This document shows positions 1-64,000 of a stretch of DNA of 64,000 nt, piece by piece. This DNA is from Methylomonas albis (lineage in GTDB: Bacteria; Pseudomonadota; Gammaproteobacteria; Methylococcales; Methylomonadaceae). The translations under genes were made by a program, and so were the position numbers. The first letter of the stretch is position 1; each line of letters opens with the position of its first letter. Below the pieces are notes generated by a model. The model did not search any database. It was not told the origin of the DNA and worked only from the letters and a program-made list of their open reading frames with translations. The DNA is taken from NCBI RefSeq assembly GCF_014850955.1, contig NZ_JACXSS010000001.1:4588001-4652000 (forward strand), given 5' to 3'.

Positions 1-641
1 CCGCCGCTGTGCATGATGTCGGCAACCTGTAACAACAAGCGCTTGCCCAAGCTACCGCCTGGATGGGACAGCGCAAAATCGTCGCGGGTAAAACCCTTGG
101 TTTCCAGCAGAGATACCGCCAACGCGTCGCCCATCACCAACGCTGCCGTCGTGCTGGCGGTCGGCGCCAAGCCCAAGGGACAAGCCTCTTGCTCGACGGC
201 AACATTGATGTGTACACTGGAAAATCTGGCCAAGGCCGATTCGGGATTACCGGTCAACGCAATTAACGGCACCCCGAGTCGCTTAATAATAGGCAAAATC
301 GTCAGGATTTCTTCGGTCTCGCCGGAATTGGACAAAGCCAACACCACATCCTGCCGAGTAATCATGCCGAGGTCGCCGTGACTGGCTTCGCCCGGATGCA
401 CAAAGAAAGCCGGCGTACCAGTACTGGCTAAAGTTGCGGCAATTTTACCGGCAATATGCCCGGATTTGCCCATACCCGTGACCACCACCCGACCTTTACA
501 GGCCAGCAGCAAACGGCAGGCACTGACGAATTGTTCATCGATACGCGCAGCCAAGCCGGCAACCGCCTGCATTTCGGTCTGAATCACCGCCAACGCCAAC
601 GCTTGTATGTCTTGATCACAACCCACGCAAATTAACTCCAC
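1..641 (-). CDS. kdsD: Arabinose-5-phosphate isomerase, C-terminally cut by window edge
   Basis: Interconverts D-ribulose-5-phosphate and D-arabinose-5-phosphate, the first step of Kdo synthesis for lipopolysaccharide. The visible 213 residues form the SIS sugar-isomerase domain, with GMGKSGHI, STGTPAFFVHPGEASHGD, LSNSGETEE and a PLGLAPT segment, ending at ALSHPGGSLGKRLLL..DIMHSG. The two CBS domains expected downstream lie outside the window. The most upstream plausible start in frame is GTG at 641, with another GTG at 626. Neither has a strong ribosome site, so the start is uncertain. The gene diverges from mlaF; kdsD next to the mla genes is the usual gammaproteobacterial arrangement. Confidence 0.9.
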   Translation of the reverse strand, partial: MELICVGCDQDIQALALAVIQTEMQAVAGLAARIDEQFVSACRLLLACKGRVVVTGMGKSGHIAGKIAATLASTGTPAFFVHPGEASHGDLGMITRQDVVLALSNSGETEEILTILPIIKRLGVPLIALTGNPESALARFSSVHINVAVEQEACPLGLAPTASTTAALVMGDALAVSLLETKGFTRDDFALSHPGGSLGKRLLLQVADIMHSG

Positions 642-770
642 GCACCAAAATAAAAAGGAACCATTATTGCATGTTATTATCCGACTTTTCACCCCAAGTC
701 ATTGACTTATTCTCGACGAGTCATAGAAAATAGCTCGTTCCCAATCCAAAAACTCCTGTGATTCCGGTAG

Positions 771-1589
771 ATGGCCAATAGCGCAAGTCCTGAAGACAAT
801 ATCGTTTCGATTAGCAACTTGAGCTTTTCCAGAGGCCCCAGAAAAATTTTCGACGCGGTCAGCCTGGAGATTCAGCGCGGCAAAGTCACGGCCATCATGG
901 GCCCCAGCGGCACCGGGAAGACTACGCTGTTGAAGTTGATCGGTGGTCAGTTGACCCCAGATCGCGGCCAAATTCATGTCGACGGCCAAAATGTCCACCG
1001 CCTGAAAACCCGCGAACTATACGAGTTACGCAAACGCATGGGCATGCTTTTCCAAAGCGGTGCGCTGCTGACCGACATGAGCGTGTACGATAACGTAGCG
1101 TTTCCCATGCGCGAACATACTCATTTACCGGAGTCGATGATCCGCACCTTGGTGCTGATGAAACTGCATGCGGTGGGCCTGCGCGGTGCGCGCAACTTAA
1201 TGCCCAACGAACTATCCGGCGGCATGGCGAGACGGGTGGCGTTGGCTCGCGCCATCGCTCTCGATCCGTTGATGATCATGTACGACGAACCGTTTACCGG
1301 CCAGGATCCAATTTCCAAGGGTGCCCTAGTACACTTAATCAAGTCGCTGAATACGACTTTAGGCCTGACCAGCATTGTCGTCTCGCATGACGTACAAGAA
1401 ACCGCCGCCATCGCGGATTACATCTATGTTCTGTCGGAAGGCAAAATCATCGGCCAGGGCACACCGCAAGAATTACAACAATCCGATTCGGCCTGGGTGC
1501 AACAGTTTATGCACGGCGATGCCGACGGTCCGGTACACTTTCACTACCCGGCGCGCGATTATCTGGACGACCTGCTGGCCAGCAAATAA
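771..1589 (+). CDS. mlaF: Phospholipid-transport ABC ATPase MlaF
   Basis: ATP-binding subunit of the MlaFEDB complex, which moves phospholipids between inner membrane and periplasmic carrier to keep outer-membrane lipid asymmetry. At 272 residues it is normal family length. The Walker A is GPSGTGKTT (around residue 43), the ABC signature LSGGMARRVALARA, the Walker B LMIMYDEPFTGQD, and the switch histidine lies in VVSHD. It is the first gene of mlaF-mlaE-mlaD-mlaB, with an 18-bp gap to mlaE. The 130-bp region upstream is shared with divergent kdsD and should hold both promoters. Confidence 0.95.
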   Translation: MANSASPEDNIVSISNLSFSRGPRKIFDAVSLEIQRGKVTAIMGPSGTGKTTLLKLIGGQLTPDRGQIHVDGQNVHRLKTRELYELRKRMGMLFQSGALLTDMSVYDNVAFPMREHTHLPESMIRTLVLMKLHAVGLRGARNLMPNELSGGMARRVALARAIALDPLMIMYDEPFTGQDPISKGALVHLIKSLNTTLGLTSIVVSHDVQETAAIADYIYVLSEGKIIGQGTPQELQQSDSAWVQQFMHGDADGPVHFHYPARDYLDDLLASK

Positions 1590-1607
1590 CCACCAATTTA
1601 CTCATTG

Positions 1608-2390
1608 ATGCTTCAATTTCTGCAAAATCTGGGAAAAACTACCCGCAGCAGCTTTGCCAAGCTCGGCCGTGCCTCGTTTTTTTTGGGCCATACCCTAACC
1701 GGCATCAGCGAGGTGTTGCCGCGCCCCAACCTGCTGATCAAACAGGTGTATTCGGTCGGCGTGCTGTCGTTTTTGATCATCACCATTTCAGGCCTGTTCG
1801 TTGGCATGGTTTTAGGCTTGCAAGGCTTTAACATTCTGTCCGACTTTGGCGCCGAAGAATCCCTGGGCGTGATGGTGGCCGCTTCACTGGTACGCGAACT
1901 CGGGCCGGTCGTATCGGCTCTATTGTTTGCCGGCCGGGCCGGTTCGGCGTTGACCGCCGAAATCGGCCTGATGAAGGCTACCGAACAATTGTCCGGCATG
2001 GAAATGATGGCGGTGGATCCGATCAAACGCATCATTTCGCCGCGCTTTTTGGCCGGCTTTCTATCCATGCCTTTATTGGCCGCCTTGTTTAGCGCGATAG
2101 GCATCATGGGCGGCCATCTGGTCGGGGTCGGCATGCTCGGCGTCGACGACGGCGCGTTCTGGGCCCAGATGCAGGCCAGTATCGATTTTCAAGAAGACAT
2201 ACTCAATGGCGTGATCAAAAGCGTGGTCTTCGGTTTCGTCGTGTCGTGGATTGCCTTATTCGAAGGCTACGATGCGATCCCGACTTCAGAGGGCGTCAGC
2301 CGCGCCACCACCCGCACCGTAGTCAACTCCGCTTTCTCGGTGCTGGCTCTCGATTTCGTTTTAACCGCACTCATGTTTGGAGACATTTAA
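1608..2390 (+). CDS. mlaE: Phospholipid-transport permease MlaE
   Basis: Integral inner-membrane permease of the Mla transporter (MlaE/YrbE family, DUF140). It has 260 residues with about five to six hydrophobic segments, an N-terminal amphipathic stretch, and the family core [24 protein letters not shown] around residue 100. ATG at 1608 is preferred over the adjacent TTG at 1605. It lies between mlaF and mlaD, and its stop is 1 bp before the mlaD start, so translation is probably coupled. Confidence 0.95.
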
Positions 2391-2391
2391 C

Positions 2392-2856
2392 ATGCAGCAT
2401 TCCAAGACCCAGGACACCCTGGTCGGTTTTTTTGTCGCCAGCGGTATTACCGCCTTGTTTTACATGGCTCTGCAAGTCAGTAATCTGGGCAGTTATACCA
2501 GCGAAGACAGCTACACAGTGTTCGCTCACTTTCAAAATTCCGGCGGACTGAAGGTCAAATCGCCGGTTTCAGTAGCCGGCGTGCGTATTGGCCGGGTATC
2601 GGCTATCCGACTGGACAAGGAAAGCCACGAATCCATCGTGGAAATGCGCATCGAATCGCAATACAACAACCTACCCAGCGATTCCGGCGTTAGTATTTAT
2701 ACCGCCGGCTTGTTGGGCGAACAGTACGTCAGCCTCGATCCCGGTTCGTCGGATGAGTTTTTGAAAGATAAAAGCACCATCGACATCACCAGCTCCGCCA
2801 TCGTGCTGGAAGAAATGATAGGCAAATTCATGCTGAATAAGGCGGAAGGCAAATAA
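2392..2856 (+). CDS. mlaD: MCE-domain phospholipid-binding protein MlaD
   Basis: Membrane-anchored periplasmic subunit that forms the hexameric MCE ring of MlaFEDB. It has 154 residues: an N-terminal transmembrane segment (about residues 8-28) followed by one MCE domain (GLKVKSPVSVAGVRIGRV onward) and the typical GLLGEQYVSLDPG. ATG at 2392 is chosen because GGAGA lies 8 bp upstream; the longer frame from TTG 2377 overlaps mlaE. The stop overlaps the mlaB start by one base (TAATG), indicating coupled translation. Confidence 0.93.
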   Translation: MQHSKTQDTLVGFFVASGITALFYMALQVSNLGSYTSEDSYTVFAHFQNSGGLKVKSPVSVAGVRIGRVSAIRLDKESHESIVEMRIESQYNNLPSDSGVSIYTAGLLGEQYVSLDPGSSDEFLKDKSTIDITSSAIVLEEMIGKFMLNKAEGK

Positions 2857-3167
2857 TGTCCAAGCTGACATTAACCGAACAAGCGCCCGGCCACTTTACG
2901 GTGGAAGGCTGCCTGACCTTCGCCAGCATCGACAAGCAGACTTTACAATCCTTCAAGTTTTTGAAAGGTATGGACAGCATCTGTATCGATCTAGCCAAAG
3001 TAAAGACCACCGATAGCGCCGGTCTGGCCTTGATGATCGAATGGATAAGGCTCAGCCGGATGGGCCGGGTTAAGCTGTCCTTTAAAAACATACCGTCGCA
3101 ATTACTCGCTCTGGCGAAGCTCAGCGGCTTCGACGAAACCGAATATTTTGCAAACCACACGCATTAA
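2856..3167 (+). CDS. mlaB: STAS-domain protein MlaB
   Basis: Small cytoplasmic STAS-domain subunit that binds MlaF and stabilises the transporter. At 103 residues it shows the STAS pattern of beta strands plus the DSAGLALMIEW helix, with the conserved Ser/Thr region TTDSAGL. It overlaps mlaD by one base. In enterobacteria mlaC lies between mlaD and mlaB; here the two are directly fused head to tail, so mlaC is absent from this operon. murA follows after 33 bp. Confidence 0.88.
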   Translation: MSKLTLTEQAPGHFTVEGCLTFASIDKQTLQSFKFLKGMDSICIDLAKVKTTDSAGLALMIEWIRLSRMGRVKLSFKNIPSQLLALAKLSGFDETEYFANHTH

Positions 3168-3194
3168 GCTGCGTTCAAATATACAGACCAATAA

Positions 3195-4466
<1,272 letters not shown>

Positions 4467-4481
4467 CCCTATCGCAAAACC

Positions 4482-5108
4482 ATGTTGACCATTGCCGTAT
4501 CCAAGGGCCGTATTTACGAAGAAGCCCTGCCGTTTCTGGAACAGGCCGGCATCACGCCGACCGACGATCCGGATAAAAGCCGCAAACTAATTCTACAAAC
4601 CACCCGTCCGGACGTGCAGCTGGTGATTATTCGCGCCACCGACGTACCGACCTTCGTCGAATACGGCGCGGCGGACATGGGTATCGCCGGCAAGGACGTG
4701 TTGCTGGAACATGGCGCGGAAAGTCTTTACGAACCGCTGGACTTAGGCATAGCCGGTTGCCGCTTGATGACTGCCGGCCCGGTCAATGCCCCGGAAGTGA
4801 AAGGCCGCTTGCGGGTTGCCACCAAATACGTCAAAACCGCGCAGCGTTATTACGCCAACCTGGGGATACAAGCCGAAATCATCAAACTTTACGGCTCCAT
4901 GGAACTAGCGCCGCTGGTTGGTTTGGCCGATTGCATTGTCGATTTGGTCGACACCGGCAACACCTTAAAAGCCAACGGCCTGGAGCCGCGGGAACTAATC
5001 GCCAACATCACCTCTCGACTGGTGGTGAATAAAGCGGCGATGAAAATGAAACATCAAGCCATTCAAGCACTCATCGACCAGTTCGAAACCACCTTAGCCC
5101 AAAGGTAA
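4482..5108 (+). CDS. hisG: ATP phosphoribosyltransferase, short form
   Basis: Catalyses the first step of histidine synthesis, joining ATP and PRPP. At 208 residues it lacks the C-terminal ACT-like regulatory domain, so it is the short HisG that normally needs the HisZ partner for activity and feedback control; no hisZ is visible in this window. [14 protein letters not shown] at the N terminus and the phosphate-binding [11 protein letters not shown] motif are present. It is 4 bp upstream of hisD and 15 bp downstream of murA. Confidence 0.96.
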
Positions 5109-5112
5109 GCCC

Positions 5113-6414
5113 ATGACTGCGATCAAGATGCTGCGCCTAGATAGCGCGGCAATCGATTTTGAAAAACAATTGCAAGCCCGTTTAGCCTGGGATGCCAGCG
5201 ACGATCTGGAAATACACAAACGAGTGCTGGACATCATCGCCGATATTAAAAAACGCGGCGACAAAGCCCTGCTGGAGTACACCAACCGTTTCGACGGCAC
5301 CTCCTTTAAAACGGCCGCCGCATTGGAACTTGCCCCCGGCGCCTTGAAAACCGCCTGGGACACCCTGCCCAGTACCCAGGCCATCGCGCTGCAAACCGCT
5401 GCAGACCGCGTTCTTGCCTATGCCGAGCATCAAAAGCTGCAATCCTGGCAATACACCGAGCTGGACGGCACCGTGCTCGGTCAAAAAGTCACCGCGCTGG
5501 ATAAAGCCGGCCTCTATGTGCCGGGCGGTAAAGCCGCTTACCCATCATCTGTTTTGATGAACGCGATTCCGGCCAAAGTCGCCGGCGTCGGCGAGCTGAT
5601 TATGGTCGTCCCCACCCCGCGCGGCGAAACCAATGCACTGGTATTGGCGGCGGCTTATGTGGCCGGCGTCGATAGAGTATTCACCATTGGCGGCGCCCAA
5701 GCGGTCGCAGCCTTGGCTTACGGCACTGAATCGATTCCGGCGGTGGATAAAATCGTCGGCCCCGGCAATATCTATGTCGCTACGGCCAAGAAACTGGTAT
5801 TCGGCCAAGTGGGTATCGACATGATCGCCGGCCCGTCCGAAATTTTGATCATCTGCGACGGCCAGACCAACCCAGACTGGATTGCGATGGATATGTTCTC
5901 GCAAGCCGAACACGACGAAAACGCCCAAGCTATTTTAATCAGCGACGACGCCGCTTTTCTGCAGCAAGTGGAAACCAGCATCAACAAACTCCTGCCGGAA
6001 ATGGAACGCGCCGACATCATCCGCGCGTCCTTGACCGGCCGTGGCGCGTTTATCAAAGTCGCCAACCTGTCCGAAGCCGCGCAAGTCGCCAACCGCATTG
6101 CTCCGGAACATCTGGAGTTGTCCGTAGCGGAACCCGAAGCCTTGTGCGAGCAAATCCACAATGCCGGCGCGATCTTCATGGGCCGTTTCACCGCCGAAGC
6201 GCTAGGCGATTATTGCGCCGGTCCGAACCATGTCCTACCCACCTCCAGCACCGCCCGCTACTCCTCGCCTTTAGGGGTTTACGATTTCCAAAAGCGCAGC
6301 AGCTTGATCAATTGCTCGGCGGTTGGCGCGCAGAATTTGGGCAAGATTGCTTCGGTGTTGGCGCGTGGGGAGAGTTTGACTGCGCATGCAAGGTCAGCGG
6401 AGTTTAGGATTTGA
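5113..6414 (+). CDS. hisD: Histidinol dehydrogenase
   Basis: Zn-dependent NAD enzyme catalysing the last two oxidations of histidine synthesis. It has 433 residues and is complete. Family signatures include the [22 protein letters not shown] region, [29 protein letters not shown] and the catalytic/zinc APEHLEL segment. hisC, its usual downstream neighbour, appears only 7.2 kb further on at 13653, so the operon seems interrupted after this gene. Confidence 0.97.
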
Positions 6415-6480
6415 TCAGGTTTCCGGCGAATTCGCATACAATGAAGATGAATGTAATTCGCTACAGAGGAGAGAGCCATC

Positions 6481-6759
6481 ATGCCAAGCACGCCATTTTC
6501 TATTCGACTGCCGGATGAGCTAAAACAAAGCCTTGCAACGATTAGTCAGTTAACGCATCGTTCGCAATCTCAAATTGTTGCCAAAGCCATTGCGGAATAT
6601 ATAAACCGCAATGAATGGAAGTTGAAAGCGATACAGTCAGCCAAAGTTGAAGCAGAAAGCGGTATTTTTGTTTCCCAAGATACCACTTTGAATTGGTTGG
6701 ACTCGTGGGGAACCGATGACGAAAAAGATGCACCGGAACCTGATGTTGCGCCGAAATAG
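6481..6759 (+). CDS. Ribbon-helix-helix antitoxin
   Basis: A 92-residue protein starting with a CopG/ParD-like ribbon-helix-helix DNA-binding domain (FSIRLPDELKQSLATISQLTHRSQSQIVAKAIAEYI, split here by residues 6-42), followed by an acidic, probably disordered tail that would bind the toxin. Its stop is 2 bp before the toxin start, typical of antitoxin-first modules, and GGAGAG lies just upstream of the ATG. By family knowledge the antitoxin represses its own promoter and neutralises the toxin at 6762. Confidence 0.85.
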   Translation: MPSTPFSIRLPDELKQSLATISQLTHRSQSQIVAKAIAEYINRNEWKLKAIQSAKVEAESGIFVSQDTTLNWLDSWGTDDEKDAPEPDVAPK

Positions 6760-6761
6760 CC

Positions 6762-7055
6762 ATGAAGTTTGTTTTACTTCCGTCGGCTAAAGATGATTTG
6801 AACAAAATTCGGCAATACCTCCATCAAGAAAGTCCAGCCGCGGCAAAAAAAGTGGCTGCGAGAATTAAGAGCTCGTTATTGCTATTGACTGAGCAGCCCC
6901 ACTTAGGCCATAAAACTGAAGATGATGAAGTAATGGAATGGCACATTCCCGGCTTGCCGTACTCATTGCCGTATATGATCGTGAACAACGAAATCCGAAT
7001 TCTTCGCGTATTTCATAACGCGAAGAACAAGCCGGAATCGTGGACTAACCATTAA
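6762..7055 (+). CDS. RelE/ParE-family toxin
   Basis: A 97-residue RelE/ParE-superfamily protein: MKFVLLPSAKDDLNKIRQYL opening helices, then HLGHKTEDDEV, and a C-terminal sheet with YMIVNNEIRILRVFHNAKNKPESW. The IRILRVFHNAR-like ending is the family hallmark. The fold alone does not decide between mRNA interferase (RelE) and gyrase poison (ParE). The RHH antitoxin and the 'LPYSLPYMI' stretch favour ParE-like. Cognate to the antitoxin at 6481. Confidence 0.85.
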   Translation: MKFVLLPSAKDDLNKIRQYLHQESPAAAKKVAARIKSSLLLLTEQPHLGHKTEDDEVMEWHIPGLPYSLPYMIVNNEIRILRVFHNAKNKPESWTNH

Positions 7056-7093
7056 TCAAGTCTCCCTCAGGGATAGGAATTAGGGATTCTAAA

Positions 7094-7425
7094 TTGTGTC
7101 GCTGTCGCGACGGTTTAATTTAATGTCGGTTCGCGGACCGACGACCGCGATACTTTCGCTACGAAAACCATCCCTGGTTTTCGCCCTTCGGGCCAGCCTA
7201 TCGGCTGTTCAAACTCGCTCCAGACGAATTTGTCGCTTTTGCCGAGGGTTTTCGGAAGGGCTATCCATAGCCCACCGAAAACGAGCGGCATCCCTGCCAC
7301 TCCCCTATCGGGCTAATCACTCGATACATCCATGTATCTCGCCCTTCGGGTGCTACGCATGCAAATCGGCAATCCTGCCGATTTGTCTCGCCAAAAGCTC
7401 CGATGCTCGGGGCGGAATAACGGGA
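7094..7425 (+). repeat. Structured hairpin repeat, copy A (degenerate)
   Basis: Starts TTGTGTCGCTGTCGCGACGG (GTCGC-TGTC-GCGAC hairpin), has a decayed middle, then the central stems GTTTTCGGAAGGGCTA / TAGCCCACCGAAAAC and GAGCGGCA / TGCCACTC. It ends with GCTCCGATGCTCGG and a decayed CGGGAG. It is in inverted orientation to copy B at 9001-9334. Between them lie the two AT-rich genes at 7598 and 8204. No convincing reading frame is conserved among copies. Confidence 0.8.
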
Positions 7426-7481
7426 GAAAAACCAACCCGTAATTCGGCAAAACGCCAATATGAAAAATACCACCCTATAAT

Positions 7482-7551
7482 GTAGGACGTGCCGACGCGA
7501 GGAGGCGCATCTATCGCGAACGATGCACTTCACTTCCGTTCAGCATCCTAC
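7482..7551. repeat. 70-bp imperfect palindromic repeat
   Basis: Begins GTAGGACGTGCCGACGCG and ends TTCAGCATCCTAC. The two ends pair with each other, and an inner GCGCATC/GATGCAC pairs too, giving one long hairpin. A TATAAT-like box (7476-7481) directly precedes it. It looks like a dispersed intergenic hairpin repeat sitting at the inner end of copy A; copies B and D carry a different GTAGGG-type hairpin at their inner ends. Confidence 0.6.
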
Positions 7552-7597
7552 GGCCCTTTATCCTGATTCATTTCTGCATTTGTATTTGTATTTGTAT

Positions 7598-8164
7598 ATG
7601 GCGTCCAAATTAGTCCCCTGTAATCTTTGTAAAAAAGAAATTTCGAGTAGCGCAACTGTTTGTCCAAATTGCGGAGAAACGAACCCAACCAAACGGCCCC
7701 AGAAAGTTGGCTGGTTGGGTAAGATTTGTGGTTTGATAGTTTGGGGTGCTGTGGCAGTATCGATCCTGTTAGGATTTTTCGGAACACCTGATCGAACATC
7801 AAACCAAGCTACATCAGAAACCTCTGCTCTTACTGAAGAACAAATTTACAATCAATCGTGTAGCCAAGATTGGCGTAAGTGCAAAAGTAATGCTGACATT
7901 GTTAATTTGAACACCTCCGTAAATAGTGCGATGAAAACAGCTTGTAAGCGAGCTGCTGAAAAAAACAGCAAATTCGAAATCGATTGGAACTGGCTGGCAT
8001 TTGGAACGTTCTACGAAAATGATTCTGATATTAAAACTGGTGAAATATTGATTCAAGATAACGACTCGAAATATGGCAATATGTTTGGTGGTAAAGTCAA
8101 AGTAACTACAAAGTGTCTGTTTAATCTTAAAACTATGACTGTCGAGCAAGTTTCAGCCGAATAA
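7598..8164 (+). CDS. Zinc-ribbon membrane-anchored protein of unknown function
   Basis: About 188 residues. The N-terminal zinc ribbon (CNLCKKEIS...CPNCGE, two CxxC knuckles) is followed by one hydrophobic helix (GLIVWGAVAVSILLGFFG), then a soluble ~130-residue domain with several cysteines. No family name is recognised for the C-terminal part. ATG at 7598 is chosen because the ribbon begins right after it; the 25 residues upstream come from a TTTGTA-repeat stretch and look non-coding. The gene is AT-rich compared with its surroundings and lies in the segment bracketed by structured repeats A and B, suggesting horizontal origin. Confidence 0.65.
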   Translation: MASKLVPCNLCKKEISSSATVCPNCGETNPTKRPQKVGWLGKICGLIVWGAVAVSILLGFFGTPDRTSNQATSETSALTEEQIYNQSCSQDWRKCKSNADIVNLNTSVNSAMKTACKRAAEKNSKFEIDWNWLAFGTFYENDSDIKTGEILIQDNDSKYGNMFGGKVKVTTKCLFNLKTMTVEQVSAE

Positions 8165-8203
8165 TTCATAAACAAATTCTGATAAGGTAGGGATGCTAAT
8201 ATT

Positions 8204-8929
8204 ATGTCAGACGCTTACTGTCTAAAGTTCAGGGCGATCAATAAATATCTTATTGAATCAATGGTCAACCCAAGTATTTATTTCGCCAATCCAGATCAAT
8301 TGAATGACCCGTTTGATTGCAGAATGGATGTCAATAAAATTATTTATAGTGCGGTACTTGGGGAAAAGGATCAAAGGCAGAAGGATTTTTTACTATCTTT
8401 TTTAGAGAATAAAAGTTTTGGTGAAAACTGGAAGTCCCAATTCGAGAATATTGGTGTGTTTTCAGTGTCCATGTGTAGCGAACTCACTAAAAAACAACCG
8501 CTTATGTGGTCTCATTATGCTGATGAACATCGAGGGTTATGTGTAACATATAGTTTTTCAGGGGATTGCTTTACTAATGCCGAGTTACTTGCCAAAGGAA
8601 TGGTCAAGTATTGTGCAGCACCCGATATTTCAGGGGTGTTTAGTAGTAACTTTGATCCTGTAAAGATTACACAAGCTCTACTTTATATTTTTTTATTTAA
8701 TAAAAGTAGTGAATGGGGATATGAGTCAGAGTTTAGATTGCTTAAATATTCGTCTGGAACATTTCCTATTAATCCAAGTTCAATACATGAAATTTGTTTT
8801 GGGTTACGAACTCCAAAATCAGACATTGATTTTATTAAAAAAATAGCATCTGATTATTGTGGTTGTACTTCTTTCTATCAAATGCAGCATGATGATAGTG
8901 CTATGGGGTTTAAAGCGGTAAAGCTTTAA
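8204..8929 (+). CDS. DUF2971-family protein
   Basis: 241 residues matching the DUF2971 pattern: an N-terminal YFANPDQLNDPFDCRMD region, the central SMCSELTKKQPLMWSHYADEHRGLCVTY segment, and the C-terminal EICFGLR. The biochemical function of the family is unknown; members are scattered in accessory regions. The gene is clearly more AT-rich than flanking housekeeping genes. It follows the zinc-ribbon gene by 39 bp, with a weak GATAAGGTAGGGAT upstream, so the two may be cotranscribed. A hairpin terminator follows. Confidence 0.8.
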   Translation: MSDAYCLKFRAINKYLIESMVNPSIYFANPDQLNDPFDCRMDVNKIIYSAVLGEKDQRQKDFLLSFLENKSFGENWKSQFENIGVFSVSMCSELTKKQPLMWSHYADEHRGLCVTYSFSGDCFTNAELLAKGMVKYCAAPDISGVFSSNFDPVKITQALLYIFLFNKSSEWGYESEFRLLKYSSGTFPINPSSIHEICFGLRTPKSDIDFIKKIASDYCGCTSFYQMQHDDSAMGFKAVKL

Positions 8930-8958
8930 AAAACCTGCTTAAATAGGTTTTTACTTAT
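8930..8958 (+). terminator. Rho-independent terminator after the DUF2971 gene
   Basis: AAAACCT and AGGTTTT form a stem around an 8-nt loop directly after the stop codon, followed by T-rich sequence (TTTTTACTTATTTTTTT). Confidence 0.6.
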
Positions 8959-9000
8959 TTTTTTCTCAACAAGTCTTTGATTTCATCCAAGGCCGTAAGT

Positions 9001-9334
9001 CGCAATTCGTAGGGCGTCAATAGGCGTAGCCGTATTGCGCCGCATGTCGGCCTTCATTCATTTGGCGCATTGAAGAGTATCCCGTATGCCGCGCCGAGCA
9101 CCGGAGGTTTTGGCGAGAACAGCCCGATAGGGGAGCGGCAGGGAGGCCGCTCGTTTTCGGAGGGCTAAGGATAGCCCTTCCGAAAACCCTCGCCAAAACC
9201 TTCGGAGCGCAGGACCAAAGCGGCATCCGGGTGGCTTTTCTTTTGGTGACTTTTCTTTGGCCAAACAAAGAAAAGTTACTCGGCTGTCGGGCCGAGACCC
9301 GACTCCAAAACAACCCGTCGCGCCAGCGACACAA
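9001..9334 (-). repeat. Structured hairpin repeat, copy B, plus an outer GTAGGGC repeat
   Basis: Read on the minus strand the core (9334-9081) shows, in order: GTCGC-TGGC-GCGAC; GTCGGG-TCTCGG-CCCGAC; CTTTTCTTTG paired with CAAAGAAAAG; CCCGGATGCCGC pairing with the terminal GCGGCATACGGG; an inner CGAAGGTTTTGGCGAG/CTCGCCAAAACCTCCG stem; and two nested hairpins GTTTTCGGAAGGGCTA/TAGCCCTCCGAAAAC and GAGCGGC/GCCGCTC. At 9009-9070 it is joined to a second repeat family (GTAGGGCGTCAATAGGCG...), also present at copy D. Confidence 0.85.
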
Positions 9335-9354
9335 TCACTCAACGATTCAACGCA

Positions 9355-10026
9355 TTACACCCGGCGACTGAACGAGCAAAATCCCGCAACCCCTACACCA
9401 AATAACCAAAACGCTCCCGGTAACGGCACCGTTTGCAGAACTACATTATCCAGGCCGGCGGTTTCCATGATGCCATTGGTGTATTCGCCGTGAATGTAAA
9501 GTCCGCTCAAGTCTGACAAGACGCTGTGAAAATCATTTTGGCTGGCGAATACCCCGTCTGTAGTGCCCAGCCGCCATTCCGAGGAGGGCGTTAAGTTCAG
9601 GCTGATATGGGTCCAGCTACTATTCGGCACGATGTTCGGGTCGCGTTTCCAGAGCAAGCGCTGGCCATTGCCGACTAACATGACGTCGGTGGTTTGCCAA
9701 TTGACATCGCCATCGCGATACGTCAAATCGTAGGAAAGTCCGGTAGCTCCAACCTGCGAGCCCAGAAAAGCCGCTGGAGCGGAGAAGGTAAAATCGCCGG
9801 AGTCTGGATCGCTGGCGGCGAGATAATTGCCAGGATTGCCGCCACCAGACACATAACTAGGTTGATATTGACCGACAATCGAATAGTTGTTCTGGCTGAA
9901 ATCGGCAAAGCTGACCACTTGCCAATTCTCGCTGTCAACATCGAACGAGCTGCTGACACTGGCCTGTGCCGGTTGCGAAACTAGCAATGCAATGGCAAAC
10001 GAAATGGGGAAATGGATTCTGTTCAT
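9355..10026 (-). CDS. PEP-CTERM sorted exported protein
   Basis: 223 residues. The N-terminal signal peptide (hydrophobic ISFAIALLVSQPAQA) is followed by a beta-rich extracellular domain that may be laminin-B-like (laminin-type ASVSSSFDVDSENW... with SWTHISLNLTPSS). At the C terminus is a PEP-CTERM anchor: VPLP, a hydrophobic helix (WLFGVGVAGF) and the basic SRR ending. Such proteins are processed by an exosortase, which must be encoded elsewhere. Start ATG 10026 has GGGAGAA 8 bp upstream. It lies beside repeat B within the hisD-hisC interruption. Confidence 0.85.
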   Translation of the reverse strand: MNRIHFPISFAIALLVSQPAQASVSSSFDVDSENWQVVSFADFSQNNYSIVGQYQPSYVSGGGNPGNYLAASDPDSGDFTFSAPAAFLGSQVGATGLSYDLTYRDGDVNWQTTDVMLVGNGQRLLWKRDPNIVPNSSWTHISLNLTPSSEWRLGTTDGVFASQNDFHSVLSDLSGLYIHGEYTNGIMETAGLDNVVLQTVPLPGAFWLFGVGVAGFCSFSRRV

Positions 10027-10612
10027 TGTGGGTTCTCCCAGGATTGAAAAAAGCAAGTTTTGCGTTTGGAAACGCGGCCGGTTATTTTCTATGTGTCCTG
10101 ATCTCCGGCACCGCTCTCGGAATCAACAGGCCTTTATCGATGCTGCTCCGCTGTTAGCCGCACCCCGCGCAACCAATAGCGGTGGGTCAGTCTGGTGTAG
10201 CTTGCCATATATTCTCCTGGCGTGCGACATGGGTGGCATGACGATGTAGCTTTACCTCAGGAGGAAACTCGCCTGTCAACTATTGAACGGTTAAGCGGCG
10301 GCGTTAGCGTTTTCCCAGCAAAACGTGGATAAGTGTAGCCGCGTCTGAAAACAATGGAATTTGTTCTAGAGGCAAACCGAAAACTTTTGATGATTGGGAG
10401 TTTACTCGGGAGCTGATTGAGGCAGAGAGCCCCCAATCAGCAGTAATAATTACGTTAAAACTCTGTGCCCAAGAAGGCCGTAACGCCCAATCTTTAGGGC
10501 GACAGCATCGTAGCGGTCAACTCACGAACCGACTTAAAAGCATTCCATCGCGATAGCGACACGAATGGCTCAGAACCCAACTATTGTAGTTATTTTGTCC
10601 ATTGATCGACTT
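10027..10612. other. Intergenic region without a recognisable gene
   Basis: 586 bp upstream of the PEP-CTERM gene. I see no convincing coding frame. It holds GGAGAATATATGG-type sequence, short hairpins and, near 10549-10563, a CGCGATAGCGACAC motif resembling the outer end of the structured repeat family. It may contain the long leader of the PEP-CTERM gene, but no known riboswitch consensus is apparent. Confidence 0.4.
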
Positions 10613-10935
10613 CAGAACACCATCAGCCGAGTTATTTTCTCAACCATTCCGGTTAGGAACACCATTCGCCAAGCTCGGAAGTGAAACAATGGTGTTATTT
10701 TGTCCAACGCTCAAGCGCCGAACTCGAACGCTGTAGAAAATTTCTCCAACGTTCTCACTCAGAACACCGTCAGCCGAGTTATTTTCTCGGCCATTCCGGT
10801 TCAGAACACCATTCGCCAAGCTCGGAAGTGAAACACTGGAGTTATTTTGTCCATCGATCAGGTGCCGAACTGGATCGATGGACAACGTTTCTGCAACGCT
10901 CTAGCTCAAATCACCATCATCCAATCTATGACTAG
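10613..10935. repeat. Tandem repeat, unit about 147 bp
   Basis: CAGAACACC(A/G)TCAGCCGAG recurs at 10613 and 10760, and in degraded form (CAAATCACCATCAT) at 10906, giving a period of 146-147 bp; a further relic begins at 10571. Within units, TCGGAAGTGAAACA and GTTATTTTGTCCA are conserved. An 81-codon frame on the minus strand runs through the repeats but is broken by TGA in the leftmost copy, so I do not call a gene. Confidence 0.7.
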
Positions 10936-10944
10936 GGTTAGCCG

Positions 10945-13119
10945 TCATTTGATAAACAACATTTCCTGATAAGTAGGGTACGGCCACAATTCGTCGGAAA
11001 TCTCCCCTTCCAAGCCGTCGGCATATTGCCTCACCTCATCCATTAACGGCCGGATGGTTTTAGCGCAGAACTGCATGTGCTCTTCAATCGTTGCAAAATC
11101 ATGTTTGGCAAGAGCGGTGCTGAGCTTATCGCTAGTCGCTGCCATTGAGGTTAACAGCCCGGCAATTAACACTAGACGCTCGTTGCCCAGCTCGACACCA
11201 TGGCTTTTCAGCGAACTTAGAGTGGCGGCAAGCTCGGCCAAGTATTTCACGGCGGCCGGATAAATACCGGTTTTGGCCATGCTAATCACCAATTTGGCTT
11301 CCACTTCTATAGCCAAAACATATTGTTCTGCGTAGATTTCAAAGCGGCTGGCGAGTTCGACAGGCGACAATACGCCCAGGGTTTCGAACAACGCTTGCAC
11401 CTCCGGTTCTTTCAACACCGGCAAGGCATCGGCAGCGGTTTTTAGATTGCGTAAGCCGCGTTCTTCAACCGCCATTTTGTGCCATTCTGCAGAATAGCCA
11501 TTACCGCCGAATACCACCGCGCCGTGGGCATCGATCAATTCTTTCAAGGTTTTCAGAATGGCGGTATCCAGGTCAAGGCCCGTGGCCAATTGGCTTTCCA
11601 GGCTATCGGCCACCCAGTTTAGCGAATCCGCCAGCATGGTATTCATGGTGACCAACGGCCCGGCGACCGATTGGCCGGAGCCCACGGCGCGGAATTCAAA
11701 GCGGTTGCCGGTAAAGGCAAACGGCGAGGTGCGGTTTCTATCCCCGGCGTCTTTACTGAACACTGGCAGGGTGTTGATACCCAAATCCATCACCCCGGCG
11801 TTTAAGGAGCCGGTGACCTCGCCATTGCTGATTTGCTCGAACACATTATCCAACTGCGAGCCCAAGTACACCGACATAATCGCCGGCGGGGCTTCATTCG
11901 CGCCCAATCTATGATCGTTACTGGCTGTAGCAATCGCCGCACGCAACAGCGGGCCGTATTTGTGTACGCCGCGAATCACTGCGCCGCAAAACAGCAGGAA
12001 CTGGGTGTTGGAATGCGGCGTATGGCCGGGATCGAGCAAATTACCCTGCGTGGCATTGCCAACCGACCAGTTCACATGCTTGCCTGAGCCGTTAATGCCT
12101 TTGAAGGGTTTTTCATGCAACAGACAAACCAGACCGTGTTTTTTGGCGGTGTTTTTTAAGACCGTCATCAACAACTGTTGATGGTCGGTGGCAACGTTCG
12201 CAGATTCAAAAAACGGTGCAATCTCAAATTGCCCTGGCGCGACTTCGTTGTGGCGGGTCTTGGCCGGAATACCTAAGCGATATAGTTGCTCTTCCACATC
12301 CTGCATATAGACCTGGACGCGTTCGGGTATCGCGCCGAAATAATGATCATCAAACTGCTGACCTTTGGCTGCCGACGCGCCGAAAAGCGTACGGCCCGCC
12401 AACAGTAAATCCGGGCGATTAGCGACAAAATTCGCATCGACCAGAAAATATTCTTGCTCGGCCCCGCAACTGGAGTTTACCGGGGCAATATCGGTGTGGC
12501 CAAGCAAGGACAGGACGCGCTGCGCGGCTTTATTCATAGCCGCATTCGCGCGCAATAAAGGGGTTTTCTTATCCAGGGCTTCGCCGGTCCAGGAAATAAA
12601 CACGGTAGGAATACACAGCGTCGCACCGTTATCGGTGGTCATGATGTAAGCCGGGCTGGTCACGTCCCAAGCGGTGTAACCACGCGCTTCGAAGGTGGAC
12701 CGAATGCCGCCATTCGGGAACGATGAACCGTCCGGTTCGCCTTGCACCAACACCTTGCCGCTAAATTCGGAGATGACCGAGCCATCGCTTTGTACGGAAA
12801 TAAAACCGTCGTGTTTCTCGGCGGTGGCATTGGTCAACGGATAAAAAACGTGAGCGTAATACAGCGCGCCCTTGGACAGTGCCCAGTCTTTCATCGCCAA
12901 TGCCACCACATCGGCAATTGAAACGTCCAGCTCGGCGCTGGCTTCGATGGTTTTCTTTAAGGATTTGAAAATCTCTTTCGGCAAGCATTCTTTCATCTTA
13001 TTCAAGGTAAAGACATCGCTAGCCCATAAACTCCCCAGCGATGCCGGCATTTTGGTCGGCATGGGTTGGCGATTAGTAATGGTTTGAACAGCTTGCACGC
13101 GCACGGTATTTCCAGTCAT
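10945..13119 (-). CDS. glnN: Glutamine synthetase type III
   Basis: ATP-dependent ammonia assimilation into glutamine. About 724 residues, the size of GSIII, far longer than GSI (~470). GSIII signatures seen: the [17 protein letters not shown]-terminal block, [29 protein letters not shown] (catalytic), [14 protein letters not shown] and [18 protein letters not shown]. The start at 13119 (MTGNTVRVQ) matches the usual GSIII N terminus; earlier ATGs at 13149 and 13167 are possible. It is a monocistronic gene between the tandem repeats and hisC. The usual GSI gene glnA is not in the window. Upstream lies an NtrC-like half site. Confidence 0.93.
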
Positions 13120-13288
13120 AGCTTGGCCTTGGTTTAAGTTTGATGTCATTCGTAAAACCAACAGCAATAATCAATCCAGTAAGCTTGATTAATAGCGGCA
13201 TTGGCTTAAATCCAAGGATTATGGGAGCTTATGCAGGGTTACGAAGCAGCTGACGGCAAGCGAAGAGTAAGGCTCTGAGTTTTATTAG

Positions 13289-13300
13289 TGCACTATATTG
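13289..13300 (-). promoter_or_regulatory. Possible NtrC-type site upstream of glnN
   Basis: TGCACTATATTG matches the left part of the classic NtrC enhancer site (TGCAC-N5-7-GTGCA). The right half (AGCTTGC) is degenerate. It is about 170 bp upstream of the glnN start, a plausible enhancer distance. I could not find a clear sigma-54 -24/-12 element between them. A 12-bp hairpin (GCGCGGCCTATC/GATAGGAGCTGCGC, 13322-13350) follows. The remaining 13120-13652 shows no gene. Confidence 0.3.
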
Positions 13301-13652
13301 AGCTTGCAGCACAAACTTAGTGCGCGGCCTATCCATGATAGGAGCTGCGCCATCAAAGGCATGCCGACATATCGTTGTTCGCAAACACCGCAACGGGAAG
13401 ATTTTTAATCCCGCTAGTCAACCGACCCCTAATCCCTTTTGCCACCTCCCACAAGCAGTGTTATCATCCCCGCGCCGTATCGTCCGCACTGTCGCAGGCG
13501 ATTCGCGTCAACGGGGACGCAAGAGGCTGGTTTTCAAGGTTATGCACGCCCTCCGCTTTGTTAAAATCCGCCCACTTTTTGCCCCCGCGGCCGCCCCAAT
13601 TTGCTAGGGCATGTTCAATGCCGCTTGTTCCAATTCCGCAGAGTTTGACCAC

Positions 13653-14735
13653 ATGCCAACCCAACCGCTCGAAACGTTGTTCCGCTCCGAAGTCTTGTCC
13701 ATGTCGGCCTACCATGTCGCCGATGCCAGCAACTTCATCAAACTCGATGCCATGGAAAATCCTTACAGTTGGCCCGAAGATATTCAAGAACGCTGGTTGG
13801 AATCGCTGAAGACCTGCCCGATTAACCGCTACCCTGACCCGGAAGCCAAAACACTGGCTGCCGCATTGCGCCGGGCGAACGGCATTCCGGAGCAATCGGC
13901 CTTAATTCTCGGCAACGGTTCCGATGAGATTATTCAGATTTTGTTGATGGCTTTAACGGCGGATGCCGCCGTGCTGGCTCCGGAACCCGGTTTTGTGATG
14001 TACAAACAAGTGGCGCAAAGCTTAGGCCTGCGCTACCAAGGTGTACCCTTGTTGGCAGACAGTTTTGCGCTGGACATGCCTGCCATGCGCGCAGCCATTG
14101 CCGAATCGCGACCTGCCCTGATTTTTATCGCCTACCCCAACAACCCCACCGGCAACTTGTTTGATGCCGAAGCCATCAAGGAAATACTCGCCATCGCGCC
14201 GGGTTTGGTCGTCGTTGACGAAGCGTATGCGCCGTTTGCCGACGCCAGCTTTATCAGCGAGCTAAGCCACTACCCAAATTTGCTGGTGATGCGCACCGTC
14301 TCCAAGTTGGGTTTGGCGGGTTTGCGTTTGGGTTTCCTGGCCGGCGAACCGGCCATAGTGGAGCAATTGCATAAAGTCCGTTTACCTTACAATATCAATA
14401 GTCTGACCCAAGTCACGGTCGGCTTTGCTCTGGATAACGGCGCGTTTCTGTTAGAGCAAACCCAAACGCTGCGCGAGGAACGCGCTTTGCTTTTCCAGGC
14501 TTTGCAGAACATGCCGGACGTTCAAGCTTATCCCAGCGCGGCCAACTTCATTTTGTTCCGCACGCTTAACCGAACCGCCGACGACGTGTTTGTCTCGTTG
14601 AAAGCGCAAGGCGTGTTGATCAAGAATCTATCACCGCAAGGCGGGCTATTAGATAATTGCCTGCGCGTTACCATCGGGAAACCGGAAGAAAATCAAGCCT
14701 TTCTAAATGCGCTGACACAGGCATTAAAGTGCTAA
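13653..14735 (+). CDS. hisC: Histidinol-phosphate aminotransferase
   Basis: PLP enzyme converting imidazole-acetol phosphate to histidinol phosphate. 360 residues from ATG 13653 (upstream ATG at 13611 is possible). Fold-type I aminotransferase motifs: KLDAMENPYSWP, LGNGSDEIIQ, YPNNPTGN, VVDEAYAPF and the PLP lysine in TVSKLGLAGLRLGF. Although hisC is normally adjacent to hisD, here 7.2 kb separates them. It is followed after 146 bp by the petABC operon. Confidence 0.95.
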   Translation: MPTQPLETLFRSEVLSMSAYHVADASNFIKLDAMENPYSWPEDIQERWLESLKTCPINRYPDPEAKTLAAALRRANGIPEQSALILGNGSDEIIQILLMALTADAAVLAPEPGFVMYKQVAQSLGLRYQGVPLLADSFALDMPAMRAAIAESRPALIFIAYPNNPTGNLFDAEAIKEILAIAPGLVVVDEAYAPFADASFISELSHYPNLLVMRTVSKLGLAGLRLGFLAGEPAIVEQLHKVRLPYNINSLTQVTVGFALDNGAFLLEQTQTLREERALLFQALQNMPDVQAYPSAANFILFRTLNRTADDVFVSLKAQGVLIKNLSPQGGLLDNCLRVTIGKPEENQAFLNALTQALKC

Positions 14736-14880
14736 ACCGCAGTATCGGCAATTGCCTGCAAGCCTTGAATTGCGCTGTCGCAAGAACAATTTCAATTATC
14801 AAGGACAGTAGGGTATATTTGCCTGAAACTATAATAATTGGTGTATCGCGATATACATCACATCATCAGGAGTGTTACTT

Positions 14881-15480
14881 ATGAACCACGAAGGCGTCGA
14901 TCATTCCAAACGCCAGTTTCTGACCTCGGCGCTGTCCGTGGTTGGTGCAGTGGGTGCCGGCTATTTGGCCGTACCCTTCCTCTCGCAAATGCAGCCCAGT
15001 GCCAAAGCCATGGCAGCGGGTGCCCCCGTCGATGTCGATATCAGCAAGATGGAACCCGGCCAGTTGATCAGAGTCGCTTGGCGCGGCAAGCCGGTGTGGG
15101 TATTGAATCGAACGCCGGAGGTGCTATCGACGCTGGCCACACTGGACAGCAAACTGGCAGATCCGGTGTCCAACGAATCCATGCAGCCGGATAACAGCAA
15201 AAATCCGCTGCGTTCTATAAAACCGGAAATTTTTGTCGCAGTCGGCCTGTGCACGCACTTAGGCTGCTCGCCCACGTTTCGCCCGGAAATTGCCCCTAAC
15301 GATTTGGGCCCGGATTGGAAAGGCGGTTTCTTTTGCCCATGCCACGGCTCCTGGTTCGATCTGGCCGGTCGTGTGTATCGCGGCGTCCCCGCCCCTACCA
15401 ATCTTGAGATACCGCCGTATCGATATGAAACAGACAATCTGATTGTCGTTGGCGAAGAAAGCGAGGCAAACCCAGCATGA
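14881..15480 (+). CDS. petA: Ubiquinol-cytochrome c reductase iron-sulfur (Rieske) subunit
   Basis: Rieske 2Fe-2S subunit of the cytochrome bc1 complex. 199 residues, with an N-terminal twin-arginine-like/uncleaved anchor (KRQFLTSALSVVGAVGAGYLAV) and cluster-binding CTHLGCSP and CPCHGSWFD. ATG 14881 has AGGAG 8 bp upstream; a TATAAT box lies at 14830-14835 without an obvious -35. Its end overlaps petB by four bases (ATGA). Confidence 0.96.
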   Translation: MNHEGVDHSKRQFLTSALSVVGAVGAGYLAVPFLSQMQPSAKAMAAGAPVDVDISKMEPGQLIRVAWRGKPVWVLNRTPEVLSTLATLDSKLADPVSNESMQPDNSKNPLRSIKPEIFVAVGLCTHLGCSPTFRPEIAPNDLGPDWKGGFFCPCHGSWFDLAGRVYRGVPAPTNLEIPPYRYETDNLIVVGEESEANPA

Positions 15481-16874
15481 AGCAAAAAATGAATCAATGC
15501 AGCGAATGGCTGCTGGAGCGTTTTCCACTCTCCGATTTGTGGAATGAACACATGGCGCATTACTACGCGCCCAAAAACTTTAACATCTGGTATTTTTTCG
15601 GCTCTCTGGCGCTGTTGGTGCTAGTTAATCAGTTCATCACCGGCATTCTGCTGACCATGAACTACAAGCCCGACGCCAAGCTGGCTTTCGATTCGGTCGA
15701 ATACATCATGCGCGACGTCAACTGGGGTTGGCTGGTGCGCTACATGCATTCCACCGGCGCCTCGGCTTTCTTTATCGTCGTTTATCTGCACATGTTCCGC
15801 GGCCTGATTTACGGCTCGTTCAAGCAACCGCGCGAACTGATCTGGATCTTCGGCATGTTGATCTTCGTCTGCCTTATGGCCGAAGCCTTTATGGGTTATT
15901 TGCTGCCTTGGGGGCAGATGTCTTACTGGGGCGCCCAGGTCATCATCTCGCTGTTCAGCGCGATTCCGGTGATTGGCGACGAGCTGTCGCTGTGGGTGCG
16001 TGGTGACTATGTAGTGTCCGACGCCACCTTGAACCGCTTCTTCGCGTTTCACGTCATCGCCGTGCCTCTGGTATTGCTGATCCTGGTGTTCCTGCATATC
16101 GTTGCCTTGCACGAAGTGGGCTCCAACAACCCCGACGGCGTAGAAATAAAGCAATCAAAAGACCCCTGGGGACATCCGGTCGATGGCATTCCCTTCCATC
16201 CCTACTACACCGTCAAGGATATTGTCGGCGTCGGCGTATTCATGTTCTTCTTCGCCACGGTGATTTTCTATATGCCGGAATTAGGCGGCTATTTCCTGGA
16301 GCACGCCAACTTCATACCGGCTGATCCATTGAAAACCCCGGAACATATTGCCCCGGTTTGGTATTTCACCCCTTTCTACGCCATTTTGCGCGCGGTACCG
16401 GATAAGTTCGCCGGCGTGATTGCGATGGGCGGCGCGATCGTGGTGCTGTTCATGTTGCCCTGGCTGGATCGTAGCCCGGTCAAATCCATCCGTTACCGCG
16501 GCGGTATGTTCAAAAAAGCTGTGGCATTGTTTGTAGTCGCGTTTATCGGCTTGGGTTATTTGGGAACTCAGCCTGCTACACCAGGTGCCACCACCGTTGC
16601 TCGGGTATTGACCGCAGTTTACTTCGGATTTTTCCTGTTGATGCCTCTGTATACCCGCTGGGAAAAAACCAAGCAGGTACCTAATCGTTTGACCGATCAG
16701 CCGAGCCTTGAGGATCGAATTCCCGCCCTGCTGGCGTTAGTCGATGAAGTGGTTGAGGTACATCAAGTTCCCGATAATCTGGGCGGTACTATCGCCAAGA
16801 AAAGGCCGAACTGGTCCGGCATATCTGCCGTACTGATTCGTTTTGCAAAAAACCTGAAAAAGAGCCTGGATTAA
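15477..16874 (+). CDS. petB: Cytochrome b subunit of bc1 complex
   Basis: Membrane-embedded quinol-oxidising di-haem subunit. 465 residues with eight predicted helices. Landmarks are YMHSTGASAFFIVVYLHMFRG haem helices (around residues 83-103), GYLLPWGQMSYWGA, and HPYYTVKDIVG with the PDH/PEW-like Qo region (PEHIAPVWYFTPFY). It carries a soluble C-terminal tail of roughly 60 residues after the last helix, longer than many proteobacterial homologues. It is in the middle of petABC. Confidence 0.96.
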   Translation: MKQKMNQCSEWLLERFPLSDLWNEHMAHYYAPKNFNIWYFFGSLALLVLVNQFITGILLTMNYKPDAKLAFDSVEYIMRDVNWGWLVRYMHSTGASAFFIVVYLHMFRGLIYGSFKQPRELIWIFGMLIFVCLMAEAFMGYLLPWGQMSYWGAQVIISLFSAIPVIGDELSLWVRGDYVVSDATLNRFFAFHVIAVPLVLLILVFLHIVALHEVGSNNPDGVEIKQSKDPWGHPVDGIPFHPYYTVKDIVGVGVFMFFFATVIFYMPELGGYFLEHANFIPADPLKTPEHIAPVWYFTPFYAILRAVPDKFAGVIAMGGAIVVLFMLPWLDRSPVKSIRYRGGMFKKAVALFVVAFIGLGYLGTQPATPGATTVARVLTAVYFGFFLLMPLYTRWEKTKQVPNRLTDQPSLEDRIPALLALVDEVVEVHQVPDNLGGTIAKKRPNWSGISAVLIRFAKNLKKSLD

Positions 16875-16877
16875 GCC

Positions 16878-17600
16878 ATGAAAAAGATACTCTACACTCT
16901 TTTATTTTTGCTGCCTTTCAACGTGCTCGCCAGCGGCGGCATCAAGCTCGACAGTGCTGATATCGACTTGACTGATACCATGGCGATGGAGCGCGGCGCG
17001 AAATATTACGTCACTTATTGCTTGGGCTGTCATTCGGCAAAACACATCCGCTACAAACGTATCGCTATCGATCTGAAGCTGGATGAAGCGGAAGTTCTGA
17101 AAGTGGTGGCGCCCTTTGGAGCCGGCATCTACGATCAGATGCATTCGGCGATGAATGCCCATGACGCGGAAAAATGGTTCGGCACCACGCCGCCCGATTT
17201 ATCGCTGATTGCCCGTTCGCGTGGCGCCGACTGGCTCTATACCTATCTGCGCAGCTTCTATGCCGAGCCCGGAAAATCACCTTTGGGCGTGAACAATGTG
17301 GTGTTTCCTGATGTCGGTATGCCCAATGTGTTCTGGCAATTGCAAGGCACGCAGTCCGCCGTTGTGCAGAAAGTCGACGGCCACGATGTGATCACCGACC
17401 TGAAACTGGAGCAACCCGGCCAAATGTCGCCCAAGGAGTTCGACAAAATGGTCAACGACTTGGTCAATTTCCTGGTTTATGTTGGCGAACCTGTGCAGTT
17501 GGAAAGACAACAAATGGGTAAATACGTGCTGTTCTTTATCCTGATGTTTATCGCACTCGCCTACCTGTTGAAAAAAGAGTACTGGAAAGACGTACACTAA
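16878..17600 (+). CDS. petC: Cytochrome c1
   Basis: Membrane-anchored c-type haem subunit that passes electrons from the Rieske centre to soluble cytochrome c. 240 residues: a signal peptide (LYTLLFLLPFNVLAS), CLGCH haem-binding motif at about residue 48-52, conserved PPDLSLIARSRG, and a C-terminal anchor helix (YVLFFILMFIALAYLL). Third gene of petABC, 3 bp after petB, followed by a strong terminator. Confidence 0.96.
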   Translation: MKKILYTLLFLLPFNVLASGGIKLDSADIDLTDTMAMERGAKYYVTYCLGCHSAKHIRYKRIAIDLKLDEAEVLKVVAPFGAGIYDQMHSAMNAHDAEKWFGTTPPDLSLIARSRGADWLYTYLRSFYAEPGKSPLGVNNVVFPDVGMPNVFWQLQGTQSAVVQKVDGHDVITDLKLEQPGQMSPKEFDKMVNDLVNFLVYVGEPVQLERQQMGKYVLFFILMFIALAYLLKKEYWKDVH

Positions 17601-17623
17601 TCGCAGCTTAGGCTCGTCATATC

Positions 17624-17658
17624 AAACCGGTATCGGCTTGGCTGATACCGGTTTTTTT
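17624..17658 (+). terminator. Rho-independent terminator of petABC
   Basis: AAACCGGTATC and GATACCGGTTT form a perfect 11-bp stem around an 8-nt loop, ending in an uninterrupted T tract. Confidence 0.9.
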
Positions 17659-17867
17659 ATGAATGGGGGTATGGGTTTACTTCAGACACCGCAAACCTTA
17701 TCCTGCGCCTTAATTAAATTGACACATCAGGCATTCTAAAATGCTAGGCTTAAATCCGAAGCTAATTGCCGATTTGTAAATACGATTAAAATCCCGAATA
17801 AAATCTCCGCAGCAAAGTACCGCTCGCATGCTGAAAACACTTCTCCCTTAACCGTCCGGACGCCATT

Positions 17868-18422
17868 ATGAAAAAAACTACGACAGTTTCTGAAACACCC
17901 GTCGCCACAGCTGAAAAGTCTACGCCGGTAAAAGCGACTAAAAAACCCGTTACCAAGGCCGTTGTAGCTAAAGCACCGCAAAAAGCGTCGACTTCAACAG
18001 GCAAAACCAAAGCCAAAGTAAAACCTAAAGCGACTATTGCTCATGAAGCTCCTAAAACAGCTGTTGAAGTACCGGTTTCCAAGGATAGCATCGAAAACGC
18101 GCCGGCAGCGCCCCTTGCTAAGGCAGCACCGAGTAAAGCCAGTCCAAAGCCAAAAGCGACAAAAGTAGCACCTATCGTGGAACCCGAACCAAAAGCGGCG
18201 CCGGTCGTAATGTCTATGCATGAGCGAATAGGTTTGACTGCCGGAGTCATCTGGCATCATTTGGCCGAAAACGGCGCAACACCGGTAGCCAAATTAGTCT
18301 ACGTGCTTGCGGAGGATGAAGACATCATCCAACGAAGTATTGGCTGGTTAGCTCAAGAAGACAAAGTGACGCTGTCTGCAAGAGGGGGAGACCAAGTCGA
18401 AACGATAGTGCTGAAGGGATAG
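17868..18422 (+). CDS. Histone H1-like Lys/Ala-rich protein with C-terminal winged helix
   Basis: 184 residues in two parts. Residues 1-112 are a low-complexity Lys/Ala/Pro/Thr tail (repeats such as KATKKP, KPKATK) like histone H1 or AlgP tails. Residues 113-184 (MHERIGLTAGVIWHHLAENG...IQRSIGWLAQEDKVTL) match the DUF2582 winged helix-turn-helix family. Such composites probably bind DNA as nucleoid proteins, but this is inference. The gene is monocistronic, between the petABC terminator and a membrane protein gene. Confidence 0.75.
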   Translation: MKKTTTVSETPVATAEKSTPVKATKKPVTKAVVAKAPQKASTSTGKTKAKVKPKATIAHEAPKTAVEVPVSKDSIENAPAAPLAKAAPSKASPKPKATKVAPIVEPEPKAAPVVMSMHERIGLTAGVIWHHLAENGATPVAKLVYVLAEDEDIIQRSIGWLAQEDKVTLSARGGDQVETIVLKG

Positions 18423-18617
18423 CATTCGTTAGAAACGCTTTTCCACGCCGTTAACGTCACGACGTTCTTGCTGGGTTGCCAAATCGTTATCTTCTCGCAG
18501 ACAGTAAGAGATGCAACGGCATGGCTCTGAGCTTTGCGGTTTCTTGCTTGATCTCGATTGCATCAAATCGATCAAGGGCAAGCTCTCTCATAAGGTGTAC
18601 GCGTATGTGTTACGGCA

Positions 18618-18971
18618 ATGTTTGAAAGAAAACATGAAAGACTGGCGTCGCCATCAGTTTTTGCCAAAAGGATAGCGGCGTCTGTTTTCGTGGCGGCGAG
18701 TCTGATTTGTGTAGCGCTACTGATCGGCATCCTGGGCTATCACTTCGTTGCCGGATTCGGTTATATCGATTCCATTTTAGAGGCCTCCATGATCTTGGGT
18801 GGCATGGGACCGATCAATCCACTACCGAGTCCCGAAGCGAAGCTATTTGCAGCGGCATACGCGCTTTTTAGCGGGCTGGTATTCATTGCGATCATGGGCA
18901 TATTGCTGTCGCCGGTCACGCACAGAATGCTGCATAAATTTCATATTGACGAGAATGATCTGCGCAGCTAA
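18618..18971 (+). CDS. Small two-helix membrane protein, ion-channel-like layout
   Basis: 117 residues with two hydrophobic helices (about residues 18-44 and 76-97). They flank a short re-entrant-like segment (ILEASMILGGMGPINPLPS), followed by a cytoplasmic end (HRMLHKFHIDEND). The helix-loop-helix arrangement recalls the two-TM pore module of ion channels, but the K+ filter TVGYG is not present, so function is open. No clear operon partner. Confidence 0.6.
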   Translation: MFERKHERLASPSVFAKRIAASVFVAASLICVALLIGILGYHFVAGFGYIDSILEASMILGGMGPINPLPSPEAKLFAAAYALFSGLVFIAIMGILLSPVTHRMLHKFHIDENDLRS

Positions 18972-19111
18972 GGCTATCCGGACGTTAGCCTGGAAAGAAA
19001 ACATGGCTACTAGTCATACCATGCCGATTGAGCTCGAACTCATGCTTCCACATTCATTTAACGGCGGTTGACCAGCCCGCCTCCCAACCGGACTACCCGT
19101 AAAACCTTGCT

Positions 19112-19774
19112 ATGACTATAAAAAGTATTTTGGTAACCGACGCACTCTACGACTATATGCTTTCAACGTCACTGCGAGAGCCGGAGACGTTGAAACAACT
19201 CCGCGAGGAAACTGCGCAGCATACTCACAGCATGATGCAGATTGCGCCGGAGCAAGGACAATTCATGTCGCTACTGGTTAAACTGATAGGGGCGAAAACA
19301 ATTCTGGAAATCGGGGTTTTCACCGGATACAGCTCCACCTGTCTGGCTTTGGCGCTACCTGCGGAAGGCAGGATCACAGCCTGTGACATCAGCGAAGACT
19401 TTACCAATGTGGCACGCCGTTATTGGGCGCAGGCTAAGGTCGCCGACAAGATAGACCTGCGACTGGGACCCGCCCTGGAAACCTTGGATAGCCTGATCGC
19501 TGAGGGTAAAGCGGGTAGCTACGATATGGCCTTTATCGATGCCGACAAAGCCAATTACGATGGCTACTACGAGCAATCGCTGTTGCTTTTGCGTACTGGC
19601 GGACTACTGGTGATAGACAATGTGCTTTGGAATGGTCAGGTGGCTGACCCAAGCATCCAGGATGCCGATACCGTGGCAATTCGCCGTCTCAATGAAAAAA
19701 TTCACGCCGATCCCAGGGTCACTATCAGCCTGTTACCCATAGCCGACGGCCTGACCTTGGCCTTAAAGCGCTAA
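19112..19774 (+). CDS. Class I SAM-dependent O-methyltransferase (CCoAMT-like)
   Basis: 220 residues. The SAM-binding motif I is ILEIGVFTGYSSTCLALAL, split here by a Gly-rich loop. ITACDISEDF (motif II), DMAFIDADKANYDGYYE (catalytic metal-binding Asp) and VIDNVLWNGQV are diagnostic of the caffeoyl-CoA/catechol O-methyltransferase family. The substrate in bacteria is usually unknown. Single gene between the small membrane protein and lexA. Confidence 0.9.
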   Translation: MTIKSILVTDALYDYMLSTSLREPETLKQLREETAQHTHSMMQIAPEQGQFMSLLVKLIGAKTILEIGVFTGYSSTCLALALPAEGRITACDISEDFTNVARRYWAQAKVADKIDLRLGPALETLDSLIAEGKAGSYDMAFIDADKANYDGYYEQSLLLLRTGGLLVIDNVLWNGQVADPSIQDADTVAIRRLNEKIHADPRVTISLLPIADGLTLALKR

Positions 19775-19960
19775 GGTTTTTCGGGCAAGCACCGGCACAG
19801 CGCTTGAAGTAAAGGTCGACGCAATATCCGAGACTATTTTTGTTCGCCTAATCGCCAGGGCATTCCCGCCGACTTGCCGCCTGCCGCACTTTTCAAATCA
19901 ATGGCAAATTACCCGAAAGCCTGCCAGCAATAAAGTTTTCTGAGCACCTGAAAAATTAAT

Positions 19961-20012
19961 TTGTTCTATATTTGTTTTCATTGTATGCTTTTGCAAAACA
20001 AACACAGAACAA
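19961..20012 (+). promoter_or_regulatory. Nested inverted repeat at the lexA start, candidate operator
   Basis: TTGTTCT (19961) pairs with AGAACAA (20006), and inside it TTTGTTTT (19971) pairs with AAAACAAA (19995). Both share the same centre (19986.5) and end 2 bp before the lexA ATG. No E. coli-type CTGT-N8-ACAG SOS box is present, so this is a candidate for the cognate LexA operator; inference. Confidence 0.45.
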
Positions 20013-20014
20013 CA

Positions 20015-20644
20015 ATGGCACTCACCCGTAAACAACAAGAAATTTTCGACTTCCTGCTACAGAACCAGGAGCAATTCAGCCATCCGCCCACACTGGAAGA
20101 ATTGTGCGCGGCGATGGGGTTGAAATCGCGCGGTTCATTACACAGCCAGATCAAGGCGCTGATCGATGCCAATTTGATCGAAGCACCTGAACGTAAACAG
20201 CGCGGTATTCGCCTGACCGAACACGCTAAATCGCTGGTCAATAAAACGTCGGCATCCGGTATGTTGCCTTTTATCGGCACCATAGCCGCCGGCAGACCGA
20301 TAGAGGCGATCGAAAACATTTCTTATATGGCAGTGCCCGAAGAATTAAAAACCGAAAACCCTTGTTATGTGCTGAAAGTAAAGGGTGATTCGATGCAGGA
20401 AGAAGGTATTTTCGACGGCGATTGGGTGATCATCGAACAACGCAGTCACGCCCGTAACGGCGAAATCGTCGTCGCCTTGGTCGAAAAAGCCGAAGCGACA
20501 TTGAAGTTTATCGAGCAGTACCCACACGAAACCCTGCTAATTCCCGCCAATTCCTCAATGCAGGCCATGCGTTACCGGCCCGAGCAAGTGGAAATACAAG
20601 GGGTATTAGTCGGACAAATGCGTAGCTATACCAACCACCATTAG
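20015..20644 (+). CDS. lexA: SOS repressor LexA
   Basis: 209 residues. N-terminal winged helix (LTRKQQEIFDFLLQ, PTLEELCAAMGLKSRGSLHSQI) with C-terminal S24 self-cleaving domain. The Ala92-Gly93 cleavage site lies in TIAAGRPIEA, with the nucleophile Ser126 in GDSMQEEG and the general base Lys164 in ATLKF. ATG 20015 is chosen by homology; upstream codons fall in the operator-like dyad. RecA-stimulated cleavage would derepress SOS genes, including the small gene 9 bp downstream. Confidence 0.95.
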   Translation: MALTRKQQEIFDFLLQNQEQFSHPPTLEELCAAMGLKSRGSLHSQIKALIDANLIEAPERKQRGIRLTEHAKSLVNKTSASGMLPFIGTIAAGRPIEAIENISYMAVPEELKTENPCYVLKVKGDSMQEEGIFDGDWVIIEQRSHARNGEIVVALVEKAEATLKFIEQYPHETLLIPANSSMQAMRYRPEQVEIQGVLVGQMRSYTNHH

Positions 20645-20653
20645 GAGGAGATT

Positions 20654-20803
20654 ATGCTTCATCAATCCGTTCATATGCGCGATCAAAAAGCCAATCAAAC
20701 AGCCATGCTGAGCCGGGCAGACCGACAGGCCGCCATCAACATGATCGAGGAAATTACGCTGGTTGTGGTGCTGTGGGGAGTATTTTTATTAGCTACCGGC
20801 TGA
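20654..20803 (+). CDS. 49-residue single-TM protein in the lexA operon
   Basis: A small ORF 9 bp after lexA with an exceptionally strong ribosome site (TTAGGAGGAGATT-ATG). The 49 residues have a charged N-terminal half (MRDQKANQTAMLSRADRQAA) and a C-terminal transmembrane helix (about residues 34-48, TLVVVLWGVFLLATG). I do not recognise the family. Position and topology resemble unrelated SOS-induced membrane division inhibitors encoded near lexA in other bacteria (YneA, SidA, DivS); that role is inference. The NIF3-like gene follows after 48 bp. Confidence 0.65.
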   Translation: MLHQSVHMRDQKANQTAMLSRADRQAAINMIEEITLVVVLWGVFLLATG

Positions 20804-20851
20804 TGTTCGCCTCTACAAACTGTTTGGCATCGCCAACCTGCACCCGACACC

Positions 20852-21175
20852 ATGTATAAGCTGAGTTTTTACGTGCCGGTCAGCCATGCCGAACAGTTAA
20901 AACAAGCTTTGTTCGAGCAAGGTGCCGGGCGTATCGGCGATTACGACAATTGTTCCTGGCAAGTGCTAGGCGAAGGCCAATTTCGACCGCTCGCCGGTAG
21001 CGAACCTTATCTGGGCAACATTGGTGAAATTCAGCAGGTCGCCGAGTATAAGATAGAAATGGTCTGCGCCGACGAGTTGATCAAAACCGTAGTGCAAACC
21101 CTGCTGGCTTGCCATCCCTATCAGCAGCCGGCTTATGAGGTTTATAAGATTCTCGGCGTCACAGACCTACCCTAG
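20852..21175 (+). CDS. NIF3-like (YqfO insert-type) protein
   Basis: 107 residues, matching the stand-alone version of the PII/CutA-like domain inserted in YqfO/NIF3 proteins: MYKLSFYVPVSHAEQLKQAL, GAGRIGDYDNCSW and HPYQQPAYEVYKI are typical. Probably a soluble trimer; function unknown, metal or nucleotide binding has been suggested for relatives. It is the last gene of the lexA group before a repeat-filled intergenic stretch. Confidence 0.8.
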   Translation: MYKLSFYVPVSHAEQLKQALFEQGAGRIGDYDNCSWQVLGEGQFRPLAGSEPYLGNIGEIQQVAEYKIEMVCADELIKTVVQTLLACHPYQQPAYEVYKILGVTDLP

Positions 21176-21217
21176 GCGATTTGGCGCTGCTTGATAAACT
21201 CTGAACGCGCGGATTCC

Positions 21218-21395
21218 ATTCATGGTTCGACCAGCTCGCCCCGCAAAACACCAATCGCTTGCCTCTCGGTTGTCGAACAGCTTATCGTTCGTTTTTTATG
21301 CCTTGGTAGCCCCACCATCCCCGCGCCAAGGCAATACCGTAAAGTCATACCCAAGGGTACAAGAACCGTTCTGTTGAGCCTGTCGAACCATGAAT
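21218..21395. mobile_element. MITE-like element with 14-20 bp terminal inverted repeats
   Basis: ATTCATGGTTCGAC at 21218-21231 is the exact reverse complement of 21382-21395. Extending inward, 18 of 20 bases match. The 178-bp interior has no credible coding frame. The size and terminal repeats are those of a non-autonomous element; no target-site duplication is obvious. Confidence 0.65.
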
Positions 21396-21477
21396 GCCCT
21401 AACGGCGAGGCAAGGCACAACAGAAGGAATGCAGTCTTCTAACTTTCCTGAGCCCCGCTTTCGCTGGAACCCCAAAG

Positions 21478-21509
21478 TAAGGACTTTTATGCGTATCCTT
21501 CAGGATTTG
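21478..21509 (-). other. Chromosomal protospacer matching CRISPR spacer 55506-55537
   Basis: 32 bases identical to the spacer at 30 positions. On the crRNA-sense (minus) strand, mismatches are at positions 16 and 25, the seed is perfect, and the preceding trinucleotide (reverse complement of 21510-21512) is AAG, the preferred type I-E PAM. It lies immediately after the pilU stop codon and includes a small ATCCT-TC-AGGAT hairpin. Confidence 0.85.
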
Positions 21510-21510
21510 C

Positions 21511-22668
21511 TTAATGCCCCCCACCATCTTCATCGCCCTCTTTCTTGCTGATTTCTTCCAAGGCAAGACTGCCAGCCATCGAACCGGGCTGTTTGGTAGC
21601 CGATCCCAAACCTTCGCTCAGGTTGATTTTCAGTTTTAAATTGTTCGGCGAATCGGAGTTGCGCAAGGCCTCGTCCAAGGTAATCACGCCGCTTTTGTAT
21701 AGTTTCAGTAAATGGCTATCGAAGGTTTGCATGCCAATATTTTCGGATTTTTCCATGGCTTCCTTAATAGCGTGAATATCGCCTTTATGGATTAAATCGC
21801 TGACCAACTTAGTACCCAGCAAAATTTCGATAGCCGCCACTCGTTTGCCTTCGACAGTGGGTACCAGACGTTGCGAAATAAACGCTTGCAGATTCAAGGA
21901 CAAGTCCATCAACAACTGGGACCGGCGCTCTTCCGGGAAAAAGTTGATGATACGGTCCAATGCCTGATTGGCGTTGTTGGCGTGTAGCGTGGACAAACAC
22001 AGATGGCCGGTTTCAGCAAAAGCCAAGGCGTGTTCCATGGTCTCCTGACTGCGAATTTCGCCGATCAGAATCACATCCGGCGCCTGCCGCAAGGTGTTTT
22101 TCAACGCATCTTCATAACTGAGAGTATCAACACCCACTTCGCGTTGATTCACTAAGGATTTTTTATGCGGATGTACAAACTCAATCGGATCTTCAATGGT
22201 GATGATATGACCGGAGGAATTGCTGTTGCGATAGTCTATCAAGGCTGCCAAGGATGTCGATTTACCGGAACCGGTGCCGCCGACGAACAAAATCAGCCCG
22301 CGCTTTTCCATGATTTTATCTTTCAGGATTTGCGGCAAACCCAAGGCGTCGGCACTGGGAATATCCACCTTGATGTTACGAATCACCAACGCATAGCAAT
22401 TGCGCTGTTTGAAAATATTCACCCGAAACCGACCAATGCCTTCTTCGGAAATGGCCAGATTCATTTCCGGCACATGCTCGAAAGAGGCGCGTTGCTCGGC
22501 ATCCATGATGCCATCGGCAATTTCCTTGATGCGCTCGCGGCTGAGTTTAATGTTTTCCAGCGGTTTTAAAGTACCTTGAAACTTAGCCGCCGGTGGAGCG
22601 CCAGCCGTCAGATACAGATCCGAACCATCGTGCTGAACCAGGATTTTTAGATAGTCTTTAAATTCCAT
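21511..22668 (-). CDS. pilU: Type IV pilus retraction ATPase PilU
   Basis: Hexameric secretion ATPase assisting PilT in pilus retraction. 385 residues from ATG 22668 (MEFKDYLKILV). Walker A is GGTGSGKST, with an Asp box ITIEDPIEFVH, Walker B PDVILIGEIRSQETM and the His box LSTLHANNANQ. The C-terminal tail rich in acidic residues and Gly (EEISKKEGDEDGGGH), together with ELRKASS-free sequence, is PilU- rather than PilT-like. pilT itself is not in the window. It diverges from the histidine kinase at 22798. Confidence 0.9.
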   Translation of the reverse strand: MEFKDYLKILVQHDGSDLYLTAGAPPAAKFQGTLKPLENIKLSRERIKEIADGIMDAEQRASFEHVPEMNLAISEEGIGRFRVNIFKQRNCYALVIRNIKVDIPSADALGLPQILKDKIMEKRGLILFVGGTGSGKSTSLAALIDYRNSNSSGHIITIEDPIEFVHPHKKSLVNQREVGVDTLSYEDALKNTLRQAPDVILIGEIRSQETMEHALAFAETGHLCLSTLHANNANQALDRIINFFPEERRSQLLMDLSLNLQAFISQRLVPTVEGKRVAAIEILLGTKLVSDLIHKGDIHAIKEAMEKSENIGMQTFDSHLLKLYKSGVITLDEALRNSDSPNNLKLKINLSEGLGSATKQPGSMAGSLALEEISKKEGDEDGGGH

Positions 22669-22797
22669 ACGGGCGATTCTCGAATTGATAATGCCCAAAG
22701 TGTAGGCCAATACACCGACAAGTGAAGCCGAGTTAGCATTCGCTCACACCCTTGGATTTGCGTAAATTTCTTTGCCAAAAACAACAAGCTCTCGTTT

Positions 22798-25533
22798 ATG
22801 CTTGCATCCCTTAACTATTCCGGATTCGTCGAGATGCCCAATAGCCGACTCAACTTAACTCAATTTGAATATGAGACCGACTTGCTATACGGAATCATCG
22901 ACAGCATTAAGGAAGCCGTTATCGTTTTCGACGCCACATTCACGGTCATCGGCATCAACAGAGCGGCCGAGCTGTTGCTAGGCATTCGCTCAAACCTCAA
23001 CCTGCCGGCAGTTTGGGGCAATCGGCATTACCTATTTTCACCCGATGGCGTCACGCCCTTTCCAATCGAGCATCTACCGTGTTTTAAGACGGCGAATAGC
23101 AGCATGACTGAGACTATCGAATTACTTGTGAAACGCGCCAACGGCACCGAAGTTCCCGTCAGCGTTAGCGGTCGAGGCCTGCCGGATCGGAACGGCGTTA
23201 TATCGGCATGGCTCGCGGTGCTTGCCGCTACCGACACCTCCCCTAGGGATGCGATCAACAGTATCCCTAATTCGGCAAACACCCTGGCCAACGCTATTGC
23301 CATTAGCGAGTATGCCGAAAATTTACTGCTGGAAAAAGAGGCTGCAATTTTAGAGAGCCAACAGATTTTGCGCTCCGTACTCAATCATATGCCCGCAATG
23401 ATCGGCTACTGGGACAAAAATCTTATCAACAAATTTGGTAATAGAGCCTATGAAGAATGGTTCGGCTTTAGCGCCGAAAACTTGCTTGGCAAACATATAC
23501 GCGAAGTCATTGGCGACCAGTTATATGTGCTGAATAAACCGTTTATCGATGCTGTGCTCGGCGGACAAGCCCAATATTTCGAGCGTACCATTGTTAATTT
23601 TTCGGGTGAAACACGCTATACCCAAACCGCTTATTTGCCCGATGGCCCAGAAGAACAAGTAAAAGGGTTTTTCGTATTGGTCACCGATATTACCGAGTTG
23701 AAATTCGTGCAAAAACGTATCGGCGAGTCGGAAGCCAGCCTGCAAGCCATGTACGATAGCCTGCCGTTTTTAGCCTGGATGAAGGACAAAGACGGCAAAT
23801 ATATTCATGCAAACAAGCATTGGCTGCAAGCCGTGAACATCGACAATCTGCAAGATTTAGCCGATGTTACCGATTTCGACATTTGGCCCGAGGACCTGGC
23901 TAAGCATTATTTGGCGGTTGATCGCGAGGTAATGAGCACTCGACAACAAGTATCGTTAACCGAGAGAGCTTTCGACGCTGGGCGGGAAACTTGGACTGAA
24001 ACGATTAAAGCGCCCATCATCGACAACAAGGATAGTGTTCTGGGCACCATCGGCTTGGCCCGAGATATAACCGCAAGCCGCGGTGCGGAAGAACAACTGC
24101 GTAATTACAGCGAACGTTTGCGTCTGGCCACCAAAGCAGCGGCAATCGGAATTTGCGAATGGAATCTGAGCTTGGCTGTTGCGGATTGGGATGAACGCAT
24201 GTACCAGATTTTTGGCATTCCGCCGGGTACACCTATCGATTACCAAACCTGGGCGGACCTAGTGCTTGCCGAAGATTTACCGCATGCCGAAGCCAAACTC
24301 CGCAATTTGATTCGAGACCAACAAGAGGAACACTGGGAGTTTAGAATTCGCCGGAAAAGCGACGGCGCATTACGTTTCATTCAGGCTTCGGCAATCATAG
24401 CCGGCAATCCCAAAAGCGACGCGCAAAAAATTGTCGGGGTGAATATTGACGTCACCAATTTCAAGTTGATCGAAAACGCCTTACGTGAAAGTGAAGCCCA
24501 TCTCGCAAATGCCCAAGCGCAGGCTCATTTGGGCAGCTGGTCATTGGATATTGGAGAGAACTCTCTGAAGTGGTCGGATGAAAATTACCGGATTTTCGAC
24601 ACACCGTTGGGTACTCCGATAACTTATGAGGATTTCCTGGCCTGTGTACATCCGGATGATCGTGTGTTTGTTCAAAAAACCTGGCAGGCAGCTATGCAGG
24701 GTGAACCTTACGACATCCAACACCGCATCCTGACGAACGGTAAAGTAAAATGGCTAAGGCGGCGCGCCGAACCTGAATTTGCCGGTGACGGTAGCTTGGT
24801 GCGCTACATTGGAACCTCTCAGGACATCACCGAACTGAAGGAGATAGAAAAAAACCTGGAATCGTCCCGTTTGCAATTGCGGCAACTGGCAGCACGCCGG
24901 GAAAAAGCCAGAGAAGAAGAACGCAAACGCATGGCTCGCGAAGTTCATGACGAACTGGGGCAAATGCTGACCGCATTGCGAATGGAAATTTCGCTGCTGC
25001 GCATCAAATTCGCCATCAATAACCAGGGATTGTCTGACCAAATCCGCAACATCATGGAGTTACTGGACCAAACCATTCAGGTTACCCGCGATGTGGCAAC
25101 GTCTTTACGCCCCTCGGCGATAGAAATGGGTGTAGTGCCGGCTTTGGAGTGGCTGGCAAGAAAATTCTCGGAACAATCCGGCATTCAGTGTGATCTGTCT
25201 TATTCGGAAGATGATTTCAATATGGACGAGGAATGTGCAATCGTGATTTTTCGAATCGCCCAGGAATCGCTGACCAATGTGCTGCGGCATGCCGCTGCCA
25301 GCAAGGTAAGCGTTTCGGTAAACTTAGATTCCGGCCACTATTGCCTGGAAATTTACGATAATGGTCGCGGCTTTGACGCCAACGCACCCAATAAGACCAA
25401 ATCTTTTGGCCTGATTGGCATACGGGAACGCTCCCTAATGTTGGGCGGAGAAACAAATATTTCCAGCGTCCCGGGCCAAGGCACCTCCATCCAGGTGCGG
25501 ATCCCGGTTAACCCTACCAGACAAGAACTATGA
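22798..25533 (+). CDS. Multi-PAS sensor histidine kinase, NarX/LuxR-partner type
   Basis: 911 residues, apparently cytoplasmic (no clear TM helices). About four to five PAS/PAC domains span residues 25-680, including LNHMPAMIGYWDKNLINKFGN and SLPFLAWMKDKDGKYIHANKHW, then a coiled linker. The HisKA_3 dimerisation domain has the phosphoacceptor in MAREVHDELGQML, and the HATPase has DNGRGFDAN and GLIGIRERS. The stop overlaps the response regulator start (ATGA), so this is its cognate kinase. Ligand unknown; PAS domains may sense redox or small molecules. Confidence 0.92.
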   Translation: MLASLNYSGFVEMPNSRLNLTQFEYETDLLYGIIDSIKEAVIVFDATFTVIGINRAAELLLGIRSNLNLPAVWGNRHYLFSPDGVTPFPIEHLPCFKTANSSMTETIELLVKRANGTEVPVSVSGRGLPDRNGVISAWLAVLAATDTSPRDAINSIPNSANTLANAIAISEYAENLLLEKEAAILESQQILRSVLNHMPAMIGYWDKNLINKFGNRAYEEWFGFSAENLLGKHIREVIGDQLYVLNKPFIDAVLGGQAQYFERTIVNFSGETRYTQTAYLPDGPEEQVKGFFVLVTDITELKFVQKRIGESEASLQAMYDSLPFLAWMKDKDGKYIHANKHWLQAVNIDNLQDLADVTDFDIWPEDLAKHYLAVDREVMSTRQQVSLTERAFDAGRETWTETIKAPIIDNKDSVLGTIGLARDITASRGAEEQLRNYSERLRLATKAAAIGICEWNLSLAVADWDERMYQIFGIPPGTPIDYQTWADLVLAEDLPHAEAKLRNLIRDQQEEHWEFRIRRKSDGALRFIQASAIIAGNPKSDAQKIVGVNIDVTNFKLIENALRESEAHLANAQAQAHLGSWSLDIGENSLKWSDENYRIFDTPLGTPITYEDFLACVHPDDRVFVQKTWQAAMQGEPYDIQHRILTNGKVKWLRRRAEPEFAGDGSLVRYIGTSQDITELKEIEKNLESSRLQLRQLAARREKAREEERKRMAREVHDELGQMLTALRMEISLLRIKFAINNQGLSDQIRNIMELLDQTIQVTRDVATSLRPSAIEMGVVPALEWLARKFSEQSGIQCDLSYSEDDFNMDEECAIVIFRIAQESLTNVLRHAAASKVSVSVNLDSGHYCLEIYDNGRGFDANAPNKTKSFGLIGIRERSLMLGGETNISSVPGQGTSIQVRIPVNPTRQEL

Positions 25534-26162
25534 TTCAACTCATTATCGCCGACGACCATGCCATTGTGCGTGGCGGCCTCAAACAACTGTTCGCGCTCTC
25601 CATGGATATAACCGTCGCGGGAGAAGCGGAAAACAGCCAGCAATTGCTGAGTTTTCTCAATGAAAACGCTGTAGACCTGGTGTTACTGGATTTAACCATG
25701 CCCGATCTCGGCGGCGTGGAAATGATTAGTCTCATTCGCGGCAAATATCCGGACTTACCCATCCTAATTTTGAGCATGCACAACGAATTGCAAATCGTCT
25801 CTCGCGCGTTAAAAGCAGGCGCGAACGGCTATTTGACCAAGGATAACGATCCGGAAACATTGCTGATTGCCATTCGCCGGGTGGCCGCCGGCGGCCGTTA
25901 TATCGACCCTAAACTTGCCGAAAAGATGGTGTTTGAATTCGAAGGTTCGGTGCAAAGCAAACCCCATGAGAAATTATCCGAACGCGAGTTTCAAATCTTA
26001 CAGTTACTGGCCAAGGGTCAAAGCCTAAACGACATCGGCCGCGACCTGTCCATTAGCAATAAGACCGTCAGTACTTACAAAGCTCGGTTGTTTGAAAAGT
26101 TGCACATCAGCAATAACGCCGAATTGATCCGCTACTACGATGCACATCGGCTAAATATATAA
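25530..26162 (+). CDS. NarL/FixJ-family response regulator
   Basis: 210 residues: receiver domain with acidic pocket (IIADDHAIVRGG), phosphoacceptor Asp in DLVLLDLTMPDLGG, and Lys in YLTKDN; then a LuxR-type helix-turn-helix (LSEREFQILQLLAKGQSLNDIGRDLSISNKTVSTY). It is the output partner of the upstream kinase, with a 4-bp overlap. Its targets cannot be read from the sequence. A hairpin terminator lies 120 bp downstream. Confidence 0.95.
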   Translation: MIQLIIADDHAIVRGGLKQLFALSMDITVAGEAENSQQLLSFLNENAVDLVLLDLTMPDLGGVEMISLIRGKYPDLPILILSMHNELQIVSRALKAGANGYLTKDNDPETLLIAIRRVAAGGRYIDPKLAEKMVFEFEGSVQSKPHEKLSEREFQILQLLAKGQSLNDIGRDLSISNKTVSTYKARLFEKLHISNNAELIRYYDAHRLNI

Positions 26163-26282
26163 CCCCATTGCCTGATACAAATAGAACTGTTTTAACGGTT
26201 GGCCAGTTTAGAATTTGAAGCTATTGCGACACCATCGAGAAGCCGGTCATAGCGGCCGACAAATTGGACATCAACAAGCATC

Positions 26283-26306
26283 AAACCGCTGTTTTTCTGC
26301 GGTTTT
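26283..26306 (+). terminator. Rho-independent terminator after the two-component operon
   Basis: AAACCGC and GCGGTTTT pair around a 9-nt loop and are followed by T-rich bases. A TATAAT box for the next gene is at 26377-26382. Confidence 0.6.
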
Positions 26307-26412
26307 CTCCGCAGGTATTTGCCAAATTAATTACCGGACAGCGCGCCTAGCAGCCGCATCTTGCTGCAATCCGCAGTATAATGCGCCGTTTTTCCTGCTA
26401 GACATCTGATTT

Positions 26413-27456
26413 ATGAGTCAACAAAGAAAAGCAGTGGCGCTGATTTCCGGCGGCCTGGATTCCATGCTGGCCAGCCAGGCCATTATGGAGCAAGGCATCC
26501 ACGTCGAGGGCATCAACTTTTTCACCGGCTTTTGCGTGGAAGGCCACACCCACGCCATTCGCAAACAAGACACCGATAAGGTCAAGCGTAACAACTCGTT
26601 ATGGGTTGCCGAGCAGCTGGGCATCAAACTGCACATCATCGATATTATCGAAGAATACAAGCAAGTACTGCTCAACCCCAAGCACGGCTACGGCGCCAAC
26701 CTGAACCCCTGCCTGGACTGCAAGATTTTCATGGTGAATAAGGCCAAACAGTGGATGCAGGAAAACGGCTTCGATTTCATCATCACCGGCGAAGTGGTCG
26801 GCCAACGGCCCATGTCGCAGCGCAAGCAAACCATGCCCATCGTCGCCGCCGAATCCGGAGCCGACGATTTACTGGTCAGACCCTTATCCGCTCAAAACTT
26901 ACCCGCCACCTTACCGGAACGCGAAGGCTGGATCAGCCGCGACAAGCTGTTCGGCTTCAGCGGCCGCTCCCGCAAACCGCAAATGGAACTGGCAAGGGAA
27001 TACGGCTTTACCGACTACGCGCAACCAGCCGGCGGCTGCTGCTTTTTAACCGACGAAGCTTATTCGTTAAAACTGGTGGATTTGTGGAAAGCGCGCGGCG
27101 AACGCGATTACGATCTGGACGACGTGATGCTGTTGAAAGTGGGCAGACATATTCGCCCCAAACCGCATTTCAAAGTCATCGTGGCTCGCGAGGACGGCGA
27201 AGCCCGCTTCATGAGTGGCTATAAAAAAGTGTTTGTCAGCATGAACTGCGCCAGCCATCGCGGCCCGCTGGCCTTGATCGACGGCACGCCTAGCGAAGAC
27301 GATCTGCTGCAGGCGGCGCAGATTACCGCGCGCTACGGCCAAGGCCGCGAAGCCGAGCAGGTGGAAGTGACCATTCGTGATCGCGAAGGCAATGAGCGCA
27401 ATGTGTTCGTTAAGCCCTTGCTCGCCGACGAAATTCCGGAGGCTTGGTTCGTATGA
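26413..27456 (+). CDS. ThiI/MnmA-like PP-loop sulfurtransferase with NFACT-R-like C terminus
   Basis: 347 residues. The N-terminal PP-loop ATP-pyrophosphatase has SGGLDSMLASQAI and FDFIITGEVVGQRPMSQ, with CLDCKIFM and GGCCF cysteines that could relay sulfur. The C-terminal ~120 residues (RHIRPKPHFKVIVAREDGEARFM) resemble the NFACT-R/DUF814 domain. Databases often call such proteins tRNA thiouridine methyltransferases, but the architecture suggests a ThiI-like tRNA or metabolite thiolation enzyme. It overlaps the TusA-like gene by 4 bp, a natural sulfur donor. Function is inferred. Confidence 0.75.
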   Translation: MSQQRKAVALISGGLDSMLASQAIMEQGIHVEGINFFTGFCVEGHTHAIRKQDTDKVKRNNSLWVAEQLGIKLHIIDIIEEYKQVLLNPKHGYGANLNPCLDCKIFMVNKAKQWMQENGFDFIITGEVVGQRPMSQRKQTMPIVAAESGADDLLVRPLSAQNLPATLPEREGWISRDKLFGFSGRSRKPQMELAREYGFTDYAQPAGGCCFLTDEAYSLKLVDLWKARGERDYDLDDVMLLKVGRHIRPKPHFKVIVAREDGEARFMSGYKKVFVSMNCASHRGPLALIDGTPSEDDLLQAAQITARYGQGREAEQVEVTIRDREGNERNVFVKPLLADEIPEAWFV

Positions 27457-27677
27457 GTGAACATGTTTTGAACGCCCGCCGCCTGCTCTGCCCGCTGCCG
27501 GTGATCCGCACTCAGGACAAGGTCAAAACCCTGCAAGCCGGCGACGTGTTGACGGTGGAATGTACCGATCCCGGTGTGATGCAGGATATTCCGGCTTGGT
27601 GTCGGATTAATGGGCATCGGGTTTTGGATACACGAGTTGTCGATGGTGAGTATGTGATTGTGTTGGAAGTGGGCTAA
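27453..27677 (+). CDS. TusA/YedF-family sulfurtransferase
   Basis: 74 residues of the SirA/TusA fold. The conserved persulfide Cys lies in RRLLCPLPVIRTQDKVKTL (CPxP motif, about residue 13), followed by GDVLTVECTDPGVMQDIPAWC. Start ATG 27453 overlaps the stop of the upstream PP-loop gene, implying a two-gene sulfur-relay unit. Structured repeat C begins 6 bp after the stop codon. Confidence 0.88.
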   Translation: MSEHVLNARRLLCPLPVIRTQDKVKTLQAGDVLTVECTDPGVMQDIPAWCRINGHRVLDTRVVDGEYVIVLEVG

Positions 27678-27682
27678 GTTGG

Positions 27683-27934
27683 TTGTGTCGCTATCGCGAC
27701 GGATTAATTTGATGTCGGGTCTCGGCCCGACAGCCGAGATACTTTCTTTTGCATCGCCAAAAGAAAGTATCCAAAGAAAAGGCGACCCGGATGCCGCTTT
27801 GATCCTGCGCGCCGAAGCTTTCGACGGGGATCGACAGAAGGGGCTTCCTGCCCCTCTGTCGATGTGCGGCATCCCTGCCGCACCCCTACGGGCTATTCCC
27901 GCCGAAAGCTCCGGTGCTCGGCGCGGCATACGGG
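27683..27934 (+). repeat. Structured hairpin repeat, copy C
   Basis: Reads GTCGC-TATC-GCGAC, GTCGGG-TCTCGG-CCCGAC, CTTTCTTTTG/CAAAAGAAAG, then CCCGGATGCCGC that pairs with the terminal GCGGCATACGGG. Inside are the CGAAGCTTTCGACGGG/CCCGCCGAAAGCTCCG stem and hairpins ATCGACAGAAGGGGC/GCCCCTCTGTCGAT and GTGCGGCA/TGCCGCAC. It is inverted relative to copy D at 29246-29639, and between them lie two AT-rich genes. Confidence 0.9.
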
Positions 27935-28021
27935 AGGAAAAACCGTCGTGACAGAAATGAACGATTTATTTGCGAACACTGGACGATATGCAGAAACCAT
28001 TAAATACTCGTTAGGCGCAAT

Positions 28022-28510
28022 ATGACTTGTTACACAGAATGCGATTGTTGCTGTAGCGCGGAAGGGCACGAATTCGATGAGATAATCTCCGAGGAAACTC
28101 TAATCGAAGTGTCAGCGAAAGATTTAGCGCATTCGAATTTAGGCTGGTTCTGTGGTTTCGATGATCTAAAAAATGGGGCGTGGCCGATTTCAGAAAATGA
28201 TGGCGTCTATTTGCTTTGGGAGAAAAACGATTATTGTCCCAAGCATGATCGATTTCATGCAAGGGCGCTTTATGTAGGTAAAGGTTTCGTGAAAAAGCGA
28301 ATCTTCGATCACGCCAAAAACAAGGGATTCACCGAAGATAATATCGTCTATTTTACATTTATTGACATCGCCAACAGAAAGGCCAAGTACGTAGAACAGC
28401 TCTTGCTCGACCTTTATGATTTTCCGTTGAACAAAGCAGAGAATCTTGGAACAGGTAGGTTTTGCGGTTACATCACGCAGAGTGAAGCCGATCTTGGCTT
28501 TTCCAATTAG
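28022..28510 (+). CDS. GIY-YIG-like nuclease-domain protein with Cys-rich N terminus
   Basis: 162 residues. The segment NDGVYLLWEK...ARALYVGKGFVKKRIFDHAKN carries GIY-YIG core elements (GVYLL, LYVGKG, Arg in KRI). KYVEQLLLDLYDFPLNK supplies the expected Glu and Asn/Lys. A cluster of cysteines (CYTECDCCCSAEG) sits at the N terminus. GTTAGGC lies 6 bp before the ATG, as in integron cassettes. AT-rich relative to neighbours and bracketed by repeats C and D, so probably acquired. Target unknown. Confidence 0.6.
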   Translation: MTCYTECDCCCSAEGHEFDEIISEETLIEVSAKDLAHSNLGWFCGFDDLKNGAWPISENDGVYLLWEKNDYCPKHDRFHARALYVGKGFVKKRIFDHAKNKGFTEDNIVYFTFIDIANRKAKYVEQLLLDLYDFPLNKAENLGTGRFCGYITQSEADLGFSN

Positions 28511-28515
28511 AAAGT

Positions 28516-28672
28516 GCCTAACAAGGCCATGAGATCAGATGCAATAGACTCCGCATCGCTTGCGCATGGCCACCCGAAGCCCGGTAGATCACGTTGCCGC
28601 GATAGCGCTTATGTAACAATCAAAGTCCTATAGGGTACGTATCACGTACCTTATGATTAACAAAAGTTAGAG
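28516..28672 (+). other. Possible degenerate integron attC-like site
   Basis: GCCTAAC (28516, 5 bp after the stop) fits the R'' consensus RYYYAAC. It is followed by an extended hairpin: GGCCATG (28525) with CATGGCC (28565), inside it GATGC (28538) with GCATC (28553). GTTAGAG at 28666 is one base off the R' consensus GTTRRRY and lies 6 bp before the next gene. The region between hairpin and R' does not pair well, so the call is tentative. Confidence 0.35.
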
Positions 28673-28678
28673 CAATAT

Positions 28679-29236
28679 ATGTTTAGTCGGAAATTAGTTG
28701 TATCGCTTTCAGTGTTATTTACGGTTAGCCCAACAGCTTATCCATGCAAACGCCCAGATTTCGAAGCATTGATTCATATGAATCAACATGAATTAAGGCA
28801 AGATGGGTGCGTCAAAGAGCATGTAAAACTACATTTAAAGAATCAACCCATTAAGGTAATTAAAATTGCGGAAAAACTAAAGCGCAAAGGGCTCCTTGAC
28901 GGGCCTTCTCTTGAAGTAGAAGCTTCAGCTTTTTATGATCTTGGGTTGTATAGCGACGCATTAAAGGCACATCTATTGTCAAAAACAACACCTGTGCAAT
29001 GTAAAACATTCTCGCCCTGTGTTTGGAAATATTGGGATGGTGATGATCGCTGGATAAACTCTTTTTATTACCAAGCCAATGGTGATATACGCAAGGCGGA
29101 AGAAGAATTGAAAGCCGGTGATTTTGATTTTTTTAAATCATGCCAAAGGGATGATCCGCGTATTGAAACGGCTAATTATTGTTCCGAGGTACGTAATCGG
29201 TTAGTTAATTCTATTAAATCTAGTTTTAGCAAGTAA
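28679..29236 (+). CDS. Exported protein of unknown function
   Basis: 185 residues. The N-terminal signal peptide (KLVVSLSVLFTVSPTAYP, with a Cys right after) could make it a periplasmic protein or perhaps a lipoprotein. The mature part is helical and charged, with paired cysteines (CKTFSPCVWK, CQRDDPR, YCSEVR) and the segments DLGLYSDALKAHLL and GDIRKAEEELKAGDF suggesting TPR/Sel1-like helical repeats. No family recognised. AT-rich cargo gene between repeats C and D. Confidence 0.6.
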   Translation: MFSRKLVVSLSVLFTVSPTAYPCKRPDFEALIHMNQHELRQDGCVKEHVKLHLKNQPIKVIKIAEKLKRKGLLDGPSLEVEASAFYDLGLYSDALKAHLLSKTTPVQCKTFSPCVWKYWDGDDRWINSFYYQANGDIRKAEEELKAGDFDFFKSCQRDDPRIETANYCSEVRNRLVNSIKSSFSK

Positions 29237-29245
29237 CGCGGTAAG

Positions 29246-29639
29246 GCGCAATCTGTAGGGCATCAATAGGCGTAGCCGTATTGCGCCGCATGTTGGTCTT
29301 CGATTATTCGGTGCATTACGCTATCGCTAATGCACCCTACGGCGGATGAAGAAAGCACTTTGGCTTTTGATCCTGGGACGGTTTTGTCCCGTATGCCGCG
29401 CCGAGCACCGGAGCTTTTGAGCGGAATAGCCCGTAGGGGCGATGCAGGGATGCATCGCGTTGCCGAAGGGGCAGGAAGCCCCTTTCGGCAACCCCGTTCA
29501 AAAGCTCCGGAGCGCAGGGAATAAGCGGCATCCGGGTGTCTTTTCTTTTGGGTACTTTTCTTTGGACAAGCAAAGAAAAGTACCCCGGCTGTCGGGCCGA
29601 GACCCGACTTTAAAATTACCGTCGCGACAGCGACACAAC
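29246..29639 (-). repeat. Structured hairpin repeat, copy D, plus an outer GTAGGGC repeat
   Basis: On the minus strand (core 29639-29388): GTCGC-TGTC-GCGAC; GTCGGG-TCTCGG-CCCGAC; CTTTTCTTTG/CAAAGAAAAG; CCCGGATGCCGC with terminal GCGGCATACGGG; CCGGAGCTTTTGAACGG with CCGCTCAAAAGCTCCGG; hairpins GTTGCCGAAAGGGGC/GCCCCTTCGGCAAC and GCGATGCA/TGCATCGC. At its inner end (29255-29340) lies the second family, with a TAGGCGTAGCC segment and a GGTGCATTA/TAATGCACC hairpin. Confidence 0.9.
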
Positions 29640-29671
29640 AAAAACGGTTAATCAGTCTTACAAGGTAAACA

Positions 29672-30886
29672 ATGGCAGTTGGAGACACCTCATTCCCTGA
29701 AATGCATGCCGTTCCCGGCATCAAACTCGGCACCTGCAATGCCGGCATCAAGCAAACCGTCCGCGACGATATTTTAGTCATCGAAATGGCGGACGGTGGC
29801 AGCTGCGCAGCAGTATTTACCCAAAATGCCTTTTGTGCGGCACCGGTGCATATCGCCAAAGCGCATTTGTCGCAAAACCCGCGCTGGTTGCTGGTCAATT
29901 CCGGCAACGCCAATGCCGGCACCGGCAAGCAAGGCCTGCAAGATGCCTTCGCCTGCTGCGCCAATCTGGCCGGCGAAGTCGAGGCCTTGGCACAACAAGT
30001 GTTGCCGTTCTCGACCGGCGTCATCGGTGAACCGCTTCCCGTGGAAAAACTCACGACAGCGTTGCCGAGCGCCGTCGCGAATTTGGCCGAAGCGCATTGG
30101 GATAAAGCCGCACGCGCCATCATGACGACAGACACCTTCCCCAAGGGCGCATCGGCAGTGATCCATATAGCCGGCCATCCGGTGACGATTACCGGGATTT
30201 CCAAGGGCGCCGGCATGATCCAACCCAATATGGCCACCATGCTGGGTTTTGTGGCTACCGATGCCAGTATCGAACAATCTTTGTTACAACAATGTTTGTC
30301 TGCGGCAGCGGAAAAATCTTTTAATCGCATTACCGTGGACGGTGATACCTCCACTAACGACGCCTGCGTGGTATTGGCCAGCGGGAACAGCGCAGCCCCG
30401 GAAATTTTGGCCGACTCCACAGAGTATGCGACCTTCGCCGAGGCCGTGATGTCGGTTTGCAAACGCCTGGCAGAACTGATTATTCGCGACGGCGAAGGCG
30501 CTACCAAACTGATGCGCATAGTGGTCGAACAAGCGCGCGACAGCGCCGAAGCGGTTCAGGTTGCTAAAACCATCGCCCATTCGCCCCTGGTTAAAACCGC
30601 CTTCTTCGCCAGCGACCCCAACTGGGGCCGGATTCTGGCCGCTGTCGGACGTGCGGGAGTCGAAAACATGGATCTGGATAAAATTGAAATTTATCTAGGC
30701 ACCGTGTGCATCGTCGAAAACGGCGGCAGAGCTCGCTCGTACACCGAGCAAGACGGCCAACGCGTGATGAATCAGGAGGAAATAGTTGTCACCGTCAGAC
30801 TAGGTCGCGGCGTGATTAGCGAGGAAGTGCTGACTTGCGACTTTTCTTACGATTACGTAAAAATCAACGCGGAATACCGTACCTAA
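29672..30886 (+). CDS. argJ: Bifunctional ornithine acetyltransferase/N-acetylglutamate synthase
   Basis: Recycles acetyl groups in arginine synthesis by moving acetyl from acetylornithine to glutamate, and may also use acetyl-CoA. 404 residues, autoprocessed at the conserved KGAGMIQPNMATML, where Thr becomes the nucleophile. Other family blocks: VNSGNANAGTGKQG, FSTGVIGEPLP, SDPNWGRILAAVG. It lies directly after repeat D and 13 bp upstream of the nudix-thiE fusion gene. Confidence 0.95.
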   Translation: MAVGDTSFPEMHAVPGIKLGTCNAGIKQTVRDDILVIEMADGGSCAAVFTQNAFCAAPVHIAKAHLSQNPRWLLVNSGNANAGTGKQGLQDAFACCANLAGEVEALAQQVLPFSTGVIGEPLPVEKLTTALPSAVANLAEAHWDKAARAIMTTDTFPKGASAVIHIAGHPVTITGISKGAGMIQPNMATMLGFVATDASIEQSLLQQCLSAAAEKSFNRITVDGDTSTNDACVVLASGNSAAPEILADSTEYATFAEAVMSVCKRLAELIIRDGEGATKLMRIVVEQARDSAEAVQVAKTIAHSPLVKTAFFASDPNWGRILAAVGRAGVENMDLDKIEIYLGTVCIVENGGRARSYTEQDGQRVMNQEEIVVTVRLGRGVISEEVLTCDFSYDYVKINAEYRT

Positions 30887-30899
30887 GCGCGGAAAAACC

Positions 30900-31844
30900 A
30901 TGTCCTCCCATAACCAGCGCCTGCATGTCGCGGTCGGCGTGATCCGCGACGGCGACGGCAGGATTTTGATTACCCAACGGGCCAAGCACGCGCATCAAGG
31001 CGGTTTGTGGGAGTTTCCGGGCGGCAAGCTGGAACCCGGCGAACCGGTGAGACAGGCACTGGCCCGAGAACTGGCGGAAGAACTCGGTATCGAGGTACAG
31101 ACCGCTGCACCGCTGATCAAAATCAAGCACGATTACGGTGACAGGCATGTGCTGCTGGATGTTTGGAATGTCACGGGGTTTGCCGGCCAGGCCAGAGGCT
31201 GCGAAGGCCAGGCGATGCGCTGGATTAAAGTAGAACAACTGCAGGACTTCAGCTTTCCCGCCGCCAACCTGCCTATTATCGCCGCTGCGCAACTCCCACA
31301 CTATTACGCCATTCTGGAAGGCCGCAGCGCTACCGAAGCATGGGACAATTGCCGACGAATTTTGGCAACTGGCATCAAACTGCTGCAGTTTCGGGTCAAG
31401 TCTTTGCCGCATGCCGATTTGCAAAGTGTATTGGACCAAGTTTCTCAGCTTTGCCTGCAGCAGCAAGTCAGCTTGCTGGTCAACGCCGACTTGCCGGTCC
31501 ATACCGCCAATGCGCAAGGCCTACACTTAAGCAGCCGAGCCTTGCTAGCCAGTCATGAACGGCCAAACGGCTATCGCTGGGTAGCGGCGTCTTGTCATAA
31601 CCTCGATGAACTGCGACACGCGGAAACGCTAGGCCTGGATTTTGCGGTTTTAGCGCCAGTGCAAGCGACCGCATCCCATCCGGACGCCGCGCCCTTAGGC
31701 TGGCAAGCCTTGACCGAACTGCTCGATCAAATCAATTTACCGGTGTTTGCTTTGGGTGGATTGGGGCCGCGTGACCTGGATCGAGCACTTGCAGCCGGCG
31801 CACAAGGTGTGGCCGGCATCAGCGCATTTTTAGCGGCAGATTAG
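30900..31844 (+). CDS. Nudix hydrolase fused to ThiE-like domain
   Basis: 314 residues. Residues 1-130 are a MutT-type nudix hydrolase with the box GGKLEPGEPVRQALARELAEELGI split across GGKLEPGE and RELAEELGI; it probably sanitises 8-oxo-dGTP. Residues 135-314 are a TIM-barrel thiamine phosphate synthase-like domain (LLQFRVKSLP, GLHLSSR, LAPVQATASHP, FALGGLGPRD). The usual ThiE Gln in 'HLGQ' is replaced (HLSS), so TMP synthase activity is doubtful. This fusion is known in pseudomonads. Convergent with yacG. Confidence 0.88.
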   Translation: MSSHNQRLHVAVGVIRDGDGRILITQRAKHAHQGGLWEFPGGKLEPGEPVRQALARELAEELGIEVQTAAPLIKIKHDYGDRHVLLDVWNVTGFAGQARGCEGQAMRWIKVEQLQDFSFPAANLPIIAAAQLPHYYAILEGRSATEAWDNCRRILATGIKLLQFRVKSLPHADLQSVLDQVSQLCLQQQVSLLVNADLPVHTANAQGLHLSSRALLASHERPNGYRWVAASCHNLDELRHAETLGLDFAVLAPVQATASHPDAAPLGWQALTELLDQINLPVFALGGLGPRDLDRALAAGAQGVAGISAFLAAD

Positions 31845-31881
31845 GCCGATAAAATCGGCTTAGGTGATTTTTGAGAAAGTT

Positions 31882-31965
31882 TGTACCCATTTGCAATGCG
31901 AAATATGTCGTTCGCTGAGCGGAGCCGAAGCGAACGGAAAAATGCTTGGTTTGGGTACATTTTTT
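31882..31965. terminator. Large inverted repeat between convergent genes, probable bidirectional terminator
   Basis: TGTACCCA (31882) pairs with TGGGTACA (31952), and inside CGTTCGCT (31909) pairs with AGCGAACG (31929). A run of six T follows at 31960 on the plus side, and A/T-rich sequence flanks the other side. It sits between the nudix-thiE and yacG stop codons. Confidence 0.55.
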
Positions 31966-31978
31966 GCCATAAATAGGC

Positions 31979-32182
31979 TTAGTAGGATTCGAAATCCGCG
32001 CCGTCGTCGTCTTCGCTAAGCAAGGGTGGACCAGGGATTTTATGGGCTTCGGTAGCCCAATCGCCTAAATCGATCATTTTGCAACGCTCGGAACAGAACG
32101 GCTTGAATTTTTCGGCAGCCGTCCAGACTACCGGTTTGCGGCAAGTGGGGCATGCCACCATCGGCTGAGTATTCGTGCCCAT
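31979..32182 (-). CDS. yacG: DNA gyrase inhibitor YacG
   Basis: 67-residue zinc protein with two CxxC knuckles ([25 protein letters not shown]) and an acidic tail. In E. coli it binds GyrB and blocks DNA binding. ATG 32182 overlaps the zapD stop (TGATG). It is the last gene in the pilB-pilC-pilD-coaE-zapD-yacG string, a conserved gammaproteobacterial order. Confidence 0.93.
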
Positions 32183-32955
32183 CAAAACATACAGCGGGTC
32201 AAGGAGAACTCAATATCGTCGAGCACCTGTCCAGGCCGGTTTTCATCGACAGACGGATTCATAAAGCGAATGCTGAAGCGATGCTTGCCGCCGCTAATTT
32301 CGGCAAAACAAGGCGTATCGGCAGCCAGCCCGACCCGTAGCAATTGCACCGGATGATTTTTATTATCCAGTGCCAATTGAAAAAATCCGGCCTTGGCCAG
32401 TTCCTGAGTCGGCATACTGCTTTGCCGAATAAAGCCCAATATCAAATCGATGGCTACCCGAATATCGACGAACGGCTGAGTCCAGCGCTCCAGGTCTTTT
32501 TGCTGCTCGGCTTCGTGTTGCTCCAGCCAATAATGAAAAGCCGGCAAATCAAAGGAACAGCTGCCTCCGGGTATGGAATTGCGCTGTGAGATACTTTGAA
32601 ATAAATCGCTCTCCATCACGCTGATGCCGATTTTGCCGTTCGCGCTATACAGATTGCGGCTGGCTTGATTCAGCTCAAGCAGAATTTCCTGCAGTTTTTC
32701 GTCGTCAACACCATGACTATGCGCCAGTTGATTCAGTACTTTGGTGTGTCTATCCAGTTCCTTGATTAATTCCGACTTCAAGTCGCTGCGGCTGAATATC
32801 ATCAGGATGTCGAGTAAAACCGAAATAGCGGCGCGTTTATCGAAAACCGAAGCGCCCAACATGAAGTGACTGAGCTGTTGAAAGAGTTGCTCCAAGCGCA
32901 TAAACACCCGAATTCGTTCATTAAGAGGGAATTCGTAGATAGTTTGTGTATTCAA
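32182..32955 (-). CDS. zapD: Cell division protein ZapD
   Basis: FtsZ-associated protein that cross-links protofilaments in the Z ring. 257 residues with the family blocks [53 protein letters not shown] and RFSIRFM. Overlaps coaE by 4 bp and yacG by 1 bp, so translation is coupled across the group. Confidence 0.93.
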
Positions 32956-33563
32956 GCCGATTGTGTCCTGACGGTGGCTAATAAAATGTAGGAATTGTGC
33001 AGTCTTTTAACCTGTTCTGCAAGTTGCTCGGGGCTGGCGATATTCTCGACGACATCGTCCGCCTTGCTTAAACGCTCTTGGCGCGACATTTGGCTATCGA
33101 TGATGGCTTGCACTTGCTGGCGCGTGAGCTTATCGCGCGCAATAACCCGCGCTATTTGTGCATCCACCGGGCAATCGACCAGCAACACCCGATCCATAGC
33201 ATAAGCATTTTTCGACTCCAGTAACAACGGCACGGCAATCACGCAATATTCGGCGGTTAAAGCGCTAACATCGGCCGCGATTTGCGCATACACCAAAGGA
33301 TGCATGATGCCGTCGAGTTCGCGCTTGCTATCCACATCGGCAAATACCGCATCGCGCAGCTTGGCGCGATTCAAGCTACCGTCCCGGTTAAGCATCTGTA
33401 GCCCGAACGACGCAGCGATCATCGACAAGGCCGGCTTCCCAGGCTCTACCAACTGCCTGGCAATCAAATCTGCATCGACAATGGGCACACCAAACTCGGC
33501 AAACAAACGGCAGACCGTGGATTTACCGCTGCCTATGCCACCCGTCAGACCTATCTTCAGCAT
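32952..33563 (-). CDS. coaE: Dephospho-CoA kinase
   Basis: Last step of coenzyme A synthesis, phosphorylating the 3'-OH of dephospho-CoA. 203 residues: P-loop GLTGGIGSGKSTVC, DADLIARQLVEPG, HPLVYAQIAAD and VPLLLESKNAYAMDRVLLVDCP. It lies 3 bp after pilD, the usual arrangement. Confidence 0.95.
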   Translation of the reverse strand: MLKIGLTGGIGSGKSTVCRLFAEFGVPIVDADLIARQLVEPGKPALSMIAASFGLQMLNRDGSLNRAKLRDAVFADVDSKRELDGIMHPLVYAQIAADVSALTAEYCVIAVPLLLESKNAYAMDRVLLVDCPVDAQIARVIARDKLTRQQVQAIIDSQMSRQERLSKADDVVENIASPEQLAEQVKRLHNSYILLATVRTQSA

Positions 33564-33566
33564 CGC

Positions 33567-34433
33567 CTACAAACCGGCAGTATGCAAATATAAGGCATTC
33601 ATCTCTGCTCCGAACAGCATGGCCAACCAACCGGCCATGGCCAGATACGGCCCAAAAGGTATCGGTTTGCCGGCATCGCGCTTACCGAACACAATCATCG
33701 TAATGCCGACAACCGCGCCCACCAGCGATGACAATAGAATAATCAGCGGCAGATATTGCCAACCCAGCCAGGCACCGAACAGCGCCAGCAGTTTGAAATC
33801 GCCGTAACCCATGCCTTCTTTACCGGTCAGTAACTTGAAAAGCTGATAAACACTCCACAGACTCAAATAGCCGGCAATCGCACCGATAATCGCATCCTGG
33901 CTATTGCTGTATATATCAAACAGGCTTAGCAATAAACCCAGCCACAGCATCGGCAAGGTGATCGAATCGGGTAACAGTTGCTGATCAATATCGATAAAAC
34001 TCAGCGCGATCAAGCTCCAAGTCAATGGCAGTGCAAACGCCAACGCCCAGCCGTAGCCGAAATGCCAGGCCACTATAGCCGAACACAAACCGGTAAACGC
34101 TTCGATCAAAGGGTAACGCCAGGCGATTTTTACTCCGCATTTCGCACACTTGCCGCCCAACAACAGATAACTGATGACCGGAATATTTTGATAGGCTTTA
34201 ATCTCGGTTTTACACGATGGGCAGTGCGAAGCTGGCAACATCAGGTTAAATACTGCCGCTTCCTCGTCCTGCGGCAACTGCAGATATTCTTGACACTCGC
34301 GCCGCCAACCGGCTTGCATCATGACCGGCAAACGATAGATCACCACGTTCAGAAAACTGCCGACCAATAGGCCCAACACGCAAACGACGCTAATCAGAAA
34401 TAGGGGATATTGTTGTAGAGTGGCAAGAACCAT
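33567..34433 (-). CDS. pilD: Prepilin peptidase PilD
   Basis: Inner-membrane aspartyl protease and N-methylase that matures type IV prepilins and pseudopilins. 288 residues with about seven or eight helices. The zinc-binding cysteine pairs (CPSCKTEI and CAKCGVKI) are in the first cytoplasmic loop, and the catalytic aspartates are in FIDIDQQLLPD and GYGDFKLLA. It is downstream of pilC by 76 bp. Confidence 0.95.
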   Translation of the reverse strand: MVLATLQQYPLFLISVVCVLGLLVGSFLNVVIYRLPVMMQAGWRRECQEYLQLPQDEEAAVFNLMLPASHCPSCKTEIKAYQNIPVISYLLLGGKCAKCGVKIAWRYPLIEAFTGLCSAIVAWHFGYGWALAFALPLTWSLIALSFIDIDQQLLPDSITLPMLWLGLLLSLFDIYSNSQDAIIGAIAGYLSLWSVYQLFKLLTGKEGMGYGDFKLLALFGAWLGWQYLPLIILLSSLVGAVVGITMIVFGKRDAGKPIPFGPYLAMAGWLAMLFGAEMNALYLHTAGL

Positions 34434-34509
34434 GGTGGGGATAAACTGTGTGTAATTCGGCCCCGCTGCCGAGCGCTACATTAGCCGGCAGCGGGGAATG
34501 GCAAACAAG

Positions 34510-35727
34510 CTAAATTGCCGCGCCCAGTTTGAAGATAGGCAGATACATCGCGACGATCAAACCGCCGACCAGGATACCCAAGATCACCATGATGATAGGC
34601 TCCATCAAACTGCTCAAGTTATCGACCAGGTTATCCACCTCTTCTTCGTAAAAATCCGCGACCTTATCCAACATGGCATCAATGGAACCGGACTCCTCAC
34701 CGATTGCCACCATCTGCACCACCATGTTGGGAAACATGCCAGTGGATTCCAGCGCAAATTTCAATTGCTGACCGGTGGAGACGTCGTCGCGCACAGCCAT
34801 CACCGCCTCGTAAAACAAGATATTGCCGCAGGCTCCCGCAACCGACACCAAGGCTTCAACCAAGGGCACGCCGGCCGCCGACATGGTCGAAAGAGTCCTG
34901 GCAAAACGAGCGATGGCCGACTTCTCCAAAATCATCCCCACTACCGGGATTTTTAGTAAGGTCTTATCCAGAAAATGGTTAAACGCTTTGGATCGTTTTT
35001 TAAAATAATTAAATACGTAAGCGGTAATAACAATAACGCCCACCACTGCCCACCACCATTCCTGCACCCAGGCCGATAGCTCAATAACGAATTGGGTAAA
35101 AGCGGGTAGGTCCGCACCAAAACCTTTAAACAAATCCTCGAACACCGGCACTACGAAAATCAGCAAAATCGCGGTGACGATAAAAGCAACTACCAACACA
35201 GCAATCGGGTAGGTTAGCGCTTTTTTAACCTTCTTCTTGATGGATTCGGTTTTTTCCTTATAGGTCGCAATTTTATCCAGCAAGGTCTCCAAGACCCCGG
35301 CATGCTCGCCCGCTTCGACCAGATTGCAGAACAAGGCGTCGAAATATAGCGGCTTGCGATTCAAGGCTTGCGCCAAGGTATCGCCACCTTCGACGTCGGT
35401 TTTGATCGCTAGCAGTAACTCCGACATGCTGGCGTTGTCGTGCCCCTTGCCGATAATATCGAACGATTGCACCAGGGGTACGCCGGCCGCCAGCATGGTA
35501 GCCAATTGCCTGGCAAATATCGCGATATCGCCGGGCGTGATTTTCTGCACTCTGGGACTGAACAAGGGTTTGGACTTGGCTTTGATACCGATGACCCGAA
35601 TCCCCATCCGCCGCAATTCGGCGCGCGCGATCACCTCGCTTTTGGCGCTGATCGTGCCTTTGGTTTTTTTGTTTTGCCTATCAAAGCCGTCCCAATTGAA
35701 CTCGATTTGCTCTTCTTGCTTTGCCAT
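34510..35727 (-). CDS. pilC: Type IV pilus inner-membrane platform protein PilC
   Basis: 405-residue polytopic platform protein on which PilB and PilT act. It contains two T2SSF domains (FARQLATMLAAGVPLVQSFD and FARTLSTMSAAGVPLVEAL, each followed by GEESGSIDAMLDKVA-type or AGEHAGVLETLLDKIA-type motifs) and three TM helices. Two bp downstream of pilB. Confidence 0.96.
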   Translation of the reverse strand: MAKQEEQIEFNWDGFDRQNKKTKGTISAKSEVIARAELRRMGIRVIGIKAKSKPLFSPRVQKITPGDIAIFARQLATMLAAGVPLVQSFDIIGKGHDNASMSELLLAIKTDVEGGDTLAQALNRKPLYFDALFCNLVEAGEHAGVLETLLDKIATYKEKTESIKKKVKKALTYPIAVLVVAFIVTAILLIFVVPVFEDLFKGFGADLPAFTQFVIELSAWVQEWWWAVVGVIVITAYVFNYFKKRSKAFNHFLDKTLLKIPVVGMILEKSAIARFARTLSTMSAAGVPLVEALVSVAGACGNILFYEAVMAVRDDVSTGQQLKFALESTGMFPNMVVQMVAIGEESGSIDAMLDKVADFYEEEVDNLVDNLSSLMEPIIMVILGILVGGLIVAMYLPIFKLGAAI

Positions 35728-35729
35728 GA

Positions 35730-37445
35730 TTATTCCTTGGTGACCCGGTCAATTTCTTGCAGCGAGGTAATGCCTTGCTTAATTTTTAACAGCCCCGACA
35801 TTCTTAAATCGTTGATACCTTCAGATTTTGACAATTCCGCCATTTGCATCGAGTTGCCGCCATTCAAAATCAGCGCCCGCATTTTTTCGGTAATGGGCAT
35901 CACCTGATAGATCCCCACCCGGCCTTTGTAGCCGTTATTGCAATGTTCGCAACCCACCGGGCCGTAAACTTTAAACGTACCGATTTCTTCCTGCTTAAAG
36001 CCGGCCGATAACAGTGCACTCTCCGGATAATCGACTTCCTGCTTGCAATGTTCGCATAAACGCCGCGCTAGCCGCTGCGCCATGATCAAAACCACCGCGG
36101 AAACGATATTGAACGGCTCGATGCCCATTTGCACCAGACGGTTGATGGTTTGCGGCGCATCATTTGTGTGCAGTGTCGATAGCACCATGTGACCAGTCTG
36201 CGCAGCCTTAACCGCAATACTGGCGGTTTCCAAGTCGCGAATCTCGCCGACCATAATGATGTCAGGGTCTTGCCGCAAAAACGCCCGCAGCGCCTCGGCA
36301 AAGGTCAGGCCAGCTTTAGGGTTGACGTTGACCTGATTGATACCTTCCACGGTGATCTCTACAGGATCTTCGGCGGTGGAAATATTGGTTTCGATGCTGT
36401 TTAGAATATTTAGCCCGGTATATAGCGATACGGTTTTACCGCTACCGGTCGGCCCGGTCACCAACACCATGCCGTAAGGTTTATGGATCGCTTCCAAAAA
36501 GTTTTTCTGCTGCTCGGGTTCGAAACCGAGCTTCTCGATACCGATCTGCGCACTGGTTGGATCAAGAATCCGCATTACCACTTTTTCGCCGAACAGCGTC
36601 GGACAGGTGTTAACCCGAAAATCAATAGCCCGATTCTTGGAAATCTGCATCTTGATCCGGCCGTCCTGCGGTACCCGCCGTTCGGCGATGTCCATGCGCG
36701 ACATGACTTTCAGCCGGGAAATAATCCGGTTAGAGATACCTACCGGCGGACTGGCCACTTCCGACAAAATACCGTCAGCCCGAAAACGGATACGGAATTT
36801 TTTCTCGAAGGGCTCCAGGTGTATATCCGACACCCCGCGTTTGATCGAATCCAGCAAAATCTTATTCACAAAGCGCACGATGGGCGCGTCGTCAATGTCC
36901 GAGCCCATCGCTTCGTCAGCTGGTTTGCTATCGTCACCTGAGGATATATCGATATTGTCCAGATCGTCGTCCAACAGATCCTTCATCGACGTATCAGCCG
37001 CTTCCAGCGCTGTGTCTATCATTCTGATCAACTTGTCTTCTTCGACCAGAATATTTTCGGTATTGTGCCGCGTATGGAACTTGATCTCGTCCAGCGCCTG
37101 AAAATTGGTCGGATCGGCGGTTGCAACAAACAAGCGGTTGCCGCGTTTGAATAAGGGCAAGGCGTGATGCTGGCGAATCAATTTCTCGCTGACCAACTTG
37201 ATCGGCAAGAATGAAGGATCTATGGCATCCAGATCGAAAAACGGTACGCCAAACTCCGCTGAAGCCAGTGCCGCCACGGTTTTACTGTCAGTATACTTGT
37301 GCTCTACCAAATAGCTGATGAAGGCTTGTTTGCGCTTCTGCGCCTCCTGCAAGCAGGTTGCCGCCGATTCTTCGGTCAACAAACCTTTCTGAATCAGGCA
37401 TTTGACCAAGCCGCTGAAATGGATGTTAGAAGGTGCTGTCGCCAT
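35730..37445 (-). CDS. pilB: Type IV pilus assembly ATPase PilB
   Basis: Hexameric extension ATPase. 571 residues from ATG 37445 (MATAPSNIHFSG). N-terminal MshE/T2SSE-N domain, then the catalytic core: Walker A GPTGSGKT, Asp box STAEDPVE, Walker B PDIIMVGEIRDLETA, His box STLHTNDAPQ and the zinc tetracysteine CEHCKQ...CEHCNNG. First gene of pilB-pilC-pilD-coaE-zapD-yacG; the longer frame upstream lacks homology. Confidence 0.96.
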   Translation of the reverse strand: MATAPSNIHFSGLVKCLIQKGLLTEESAATCLQEAQKRKQAFISYLVEHKYTDSKTVAALASAEFGVPFFDLDAIDPSFLPIKLVSEKLIRQHHALPLFKRGNRLFVATADPTNFQALDEIKFHTRHNTENILVEEDKLIRMIDTALEAADTSMKDLLDDDLDNIDISSGDDSKPADEAMGSDIDDAPIVRFVNKILLDSIKRGVSDIHLEPFEKKFRIRFRADGILSEVASPPVGISNRIISRLKVMSRMDIAERRVPQDGRIKMQISKNRAIDFRVNTCPTLFGEKVVMRILDPTSAQIGIEKLGFEPEQQKNFLEAIHKPYGMVLVTGPTGSGKTVSLYTGLNILNSIETNISTAEDPVEITVEGINQVNVNPKAGLTFAEALRAFLRQDPDIIMVGEIRDLETASIAVKAAQTGHMVLSTLHTNDAPQTINRLVQMGIEPFNIVSAVVLIMAQRLARRLCEHCKQEVDYPESALLSAGFKQEEIGTFKVYGPVGCEHCNNGYKGRVGIYQVMPITEKMRALILNGGNSMQMAELSKSEGINDLRMSGLLKIKQGITSLQEIDRVTKE

Positions 37446-37647
37446 GAAAAAAAGTCTGGATTGGTTTTTACTGCAACTATGTGCTGCAACTATAGATGAA
37501 GTAAGGATTTTGTCCAAACTCATCAAGCCGTGCTTGAGACAACCACACGCTTGTATCGGCATGCCGCCAGACTATCGTTACAAACAGGCAAACACTTGGA
37601 ACCGTCAGCAGTGCAGAGGACCGCACTACTGACGAATGGGACAAGAA

Positions 37648-39656
<2,009 letters not shown>

Positions 39657-39878
39657 GTGACTTGCTAAGTTAAATGATAATCGAGCCAATTGCAAGCACG
39701 AAGCCAGGCCCAACAAGCACAAAAAGCTTATAAAACAATGGGTTTTACACACTCTCGATGTACTGCCGGCTCTATTGCTATCATAGCAACCATCGCCGAA
39801 GAACCCGCCGATATACCTGCGCTAAGTCTTGGGTTTTATTTCTACATCAATGGTTATGTCAAAAAACCAGGAGAAAAG

Positions 39879-40283
39879 ATGACTTCCCTAAAAAAACAAA
39901 GCAAACGCCTGCTGAGCGAAATACAGGAATCGGCAAATCAGCTAGCGCTATTGACTAGCGATTTAACCTTGCTTGAAGACACACATGAATTGGCAGTAAG
40001 CCTAAAAACAAACGTCGGGACATTAAACCGGCAATTAGCAGGCTTAAAAAAGGCAGAATTCAACGCTACTTTGGCAGACTCCGAGATACTGGAGATATTG
40101 GATGACCTAATCGATAATGATCCAATTAGCACATTGGAACAACACCTGTTTGCTGCTCATACTGATCAAGAGTCAGGCGAAGTAGGTGAATTTTTTCAAC
40201 AGCTACTGGATAAAATCGAAAAACTGTATACTCCGCTGCTGTCGTCCATCCAGCAATTAACAGCCATGCCGGATAAACTGTAA
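39879..40283 (+). CDS. Coiled-coil protein of unknown function
   Basis: 134 residues, strongly helical and charged, with a leucine-heptad pattern (LKKQSKRLLSEIQESANQLALL, split at residue 20; LDKIEKLYTPLLSSIQQL). No signal peptide or TM helix. ATG 39879 has AGGAG 6 bp upstream; the 63 extra upstream codons overlap the region next to the riboswitch and look untranslated. It converges with ispB, with 4 bp between the stops. Confidence 0.6.
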   Translation: MTSLKKQSKRLLSEIQESANQLALLTSDLTLLEDTHELAVSLKTNVGTLNRQLAGLKKAEFNATLADSEILEILDDLIDNDPISTLEQHLFAAHTDQESGEVGEFFQQLLDKIEKLYTPLLSSIQQLTAMPDKL

Positions 40284-40287
40284 ACAA

Positions 40288-41292
40288 TCAGTGACTACGC
40301 TGTACAGAGAAACGCGCCAACGCTTCCAGGGCATGCCTGTACTCGGAATCAGGCAAGCATTGTAATGCCGCAATCGCCTTTTCGGCAGCCCTATCCGCAC
40401 ATTGCTCGGTATATTCTATGGCGTTAGTGGCTTTGACGACTTCGTAAACGTCGTTAAACGCGTCCCTCGAACCTTGCCGAATCGCATCGACCACAATTTT
40501 AGCCTGTTGCTCGTTACCATGCTGGATGGCATAGATCAACGGCAAGGTGGGTTTACCCTCAGCCAAATCGTCGCCTAAATTTTTCCCCAGTTCTTCGCTA
40601 TTGGCTTTGTAATCCAGCGCATCGTCTATTAGCTGAAACGCTACACCCAATTGCTGTCCATAAACTGCCAACGCCTCTTCGATGGCGGGATCCGTCGCTG
40701 AAACGACTGCCGCCAAGCGGGTGGCTGTGCTGAACAAAATGGCGGTTTTGCGGGCGATGACTTCCAAATATCTGGCTTCACTAGTCTCCGGATTGTTGCA
40801 ATTCAATAATTGCAACACTTCACCCTCGGCAATCGCGGTAGTGGTTTTAGACATAATTGCCATCACCCGCATATTATCGGTGCGCACCATCATTTCGAAA
40901 GCGCTGGAGTACAAATAATCCCCTACCAACACACTAGCCGCGTTGCCCCACACCGCATTCGCAGACTCCTTGCCGCGACGCAGAGCCGATTCGTCCACCA
41001 CATCGTCGTGCAATAAAGTTGCGGTATGAATGAATTCGATCACTGCCGCCAAGATCAGATGATGATCATCAACCCTGCCCAGAGCTTTTGCTGCCAATAA
41101 CAGCAACATCGGCCGCAATCTTTTCCCACCATTACCAATTATGTAATGCCCAATTTGATTAATCAGCACAACATCGGAGCTCAGTTCCTCTAAAATCAAC
41201 CGGTCGACGGCTTGAGTTTCCGCGCTGGTTAAATTTTTGATTGAATCGAAGTCTATAGTGACTGACGCTGGCGTTGAAACTTTAGCTATCAT
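40288..41292 (-). CDS. ispB: Polyprenyl (octaprenyl) diphosphate synthase
   Basis: Builds the long isoprenoid side chain of ubiquinone. 334 residues with the Asp-rich FARM LLHDDVVDESALRRG and SARM LIDDALDYKANSEELGK motifs, plus GGKRLRPMLLLLA. The gene diverges from rplU-rpmA, a standard arrangement. Chain length cannot be determined from sequence alone. Confidence 0.94.
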   Translation of the reverse strand: MIAKVSTPASVTIDFDSIKNLTSAETQAVDRLILEELSSDVVLINQIGHYIIGNGGKRLRPMLLLLAAKALGRVDDHHLILAAVIEFIHTATLLHDDVVDESALRRGKESANAVWGNAASVLVGDYLYSSAFEMMVRTDNMRVMAIMSKTTTAIAEGEVLQLLNCNNPETSEARYLEVIARKTAILFSTATRLAAVVSATDPAIEEALAVYGQQLGVAFQLIDDALDYKANSEELGKNLGDDLAEGKPTLPLIYAIQHGNEQQAKIVVDAIRQGSRDAFNDVYEVVKATNAIEYTEQCADRAAEKAIAALQCLPDSEYRHALEALARFSVQRSH

Positions 41293-41424
41293 GTAATGTT
41301 ATGAACTTGTCGCTCGGTAGCGTATAACGTGAATAACCGGTCATGCTATGAATAATACCGAGTAGTGTCAATAGCACTCCCAGCAAACAGGTGTTGGACA
41401 GGTAGTTTCCTCTGGAATTTAAGT

Positions 41425-41453
41425 TTGACTGCGGATCGATTTAAAAATATAAT
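41425..41453 (+). promoter_or_regulatory. Sigma-70 promoter of rplU-rpmA-obgE-proB
   Basis: TTGACT at 41425-41430, 17-bp spacer, TATAAT at 41448-41453; predicted start about 41460, 40 bp before the rplU ATG. Confidence 0.85.
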
Positions 41454-41498
41454 CCTCTGTTCACTATTAACAGATCATGCTTGATGGAGCTTACGCTG

Positions 41499-41810
41499 AT
41501 GTATGCGGTAATTCAAACAGGTGGTAAACAGTATCGGGTCGCAGAGGGTACTACCTTAAAAATAGAAAAACTTGAGTTGGGCGCAGGCGACAGCGTAGAG
41601 TTTGACAAAGTGCTGATGGTCCAATCAGGCGACTCCATAAAAGTAGGTCAGCCATTTGTCGAAGGCGGCAAAGTGACTGCAACTGTGGTTTCCCAGGGCA
41701 GACACAAAAAAATCAGAATCATTAAATTCAGAAGACGTAAGCACCACATGAAACAAATGGGGCATCGTCAATACTACACAGAAATCCAGATTACTGGCAT
41801 TTCTGCATAA
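41499..41810 (+). CDS. rplU: 50S ribosomal protein L21
   Basis: 103 residues, [14 protein letters not shown] start and the C-terminal [14 protein letters not shown]-like RNA-binding end seen as [16 protein letters not shown] 41499 has GGAG upstream; the six codons before it are not part of L21. First gene of rplU-rpmA. Confidence 0.97.
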
Positions 41811-41827
41811 TATAACGAGGATAGAAA

Positions 41828-42085
41828 ATGGCTCATAAGAAGGCAGGCGGCAGTACTCGCAACGGACGTGACTCCCAAGCGCAACGACTTGGCGTTAAAC
41901 GCTTTGGCGGCCAAGTTGTTAAAGCAGGCAACATTCTGGTTCGCCAACGCGGCACTCAATTCCACCCCGGCACCAATGTTGGCATCGGTAAAGACCACAC
42001 ATTGTTTGCAACAATGGACGGTAAAGTGGTTTTTGAAGAAAAAGGTCCGAAAAACCGTAAATACGTCAGCATTGCAGCAGCGTAA
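41828..42085 (+). CDS. rpmA: 50S ribosomal protein L27
   Basis: 85 residues, [20 protein letters not shown] start lacking any cleavable N-terminal extension. L27 reaches the peptidyl transferase centre with its N terminus. 17 bp after rplU; a terminator separates it from obgE. A 16-bp perfect palindrome (TGTGCC-AATT-GGCACA, 42096-42111) follows the stop. Confidence 0.97.
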
Positions 42086-42120
42086 ATTTCTTGGCTGTGC
42101 CAATTGGCACAACTGAAAGG

Positions 42121-42149
42121 AAAAGCCTCGTTTTCAGCGGGGCTTTTTT
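42121..42149 (+). terminator. Terminator or attenuator between rpmA and obgE
   Basis: AAAGCCTCG and CGGGGCTTT pair around a 7-nt loop, then a T run. It should limit read-through from the ribosomal genes into obgE. Confidence 0.8.
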
Positions 42150-42163
42150 GTTTATACCGGTAA

Positions 42164-44333
<2,170 letters not shown>

Positions 44334-44374
44334 GCCCGTCCGACTCGGCAATCAGCCAAGTCGGCAGGCGGGAC
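44334..44374. terminator. Hairpin between convergent proB and apbC
   Basis: CCCGTCCGACTCGG and CCAAGTCGGCAGGCGGG form an imperfect stem with a small loop; no T run, so termination is only likely. Confidence 0.5.
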
Positions 44375-44376
44375 TA

Positions 44377-45468
44377 TCAAGTATTCTGGATAACAATATT
44401 TGGAAACCGACCACTATAGTCCCTGGCACGCATCGCCAACTTGGCCGCCATCTTCCGCGCAATCGCTTTGTAGATCTGCGCCGGGCGACCATCCGGATCG
44501 GCGACCAACGTAGGCCTGCCGCTATCCGCATACTCGCGGATATGAATATCCAGCGGTAAAGATCCCAACAAATCCAGCTTATTCTTGGTTGCCATCGCTA
44601 CACCGCCGCCTTGACCAAATATCGCTTCTTCATGACCGCAATTGCAGCAAATATGCATGCTCATATTTTCTACTAGCCCCAATATCGGCACATTGACCTT
44701 TTCAAACATTCCCAAACCACGTTGCGCATCAATCAAGGCAATATCCTGCGGCGTGGTAACGATCACAGCGCCACTCACCGGTATTTGCTGAGCCAGCGTC
44801 AGCTGAATATCGCCGGTACCCGGTGGCAAATCGATAATCAGATAATCGACATCCTGCCATTGAGTTTGATTCAGCAACTGTTGCAAAGCACCGGTGACCA
44901 TAGGTCCGCGCCAGATCATCGGCTGGTCCGGATCGATCAAATAACCAATCGAAATGGTCTGCACGCCAAACGAGATTTTCGGCAACATGCTTTTGCCGTC
45001 GGGACTATCGGGCTTACCGGACAGCCCCAGCATAGTCGGAATACTGGGGCCATAAATATCGGCATCCAGAATGCCCACATTGGCGCCTTCCGCCGCCAAA
45101 GCCAAAGCCAGATTCACAGAAGTGGTCGACTTGCCAACCCCGCCCTTACCGGAGGCCACCGCAATAATATTTTTCACATTCGGCAAGGGCTTTAGTGCTT
45201 TTTGCACCGAATGCGAAACGATATTGAAGCTTACTGCCACATCCAGCTTGCCAACACCGGGCAAGGTTTGCAGGCGCTGTATCAGCGTCGACTTCAACTC
45301 ATCAAGATAACTTTTAGCCGGATAACCTAACTCGATAACAACGCTAACATCACTGCCATCCACACTGATTTTCTTAACGGATTTTGCCGAAACCAAGTCG
45401 GTTTCCACATTCGGGTCGATAAAATGTTTAAGTAAATTTTCGACAGCCGTTTTGTCAATGTTCGCCAT
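44377..45468 (-). CDS. apbC: Iron-sulfur cluster carrier ApbC/Mrp
   Basis: P-loop NTPase that carries 4Fe-4S clusters to apoproteins. 363 residues from ATG 45468: MIP18-like N-terminal domain, then deviant Walker A GKGGVGKSTTSVNLA, DADIYGPSIPTMLG, DLPPGTGDIQLTL, and the cluster-binding CCNCG (CxxC). A conserved neighbour of metG in other genomes; here metG is 6 kb away. Confidence 0.95.
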   Translation of the reverse strand: MANIDKTAVENLLKHFIDPNVETDLVSAKSVKKISVDGSDVSVVIELGYPAKSYLDELKSTLIQRLQTLPGVGKLDVAVSFNIVSHSVQKALKPLPNVKNIIAVASGKGGVGKSTTSVNLALALAAEGANVGILDADIYGPSIPTMLGLSGKPDSPDGKSMLPKISFGVQTISIGYLIDPDQPMIWRGPMVTGALQQLLNQTQWQDVDYLIIDLPPGTGDIQLTLAQQIPVSGAVIVTTPQDIALIDAQRGLGMFEKVNVPILGLVENMSMHICCNCGHEEAIFGQGGGVAMATKNKLDLLGSLPLDIHIREYADSGRPTLVADPDGRPAQIYKAIARKMAAKLAMRARDYSGRFPNIVIQNT

Positions 45469-45727
45469 GCGGAACTCCGAAGTAATGGGAAATAACAACC
45501 AAGTAAAACAGTGCGGATATGATAACACCTTAAAAGGACGTCATTAAATTCGCGCCATTGTTAAAAAATAGTTTTCTCTTGCATAATAATGCTTTATCGT
45601 AATGAATTAACACTTAGCCTTAATAGTTGATTCTTAATTAGGACTTAATGCCGCTTTAATCTGATTTTAATTTGGATCGCTTACCTTCAATCATCCAGCT
45701 CCGTCACTATCCGCGCCTATCATAAAC

Positions 45728-47065
45728 ATGTCAGCAGTCATTCAAAACCGTGCTGTTTCACCGATACCGCTAGTATTCGTTGCGACGATCATCAGCGCCT
45801 TGCTTAGCGGTTGCCAAAGCATACCGTTATTTTCCGACGACCAGCCGGAACACATAGTCTGGAACTCCAAACCCAACAATATAGCCAGTCATGAGTTTAA
45901 CCTGAGCAGTGACCAAGGCATGGTCGGCGCCTTAGCCAGTATCAGCAGCCACGAAAACGATACACTTTCCGACATTGGCCGCCATTACGGCTTGGGTTAC
46001 AACGATATTACTATCGCCAATGCCAATCTAGACCCTTGGACCTTGCCAGCCGAACAAACTGTGCTGCTGCCCTTGCGTTTCGTACTCCCGGATGCCCCGC
46101 GCAAAGGTATCGTACTGAATCTGGCCAATATGCGTATGTTCTATTATCCCAAAAACCGAACCGATAGCGTATTGACTTATCCGGTTGGCATTGGCCGCCA
46201 GGGCTGGAACACGCCACTGGGACAAACCCAAATTGTCGCGAAAAAGGCCAATCCGGACTGGACGGTTCCGGAGTCGATTCACCGCGAACACCAGGCACTG
46301 GGCGACCCGTTACCGAAAGTAATACACGCCGGCCCTGACAACCCACTAGGCAGCTATGCCATGCCCCTGGGCTTCAGCGGCTACCTGATCCACGGCACCA
46401 ACAAACCTTACGGGATCGGCTTACAAGTCAGTCATGGCTGCGTACAGCTATACCCCGAAGATATAGAAGCCCTATTCAACAAAGTAGAAGTAGGCACGCC
46501 GGTAAGGATCGTCCACCAGCCCTATATGGCAACCTGGCAAGATGATATGCTTTATCTGGAAGCCCACCATCCATTGGACAAATGGGAAAAACAGCAAAAA
46601 CAATTGCAAAAAGATATTCGCAAAAAACTGCAACAACTAGCGACTGAAAAACAAGCAACCGTTGATTGGGGTAAAGTCGAGCGTATCCTGCAACGTGCCG
46701 ACGGCGTCCCGACCCCAGTATTGCCGGACAGTGCGGACCTGCCCGAACTAACTGCCGATGCGGTGCAACTGGCACATCCCGAACAATTCTACGGACAACC
46801 GGTCATAAACGATTTGAGCGATAAGGACTGGTCGATTCTGGCCGCCAATTTCGAAAACGAAACCGACGCACAAAAACTTGCAGCCATGCTCAATCACCAA
46901 GGACCGCCGATTCCTGCGCGTAAAATTGCCAAGGATGGTGGCTTCCAAGTAGTCGCCGGACCGTTTAAGAATAAGAAAGAAGCCAAAACCGTTGCACAAC
47001 GCATCAAGCTGAATTTCGATATGGAGGTCAAAGCTATCGATCCGAAGCAGGCGACAAGAAACTGA
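45728..47065 (+). CDS. L,D-transpeptidase lipoprotein with SPOR domain
   Basis: 445 residues. The lipobox LLSGC at residues 26-30 suggests an outer-membrane lipoprotein. A LysM-like region (ENDTLSDIGRHYGLGYNDITIANA, split) is followed by the YkuD domain with the catalytic His in LIHGTNKPYGIG and Cys in SHGCVQLY. A helical linker leads to a C-terminal SPOR domain (WSILAANFENETDAQKLAAML... GFQVVAGPFKNKKEA). It probably cross-links peptidoglycan or attaches lipoprotein, perhaps at the septum through SPOR. The C-terminal SPOR is an unusual addition to the ErfK/YbiS type. Confidence 0.85.
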   Translation: MSAVIQNRAVSPIPLVFVATIISALLSGCQSIPLFSDDQPEHIVWNSKPNNIASHEFNLSSDQGMVGALASISSHENDTLSDIGRHYGLGYNDITIANANLDPWTLPAEQTVLLPLRFVLPDAPRKGIVLNLANMRMFYYPKNRTDSVLTYPVGIGRQGWNTPLGQTQIVAKKANPDWTVPESIHREHQALGDPLPKVIHAGPDNPLGSYAMPLGFSGYLIHGTNKPYGIGLQVSHGCVQLYPEDIEALFNKVEVGTPVRIVHQPYMATWQDDMLYLEAHHPLDKWEKQQKQLQKDIRKKLQQLATEKQATVDWGKVERILQRADGVPTPVLPDSADLPELTADAVQLAHPEQFYGQPVINDLSDKDWSILAANFENETDAQKLAAMLNHQGPPIPARKIAKDGGFQVVAGPFKNKKEAKTVAQRIKLNFDMEVKAIDPKQATRN

Positions 47066-47089
47066 GCACCGCTAATAGGTAAGCGCGAC

Positions 47090-49360
47090 TTATTGGTGTT
47101 GCAACGCGGATTGCGTCAACAAGGCTAACGCCTGCTCGGCTGGCACGGGCTTGCTGAAATAATAACCTTGCCCGTAATTACACTGCTGGCCGCCTACTAA
47201 AAAGTCCAACTGACTCTGGTTTTCAACACCTTCCGCCACCAACTCCAATTTCAGCTGCCCCGCCATTGCCGAAATAGCCGAAACAATCGCTCTATCGTTA
47301 GCATCGGTACAAATATCCTTCACGAACGATTTATCGATTTTTAAGGTATCTAACGGAAAACGCTTCAAATAACTCAGCGAAGAATAACCGGTACCGAAAT
47401 CATCCACCGAAATCCGCACCCCCAGCTTCTTGATCTGATTCAACGTATCCAGCGTAGTATCAAGCTTATGCATCAAGATACTTTCAGTGATTTCCAACTC
47501 CAGCAACTCCGGCGAAAGCCCGGTTTCTTGCAAAACATCCAACACCACATCCAACAACTGGCGCTGATCCTGGAAACGGTGAAACTGCCTTCCGGACAAA
47601 TTGACCGCAATTCGAATCGGCATCCCGGCTAATTGCCAAGCGCGCGCCTGTTCGCATGCAGTCCGCAATACCCAAGTGCCGATAGGTACGATGAGCCCGG
47701 TTTCTTCCGCCAAACCGATGAATTGATCAGGCATGACCATGCCTAAGTCATGATTGTGCCAACGCACCAGGGCCTCCATGCCAATGATGCAACCACTGTC
47801 AATTTTCACCTGCGGCTGATAATGCAACATCAGCTCACCCAACTCCAACGCCTGGCGCAAATGATGCTCCAATTTCAGATAATGCTGAGCGGCGCTATTC
47901 ATTTCCGGGGTAAAAAACTGATAATTATTTTTGCCCAGTTTTTTGGCGTGATACAAAGCAGAATCGGCCTGCGCCAGTAATTCGTCAAACGAAAGCGAAT
48001 TATCCGGATAAATACTGATGCCGATACTGGCCCGAGAATAGATTTGATGCTCTTCAATCTGCAAAGGCTCGTTCAAGGCATGTAGTATTTTGATGGCCAC
48101 TTTGGCGGCATCGAGACTATCGCCGACATTGGGCAGCATGATAATAAACTCATCCCCGCCCATCCTGGATGGCGTATCGCCTTCCCGCAAGCATGCGGAA
48201 ATTCGCTTGGCAACCCCTCTAAGCAATTCGTCGCCAACAGCATGCCCAAAGGTATCGTTGATCGCCTTAAAATTATCCAGATCGAGAAATAGGAACGCAA
48301 TAATCTCGCTCTTGCGCTGCGCTTGTGTAATGAACTGCAAGGCTCTGTCGGTCAGCAAGGTGCGATTCGGCAACTCGGTGAGCGCATCGAAATGGGCAAT
48401 ATAATCCAGGCGTTGTCTTGCACGTTTCACCTCCTCGATCTCGCGGGCGTTGTCGATTACCAGAGATAACGAATGCGCAAAGCTCAATGCCAGTTCTTCG
48501 TCATTCTTGGTAAACAGCTCGCCGCTATGCTTATCGCTGAGATAGATACGCCCATACACCCGGCCTTGATGGGAAATAGGCACTGCCAATAAGGATTTCA
48601 TTTGCGGATGATGCAGCGGAAAACCAGCGCTACGTGGGTCCTTACTCATATCCGCAAGCCTTAACGAGACATTTTCCTCAATCACTGCCCCCAACAAGCC
48701 TCGCCCCTCGGGTAGCGGCCCTATTTGCACAGCCTGTTCGTCGCTAATTCCGGCATAAATAAATTCCTTCAACGCACCAACATTATCGACTATCCCAATA
48801 GCACCATAACGGGCATCCAACAAATTGCAAAGTGCATCGATGCCGGCCTGCAATAACTCGATTTCGATCGACGTATGCGCCAACACGCCCAATAAACTGC
48901 GCGCGGCATCGTTCAATGCTGCCAAGCGTTCAACCCACACGACGGCTTGCTCGTGGTTGATTTCCGCGGCAATCTTAAGGCGCATAGTCTCTTTCAGTAA
49001 TTGCCGTTCGCGATTTAGTAGCGCTTCCAAAATACTTTGCCGGGTAACCACACCGACGAATTGACCTTTGTTGACTACCGCCAAGGCGCCCAGCTGATTT
49101 TCATCCAGCAGACCTAAAGCTTTGCGAACGCCAAACCTAGGAGAGATGCTAAGCAGAGGCCGATGCTCCACCAAATCGGCAAAAATCCAATTGGGATGTT
49201 TCGATATATCGTGATCGGTGGCCAAGCCGCAAAAATCCTCCGCCGACGCGTCCCGAAAAACAGCAAAAACGATATTGCCTGCAACGCTATAAGGGCGATC
49301 CTCTTCCTTAACCCGACAAACGTGCGGCCATAAACAATCGCCAACCACCAGTTGCTTCAT
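47090..49360 (-). CDS. CBS-GAF-GGDEF-EAL cyclic di-GMP signalling protein
   Basis: 756 residues, no TM helices. Order: CBS pair (about 15-130, including GVRKALGLLDENQLGALAVV), helix, GAF (about 165-300, YGRIYLSDKHSG), GGDEF (about 325-480; active site RMGGDEF intact) and EAL (about 500-745; MEALVRWH, and the DDFGTGYSSLSYLKRF loop with E/K catalytic residues present). Both cyclase and phosphodiesterase could be active, with CBS and GAF as sensors. It overlaps the upstream 113-residue gene by 4 bp. Confidence 0.92.
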   Translation of the reverse strand: MKQLVVGDCLWPHVCRVKEEDRPYSVAGNIVFAVFRDASAEDFCGLATDHDISKHPNWIFADLVEHRPLLSISPRFGVRKALGLLDENQLGALAVVNKGQFVGVVTRQSILEALLNRERQLLKETMRLKIAAEINHEQAVVWVERLAALNDAARSLLGVLAHTSIEIELLQAGIDALCNLLDARYGAIGIVDNVGALKEFIYAGISDEQAVQIGPLPEGRGLLGAVIEENVSLRLADMSKDPRSAGFPLHHPQMKSLLAVPISHQGRVYGRIYLSDKHSGELFTKNDEELALSFAHSLSLVIDNAREIEEVKRARQRLDYIAHFDALTELPNRTLLTDRALQFITQAQRKSEIIAFLFLDLDNFKAINDTFGHAVGDELLRGVAKRISACLREGDTPSRMGGDEFIIMLPNVGDSLDAAKVAIKILHALNEPLQIEEHQIYSRASIGISIYPDNSLSFDELLAQADSALYHAKKLGKNNYQFFTPEMNSAAQHYLKLEHHLRQALELGELMLHYQPQVKIDSGCIIGMEALVRWHNHDLGMVMPDQFIGLAEETGLIVPIGTWVLRTACEQARAWQLAGMPIRIAVNLSGRQFHRFQDQRQLLDVVLDVLQETGLSPELLELEITESILMHKLDTTLDTLNQIKKLGVRISVDDFGTGYSSLSYLKRFPLDTLKIDKSFVKDICTDANDRAIVSAISAMAGQLKLELVAEGVENQSQLDFLVGGQQCNYGQGYYFSKPVPAEQALALLTQSALQHQ

Positions 49361-49695
49361 AGCTTGGTATTTAGTTGGACGGAAATATCCATCTCCGCAT
49401 GCAATATCTCATCAGCACTCATCAACGGCTTTATCTGATTCAATACAAAGTCCATCAACGCGTCTTTGCTAATACGCTTCAACAGGCTTTGTCGTACCAA
49501 AATATCGCTGATCACATCGTCATCTAACTCAACATGCTCAAACGGCGCCTTCACCAGTAACTCAATGGCCCGACGCATGGCAATGCAGCCAATCGGAGAC
49601 TCCTTACCTAGCACCAACATGTCTTTTAACGGTGGAATAGCGTATTCGCCTAAGTTGGCAGAAATGTGAATTTGATTTTGGCTGGCTTTGTACAT
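49357..49695 (-). CDS. Small protein of unknown function coupled to the GGDEF/EAL gene
   Basis: 112 residues from ATG 49695 (ATG 49701 possible). Soluble, mixed alpha/beta, no recognised motif; notable blocks are KDMLVLGKESPIGCIAMRRAIELL and DVISDILVRQSLLKRISKDALM. The 4-bp overlap (ATGA) with the c-di-GMP protein suggests it modulates that protein or is part of the same sensor pathway; inference from arrangement only. Confidence 0.65.
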   Translation of the reverse strand: MYKASQNQIHISANLGEYAIPPLKDMLVLGKESPIGCIAMRRAIELLVKAPFEHVELDDDVISDILVRQSLLKRISKDALMDFVLNQIKPLMSADEILHAEMDISVQLNTKL

Positions 49696-50166
49696 GGTCA
49701 AATGATCGAATTGTCTGACAAATTAAATGGTTAATTTAGCAGATTTTCAATTTCCGGAATTATTTTAGTACCAGCCGCACGCCGGCTTATAGACTTGGCA
49801 TGCGGCTCGGCCACATGTCATGGAAATGACGAAAGGGAATTTTAAAAACTAGCGCTAAAGCCACACACTTTAGCGACAATGGTTAAGCAGGGATGAAGGG
49901 AAGCACTCGGAAAATAAGAAGCTTGTATCGCGTTGCCGGCTTGGTTAGCCAGACGATGGTCATCAACTAGACAAACCGGCAAACGCTATCCGGACGATCA
50001 AAGGGAGGGAGAGTGTCCGGTCACAAAACAGGCGGCTTTATCCACCCAAACGATCATCTCGATCAGACCATATTTATCAAAACCACCTACTCATTTCGCA
50101 AAGCCTTAGTCGGCAAGCTAACGAAGCAGACAGGTTTAATAGGTAAAAGTCCGACCATACAAGGGA
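49696..50166. other. Intergenic region, one hairpin, no gene seen
   Basis: 471 bp between divergent-looking units. It contains an 11-bp imperfect stem (AGCCGCACGCC/GGCATGCGGCT, 49773-49807) without a T run. I see no open frame with a ribosome site and no known riboswitch core. Confidence 0.4.
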
Positions 50167-50415
50167 TCAATTACCTCCTTTAAAGGCGATTTCCAACGCA
50201 TGCAAAGAATTGGCGCAATTGGCACTACCCTGAATACCTGGGTTATCGTGACAAGCTTGATTTTGGGCTCTGGCATCGTGGATATTGGCAACATACCAGG
50301 CGACGGTTTTTACCTCTTCATTAGCCGCTTCATTAGCATTGGTAACATTCAGTGCGGTGGTTAAACCCAGCGCAGCAACGGCAGCGGCTACTATCATCAT
50401 GTGTGCTTTTTTCAT
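50167..50415 (-). CDS. EexN-like small exported protein
   Basis: 82 residues: signal peptide (MMIVAAAVAALGLTTALN), then a short domain TVAWYVANIHDARAQNQACHD followed by NPGIQGSANCANSLHA. The WY...CxxNPG...NC pattern is that of EexN-type entry-exclusion lipoproteins, but no lipobox Cys is present, so it should be periplasmic. No conjugation genes are nearby; a chromosomal function is unknown. GGAG upstream of ATG 50415. Confidence 0.6.
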   Translation of the reverse strand: MKKAHMMIVAAAVAALGLTTALNVTNANEAANEEVKTVAWYVANIHDARAQNQACHDNPGIQGSANCANSLHALEIAFKGGN

Positions 50416-50696
50416 AATAAACTCCTTGGCTTCTCGGTTATCGGGGGGCGATTAAAGCTCATACATGTCCGCATGAGCTGGCGATAATCTAACAAAGAAT
50501 CCTAACGTTTAAAATGTGGCTTATTGCCGCGCGACAAAATGTCTCTACAGTGCGGCATATCACACAATTTTAGAAAATAAATCACAAAAACAACTGATAA
50601 AAAGCGTTAACAACAAAACACAATTTGCCAGCCCAAGCAAGCTGATAGAGAAAAGCAGAAGACGGCGCAATGAGCCAAAGCCATTGCGCCAGGGAT

Positions 50697-51098
50697 TTAT
50701 TTGACTTTAACCAGTTCCTTATCATTGCTGGAGAAACTGCAGATACCGGCCGCGAAGTAAGTACATTCTTCCGATTGCTCCAGTTTGGCACCGTTAGGCG
50801 TCAATTTGATCTTCACCGAACAAGAGCGAGCTTGGCCCTCAATGTGTTTTTTCAACACCAATTCGTTTTCGCCTACGCTTTTGGCTTCATCGGATACCAT
50901 TGCGGAACAGGCGTGCTTGCCGGCTTCATCGGGGTTTGGCTCAAAATCCACATCCACCGTCGCGTTTATTTCTTTACCTAAGGTCGTAACCTTTAAATGC
51001 TGCACATGATTGCCGTCGCGTAACAAATAATGGTCGGTAGCAGCTGCGGCAGTACCGGAAGCCAGCATTGCGATGGCCAGAAACAAAATTTTTCTCAT
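50697..51098 (-). CDS. Exported protein of unknown function
   Basis: 133 residues: signal peptide MRKILFLAIAMLASGTAAAA, mature domain beta-rich with four cysteines (HACSAMV, RSCSVKI, EECTYF, GICSF) likely forming two disulfides in the periplasm. ATG 51098 has AAGAGGTAA upstream. No family recognised. Monocistronic, transcribed away from metG. Confidence 0.65.
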   Translation of the reverse strand: MRKILFLAIAMLASGTAAAATDHYLLRDGNHVQHLKVTTLGKEINATVDVDFEPNPDEAGKHACSAMVSDEAKSVGENELVLKKHIEGQARSCSVKIKLTPNGAKLEQSEECTYFAAGICSFSSNDKELVKVK

Positions 51099-51364
51099 GA
51101 TGTTACCTCTTCTTATAGGTTTAAGTGGTTCAAAAATGGGTAAGGCCAAGCTGACTTAGCGTGCCATGCCTGAAAGCATAGCGCTGAAGCTGTAGGCTTC
51201 GTCGGAATTGTACCTTACTGATCCCTATTACCAAAGATACGAAACACCCCGCGCCCCACACTTCCCAAGCAGGCAAGCAAACGGCAAGCTGCCGCCCAAA
51301 CCATGAAAGCCCAGGCGATTTATGCCATAATCCGCCCTCATTTTCCCAGGCTGTTTTAACCCCC

Positions 51365-53434
51365 ATGTCTAACCGAAAAATCCTTGTTACCAGCGCCCTG
51401 CCGTATGCCAATGGCCCGATCCATTTAGGCCACCTCGTCGAATATATTCAAACCGACATCTGGGTACGCTTCCAGAAACAGCGCGGGCACAATTGCTATT
51501 ACGTCTGCGCCGACGACACCCACGGCACCCCGATCATGCTGCGCGCCGACAAGGAAGGCATTACTCCGGAACAGCTGATTGCTGCTGTCGAACAACAACA
51601 TCGCGCCGATTTCCAGGAATTTGGCGTAGCCTTCGATCAGTATCACAGCACCCATTCTCCGGAAAATAAAGAATACTCGGCGCTGATCTACAAACGCCTG
51701 CTCGACGGCGGCCATATCAGCCAACGCAGCATCACCCAGGCTTACGATCCAGTCAAAAACATGTTTCTGCCGGACCGCTTCATCAAGGGCGAATGCCCTA
51801 AATGCGGCGCGGCCGACCAATACGGCGATAGCTGCGAAGCCTGCGGCGCCACCTATTCGCCGACCGAATTGAAAAATGCCGTCTCCGCCATCTCCGGCGA
51901 ACGGCCCATCGAAAAAGACTCCGAGCATTACTTCTTCGAACTGGGCCATTTTTCCGAGATGCTAAGCAATTGGACTACTGCCGGCCACTTACAACCGGAA
52001 GTCAGCAACAAAATGGCGGAATGGCTGGAAAGCGGCTTGCAACAATGGGATATTTCCCGCGATGCACCATATTTCGGCTTCGAAATTCCCGATGCGCCGG
52101 GCAAATATTTTTATGTCTGGCTGGATGCTCCCATTGGTTACATGGCCAGTTTCAAACACTTCTGCGACCGCCAAGGCCTGGATTTCGACACCTATTGGCG
52201 CAAAGACAGCACCACCGAGCTCTATCACTTCATCGGCAAGGACATTATTTATTTCCACGCCCTGTTCTGGCCGGCCATGCTGCACGGCTCGGACTTCCGC
52301 ACCCCCAGCGCGATTTTCGCCCACGGTTTCTTAACCGTAAACGGCGAGAAAATGTCCAAATCGCGCGGCACTTTTATCAAAGCTCGCACTTACTTGGATC
52401 ATCTGAATCCGGAATATCTGCGCTATTACTTCGCCGCCAAACTTAGCGCCGGCGTCGACGACATAGACCTGAACTTCGACGATTTCAGCCAACGCGTCAA
52501 CTCCGACTTGGTAGGTAAAGTGGTCAACATCGCCAGTCGCTGTTCCGGCTTCATCGCCAAGCGATTCGATGGCATGCTTTCGGCTGAATGCGCCGAGCCG
52601 GCTTTATTCCAACAGTTTGTGGACGCCAACAGCACCATCGCCGATCTGTACGAAAGCCGCGAGTTCGGCAAAGCGATGCGGGAAATCATGGCGTTGGCCG
52701 ACAAAGCCAACCAATACATCGACGAGAAGAAACCCTGGCTGATCGCTAAAGAGGAAGGCCGTGACGCCGAGTTACATGCGGTATGCAGCATGGGCGTCAA
52801 CCTGTTTCGGATGCTGGTAGCTTATCTGCGCCCGGTGATTCCAACGCTAGCAAACAATGCCGAAAGCTTTTTGAACATTACCGCGCAAAGCTGGCCCAGC
52901 GATGCCCAGCCGCTGCTCGGCCATAAAATCAATAGCTTCATACCGTTGATGACCCGAGTAGAACCGGACAAAATCGCCGCGATTGTGGAAGCCTCCAAGG
53001 AAAACCTGGAAAAAACCCCGCCGGTAACAGCTAAGCCAGCCAAACCAGTTGCCGCCGTGACCACAAACCCGGAGCAAGTGTCAAAAGCCATAGCCGAACC
53101 CATCGCCGAAGCCATCGAAATCGAAGACTTCGCCAAGATCGACTTACGCATCGCTCGCATCGTCAAGGCGGAATCGGTGGAAGGCGCGGAAAAACTGCTG
53201 CAACTGACCGTCGATCTGGGCGGCGAAACCCGCAACATCTTCGCCGGCATTAAATCGGCTTACGCCCCGGAAGAATTGGAAGGCAAGCTGACCGTGGTAG
53301 TCGCCAATTTAAAGCCACGCAAAATGCGCTTTGGCACCTCGGAAGGCATGGTGCTGGCGGCCGGCCCCGGCGGCAAAGACATTTGGGTGCTGTCACCAGA
53401 CCAAGGCGCGCAGCCGGGCATGCGGGTTAAATAA
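51365..53434 (+). CDS. metG: Methionyl-tRNA synthetase
   Basis: Charges tRNA-Met. 689 residues: class I HIGH variant [12 protein letters not shown], zinc domain [28 protein letters not shown], and KMSKSRGTF. The C-terminal EMAP/Trbp111 tRNA-binding domain ([15 protein letters not shown]...) is joined by a Pro/Ala/Glu linker around residue 560-590. Followed by an rnfB-like gene after 30 bp. Confidence 0.97.
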
Positions 53435-53464
53435 CGTAAAGTGCTGACGAACAACTAATTGGCA

Positions 53465-54037
53465 ATGAGCAAGCAAAGCGAGGCATCTTTAGTCGACCTA
53501 ATCGACGCGCTACTACCGCAAACCCAATGCCGCCAATGCGGGCATCAGGGTTGCCGGCCTTATGCGGAAGCCATCAGTTGCGGCCAAGCCGACATAGACC
53601 AGTGTCCACCGGGCGGCGACCAAGGTATCCAATTACTGGCCGATTTACTAAAATTACCCGCCAAGCCTTTGAATCCGGCATTTGGTGCCCAGCGCCCACT
53701 ACAAGTAGCAGTGATCGACGAGGCGACTTGCATAGGCTGCACCAAATGCCTACCGCCTTGCCCCACCGATGCCATCCTTGGTGCATCCAAGCACATGCAT
53801 ACCGTAATCGCCGCATTGTGTACCGGCTGCGAATTATGCATCGCGCCTTGCCCCGTCAACTGCATCAGCATGATCCCTGCAAACACCGAATGGACCAAAG
53901 CCAACGCAGACCAATCCAGACAGCGTCATCAAGCCAAAAACCAACGGCAAGCCAAAGTCGAAGCGGAAAAATCCGAGCGGCTGAATCGGCAAAAGCAGCT
54001 ACTGGCGAAACTAAATAAAGGAAAAACCAGTGTTTAA
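53465..54037 (+). CDS. RnfB-like ferredoxin protein, soluble short form
   Basis: 190 residues. N-terminal Fe-S motif typical of RnfB ([17 protein letters not shown], then CPPGGDQG), followed by two 4Fe-4S ferredoxin motifs ([24 protein letters not shown]) and a basic coiled-coil tail. The N-terminal TM helix of RnfB is missing, and no other rnf gene is near, so this may be an independent electron carrier rather than part of the Rnf complex. The metG-rnfB order occurs in related gammaproteobacteria. Confidence 0.85.
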
Positions 54038-54209
54038 ACCTGGATTGGCAATGACTTTAACTGCATTTAATCTTATAATGGCGCGCTTACCTAAAGTGGC
54101 CGTCGGCTGCTAGATAGCCCTGAAGACACAGTCCGTCAGTTTTCAGGATTAGGGTAACGGTCAACACCGCTTGACCGAAATGACTGTATTGTTTGACCGC
54201 AAATCACTT

Positions 54210-54286
54210 GCGCCCGTAGCTCAGCTGGATAGAGCGCAGCCCTCCGGAGGCTGAGGCCAGAGGTTCGAATCCTCTCGGGCGCGCCA
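54210..54286 (+). tRNA. tRNA-Arg (anticodon CCG)
   Basis: 77-nt cloverleaf: acceptor GCGCCCG/CGGGCGC, D arm AGCTCAGCTGGATAGAGC, anticodon loop CTCCGGA in a CAGCC/GGCTG stem, T arm with GGTTCGAATCC, encoded CCA. Upstream at 54074-54079 is TATAAT, about 135 bp before the tRNA, with a weak -35. Confidence 0.97.
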
Positions 54287-54417
54287 TTTGACATCTTTCC
54301 TACCGTATCTTGACTCTGCGTACCATGGTGCCGAGAAAACCCTGATACCAAGGAATGCAAAAAACTCTGTTGTCATCCCCGGCAAACCCGCTTCTGTCAC
54401 ACTGATCTTGCGGGCGT

Positions 54418-54651
54418 TTAATAAATAGGCGAATCCGAATTAAAGTCGCCCAACACATTTTCGAGCTCCTCCAACAGCATCTTTAATGCTTCGGCTTCTT
54501 GAAGCAAATGGCTATTTTCTTGGCGGATGGCGCGAACCAGAGCGGGATTCGCGTCAATGCTTTGTTTATCCGTTACCGGTTTAGCCGGCATATCGGTTAA
54601 TAAGGCTTCAAGTCCACGGCCCAGGGCGCGTTTGGGTGGGATATTATTCAT
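54418..54651 (-). CDS. Small protein carrying the ParB N-terminal ParA-stimulating motif
   Basis: 77 residues from ATG 54651. MNNIPPKRALGRGLEALLTDMP matches, piece by piece, the LGRGL(D/E)ALL peptide by which ParB proteins stimulate ParA ATPases, but no ParB DNA-binding domain follows. The rest is a short helical coiled coil (LLQEAEALKMLLEELENVL). The start at 54651 is preferred over ATG 54711 because an overlapping frame ends TGA-T-ATG just there. Probably a partner of an orphan ParA-like ATPase; inference. Confidence 0.55.
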   Translation of the reverse strand: MNNIPPKRALGRGLEALLTDMPAKPVTDKQSIDANPALVRAIRQENSHLLQEAEALKMLLEELENVLGDFNSDSPIY

Positions 54652-54652
54652 A

Positions 54653-54772
54653 TCAGGCGTAATGACGATAGTAGTCGACAGCAGCGAATTCTCGGTATTT
54701 ACACCCGTCATATGCCATCATCTCCGGCGCATCGGCCCTGGTCACTTCGGCGTAGCCTTGCTGCACCATCAT
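54653..54772 (-). CDS. Small ORF coupled to the ParB-like gene
   Basis: 39 codons (MMVQQGYAEVTRADAPEMMA then a Tyr-rich end) with a good AAGAGGAA ribosome site 6-7 bp before ATG 54772. Its TGA lies 1 bp before the next ATG. It may be a real microprotein or a leader whose translation opens the ParB-like gene. No family recognised. The stretch 54773-55112 shows no other gene. Confidence 0.4.
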   Translation of the reverse strand: MMVQQGYAEVTRADAPEMMAYDGCKYREFAAVDYYRHYA

Positions 54773-55112
54773 ATAAATTCCTCTTCAAATCCCAGGCAAA
54801 CAGGTCAAATCAAGCCGGGCCAACGAATAAATACCTCACCCGAGGCGCATGTACACGATCAACGCACTGTTACACGCAGACCACGCGTTATCAACAATCG
54901 ATACGCTGTTGCGTAATCGATTCCAGGCGCGCATAAGCGAAACGGTAACGGGTGTTCACCCAAATTTTGCTGCCAGCCGGCTATTTTAGCAATTTCCCGC
55001 AGGCAAGCCGATCAGAAATGCCAGCCACGACAGAATACCCCGTATTGCACGGATCGTGCAGCACGATAACACCTGGAGTCTATCAGTCACTTGTTGTTTC
55101 TTAGTCGTGGTA

Positions 55113-55688
55113 CGGTTCATCCCCGCGGGTGCGGGGAACGCACCCTGCTGCAGATTGAGTGCGTTGACTGTGACGGTTCATCCCCGCGGGTGCGGGGAAC
55201 GCCCGATTGAATCATACCGTATCGACGCGCCATGCGGTTCATCCCCGCGGGTGCGGGGAACGCCAGCAACCGCGCCGGTATAGATGTATCGAACCCGGTT
55301 CATCCCGCGGGTGCGGGGAACGCCAGCAACCGCGCCGGTATAGATGTATCGAACCCGGTTCATCCCCGCGGGTGCGGGGAACGCTTGGTTTAATGATTGA
55401 GCGACTCCGGTCAAGCCGGTTCATCCCGCGGGTGCGGGGAACGCGGTTTGGGTTTAAACGTCTATTTACCGGCGCATGGTTCATCCCCGCGGGTGCGGGG
55501 AACGCTAAGGACGTTTATGCGCATCCTTCAGGATTTGCGGTTCATCCCCGCGGGTGCGGGGAACGCAAAATACTGAGCATGCCGGGCGCGGCGGCAGCCG
55601 GTTCATCCCCGCGGGTGCGGGGAACGCGGAATAATTGACGCCGCCACGGAAACGATCTGCGGTTCATCCCCGCGGGTGCGGGGAACGC
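55113..55688 (-). CRISPR. Type I-E CRISPR array, 10 repeats, 9 spacers
   Basis: 29-bp repeats at 55113, 55174, 55235, 55296, 55356, 55417, 55477, 55538, 55599, 55660; spacers 32 bp. On the minus strand the repeat begins GCGTTCCCCGC and ends GGGGATGAACCG, like the E. coli I-E repeat, so the array is read leftward from the cas side. Repeats at 55296 and 55417 are 28 bp (one C lost from CCCC); 55477 starts with T. Spacers 55264-55295 and 55324-55355 are identical. Spacer 55506-55537 matches 21478-21509. Confidence 0.98.
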
Positions 55689-55904
55689 ACTAATCGTAAC
55701 TCATTGTTACGCATATAAAAACAACCCGGCGAAATTTCTACCGAATTTTTTGCCTTTTCCAGGTTGTTAAAGAGCCAGCAAAACTCGTAGCCTGAGATTC
55801 GGTTTGCAAGTCGATTTAGCGCTGTTTTTGTCCTCGCCCCCTCCTCCGCAGGACGACCGCGCTTTAGATACGCGACCAGTGAGGGAGGGAGAAAAACCGG
55901 TATG
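55689..55904 (-). promoter_or_regulatory. CRISPR leader region
   Basis: AT-rich start next to the last repeat (TGTTTTTATATGCG on the minus strand), between array and cas2, the expected leader position. It ends in a C-rich/G-rich inverted stretch near cas2. Confidence 0.7.
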
Positions 55905-57089
<1,185 letters not shown>

Positions 57090-57099
57090 GGGGTTGGTG

Positions 57100-57396
57100 C
57101 TAATTAAAGTTGGGCAGTTGTAACAATCGCTCGCTACGCCATACCCTGATGACATGAATTGTCCGATCTTCCAACCAATACACCATGCGAAAAGGCGAAT
57201 GAATCAGCTCGCGTATTTTTTCTTCTTGAAATTCGGGAACCACTCTACCGATTTCCGGATGCTCAACCAAGGTTTCGAGATGAGCAACGATGTCTGCAAC
57301 AAACTTATCGCCAATATGCGGCACGCCTTGTTCCAGATAATACGCTTTAATGTCTAAGAGATCGTTGAATGCGGAATCGGCAATCAGCAGCTTCAT
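57100..57396 (-). CDS. RelE/ParE-family toxin
   Basis: 98 residues: MKLLIADSAFNDLLDIKAYYLEQGVP (first helix pair, shown in part), HLETLVEHPEIGRVVPEF, and the strand RMVYWLEDRTIHVIRVWRSERLL with typical ParE ending. Adjacent to the Phd antitoxin with no gap, and 10 bp upstream of cas1. It was probably inserted between cas6e and cas1 and may provide the promoter for cas1-cas2. Confidence 0.88.
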   Translation of the reverse strand: MKLLIADSAFNDLLDIKAYYLEQGVPHIGDKFVADIVAHLETLVEHPEIGRVVPEFQEEKIRELIHSPFRMVYWLEDRTIHVIRVWRSERLLQLPNFN

Positions 57397-57666
57397 TTAG
57401 CCGATACCCAGCTTGGCTTTCACCTCGGCCAATTCCATGGTCCGACCATTTTTCACATCCATCAGGCCTTGAGCGACAGCTTTCATAAAAGCCCGTTCTT
57501 CCTGATTTTTTTCGTACTCATCCAAGTCCTGCACCACGGCGACACCTCGGCCACGACTGGTCAGTAGCACCGGTCTGTGTGTTTCCTTTACCTGATTGAT
57601 CACCTTCCCTGGGTTGATTTTCAGGTCGGTAAGCGGAATAACGTCTTCGGAAAATTTAATCTGCAT
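57397..57666 (-). CDS. Phd/YefM-family antitoxin
   Basis: 89 residues: PLTDLKINPGKVINQVKETHRPVLLTSRGRGVAVV region is the Phd/YefM fold that binds operator DNA; the C-terminal helix (AEVKAKLGI) binds the toxin. First gene of the antitoxin-toxin pair. GTAAAATGCCATGC upstream; a cas6e remnant lies 60 bp further upstream. Confidence 0.9.
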   Translation of the reverse strand: MQIKFSEDVIPLTDLKINPGKVINQVKETHRPVLLTSRGRGVAVVQDLDEYEKNQEERAFMKAVAQGLMDVKNGRTMELAEVKAKLGIG

Positions 57667-57725
57667 GGCATTTTACCTGTGCGCTTTGGAGTGCTGATTT
57701 TAGCACTTGTTAAATGGTGCTGCTT

Positions 57726-57944
57726 TTAGACTCGGCGAATCATAAGCAATCCGCAGCCAAAGGCTTTTGATCGGCCAATACCATGAAACAGCGCCTGCTC
57801 AAATTTTTCGACATCGGTAATTTGCAGTTGACCGGTAAAGTCGATCGAGCTGAAACCCGCCTTTCTACCCTTGCTATCCAAACTGTGCCAAGCATATGAT
57901 CCGCCGCCAAGCAGTCTAGTCGTCTTCTGGCATTCATCAAGAAG
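57726..57944 (-). pseudogene. cas6e: 3' remnant of cas6e
   Basis: The open frame before the TAA at 57726 encodes FSSIDFTGQLQITDVEKFEQ then ALFHGIGRSKAFGCGLL and MIRRV. The GIGRxKAFGCGLL Gly-rich loop at the C terminus is the hallmark of Cas6e/Cse3, the crRNA-processing subunit of type I-E Cascade. The frame stops at TGA 57945-57947, so only about the last third is left. No other Cascade gene or cas3 is recognisable. 57945-58117 shows no gene. Confidence 0.75.
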
Positions 57945-58117
57945 TCATCGACTCGCGCCGCTAGCGACTTACCGAGAACCAGTCTTTAACAGCTAGACTC
58001 ACTCTTCATTCAGTACGCGGCGCCGCACTTCCGTGTTAAAACGCCAATCCATTTAACATTAAACCCGCTCAAGAATAACCAGCGGCTATCAAAGCGATTG
58101 AGCCCGAAGCTCAGGCC

Positions 58118-58630
58118 TTACACCATGCCATTCTCTTGCAGCATGGCATAGGCGGCATTTATTTGCCTGGTTTCTTCTTCGGCGATTTGCTTGATTTTTA
58201 TGCCCAAGGTGCCCACTCTATCCGGGTGATATTCGGAAATTTTCTTTTTGTAGGCAGCTTTTATATCCAGCGGAATGGCATCTGCAGCCAAGCCAAGAAT
58301 CAGGTAGCAATCCTCCAAAGATTTAACGCTTTGGTCATCTTCAGGTAGTTTTATTTCGGTTATATAGACATTGCGGTGATCGTCAATATCCAGTTTGAAC
58401 TGTGCATTGCACTTCCGGCATCGCGCTTTGTTACCGTCAATCGGCAATGTAAATTTAATGTGTTGCGAGCAGGATGGACAGGAAATTGTTCTTAGGTTTG
58501 CAGCGGTCTTAAGTGGCGGCTTTTTTTGATTTCTATCTTTAAGTCGATTTTTTCTAAGGTTGAGTACGATGAATCCAAGCAAAATAATATTCAATACAAC
58601 TGAGGCGATCAGGCCAACGGCGGTCGTCAT
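58118..58630 (-). CDS. Membrane-anchored zinc-ribbon J-domain protein
   Basis: 170 residues: N-terminal TM helix (AVGLIASVVLNIILLGFIVL), zinc ribbon (CPSCSQHIKF...CRKCNAQF), then a C-terminal J domain (DCYLILGLAADAIPLDIKAAYKKKISEYHPDRVG, containing the HPD triad). It would recruit a DnaK to the inner membrane; substrate unknown. Divergent from nothing nearby; the DUF805 gene lies 43 bp upstream on the same strand. Confidence 0.85.
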   Translation of the reverse strand: MTTAVGLIASVVLNIILLGFIVLNLRKNRLKDRNQKKPPLKTAANLRTISCPSCSQHIKFTLPIDGNKARCRKCNAQFKLDIDDHRNVYITEIKLPEDDQSVKSLEDCYLILGLAADAIPLDIKAAYKKKISEYHPDRVGTLGIKIKQIAEEETRQINAAYAMLQENGMV

Positions 58631-58673
58631 TCTAGTTCAATGCCTGATCAGCAAAATTTAAAATGCTTTTATG

Positions 58674-59138
58674 TTAAACAGGAACACCGTATTCGTTTTG
58701 ACGGTCATCGCCTTTTGACACCATCCAGATGAAGTACGGGATGATGCCGATAATAGTCAGAATAATCAGATACCACCAGCCGCTATGTCCGGTGTCATGT
58801 AAGCGACGGATATTAACGGCCAGCGAAGGAAATAGAATGACCAAGTTGGTGATTGCGGTGACGGTTGCCGGCTCACCGTAGGCTGATTGATCTATCATCC
58901 CAGCCACTATAGATGCCAATAGGTTAAACAGTGCAAACCACCAATATTCGGCTCGTGATGCTCTGCCTTTGAAAACAAATGCCCTGGCAAAACAGCTGGA
59001 CACTGATTCGGTAAACGTCATATCCCCACTATTGCCCATGAGTCCGCGATACCCGGTATTCGCCTGAATAGTTGCCCCACACTCAAGACAGAAATTCGCG
59101 TGATTCGGATTTTGCTTTCCACAATTTGGGCAGTACAT
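58674..59138 (-). CDS. Zinc-ribbon DUF805 membrane protein
   Basis: 154 residues: zinc ribbon (MYCPNCGKQNPNHANFCLECGA in pieces: YCPNCG, FCLECG), then DUF805 (CFARAFVFKGRASRAEYWWF, ARLHDTGHSGWW-type NIRRLHDTGHSGWWYLI) with four TM helices. Function of DUF805 is unknown. Together with the J-domain gene it forms a pair of membrane proteins with N-proximal zinc ribbons. Confidence 0.88.
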   Translation of the reverse strand: MYCPNCGKQNPNHANFCLECGATIQANTGYRGLMGNSGDMTFTESVSSCFARAFVFKGRASRAEYWWFALFNLLASIVAGMIDQSAYGEPATVTAITNLVILFPSLAVNIRRLHDTGHSGWWYLIILTIIGIIPYFIWMVSKGDDRQNEYGVPV

Positions 59139-59268
59139 ATTGTTCTCCTAAGATTCTTGAAATAGCGATATTACTGCGATACTGAAAAATGTGTCGCCTG
59201 TTTAAACATTTTTATTCAATTTCGTTTAGCAGCGAATTAGAGTTCCGGTACGCGTCGTACTCTGATTT

Positions 59269-59427
59269 TACTTTGTCAGATTACTCGAACTGCATCTCTA
59301 AGTCCGTCGTTTCGGCAGGGATTGCCGAAATCCGGACGCCATGGACAGATCGAAGCTTACCCTCCATCGCACTGGGTACCCGCTTCCCAGCGGGTATGAC
59401 GCACCTTTTTTGTAATCTGACAAAGTA
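59269..59427. mobile_element. MITE-like element with perfect 16-bp terminal inverted repeats
   Basis: TACTTTGTCAGATTAC (59269-59284) is the exact reverse complement of 59412-59427. Inside are two hairpins: TTTCGGCA/TGCCGAAA and TACCCGCT/AGCGGGTA. 159 bp, no coding frame. Confidence 0.7.
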
Positions 59428-59591
59428 GAACTAAGCACCCCGAGCAATTCATGGGCAAGGACTAATAAAATTGGCCCATCCGGCTGAGTGTATTCTTAAA
59501 GATCGCCACATTGGCGGTAGAGAAGCAGGCGTTTAACGCTATAGACACGCCCTGGGCGTGTGCTACTGGGTTTGCATTCAGCGGCCAATAG

Positions 59592-59765
59592 GTGCTGGTG
59601 TTACGCTCGCCGGAAGCGTTGAAAGCCCCATCGGCAATGACTGTCGATGCCAACAACAAGCGTCAAGACATAGCCAAGCGCTATCCAGGCGTCAACTTAA
59701 TCCGGGTGGAAGCGGACGGCATTCCTCAGGAAAAACCCCGGCGGTTATCACCGCCATACACCTAG
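59592..59765 (+). pseudogene. Possible gene fragment
   Basis: A 57-codon frame reads VLVLRSPEALKAPSAMTVDA then NNKRQDIAKRYPGVNLIRVEA and ends at TAG 59765. Composition looks protein-like, but there is no ribosome site and upstream is a stop (TAG 59589). I do not recognise the protein. The rest of 59428-59889 shows nothing. Confidence 0.2.
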
Positions 59766-59889
59766 CGATGGGTTCGGAATAATTTGCCTATAAATCCTTG
59801 TCGGGCCTAATTTGCAAGAATTGCAATCAATTCGATAAGGTTAAGGCACAGCGACGCCGAACCGCATTGCGCGGTTTACGCAGAGAAAA

Positions 59890-60075
59890 CTATTTGCTCT
59901 GTTCGTCGTCTGCTTCGGCACCGTCGTTCGGGGCCGGCTCGGCAGTACGTTTTTTGGGCTGCTTACCAGCGGCCTGCTGACTTATACGTTCAAGCTGGGC
60001 TAGAAAATACGAGTCGTAATTCCAGTTTGGTTTTGCTGCAATGGGTTCGGGTTTGGTGTCTCTGTTATCGCTCAT
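59890..60075 (-). CDS. Small charged protein of unknown function
   Basis: 61 residues from ATG 60075 (MSDNRDTKPEPIAAKPNWNY start), with a middle helix (SYFLAQLERISQQAAG) and an acidic, probably disordered tail. No strong ribosome site. Could be a real small protein conserved in relatives; uncertain. Confidence 0.4.
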   Translation of the reverse strand: MSDNRDTKPEPIAAKPNWNYDSYFLAQLERISQQAAGKQPKKRTAEPAPNDGAEADDEQSK

Positions 60076-60260
60076 ATTATTTTTCGTGGATTGTGCTCGT
60101 CTGGCTGGGAGATTAACTGTATTGAAATGAAATAGCACGTATTGCCAATGGCTAGAAATCAAATATCTAAAAGTCTGGCTAAATCCTGTTTGAATAACAG
60201 CATTGGCCTAACACCTTAAGTTTGATTAAGTCGTTACTTGAGCAACTCGTGCTGGAAGTT

Positions 60261-61385
60261 TTAAACCATCGCTGGCTTCAGCATTGAGGTTTTACCTACC
60301 ATAACATCCGCCGCTTTCAGCATGCGTTTAAATACCGATTCCTGACAATAGGGAATATTATGCTTTTTACACAGCGCTTTCACTTGCGGCTGTAATTTTT
60401 GGTATTGGCTTAGCGGCAAATCCGGCCACAAATGGTGTTCGATTTGATAATTCAACCAGCCGTAGAAAAAATCGTTGACATTAGACCCGGTCGGATAATT
60501 CACCGAACCCAAGATCTGCCGCAAGTAAAACTCGCCCTTGCTATGCGATTTTTCATCGAACATCATTACGTCGTCGCCGGCATGATTGGGGATCATGACC
60601 AAAAAGCTATGCATATTGGTCAAAATCTCCGCAAAAATGGAATTAATCAACACGCTGACAACGGCAAACGAGCCCAGCGGTAAGAATAGCAGCGGCAACA
60701 ATACAAAACGATAAGCAGTGTAAGGCAACACGCTTTCCAGCCACAACGCCTTTCCTTGCGGGGTAAACAGGCTCCAGGCACCGATACGTGTGGTTTCAGG
60801 TTTGGGCTTGCCTTGTAGGCGGGCGGCATTCAAAACCAATTCTTTATGGGTGCGCGGGGTGTAATAAATAATTTTCCAGATACCGGAAAAAAACGCCACG
60901 ATGGCATAACGCTGCCACATGGGTAGCGTGGATTGCCGCAACCATTCCATATTGTGTTGGGCATTGTTGGGATCGGTTTCCTCTCCCAAGTTGTAATGAT
61001 GCAATAAATCGTGTTCGTGATGCCAGCCGGCCGGGGTCATCCAGTCCGGCCAATCCAAAAACCGCCGCCAACCCTTCGCAAATTTTTTGCTGGTGTAATT
61101 TTTGTCCACATCCGGCATTTTATCGAAAGCTTTATGCACGATGGGATGCCCCACCCCGGTCCAGCGGGAAAAACTACCCTGACTGATCAACAGTGCGGAA
61201 ATGGGATTGGGGAAGATCCAGGCAGTAGCATAGCCGATGAGCGAACAAACCCGCCCCCAACGTTCCATCTTTTTTAAATGCTCGAAATCGGCAGGACCAA
61301 TATCGACTAACGCTTGTTTGTGAATTTGACTGATGTCTTTGGCTAATTGCTCACGATCAACCGACTGGTAACTATTTAAACTCAA
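60261..61385 (-). CDS. Membrane fatty acid desaturase
   Basis: About 374 residues with four TM helices and the three desaturase His boxes: GHPIVHKA, WHHEHDLLHHYN and YQIEHHLWPDLP (Q-x-x-H-H), pattern of acyl-lipid front-end/DesA-like desaturases. It would introduce a double bond into membrane lipids using di-iron and O2. The start is unsure: TTG 61385 has GAGAC upstream and follows homology; ATG 61475 gives 30 extra unsupported residues. Single gene; 61476-61651 shows nothing. Confidence 0.85.
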   Translation of the reverse strand: MSLNSYQSVDREQLAKDISQIHKQALVDIGPADFEHLKKMERWGRVCSLIGYATAWIFPNPISALLISQGSFSRWTGVGHPIVHKAFDKMPDVDKNYTSKKFAKGWRRFLDWPDWMTPAGWHHEHDLLHHYNLGEETDPNNAQHNMEWLRQSTLPMWQRYAIVAFFSGIWKIIYYTPRTHKELVLNAARLQGKPKPETTRIGAWSLFTPQGKALWLESVLPYTAYRFVLLPLLFLPLGSFAVVSVLINSIFAEILTNMHSFLVMIPNHAGDDVMMFDEKSHSKGEFYLRQILGSVNYPTGSNVNDFFYGWLNYQIEHHLWPDLPLSQYQKLQPQVKALCKKHNIPYCQESVFKRMLKAADVMVGKTSMLKPAMV

Positions 61386-61651
61386 AATGTGTTGTCTCTG
61401 TAAAGTGCAAGGGAAGGCAGTTGAATACCTTCGGATAAAAAGTCGGGATTGTAAGCCTCCGGACTGTACTGGCAATTAGCGGTCTAATCACCAGCCCGAT
61501 CCGGACAAATCGACTGTCCGGATAAGACGGCATAAGTCTATACACCATCGGCATTTTGCATGTTTTCTCAACCTTACCGGCACTTTGCACGTGGGTATAA
61601 CGAAGCAACTTTTGCAAATTGTTTAAAAAGGGTAATGTGTTGATCTTTTAA

Positions 61652-61727
61652 TGGTGCCGGCAATAGGAATCGAACCTACGACCTTCGCGTTACGAGTGCG
61701 CTGCTCTACCTGCTGAGCTATGCCGGC
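61652..61727 (-). tRNA. tRNA-Thr (anticodon CGT)
   Basis: 76-nt cloverleaf on the minus strand: acceptor GCCGGCA/TGCCGGC, D arm AGCTCAGCAGGTAGAGC, anticodon segment ACTCGTAAC with CGT, T arm GGTTCGATTCC, encoded CCA. It is 9 bp upstream of hisI's stop region on the same strand. Confidence 0.96.
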
Positions 61728-61736
61728 GTATGATTG

Positions 61737-62123
61737 TTATTTATAGATGGCTTTGGGGTCTTTCAACACCGGCTCTGTGGCTTGCCACTCACCGTCGGTT
61801 AGACTACGAAAAAAACAACTTTCCCGGCCGGTGTGGCAGGCGATACCGCCTTCCTGTTCTATTTTAATCAAGATCACGTCGGCGTCGCAATCGAGTTGAA
61901 TATCCAATACCTTTTGGCGATGTCCGGATTCTTCGCCCTTGCGCCACAAACGCTGGCGGGAGCGGGACCAATATACCGCATAACCTTCGGCAATAGTTAA
62001 AGCCAGCGACTCGCGATTCATCCAGGCAAACATCACCACCCGACCGCTATCCTGAAGCTGGGCGATGACCGGCACCAGGCCGTCTTCGGTCCATTGAATG
62101 TCGTCCAACCAGCTTGTGCTCAC
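61737..62123 (-). CDS. hisI: Phosphoribosyl-AMP cyclohydrolase
   Basis: Opens the adenine ring of PR-AMP in histidine synthesis. 128 residues: [29 protein letters not shown], and [16 protein letters not shown] with zinc cysteines in [13 protein letters not shown] separate hisE is not in view. Overlaps hisF by 4 bp; last gene of hisH-A-F-I. Confidence 0.96.
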
Positions 62124-62893
62124 AAGCGTACCTCTATGCCGCGCGACTGCATATGCCTTTTGGCTTGCTCTATGGTGTATTCGGCAAAGTGAAAAATACT
62201 GGCAGCCAATACGGCGTCGGCTTTGCCTTCTATGATGCCGTCGGCCAAGTGATCCAGGTTGCCGACGCCGCCGGAGGCGATAACCGGAATGCTGACCGCT
62301 TCGCTGATAGCGCGGGTCAAGGCCAAGTCAAAGCCGGATTTGGTACCGTCGCGGTCCATACTGGTCAACAGAATTTCACCCGCGCCATAGTCTTTCATTC
62401 TCACGGCCCATTCGATAGCGTTTATACCGGTCGGCTTGCGACCACCGTGAGTAAAAATTTCCCAGCGATTTTCCTCGCCTTCTAGACTGACTTTTTTGGC
62501 GTCGATAGCGACCACGATGCATTGCGAGCCAAATTTCTCGGCCGCTTCCTTGACGAACTCCGGCCGAAATACTGCCGCGCTGTTGATGCCTACCTTATCC
62601 GCGCCGGCGTTCAGCATGCGACGAATGTCTTCCAACACCCGGATGCCGCCGCCCACAGTCAGTGGAATAAACACTTCGCTGGCGACTTGTTCGACAACGT
62701 GAACAATCGTGTCGCGGTTGTCGTGCGTGGCCGTGATGTCCAAAAAGGTGATTTCGTCCGCGCCTTCGCTATCATAGCGACGGGCAATCTCCACCGGGTC
62801 GCCGGCATCGCGGATATCGACAAACTTCACGCCTTTAACGACGCGGCCGTTATCGACATCCAGGCAGGGAATAATACGTTTGGCTAGGCTCAT
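62120..62893 (-). CDS. hisF: Imidazole glycerol phosphate synthase, cyclase subunit
   Basis: TIM-barrel subunit that uses ammonia from HisH to form IGP and AICAR. 257 residues with catalytic Asp in [12 protein letters not shown] and Asp in AIDAKK, plus phosphate loops GGGIR and ASGGVGN. Between hisA and hisI. Confidence 0.97.
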
Positions 62894-62919
62894 TGCTTAC
62901 AGCTTATCGGCATAATGAA

Positions 62920-63666
62920 TCAGGCATCGGCTCCGCCGAAAGACTCCGCCAGCTTTTCCCCTTCGGCAAAATCCAGTGTGCCTTCGTAAATGGCGCGGCC
63001 AGTAATGGCACCCATGATACCCTCGTGTGCCACAGCGCCAAGTGCGCGAATATCATCCAAATTGGTGATGCCGCCCGAGGCGATGATGGGAATGTGGACC
63101 GAACGCGCTAATTTGGCAGTGGCGTCGACATTGACGCCTTGCATCATGCCGTCGCGGGAAATATCGGTGTAGATGATGGCGGCAACGCCATTGGCTTCAA
63201 ACTTTTGCGCCAGGTCGATCACATCATGGCGGGATAATTTCGACCAACCGTCGATGGCGACTTTACCATCTCGGGCATCCAGGCCGATGATGATGTGGCC
63301 GGGGAACTCAATCGATACGTCGCGAACAAAATGCGGTTCGCTGACTGCCTTGGTACCGATAATTACGTACTGTACGCCGGCTTCCAGATAAGCCTGGATG
63401 GTGTCTTCATCGCGAATACCGCCGCCGATTTGTACCGGCACGTCCGGATAGGCTTGGACGATTGCGTTGATTATCTCGGCATTTTTCGGTTTGCCCGCGA
63501 ATGCGCCGTCGAGATCCACCAGATGCAATCTCTTCGCCCCTGCTTCTACCCAGCGCCCGGCCACAGCCACCGGATCGTCCGAGAATACGGTGTCGTCTTC
63601 CATACGACCCTGGCGCAAGCGGACACATTTTCCTTCCTTCAAGTCAATTGCGGGTATCAGCAACAT
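62920..63666 (-). CDS. hisA: ProFAR isomerase
   Basis: TIM-barrel Amadori isomerase of histidine synthesis. 248 residues with catalytic Asp in [12 protein letters not shown] and in [10 protein letters not shown], plus GGGIRDE and ASGGITN phosphate loops. It is 26 bp upstream of hisF. Confidence 0.97.
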
Positions 63667-63735
63667 ATCTAAATCTCGACAGTTAAAACACTAAATCTAA
63701 AGGTTAGTAAAGCCAACATCTAAGGGTTGGGGAGG

Positions 63736-64000
63736 TTACGCAGTCCCATCCCACACCAGGAAGTTTTGCAATAGCTGCAATCCCACGGTCTGGCTTTTTT
63801 CGGGATGAAATTGCACGGCAAACATATTGTCTTTTGCCAGTGCACAGGTAAATGCTTGTGGATAATCGGCTGTTGCGGCGATATGACGCGGATCGTCCGC
63901 CGCCGCATAGTAGCTATGTACAAAATAAAAACGACTATGATCCGGAATGTTGTGCCAGAGCGGATGCGGAATTTGCTTGACCTGATTCCAGCCCATATGT
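63736..64000 (-). CDS. hisH: Imidazole glycerol phosphate synthase glutaminase subunit, cut by window edge
   Basis: The visible 88 residues are the C-terminal part of the glutaminase: HMGWNQV (oxyanion/interface), FYFVHSYY, and the catalytic His-Glu in [10 protein letters not shown]. The nucleophile Cys lies upstream, outside the window, so the gene continues past 64000. First visible gene of hisH-A-F-I. Confidence 0.95.

Follow-up and report, generated by a model that had tools for sequence, protein, structure and literature searches.

The window, the whole 64,000-nucleotide stretch of Methylomonas albis DNA that was analysed, includes two short groups of genes, each enclosed by a pair of hairpin-rich repeats that are called arms here. 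Unit C-D is located between an ORF that we take to encode a TusA-like protein (27454-27677, plus strand) and another that presumably encodes ArgJ (29672-30886, plus strand). Its left end is arm C (27683-27936, plus strand, with the tip GTGTCGC at 27685) and its right end is arm D (29387-29638, minus strand, a member of the 82-arm alignment described below). The enclosed cargo span, 28022-29236, includes two plus-strand ORFs of 162 (28022-28510) and 185 amino acids (28679-29236), both without a Pfam match. An attI-like motif is present inside arm C, on its cargo side, at 27985-28016 (plus strand, local score 22 of 33). The heptamer GCCTAAC that follows the first ORF (28516-28522, plus strand) was singled out by eye as a candidate attC 5′ core; the half-site test had no match in C-D. 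Unit A-B starts with arm A (7094-7425, plus strand, matched by nhmmer in the pieces 7096-7322 and 7369-7424) and ends with arm B (9079-9334, minus strand, a profile match). The cargo span between them, 7523-8929, has two plus-strand ORFs, one of 213 amino acids (7523-8164) with a zinc-ribbon match below the Pfam cut-off and one of 241 amino acids (8204-8929) that reaches the curated Pfam cut-off for DUF2971. Next to arms B and D, toward the cargo (9001-9078 and 29246-29386), there are REP-like hairpins, GTAGGGCGTCAATAGGCG... and GGTGCATTACGC..., that are not part of the arm, and several further REP types were located within units. A TPP riboswitch was also found in the window at 39549-39656 on the minus strand.

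Arm family and conserved fold

The first-pass annotation had described a repeat present in four copies, and re-inspection of the window sequence indicated that the hairpin repeats and their compensatory changes are both real. These four are members of a family of arms about 255 bp long. In the covered parts of the own Methylomonas genome (G000), a profile built from 39 aligned copies detected 44 arms spanning 140 or more model positions, about eleven times the number first recognised, and a BLAST search of the same genome with copy C as query gave at least 43 matches when 40 of 71 first-look candidates were scored. With few exceptions an arm begins with GTGTCGCNNNNGCGAC and finishes at or near GCGGCATACGGGAG. 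The tip, GTGTCGC, points outward from the cargo, and arms taken at random are about 82% alike. Copies B and D exist as annotated, but both are on the minus strand and the arms proper are confined to the intervals given above. The order of elements, which had been considered fixed in all four copies, is not kept in copy A. This variant lacks the central CTTTTCTTTG/CAAAGAAAAG hairpin and the left closing strand CCCGGATGCCGC; a different hairpin module replaces the missing stretch, a further one is inserted after model position ~216, and similar modules are found again in arms elsewhere. Several arms have alternative or additional hairpin modules at these two positions (window 7094-7425, L049 from 5902, L160 and L166), so that the number of hairpins varies.

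Arm matches were found in 22 of 25 genomes of the same genus (the own genome included), in five of 16 further genomes of the order Methylococcales and, in a class-level sample where at most two candidates were scored per genome, in at least 39 of 369 genomes (again with the own genome). Neither the plasmid nor the phage collection, where records close to the own genome may be absent, had any arm match.

The fold was analysed with an alignment of 82 arms drawn from 108 full-length arms. RNAalifold predicted 71 pairs, 29 of them changed on both sides. When a pseudoknot was added by hand the number of pairs rose to 75 and 98.7% of the 6141 cells were paired, these cells being counts over related sequences rather than independent events; the structure as counted has 13 helices. 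Two-sided changes occurred at 31 of the 75 pairs as compared to 5-10 in six slid controls, and the covariation score was 0.233 as compared to 0.026-0.058 in the slid controls. None of 500 shuffles reached four of the five measures, and the fifth, further pair types, was unremarkable (197 of 500). The pseudoknot is formed by the loop of the second hairpin and the strand just downstream. In arm C it is of the H type, GTCGGG[TCTCGG]CCCGAC, and takes up 27714-27738 of the plus strand, where the loop CTCGG pairs with CCGAG at 27734-27738. Both strands covary in the 82 arms: the combinations are CTCGG/CCGAG in 49, CGCGG/CCGCG in 21, CTCGC/GCGAG in five and other variants in six, and the pairing is outright broken in a single arm (CGCGG/CCGAG). 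These results bear out the proposal that the stems covary between copies and support the maintenance of a single-stranded structure by compensatory change, a picture to which the pseudoknot is an addition. In place of the closing stem proposed at the same time, RNAalifold preferred a shifted alternative; counted alone, the proposed stem comprises 842 Watson-Crick, 3 G.T, 27 A.C and 27 other cells. Descent of the repeats from a protein-coding relic, considered in the same annotation, was rejected because the stems change on both sides and the arms are outside the cargo genes.

The mismatches in the stems are asymmetric. On the strand read inward there are 68 A.C cells, 19 of which come from one column pair, as compared to 11 G.T cells (29 versus 11 distinct positions, P = 0.006); A.C on this strand is a G.U wobble on the strand read outward. 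The folding z-score of copy C was -8.2 for the plus strand and -10.5 for the minus strand. No Rfam family covers the Methylomonas arm, in agreement with the initial statement that no named family was known for it, and the window has no match to RF02421 (Bp1_684). One of 12 loci of other genera that were scanned, a Paraburkholderia right arm (L230), matches this family on its outward strand with 52.2 bits (cut-off 44), and a second Paraburkholderia locus has no match. RF02421 is described as a Burkholderia sRNA candidate that was put to RT-PCR (PMC3521395). Taken together, the A.C excess, the better outward-strand fold of copy C and the strand of the lone Rfam match point tentatively to the outward strand as the one that folds, a signal that a mutation bias could mimic.

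Convergent pairing and insertion sites

In the covered stretches of the own genome, neighbouring arms within 2.5 kb of each other were in the orientation +- in 15 cases, ++ in one, -- in one and -+ in none, and 15 of 17 convergent has P = 7e-8 against an expectation of 1/4. A total of 17 convergent pairs take in 34 of the 44 arms, with 153-5124 bases between partners; for the other 10, the nearest 6 kb hold no convergent partner. Most of the repeats are halves of convergent pairs, each pair enclosing a cargo cassette. Four units in a row were observed within ~20 kb (L046/L047, G000:C1:1366583-1386887), forming a cluster of slots.

A scan of genome contigs with one hairpin gave at least 120 stretches, and 80 of them were made into loci. 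Among the matches listed, 12 two-arm loci were recognised by pattern, 10 of them +- and two -+; eight of 10 were convergent in other genera and two of two in Methylomonas. A similar layout, consisting of an upstream hairpin, a central hairpin, an A-rich strand and nested hairpins, was recognised by eye in Dyella, Xanthomonas, Lysobacter and Methylobacter, and comparable layouts are present in Xanthomonadaceae and Burkholderiales. With 40 of ~170 candidates scored in each case, one Paraburkholderia genome had at least 12 convergent pairs of 0.63-0.73 kb, which leave scant room for cargo, and one Dyella genome had no convergent pair among the 41 places listed. The central hairpin and its neighbouring A-rich/T-rich half were also seen in records that carry labels from beyond the Proteobacteria, namely Selenomonadales (L225, L240) and Clostridia (L228).

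The insertion site of unit C-D was inspected in 30 of the 31 genomes with ArgJ. At this one site, where filled and empty states were compared, tusA and argJ were adjacent in 17 genomes, a convergent pair with cargo was inserted in 12, and in the remaining one an arm forms the end of the contig. Among the 12 filled sites there are 10 types of cargo: G000, G041 and G016 share cargo genes and the other nine do not. Seven more sites, chosen from the own genome, were traced by their flanks into up to seven relatives. The eight sites gave 49 site-genome entries, of which 44 are intact pairs with 37 cargo types, a count that excludes the five entries lacking an intact pair and ignores the transposase RAYT178 (see below) and one insertion-sequence transposase. 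In most cases the host flanks meet the tips or come within ~155 bp of them, the exceptions being U10 of G024 at its right end (~1.2 kb) and parts of U12 in G006, G011 and G023. The left flank of A-B was found in none of five relatives, and in G024 the A-B site has no arm and keeps an apparent remnant of an arm tip. Both arms are retained whichever way the cargo is oriented.

Similar cargo was also found at different sites. U2 of G000 and X4 of G024 occupy different sites in two species, and they share the 3′ part of an OLD-like cargo gene (92.7% identity) and the right arm (96.5%), with an arm identity of 0.94-1.0 up to the tip and no alignment past it. A 313-residue cargo protein of U3 in G000 has counterparts of 94% identity at site U14 in both G023 and G041. 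In the comparison with G023, the left arm is 0.9-1.0 identical in its inner part and 0.82-0.86 toward the tip, a drop that fits a crossover within the arm better than movement of the whole unit. At U12, G011 and G023 have cargo that is 97% identical and arms that are 94% and 89% identical, and the nearest outside DNA cannot be aligned. At least one move, then, carried an arm along with the cargo, clearly so in U2/X4 and not in U3/U14. The two arms of one unit are barely more alike than random arms (0.84 versus 0.82), unlike the ends of a recent transposon. A higher likeness (0.87), located in the inner half, was seen when arms on one side of one site were compared between genomes. From these identities and the cases of movement we infer that the arms largely stay and the cargo changes between them. 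Visual inspection of 17 units revealed no target-site duplication.

Cargo genes

Eight of 30 cargo proteins reach a curated Pfam cut-off: Mrr, DUF3644, FRG, AAA_15/AAA_21 (two proteins), HNH, DUF1152 and reverse transcriptase. PADLOC was run on 72 cargo proteins, and among the 25 of 204 families listed, which include GajA, OLD, AriA and candidate families, no family has more than two matches. Most of the cargo is orphan, and a minority seems to be of defence type, namely a retron-like reverse transcriptase, an OLD/GajA-like ATPase, Mrr and DUF3644; the term retron is our assumption, made from the reverse transcriptase and the neighbouring gene. Unit U11 (L051:6567-12193) has the retron-like reverse transcriptase and a partner gene, plus two transposase-like genes that are presumably of the IS110 and IS256 types. 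In unit U2 (L041:7333-10423) the OLD/GajA-like gene is split by a gene for a 409-amino-acid transposase, which we take to be IS256-like, and G024 has an uninterrupted relative (L135). The passenger genes between the inverted ends are accompanied by no transposase common to the units, and where individual units contain transposase genes, these are part of the cargo. No transposase or recombinase was constant across units, and no autonomous insertion sequence sharing the arm ends was recognised in the units covered.

Integron-like features

At the C-D site all 12 filled genomes retain the ~85 bases that follow the left arm on its cargo side. Judged by eye, the similarity breaks off close to a GTTA/GTTG core in 11 genomes, and the cargo of different genomes starts near the attI-like motif. 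At site U16 the motif is found ~160 bases inside the arm in four of five genomes. A 33-base attI-like consensus had 13 hits in 1.37 Mb (both strands), seven of them at C-D and four at U16; of the other two, one belongs to U14 of G002 and one (L045) is not within an arm pair. Each of 20 shuffled motifs had none. The own genome encodes the integrase IntI (G000:C1:5329909-5330862, 439 bits, cut-off 265), and its C-D and U16 motifs are more than 600 kb from intI, i.e., the attI-like sites are not beside the integrase gene. IntI was over the cut-off in 14 of 37 genomes, a smaller share than that of genomes with arms (22 of 25). In G007 the motif is located upstream of IntI, where it scores 22 as compared to a best of 12 in 40 shuffles (a control run on the G007 integron region), and an apparent cassette array follows by eye. 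The other 13 integrase loci, that of G000 included and some of them ending at contig ends, score 9-12, like their own shuffles. No arms were found near integrase genes in the 19 loci scanned. As for attC, a few half-sites and one good candidate (CD.G011) were recognised by eye, and half-sites were not enriched (10 in 22 kb versus 27 in 55 kb). A strict attC scan gave no hit even on five integrase regions and was too strict to act as a positive control.

Discussion

The comparisons described above suggest that the arms are probably the structured ends of transposase-less cassettes that depend on an enzyme acting in trans and serve as slots for cargo swapping. Sequence comparison shows the rule of pairing, one locus that is filled in some genomes and empty in others, sites whose cargo differs between genomes, similar cargo shared by separate sites, and one arm that moved, up to its tip, together with its cargo. 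Two convergent arms with their tips outward would end a small mobile unit, such as A-B or C-D, with 0.15-5 kb of cargo. A trans-acting enzyme may recognise the single-stranded arm folded into its hairpins and pseudoknot, which would explain why pairing is kept rather than sequence. The two arms would bound a slot where the cargo swaps, perhaps through the attI-like integron site at C-D and U16 and perhaps by recombination in the arms elsewhere. More speculatively, and with low confidence in the whole, the arms could represent a new cassette-exchange system of beta- and gammaproteobacteria in which a trans recombinase would recognise pairs of pseudoknotted arms folded as single strands, with many dispersed slots in each genome. 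Some Methylomonas slots would then have captured an attI, becoming a scattered, integrase-free integron platform for orphan and defence-type genes.

Several of these observations could have other explanations. Arms that are ~82% alike everywhere could be dispersed homology tracts, with two crossovers in the arms replacing the cargo and no dedicated enzyme, and the U3/U14 pair, in which the outer left arm is at background and the inner part and cargo are at ~0.9-1.0, looks like a product of this process. However, the U2/X4 arm stays at 0.94-1.0 to its tip, and arms of the same site and side are most alike in the inner half, the reverse of what arm crossovers predict. As this explanation also leaves the first insertion at new sites and the conserved pseudoknot unaccounted for, we consider it doubtful that homologous recombination acted by itself. 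An equally doubtful alternative is a cis-acting RNA, i.e., the arm would be a structured 3′ end or sRNA read outward that stabilises, terminates or insulates the cargo transcripts, and mobility would be incidental. The excess of A.C over G.T on the inward strand, equivalent to G.U on the outward one, the lower folding z-score of copy C on its outward strand and the sRNA family match on the outward strand of the Paraburkholderia right arm agree with it. Nevertheless, both arms are kept though the cargo faces either way, strand-biased mutation would yield an equal asymmetry, and a single column pair accounts for 19 of the 68 A.C cells. The compensatory changes themselves could be mutational, produced by template-switch correction between the arms of a palindrome and not by selection on the fold. 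The two-sided changes, with their very few G.T intermediates, speak for such correction, but it seems highly improbable as the source of the pattern because loops, element order, lengths and pseudoknot are kept over 82 arms and a similar layout is found in other orders.

The mobilising enzyme could be sought among the genes that accompany the arms. RAYT178 is a Y1 transposase of 178 amino acids (G000:C1:141668-142204 and loci L186-L203), and if the arms were its ends the units would be REP/TIRtron-like. It is located 94-303 bp inside the left arm in 12 of 18 loci, which have five unrelated left-flank groups, and two further loci adjoin an apparent bare arm tip by eye. On the other hand, an inverted REP pair of its own (TTCCCACGCG...CGCGTGGGAA) is seen by eye beside the gene in all 18 loci, also where there are no arms; other RAYT loci have arms in one of 20 cases; and arms are numerous in G024 and G012, where no RAYT178 exceeds 60% identity. 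We consider RAYT178 an improbable arm enzyme and, since all 18 loci carry its own REP pair, take it to be frequent cargo. It is more plausible, though we still lean against it, that the cargo consists of integron cassettes put by IntI into attI-like sites inside the arms. This is consistent with the attI-like motif at C-D, U16 and few other places, the GTTA or GTTG at the end of the kept C-D segment, the IntI over the curated cut-off in the own genome, and the motif and cassette-like array next to the G007 integrase. Yet the motif is beside one of 14 integrase loci, some of which end at contig ends, and not beside that of G000; it is missing in most genomes at six of the eight sites; attC half-sites are not enriched; and IntI is found in 14 of 37 genomes while arms are found in 22 of 25.

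The preferred reading, that of transposase-less cassettes with structured ends, ties widespread and little-described structured repeats to the turnover of gene content, with many chromosomal slots whose ends stay constant while their genes, mostly uncharacterised, change. The arm model permits automatic slot finding and, as a consequence, the uncharacterised cargo, some of it defence-like, can be mined. The covarying fold is a concrete substrate for an enzyme hunt.

In the portion of the open-licence PMC full-text literature that was covered, no account of these arms or of arm pairs with exchangeable cargo was recognised. We place the units with transposase-less cassettes and not with REPINs or integrons because defining features of both were looked for and not found. 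According to PMC3733652, RAYT genes can be flanked by long inverted repeats (TIRtrons), some of which are repeated families, and these seem to be the nearest system in concept. The arms resemble REPINs and the REPs of RAYTs in being inverted pairs of structured repeats with tagged tips outward and many copies. They differ in size (~255 bp as compared to a REP hairpin of 20-40 bp), in the tip (GTGTCGC instead of a GTAG/CGTC tag) and in bounding gene cargo; moreover, the RAYT near the arms has different REPs, and no cognate RAYT flanked by the arm repeat was found. RF02421 (Bp1_684) is described as a single sRNA, has 113 positions and matches the outward strand of one arm.

Integrons and CALINs also have a fixed point where small genes, most of them orphan, are exchanged, and the attI-like motif at two sites is a further likeness. 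Unlike them, the sites described here are dispersed, with one or few genes bounded by arms, an integrase that is elsewhere or absent, and attC as a candidate only. Tn7-like transposons with defence cargo similarly have varied cargo between conserved ends, whereas the arm-bounded units are without transposition genes. Mobile insertion cassettes or MITE-flanked passenger genes, such as MIC231, have inverted ends around passengers. The arms are distinct from such ends in being ~255-bp multi-hairpin structures with a pseudoknot and compensatory change; in the units covered, no cognate IS was recognised and no target duplication was evident by eye. With mobile insertion cassettes they share the inverted ends flanking passenger genes, the lack of an own transposase and the dispersed copies.
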